NCBI GenBank assembly: GCA_018384835.1 | Contig: JAHAYB010000482.1 | Coordinates: 1-6,537 of the forward strand | Length of the DNA stretch: 6,537 nucleotides | Direction: 5' to 3' | Origin: Comamonas sp. | Lineage (GTDB): Bacteria; Pseudomonadota; Gammaproteobacteria; Burkholderiales; Burkholderiaceae_C | Shown: positions 1 through 6,537 of the stretch, piece by piece | Layout: every line of letters begins with the position of its first letter | Position numbering within the stretch: the stretch's first letter is position 1 | Program-made: the position numbers and the translations under genes | Notes under the pieces: model-generated | The model's database searches: none | What the model saw: only the letters and a program-made list of their open reading frames with translations | Told to the model about the DNA's origin: nothing

Positions 1-2081
1 AGGCCGGTGTGGCGGCCAAAAATAGTCACGCCAAAGCGCTCGGCCAGGGCTTCTAGGCGGTGGGAGTCTTGGTGGGGGTGGGCCACAGCAGACAGCAGCA
101 GGGTATCCAGCACGGGCTGGCGGAACTCTACGCCGGTGCGCTTTTCCAGCAGTTGTAGAAACTTCATATCAAACGCGGCGTTGTGGGCGACCAGCACGCT
201 GTCTTGCGCGAAGCGGTGGAACTGGGGCAGCACGGCCTCAATGCGCGGCTGGTTGGCCACCATATCGGGGGTGATGCCGTGGATGGGGATGCCGGCCTCG
301 GGAATATCGCGCCCAGGGTGAATCAGTTGGTCAAAACTCTCTTGCGCCAGCAGGCGGGCGTTGACGATGCGCACCGCGCCAATCTGGATGATTTGGTCGC
401 CCTGCGAGGGGTTGAGGCCGGTGGTTTCCGTATCAAACACGGTGTAGCGCAGGCTGGAGAGGGGGCGGTCGTCCAAATCGCTATCTGGCTCCTGGTGCTG
501 GAACAGGTCAAAGTCGTAGAACTCGGGGCGGCTGTCGATAGGGGTGCTGCCCAGGTGCAGGGCGGGGGCGCTGGGGCTGGCTGCCGTGTTGGTGGCTGTG
601 TTGGGAGTGCTCTGGTTTGGGGTGGTTTGGTTTGGAGTGGTTTGGGCATGACCCAGCGGCAGCAGAAAGCGCAGAAAACCGGTGTGGCTGGCACGGTCGC
701 GCTCAAACCATAGTTCGCCATCGTGGCGGGTAACGATGTCGCGCACCGTCAAGGTGCTGCGCTCGCCGCTGATTTCTAGGTTGTCCATCTCCCAGCTCAT
801 CACGGTTTCGGTGCTCATGGCCTGGCCGCTCCACACCAGGTCCAGGTGGGCGCGTTGGCCGTCTGCCGCTTGTAGGCGCAGGTGCAGTTGGGGCACATCG
901 TACTCCTGCACTAAGCGCTGCCCCAGGTAGGCCAGGGCTTGCAGCAGGGAGTAACCATCCACCCGCAGCCATAAATCAGGGGTGCAGGCTTGGTGCTGTA
1001 CGGGGCGTTGGAGCTGGCTGTGCAAATGGTGCTGGGCGGCGGTTAAAAAGTCTTCGCCCTGCATGTCTTCCAGCGGCCAGCGGGTGTTGACTTCCTGGGC
1101 GGCGCGTTGCGCTAGGGTGTCGATGCGCTCGCCCATGCGGGTGGTTTCTTCCTGCACCACATCTAAAAAGCGCTGGCGCATGGCGGCGGGGATGTCGTCA
1201 TAGCCCAGCATTTCCACAGCGGCGCGGATGGCAGCCAGGCTGGCGCGGTTGCCCTCGGTCAGGCTGTGCAGCAGGTGGTCGCGCTCGGCCTCTTGGGCAA
1301 AGCTGTGGGTGACATCATCGAGCAGCAGCACAAAGCCGGTCATGCTGGGGGCGGCGGCGTGGGAGAGCACCGGACTCATCTGCACCCGCAGCAGTTGCTG
1401 CGCCTGGGTGTGGGTGATGAAGTGGCTGGCCGGGTTGGCCGCGCCGCGCTCTACCTGTTGCGCCACACGTTGCAGGGCGTGTTCTACCAGTTGGCGCTCT
1501 AGCAGCCCTTCAATGCTGCGGCCTATGCCGATGCTGGCTCCCTGCTGGGGCTTGCCTAGTTGCTGCTGGGCGAGTTGGTTGTAGAGCAGGATGCGCCCTT
1601 CCAGATTGCACACCAGCACGCATTGCGGCAGTTCGGCCAGCAGGGCGGCCAGGCGCTCTTTTTCCTGTTGCAGGCGGCCACTGGTTTGGCGCACTTGCTC
1701 ATCCATGTCGTTGCGCAGGCTATCGCGCTGGGCAATGAGGTCGGCAATGGCTTGGTGCAGGGGGTGGGCTGGGGCGTAGCTGTTGGCCGGAAAGGTTTTG
1801 CCACGATGGCTGATAGCCACGCGGGTGTGCTCTGCCAACTGCGCCAAGCTGTGCTGTGCGGGTTGCACCCAGCGGCGCCACACGGCCAGCAAGCCTGCGC
1901 TGCCTAGCACCCAGGCCAGTACCAGCAGGGGGCTAACGCTAGCGAGCATTTGCTGCCATTGCTCACGCAAAGCAGGGGGCAAGGCTAAAGCAGCCAGCCC
2001 CAGGGTGATAAGCAGCCATAGCCCCAGCCCCAGGGCGGCAACTGTGGCAGCTAGTAATAATTGGCGTTGGGCGCGTTGCAT
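1..2081 (-). CDS. Membrane-anchored PAS / pseudo-histidine-kinase / DnaQ-type 3'-5' exonuclease fusion (C-terminus cut by window edge)
   Basis: The frame is open from ATG at 2081 to the left edge (693 codons, no stop). Hydrophobic segments lie at about residues 8-34 and 51-68, then a HAMP/coiled-coil-like stretch (70-150) and a PAS-like region (about 147-262). Residues 270-332 resemble a HisKA dimerisation helix and 365-477 an HATPase fold, but the catalytic residues are lost: E276 sits at the phospho-acceptor position, and the N, G1 and G2 boxes are not conserved. A Pro/Thr/Asn-rich linker (478-545) leads to a DEDDh exonuclease: FDTETTGLN with D550 and E552, NAAFD with D638, and GRHT with H691 as likely general base. 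The last metal-binding Asp should lie just beyond the edge. A GAAGGG ribosome site sits 8 nt before the start, 17 nt after the receiver gene. The family hydrolyses nucleic acid 3' ends. It is likely to be annotated as a polymerase III epsilon subunit, but the membrane and sensor parts argue against a replicative role. The role is unknown. Confidence 0.88.
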   Translation of the reverse strand, partial: MQRAQRQLLLAATVAALGLGLWLLITLGLAALALPPALREQWQQMLASVSPLLVLAWVLGSAGLLAVWRRWVQPAQHSLAQLAEHTRVAISHRGKTFPANSYAPAHPLHQAIADLIAQRDSLRNDMDEQVRQTSGRLQQEKERLAALLAELPQCVLVCNLEGRILLYNQLAQQQLGKPQQGASIGIGRSIEGLLERQLVEHALQRVAQQVERGAANPASHFITHTQAQQLLRVQMSPVLSHAAAPSMTGFVLLLDDVTHSFAQEAERDHLLHSLTEGNRASLAAIRAAVEMLGYDDIPAAMRQRFLDVVQEETTRMGERIDTLAQRAAQEVNTRWPLEDMQGEDFLTAAQHHLHSQLQRPVQHQACTPDLWLRVDGYSLLQALAYLGQRLVQEYDVPQLHLRLQAADGQRAHLDLVWSGQAMSTETVMSWEMDNLEISGERSTLTVRDIVTRHDGELWFERDRASHTGFLRFLLPLGHAQTTPNQTTPNQSTPNTATNTAASPSAPALHLGSTPIDSRPEFYDFDLFQHQEPDSDLDDRPLSSLRYTVFDTETTGLNPSQGDQIIQIGAVRIVNARLLAQESFDQLIHPGRDIPEAGIPIHGITPDMVANQPRIEAVLPQFHRFAQDSVLVAHNAAFDMKFLQLLEKRTGVEFRQPVLDTLLLSAVAHPHQDSHRLEALAERFGVTIFGRHTG
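600..644 (-). repeat. 15-bp imperfect tandem repeat encoding a QTTPN-type linker
   Basis: Three adjacent 15-bp units (600-614, 615-629, 630-644) lie inside the exonuclease-fusion gene. The two units at 615-644 differ at one base, and the third is more diverged. On the coding strand they give TTPNQ/TTPNQ/STPN at about residues 481-494, a flexible linker between the degenerate kinase core and the exonuclease domain. The plus strand here is rich in GG runs. Because the unit is 15 bp, copy-number change would keep the frame and only alter linker length. Confidence 0.75.
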
Positions 2082-2089
2082 AGCTAGTG

Positions 2090-2095
2090 CCCTTC
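2090..2095 (-). promoter_or_regulatory. Ribosome binding site of the exonuclease-fusion gene
   Basis: GAAGGG on the minus strand lies 8 nt before the ATG at 2081, in the 17-nt gap after the receiver stop. It supports this start, which leaves the first membrane helix complete. Confidence 0.65.
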
Positions 2096-2098
2096 GCT

Positions 2099-2488
2099 TT
2101 AGGCGGGTGCGCCGGTGGTGGCTTGCAGCATTTGCGCAATTTGCGCGGCCAAATCGCGGGTAGAAAAGGGCTTGGTGGTGTAGGCATCTGCGCCTAAGGC
2201 CGTGCCCTTGGCCAGGTCAGCGGCGCGGCCTTTGGCGGTCAGCATGATGATGCGCACGTTCTGCAAATCAGGCTCGGCGCGCACGGCTTGGCAGACTTCA
2301 AAGCCGCTGAGGTGGGGCATCATCACATCCAGCAGCACCAAGTCGGGGCGATGGCTGCGGATGCTGTTGAGCGCTTCTTGGCCGTCACGTGCTACCAGCA
2401 CGTCATAGCCTTCGCGTTGCAGTAAAAATTCCAGCGAGATGACGATGTTTGGCTCGTCATCTGCAATCAAAATAGTTTTTTTAGTCAT
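2099..2488 (-). CDS. Stand-alone CheY-like response regulator (receiver domain only)
   Basis: This 129-aa protein is a single receiver domain with no DNA-binding or enzymatic output. It has the acidic pair D10/D11, phospho-acceptor D54 in the LLDVMMP motif, T84 in the IMLTAKG motif and K106 in the TTKPF motif, so it should accept a phosphoryl group and switch. Length is typical for a one-domain receiver. The frame extends upstream to an ATG at 2545, but the start at 2488 is preferred: AGGAG lies 7 nt before it, and the protein then begins MTKKTILIADDE, the usual receiver start. The start overlaps the last 8 bp of the kinase gene, so translation is probably coupled and the kinase is the obvious cognate donor. 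With no output domain it must act by binding another protein. The exonuclease fusion 17 nt downstream is the nearest candidate (inference). Confidence 0.93.
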   Translation of the reverse strand: MTKKTILIADDEPNIVISLEFLLQREGYDVLVARDGQEALNSIRSHRPDLVLLDVMMPHLSGFEVCQAVRAEPDLQNVRIIMLTAKGRAADLAKGTALGADAYTTKPFSTRDLAAQIAQMLQATTGAPA

Positions 2489-5246
2489 GGCTTGTCTCCT
2501 CTTGGGCTGTGGTGGGTGCAGGGCGGCGCGGCAGGCTAAAGCCAAAGCAAGCGCCCGCCCCTGGTTGGGAGTTTATCCACATCTGCCCGCCCAAATGTTC
2601 GACGATTTGGCGGCAAATGGGCAGCCCCAAGCCCGTGCCCTGGGGGCGGTCGCGGGCATCGCCGAGTTGGCGGAATTTATCAAAGGCGCGGGCTTGCTCC
2701 TCAGTGCTAAGGCCGGGGCCGTTGTCTTGCACGGTGATATGCACTTCATGCCCCAAGTCTTGCAAGCGCATCTGCACCTGCCCCCGCCCGCGTGGGGAAA
2801 ACTTGGCCGCGTTAGACAGCAAGTTCAGCAGTACCTGCTGGATGCGGTCGGGGTCAGCCCATAACGGGGCTAACGGGGCGCTGGGCGTGGCATCAACTTC
2901 CAAGGTGCAGCCCGCGTTGCGAAACAGCTCGGCAGTGGTGGCGGCGGCTTGGTGCAGCAGGGCGCTGATATCGACCTCGGTGTTATGCCATTCGGCGTGG
3001 CCAGATTCGATTTTGGCCAAGTCCAGCACTTGGTTGACCAGGCGCGACAGGCGCTCGCTTTCCTGCGCAATGATGCCGACGAACTGCTGGTGCTGCTCAG
3101 GGGGCATGTCGGGGCTATCCAGCATCAGCTCGGCCAGGGCGCGGATGGAGGTCAGCGGCGTGCGCAGCTCGTGGGTGACGGAGGACATAAAGTCATCCTT
3201 CATGCGGTCCAGGCTTTGCAGTTGGGCGTTGGCCTCGCGCAGTTGGGCGGTGGCTTCCTCCAGGGATTGGGATTTTTCCTCTAAGGCGCGGGAGTAGGCG
3301 CGTAGCTGCGAGGCTTCTTCCAGCATTTTGAGCACATCGGTGGTGGTCAGCGCCTCTTCCTTGGCAATCGAGGCCACCAGCAGCCGCGCTGATGCCCCGC
3401 CCACCGCCCCTGCCAGCTTGGTTTCGATATGGCTGACAAAACCGGCATCGGCCAGGCTGGGCAGCTCCCCGCCGTGGCGCTGGCGGTAGCGCGAGAAGAT
3501 GTCGGCGCTGCGCTCATCGCCTAAAAAGCGCTGGCAGAGCTGGTAGAGGTCTTGCACCCGCGCCTCACCGCGCCAAAACACTGGCTGCCGCCCCGCGCTG
3601 GCGCGGACAAACATCAGCGCTTGGCTGGTCTCGCGTGCCTGGGGCGCTCGCCATAGCGACAGCAGCACGTAGGCAGCGGTATTGGCCAGCAAGCTCCAGA
3701 ACAGGGAGTGGCTCAGGGCATCCAACCCCGTCAGGCCAAACAAGGCTTCGGGGCGCAGCCAGGCCATGCCCGCAGGCCCTTGGGTGACAAAGCTGGCATC
3801 CAGCCCCGGCACCGCCCCCGACTGGGCCAAAGAGGGCAGCATCAGCGTATAAACCCAAATCGCAAAGCCCAGCAGCAAGCCGCCCAAAGCGCCCAAGCGC
3901 GTACCTTGCGGCCAATACATGCCCAGCAGGGCGGCGGGGGCAAACTGCGCCACAGCGGCAAAGCTGACCAGGCCAATGCTGACCAGGGCGTAAGCCTCGC
4001 CCACGATGTGAAAGTAGGCATAGCCCAGCAGCAGCAGGCAAAAAATAGTGGCGCGGCGAATGTTCAGCACGATGCGGCTAATGGCCGGGCTGCCCTGCAC
4101 CGCCCCCCAGCGCAGCAGCAGGGGCAGCACCAACTCGTTGCTGACCATGGTGGCGACGGCAATGCTCTCCACAATCACCATGCTGGTTGCAGCAGACAGG
4201 CCGCCAATAAACACCAGCAGCGCCAGCGCCGATTGCCCCTGCGCCAGTGGTAGCGACAGCACAAAGCTATCGGGGTTCATCTCTGCCCCAGCACCCGCCC
4301 CCAGGCCGTCAAAGTACAGCAAGCCGCCCAAAGCAATGGGCAACACAAAGATATTGATGGCTAGTAAATAGGCCGGAAACACCCACACCGCCCGGCGCAG
4401 ATGGCGCTCGTGGACGTTTTCTACCACCATGATTTGGAACTGGCGCGGCAGCATCACCATCGCCAGCATGGCCAGCACAATCATGCTGAACCAGTGCGGC
4501 CAGGCAAAGGCCATGCCTTGCTCTAACCGCAGCAGGGGCTGTAAATCGGCACGCGCCATGGCTTGGCTAAAAATATCGCCAAAGCCTGTAAATAGGCCGT
4601 AGGTAACGAATAGCCCCACCGCTAAAAATGCCAGCAGCTTGACCAAAGATTCAAAGGCAATCGCCGCCACCATGCCTTCGTGGCGGGCGGTAGTGTCTAG
4701 GTGGCGCGTACCAAACACCATGGTGAAACCCGCCAGCAGCAAGGCCAGGTAGAACGTGCCGTCGCGGCTCCAGTGGCTGGCTCCGCTGGCCTGATGCCCC
4801 AGGGGATGAGTGAGCAGCCCATAAGCCTCAGACACGGCCTTGAGCTGCAAGGCGATATAGGGCAGCACACCCACAATGGCAATCAGAGTGACGCACACCG
4901 CCAGCAAGCGGCTTTTGCCGTAGCGGCTGGCGATAAAGTCGGCAATCGAGGTAATGCGCTGCGCCTTGGCAATGCGCACCATCTTGCGCAGCACCACCCA
5001 GCCCAAAATCATGGCCAGTGTCGGCCCTAAATAGGTGGGCAGAAACCACAGCCCACGGCTAGCCGCCTGCCCCACGCTGCCAAAGTACGTCCAGGCCGTG
5101 CAATACACCCCTAAAGACAGGGCATACACCCAGGCGTTGTTGATGAGTGATTGCCCTCGCGCAGCACGCTGGTCACCCCAATAGGCCACGACAAACAGCA
5201 GCCCCAGATAGGCCAAAGAGATACCGACCACCAGCACGGCATTCAT
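2481..5246 (-). CDS. SSF transporter-domain sensor histidine kinase (CbrA-like, SLC5-STAC-HisKA-HATPase)
   Basis: This is a 921-aa fusion. Residues 1 to about 510 form an SSF/SLC5-type sodium:solute symporter domain with roughly a dozen hydrophobic helices, including the family-typical ITSIADFIASRYGKS stretch near 98-112. A STAC-like linker follows (about 545-640), then a coiled coil (about 649-685). The kinase core is intact: H692 in THELRTPL, N-box N808/N812 (NLLSNAAKF), G1 box D841 (DNGPGLS) and G2 box G870-G874 (GTGLGL). It should autophosphorylate H692 and pass the phosphate to D54 of the overlapping receiver. CbrA proteins usually carry a PAS domain before the kinase; I see none here. 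The substrate is unknown; whether the SSF part transports or only senses cannot be read from sequence. The start at 5246 has AGGAG 8 nt upstream and overlaps the stop of the preceding gene (ATGA), implying coupled translation. Confidence 0.93.
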   Translation of the reverse strand: MNAVLVVGISLAYLGLLFVVAYWGDQRAARGQSLINNAWVYALSLGVYCTAWTYFGSVGQAASRGLWFLPTYLGPTLAMILGWVVLRKMVRIAKAQRITSIADFIASRYGKSRLLAVCVTLIAIVGVLPYIALQLKAVSEAYGLLTHPLGHQASGASHWSRDGTFYLALLLAGFTMVFGTRHLDTTARHEGMVAAIAFESLVKLLAFLAVGLFVTYGLFTGFGDIFSQAMARADLQPLLRLEQGMAFAWPHWFSMIVLAMLAMVMLPRQFQIMVVENVHERHLRRAVWVFPAYLLAINIFVLPIALGGLLYFDGLGAGAGAEMNPDSFVLSLPLAQGQSALALLVFIGGLSAATSMVIVESIAVATMVSNELVLPLLLRWGAVQGSPAISRIVLNIRRATIFCLLLLGYAYFHIVGEAYALVSIGLVSFAAVAQFAPAALLGMYWPQGTRLGALGGLLLGFAIWVYTLMLPSLAQSGAVPGLDASFVTQGPAGMAWLRPEALFGLTGLDALSHSLFWSLLANTAAYVLLSLWRAPQARETSQALMFVRASAGRQPVFWRGEARVQDLYQLCQRFLGDERSADIFSRYRQRHGGELPSLADAGFVSHIETKLAGAVGGASARLLVASIAKEEALTTTDVLKMLEEASQLRAYSRALEEKSQSLEEATAQLREANAQLQSLDRMKDDFMSSVTHELRTPLTSIRALAELMLDSPDMPPEQHQQFVGIIAQESERLSRLVNQVLDLAKIESGHAEWHNTEVDISALLHQAAATTAELFRNAGCTLEVDATPSAPLAPLWADPDRIQQVLLNLLSNAAKFSPRGRGQVQMRLQDLGHEVHITVQDNGPGLSTEEQARAFDKFRQLGDARDRPQGTGLGLPICRQIVEHLGGQMWINSQPGAGACFGFSLPRRPAPTTAQEETSHD
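2496..2500 (-). promoter_or_regulatory. Ribosome binding site deciding the receiver start
   Basis: AGGAG on the minus strand lies inside the final codons of the kinase gene, 7 nt before the ATG at 2488. It favours that start over the upstream in-frame ATG at 2545. Confidence 0.7.
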
Positions 5247-5560
5247 GGCTGCGGCTCCTGGGGCAGGGATTGAGTGGTGGGACTGGCCTTTTTCACCGGG
5301 TCGATGGCGTAGGGCATGGCATCGGCGGCTGGCTCGGCAGGGGGGGTATCTTCATCGGCACTGCCGCGCTCCATCAGCCAGGCCAGCACCAGTATCAACA
5401 GCAGCCAGATGGCGTAGGCGGCAGTTGGCAGCAGCGGCCAGCCCCCTATCAGCACCGGGCGGTCCCAAATGCTAAATAGGGGAAAGCTCAACAACAGCCA
5501 GCCCAATACAAACAGGGCAAGCAGTTTTTCAGTGCGTTGGTTGCGGCGGCTGGTGGGCAT
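5243..5560 (-). CDS. Small two-helix membrane protein, possible accessory subunit of the transporter-kinase
   Basis: The protein has 105 aa and no family I can name with certainty. A basic N-terminus (MPTSRRNQR) precedes hydrophobic helices at about 12-31 and 43-63, with a short FSIWDRPVLIGGWP loop between them. A hydrophilic tail follows (64-105), rich in Pro, Ala and acidic residues. The basic N-terminus suggests both ends are cytoplasmic. Small two-helix proteins of this general layout (DUF3311- or DUF4212-like) are often encoded beside SSF transporters, and the gene is coupled to the transporter-kinase by a 4-bp ATGA overlap, so a partner or stabilising subunit is plausible. No strong Shine-Dalgarno precedes the ATG at 5560; the gap from the upstream gene is only 15 nt, so it may rely on reinitiation. 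The coding call rests on operon position and the clean hydrophobic pattern. Confidence 0.8.
   Translation of the reverse strand: MPTSRRNQRTEKLLALFVLGWLLLSFPLFSIWDRPVLIGGWPLLPTAAYAIWLLLILVLAWLMERGSADEDTPPAEPAADAMPYAIDPVKKASPTTQSLPQEPQP
5255..5259 (-). promoter_or_regulatory. Ribosome binding site of the transporter-kinase gene
   Basis: AGGAG on the minus strand lies in the end of the 105-aa gene, 8 nt before the ATG at 5246. Together with the ATGA overlap it supports this start. Confidence 0.65.
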
Positions 5561-5575
5561 GGGGCAAGGCTTTCG

Positions 5576-6103
5576 TCAAAAGCACAGCTTGGCAAGCAGC
5601 GGGTCGGCGGCGGCCAAAGCCTGGGTATGCGGCTGGGTGGAGACTTTGCCATTGCTCAGGCCGCTGCTTTGTATCGGCCCCATCACCACGCCCTCTTGCA
5701 GGCGGCAGTTGAGCACATGCTGATAGACCTGCATCCGCTCTGTGGGGTCTTTGAAGAAGCGGTATTCCTTGTATTCCACAATACGCGCCCCGTCTTGGGT
5801 TTGGATATTGGCCTGGCCATCAAAAACGCTGAACTGGCTGACTGCCGGGGCAATATAGCTCCAGGGTTTGAAGAAGTCTTTTTGACGCTGCTCGGCATAA
5901 ATAAAGCTGTCGGCAGGTAACTGGCTTTTCTTAAAGTCAAACCACTGGTAATCGTAATAGGCCAAATAGATAAACATGCCAGCGGCTGCAAATATAGGAA
6001 TGAGCCACTTGGGTAGGCGGCCTTTACTCAGTCTGCGCAATAGATAGGCAAAAGCGCCACTGCACAGGCCAATGATGAATACGCCCAGTAAATTCCAAAT
6101 CAT
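5576..6103 (-). CDS. Hypothetical membrane-anchored protein with extracytoplasmic domain
   Basis: This 175-aa protein is one I do not recognise. Helix 1 spans about 3-22, followed by a strongly basic loop (RRLSKGRLPK, about 23-32) and helix 2 at about 33-50. The basic loop should be cytoplasmic, which places the soluble part (51-175) outside the inner membrane. That domain is aromatic-rich (DYQWFDFKK, FFKPWSYIAP) and has two cysteines, C133 and C174, that could form a disulfide. The start at 6103 has AGGGAGA 7 nt upstream. It is the first gene after the symporter terminator and so probably the first gene of the five-gene unit leading to the sensor kinase. A role in presenting or sensing a solute for the kinase is conceivable, but only context suggests it. 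Confidence 0.82.
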   Translation of the reverse strand: MIWNLLGVFIIGLCSGAFAYLLRRLSKGRLPKWLIPIFAAAGMFIYLAYYDYQWFDFKKSQLPADSFIYAEQRQKDFFKPWSYIAPAVSQFSVFDGQANIQTQDGARIVEYKEYRFFKDPTERMQVYQHVLNCRLQEGVVMGPIQSSGLSNGKVSTQPHTQALAAADPLLAKLCF

Positions 6104-6110
6104 GCCTAAG

Positions 6111-6117
6111 TCTCCCT
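6111..6117 (-). promoter_or_regulatory. Ribosome binding site of the 175-aa membrane protein gene
   Basis: AGGGAGA on the minus strand lies 7 nt before the ATG at 6103 and fits the chosen start, which leaves the first membrane helix complete. Confidence 0.6.
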
Positions 6118-6137
6118 GTCTTTATCGTTGTTATGAA

Positions 6138-6170
6138 AATGGGCTTTCCGCCGCAAGCAGAAAGCCCATT
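6138..6170 (-). terminator. Stem-loop terminator after the symporter gene
   Basis: The arms 6138-6148 and 6160-6170 are perfect 11-bp reverse complements (AATGGGCTTTC / GAAAGCCCATT) around an 11-nt loop. On the minus strand the stem runs into a short T-rich tract (ATTTTCATAAC). It begins 37 bp past the symporter stop and ends before the next gene, the expected place for an intrinsic terminator. The T tract is short and interrupted, so read-through into the downstream operon is possible. Confidence 0.75.
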
Positions 6171-6207
6171 GTTGTCTTGCTTGTTCAGTCAGGCAAGTCG
6201 TGTTGGC

Positions 6208-6537
6208 TTATGGGTAGCGCACGCGGCGTACCATTTCCTGGATTTCCTCGCTAGGCTCTTCGCTGGCCAGGGAAACACCCATCGCTACGATGAAGTTCGT
6301 CAGAGCGCCGATGCAACCAATCGACAGGGGCGAGATACCCATAATCCAGTGCTCAGGCGTATTCGGGAAGTTGTTGGTGCCAGGGATAAAGAACCAACCC
6401 AGGTACATAAAGATGTAGCCAATGGTTAGCACCGCACCGGCAATCATGCCTGCAACAGCGCCCTTGTTGTTGATGCGCTTAACGAAGATGCCCATTATCA
6501 GTGCCGGGAACAGGGTGGCCGCCGCCATGCCAAAGGC
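6208..6537 (-). CDS. Sodium/solute (acetate-type) symporter, C-terminal fragment
   Basis: The frame is open to the right edge and its 5' part lies outside the window. The visible 109 residues contain the stretch AFGMAAATLFPALIMGIFVKR followed by NNKGAVAGMIAG, typical of late transmembrane helices of the SSF family, in the branch of ActP-like and VC_2705-type cation/acetate symporters. A further hydrophobic helix precedes an NFPNTPEHW loop, and a last helix (about 82-98) ends in an acidic/basic tail, EEIQEMVRRVRYP. The family couples sodium entry to uptake of small monocarboxylates across the inner membrane; the substrate cannot be fixed from this fragment. The stop at 6208-6210 is followed by a stem-loop terminator. 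The truncation comes from the window edge, not from a visible mutation. Confidence 0.88.
   Translation of the reverse strand, partial: AFGMAAATLFPALIMGIFVKRINNKGAVAGMIAGAVLTIGYIFMYLGWFFIPGTNNFPNTPEHWIMGISPLSIGCIGALTNFIVAMGVSLASEEPSEEIQEMVRRVRYP

Follow-up and report, generated by a model that had tools for sequence, protein, structure and literature searches.

Comparative constraint points to a His-less kinase core on a predicted membrane exonuclease as the likely docking site of a lone receiver

In the three-gene locus described here, a stand-alone receiver encoded between an SLC5-type transporter/histidine kinase and a predicted membrane exonuclease likely docks on a His-less histidine-kinase core within the exonuclease, so that the kinase would act on the nuclease directly, bypassing transcription. 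This reading draws on the fate of the HisKA-like two-helix bundle (DHp) of that core: since the DHp decays in lineages that have neither kinase nor receiver, the receiver likely plugs into it. The fuller proposition, i.e., a two-component system whose output is a nucleic-acid-turnover enzyme, with the solute-sensing transporter-kinase phosphorylating the lone receiver and docking turning the membrane exonuclease on or off, has about even odds. Bacteria encode many receivers that lack an output domain and have no known target; for one of them, the comparative data point to both a specific target and a specific surface, the dead kinase core of a nuclease.

The locus and its gene order

The window, i.e., the whole 6,537-nt stretch of Comamonas sp. 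DNA analyzed here, is an entire contig, one of 526 in the assembly, so that the nuclease gene is cut after residue 693, ahead of its last metal-binding Asp (Table 1). All genes are encoded on the minus strand, with the kinase, receiver, and exonuclease arranged head to tail in that order. An 8-nt overlap joins kinase and receiver and a 17-nt gap separates receiver and exonuclease, in agreement with the first-pass annotation, which had described a kinase, an output-less receiver, and a nuclease as consecutive genes. Receiver searches used 2485..2099. In other loci, p4 is often located upstream of the kinase, and relatives of the VC_2705-family symporter recur upstream of the exonuclease in many of them.

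Table 1 Features of the window, with coordinates on the 6,537-nt stretch
Feature	Position	Strand	Evidence
SLC5-type transporter/histidine kinase, 921 aa	2481..5246	-	HisKA, HATPase_c, and PDB 10ed matches
His692 codon, kinase phospho-acceptor position	3171..3173	-	His in 139/139 aligned kinase rows
Stand-alone receiver, 129 aa, ATG at 2488, without output domain	2099..2488	-	Response_reg 3.6e-29
Receiver Asp, expected phosphorylation site, called D53	2327..2329	-	Invariant in 133/133 trios
Predicted membrane exonuclease with His-less histidine-kinase core, first 693 residues	3..2081	-	Cut by contig end
Exonuclease N-terminal predicted membrane helices, about residues 1-75	1857..2081	-	Model helices 2-33 and 36-91; hydrophobic sequence
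Exonuclease PAS domain, residues 142-258	1308..1658	-	Pfam PAS 7.7e-05; model strands between 154 and 256
His-less DHp (HisKA-like two-helix bundle), residues 266-330, proposed receiver-docking site	1092..1286	-	Model helices 258-292 and 299-334
Exonuclease Glu276, at phospho-acceptor His position	1254..1256	-	Alignment
Exonuclease CA-like domain without recognizable ATP-binding boxes, residues 335-478	648..1079	-	Sequence; model fold 338-476
Exonuclease linker peptide RPEFYDFDLF, residues 518-527, ahead of nuclease domain	501..530	-	Conservation
DEDDh exonuclease domain, residues 545-693	3..449	-	
p4, 105-aa membrane-type protein, 4-nt overlap with kinase start	5243..5560	-	
3' end of VC_2705-family (TIGR03648) sodium/solute symporter gene	6208..6537	-	1.4e-33

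Conservation of the three-gene order had been set beforehand as a check, and the order was recovered: kinase, receiver, and exonuclease lie on one strand at 50/80 loci selected for exonuclease similarity, and the order is found at 68/88 exonuclease loci of a family sample and 18/25 of an order sample (8 exonuclease sequences are common to more than one sample). It is the commonest arrangement in all three samples; two loci (L264 and L285) were counted as "none" for want of the nuclease end, yet carry both kinase and receiver. At other exonuclease loci, a symporter lies directly ahead of the exonuclease, or the exonuclease lies near a DUF294/CBS/cNMP-type protein, a neighbor cluster whose Pfam assignment comes from one member. 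Across the 399 order-sample genomes, the exonuclease was found in 27, the kinase in 50, and both in 24, and the DHp is decayed in all three genomes with an exonuclease and no kinase (G048, G178, and G298). Exonuclease records are labeled as beta- and gammaproteobacteria, plus two labeled Rhodobacteraceae/Paracoccus. Four Rhodocyclales genomes hold two receivers, one in a kinase-receiver-exonuclease unit and one in a separate receiver-exonuclease pair; no kinase lies near these second pairs, and their receivers keep D9, D10, D53, K105, and the helix-1 face.

Domain features of kinase, receiver, and exonuclease

The kinase is predicted to be an active HisKA enzyme and appears to belong to the SLC5/STAC kinases, in which an SLC5 transporter domain is fused to the kinase. 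Its H box has Glu at +1 and Thr at +4 of the phospho-acceptor His, each in 139/139 aligned rows, its N, G1, and G2 boxes are conserved, and Pfam places HisKA at residues 682-749 (1.4e-20) and the HATPase at 798-908 (HATPase_c 1.6e-29). The transporter part, about residues 7-491, matches PDB 10ed (E 1.5e-70), which we take to be CbrA; Pfam SSF gave no match to the kinase at E 0.05, and Pfam found no Response_reg in the kinase itself. In the receiver, nothing follows the Response_reg domain, and D9, D10, and K105 are, like D53, invariant in all 133 trios.

The earlier distinction between an active-type kinase and a non-catalytic nuclease core held on alignment: the His is present in every kinase row and absent from all 145 exonuclease rows from receiver-showing loci (window included), where the position is occupied by Glu (137), Gln (4), Asp (2), or Ala (2). 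The +1 position is never acidic and is Gly in 114/145 of these rows, at +4 a total of 141/145 have Ala, Ser, or Gly rather than Thr, and R279, three residues after the His position, is Arg in 145/145. Among rows without receiver and kinase, Glu is kept at 276 in 5/28, and one (L266) has His in that column, within an eroded segment. In HisKA enzymes, the +1 acid serves the kinase reaction and the +4 Thr the phosphatase reaction; with no His, no +1 acid, and no +4 Thr, the core could therefore only read the receiver, being unable to autophosphorylate or to dephosphorylate a receiver. Besides the PAS domain, Pfam matched RNase_T (1.2e-32) in the exonuclease; HisKA matched below the Pfam cut-off (E 0.009, residues 282-323), and no HATPase match was obtained. 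Judged from these residues and from the ATP-binding boxes, none of which could be recognized, the core would not be an active HisKA kinase.

The nuclease metal site is conserved. D550, E552, and D638 are present in 183/186 rows (3 gaps), as is H691 (183/186), and an H-x4-D string occurs in 180/193 exonuclease ORFs, the last Asp of the window's own copy lying beyond the contig end; the domain is thus predicted to have a DEDDh metal site, i.e., Asp-x-Glu, Asp, and His-x4-Asp. The linker ahead of it is invariant at 8/10 positions in 55 aligned sequences, and its exact string occurs in 86/193 exonuclease ORFs. Relatives are mostly 700-740 aa, and the AlphaFold model used here is of a full-length one (P0002), 90% identical to the window exonuclease (pLDDT 86). 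Foldseek matches of this model include DivL (4q20) and HK853-RR468 complexes; VIA-align on the whole model listed exonuclease folds alone, which is uninformative on the kinase-like part. Two candidate receiver-exonuclease fusions were rejected: a 1014-aa frame proved to run off-frame from upstream into the receiver, whereas an 825-aa locus gave no frame holding both. Response_reg was absent from the Pfam annotation of 120 listed exonuclease homologs.

Constraint on the DHp after partner loss

Among 28 set-A genomes (of 30) whose exonuclease locus does not show both partners, 12 have the kinase and 16 have neither; all 12 with the kinase also encode an ortholog of the receiver (E < 1e-40), whereas one of the 16 has a receiver paralog (44% identical, 1.7e-26). 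Another 24 genomes, including two repeats from set A, comprise 15 with neither partner, 3 with both, 4 with the kinase only, and 2 with the receiver only, with kinase scoring in many genomes initially made on the best 32-37 candidates. At the four kinase-only loci (L188, L213, L246, and L293), the exonuclease locus begins at the contig end. The receiver-only cases are L190 and L247. L190 (a 3-contig assembly) at first seemed decisive, but its receiver is diverged (52%) and has Gln for Lys105, as though its loss had begun recently; L247, where the kinase was not found, is in an 82%-complete genome. Loss of the kinase nearly always goes with loss of the receiver, so that presence and absence bear on the pair jointly rather than on the receiver alone. 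The nuclease is retained in genomes where both are gone, and presumably also has a receiver-independent role.

We compared domain rates on a tree built without DHp columns, with branch lengths fitted per domain on the fixed topology and loss labels taken from genome searches, independent of DHp state. Across 183 rows (28 loss rows), the DHp/rest branch ratio was 3.04 on 41 loss branches vs. 0.94 on 315 others, against 1.31 vs. 1.24 for the PAS, 1.16 vs. 1.08 for the CA-like domain, and 0.60 vs. 0.73 for the nuclease. An earlier 81-row set aligned in another MAFFT mode gave 4.27 vs. 1.38 for the DHp and similar values for the other domains; on that tree, no fewer than 7 changes are required to account for the loss label, and one row then counted as loss (L086), which showed no DHp acceleration (1.11), was later set aside, its contig starting inside the exonuclease. 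Eleven loss clades with a DHp had ratios of 1.67-8.00. On 55 non-loss terminal branches, the median was 0.87 (quartiles 0.57-1.22) and the highest value 2.45, which places four loss clades (1.67, 1.72, 1.95, and 2.07) inside the range of single non-loss branches. Each loss clade exceeded its sister (11/11, p = 0.001, FastTree topology with midpoint root), a comparison in which 8/11 sister groups are single rows and two larger ones may overlap; one row, L215, comes from a 74%-complete genome.

The most extreme case is a twelfth loss clade, two species of genus g246 (L249 and L250, genomes G611 and G805, 99-100% complete) in which no kinase or receiver was found. There, 1/65 DHp columns is kept, alongside 117/117 PAS and 144/144 CA columns, and the PAS end runs in frame into the start of the CA-like domain, i.e., a clean DHp deletion; a congener with kinase and receiver (L248, G747) has 65/65 DHp columns. 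The DHp stays constrained in second exonuclease copies whose genomes encode the receiver elsewhere (L274, 1.27; L288, 1.18).

For mapping docking positions onto the DHp, we took the His to be residue 243 in EnvZ and 260 in HK853, used the HK853 DHp sequence, and assumed V308 and E311 as the helix-2 placement. The docking positions themselves were coevolving EnvZ helix-1 positions named by Capra et al. 2010 (PMC2991266) and the HK853 rewiring positions given in the title of entry 4jau. The 8 mapped columns lose 0.52 in conservation vs. 0.26 for all 66 (permutation p = 0.0006), with three of the eight dropping just 0.19-0.34, and the least-changed conserved DHp columns form the hydrophobic core (+6, +9, +13, +16, +40, and +44). 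The helix loop and helix 2 start (+18, +21, +26, +28, and +29) are also strongly decayed, and these columns, outside the literature docking positions, make up half of the ten most eroded. APC-corrected mutual information over 133 trios (effective 49) gave no interface signal, with a nuclease negative control scoring as high as the DHp, and the kinase-receiver positive control also missed the known interface. Little covariation is possible at the receiver docking helix, since it is nearly invariant (identity 0.92-0.99 at positions 13, 14, 17, 18, and 21).

Some genomes have the kinase-receiver pair but no exonuclease. No exonuclease was found at E ≤ 1e-70 in 26 of the 50 kinase-bearing order-sample genomes, and 20 regions from 19 of these comprised 15 with kinase and receiver and no exonuclease (one of which, L341, stops right after the receiver), 4 without an adjacent receiver, and one (L353) with a diverged exonuclease. 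Within 5 kb of 10 of the 15 pairs lies an opposite-strand receiver-domain gene; by Pfam, that of L336 is an OmpR-type regulator, and a same-strand neighbor in L343 is LuxR-type. Such pairs imply a role of the receiver beyond the exonuclease, which looks like an output added in some lineages. The receiver-to-kinase rate is 2.49 without the exonuclease vs. 0.99 with it, and only 5/7 sister comparisons agree, which is suggestive of a relaxation of receiver constraint upon exonuclease loss, reciprocal to the DHp decay. The docking of the receiver on the His-less DHp proposed in the first-pass annotation thus gains strong indirect support from the DHp-specific loss of constraint, the enrichment at docking positions, and the kinase-free receiver-exonuclease pairs. 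The 15 exonuclease-less pairs, often close to another response regulator, speak against an exclusive tie of the receiver to the nuclease and would be compatible with the distant output partner that the first-pass annotation named as a refuting outcome.

Mechanism, alternatives, and related systems

In the proposed mechanism, the SLC5-type domain would sense a solute, probably a small organic acid given the neighboring symporter and the CrbS/CbrA relatives, and the kinase, whose motifs are in place, would phosphorylate or dephosphorylate the receiver at its conserved Asp. The receiver would then likely dock on the Glu276 face of the DHp bundle, as the region- and position-specific constraint suggests, and the effect of docking may pass from the PAS/DHp/CA-like core via the linker to the DEDDh domain, altering nuclease activity; control of the nuclease is expected because the core is fused to it. 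If this is right, a nuclease would be under the direct, transcription-independent control of a carbon-source kinase, and regions whose constraint relaxes once a partner is gone would offer a general route to the docking sites of orphan receivers.

The dead core could instead work upstream, holding the receiver or kinase and tuning signaling, with the nuclease an anchored passenger or regulated otherwise. There is a precedent in the DivL pseudokinase, which in the available text of PMC4211667 acts on another kinase pathway, CckA; moreover, the exonuclease protein carries its own PAS domain, other response regulators lie close to the kinase-receiver pair in some genomes, and the nuclease survives partner loss. 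However, the nuclease domain to which the core is joined has a conserved metal site, and the DHp alone decays on partner loss while the PAS and CA-like parts do not, and we consider such an upstream role unlikely. A further possibility is that the DHp binds the kinase rather than the receiver, e.g., in a mixed dimer or a helix-bundle contact with the SLC5 kinase, and the joint loss means that, judged by presence and absence, kinase loss explains the decay about equally well. Yet bundle-forming helix-core positions are kept while receiver-facing positions decay, and the second receiver-exonuclease pairs sit apart from any kinase gene, making a kinase contact quite improbable.

Finally, the three genes may merely be co-regulated in a carbon-source operon, with the target of the receiver elsewhere (e.g., a DNA-binding regulator or the kinase itself) and the DHp decay stemming from other changes. 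This would fit the opposite-strand receiver-domain genes beside 10/15 exonuclease-less pairs, and also a Pseudomonas exonuclease gene that is, in the accessible part of PMC9927547, a transcriptional target of the related MxtR/ErdR. The decay, however, affects a single domain out of the four tested, with 11/11 testable loss clades exceeding their sisters, and is enriched at docking positions, up to a precise in-frame DHp deletion; to co-regulation alone we accord a slim probability. Docking of the receiver on the His-less DHp thus remains the reading we prefer.

Kinase-like cores on exonucleases, or an exonuclease associated with CrbS/CrbR or PP_0353/PA3232, were sought in open-licence literature, where only PMC9927547 and PMC4211667 were relevant among the matches listed. 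CrbS (MxtR), CbrA, and RpuS likewise join an SLC5-like transporter to a histidine kinase and neighbor a VC_2705-type symporter; unlike CrbS/CrbR (MxtR/ErdR), with its LuxR-type DNA-binding partner, the adjacent regulator here is a bare receiver. PP_0353, a putative exonuclease of Pseudomonas putida, likewise combines RNase_T with a tie to an SLC5/STAC kinase system: in the available part of PMC9927547, it belongs to the MxtR/ErdR regulon, a transcriptional link, and its deletion impaired growth on pyruvate. PP_0353 is encoded with a CBS protein, and here a cNMP/CBS/DUF294 cluster (one member Pfam-checked) lies near the exonuclease in many loci; that portion of the source mentions no kinase-like core, and the likeness is known at the level of RNase_T. 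The symporter neighbor, the SLC5 kinase kin, and the pyruvate phenotype of PP_0353 suggest small-organic-acid use as the probable setting. Compared to other DEDDh exonucleases (DNA polymerase III epsilon/PolC, DinG), the one described here adds predicted membrane helices, a PAS domain, and a His-less core.

By analogy, the closest parallel to the exonuclease-receiver pair appears to be DivL-DivK of Caulobacter, which also combines a His-less DHp, a CA-like domain, and a PAS domain with a partner receiver without output domain. The available text of PMC4211667 has DivL reading DivK~P via its His-less DHp, R553A disrupting DivK binding, and species without DivK frequently lacking the DivL DHp-CA. 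On the predicted His-less DHp fold and a single-domain receiver partner indicated by neighborhood and joint loss, the exonuclease may be classed as DivL-like. Unlike in DivL, where Tyr (Ala in one published case) replaces the His, the position here is Glu in 137/145 rows, Ala in 2, and Tyr in 0, and by this residue the exonuclease would not be a DivL ortholog proper; the core is also fused to a DEDDh exonuclease, and CckA/CtrA partners are, going by gene neighborhood, not involved. If true, this would be a DivL-type reader that brings its catalytic effector along, and would explain what one class of orphan receivers does. As in DivL, absence of the receiver goes along with loss or decay of the DHp, and both proteins have an Arg at +3 of the His position, namely R553 in DivL and R279 in the exonuclease.

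Retention and loss of the DHp domain

The relationship between the exonuclease DHp domain and its putative signalling partners could be examined within a single genus (g246). There, locus L248 encodes a complete DHp together with kinase and receiver, while L249 and L250 lack both partners and have the DHp alone removed, precisely and in frame. In a further genome (L190; 3-contig assembly), no kinase was found, the receiver is diverged, with Gln replacing Lys105, and the exonuclease DHp is still intact. We read this locus as partner loss in progress.

Features of the window and of locus L190
Feature	Position	Strand	Remark
Linker peptide RPEFYDFDLF	window 501-530	-	between dead kinase core and nuclease domain of exonuclease
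Receiver	window 2099-2488	-	
105-aa small protein (p4)	window 5243-5560	-	no family above cut-off
Small protein	window 5576-6103	-	no family above cut-off
L190 locus	6007-8666		diverged receiver; exonuclease with intact DHp

Receiver positions and exonuclease linker

Receiver positions 24, 25, 66, 87 and 89, located at the end of helix 1, in helix 3 and in helix 4, are conserved when the exonuclease is present and changed when it is absent, i.e., they are candidate exonuclease-specific contacts. Among kinase-receiver pairs without exonuclease (L336-L350, L354), 10/15 have an opposite-strand receiver-domain gene nearby; the two response regulators checked were one OmpR-type and one LuxR-type, and in these genomes the receiver may act on such a regulator instead.

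Within the exonuclease, the linker peptide follows a low-confidence stretch and is nearly invariant (8 positions invariant across 55 sequences). Its exact string is kept in 17 of the 28 exonucleases from genomes lacking both kinase and receiver, and the linker is perhaps an internal latch.

Neighbouring genes and unusual arrangements

In many loci (L009, L034, L042, L049 and others), members of one protein cluster lie near the exonuclease, with cNMP, CBS and DUF294 domains in the one member checked. This resembles Pseudomonas, where PP_0354 adjoins the putative exonuclease PP_0353 (PMC9927547).

Relatives of p4 recur upstream of the kinase. In L097-L099 (three genomes, two labelled Competibacter), a second, diverged exonuclease (N-terminal part 26-28% identical) directly precedes p4-kinase, and the receiver sits upstream of this exonuclease.
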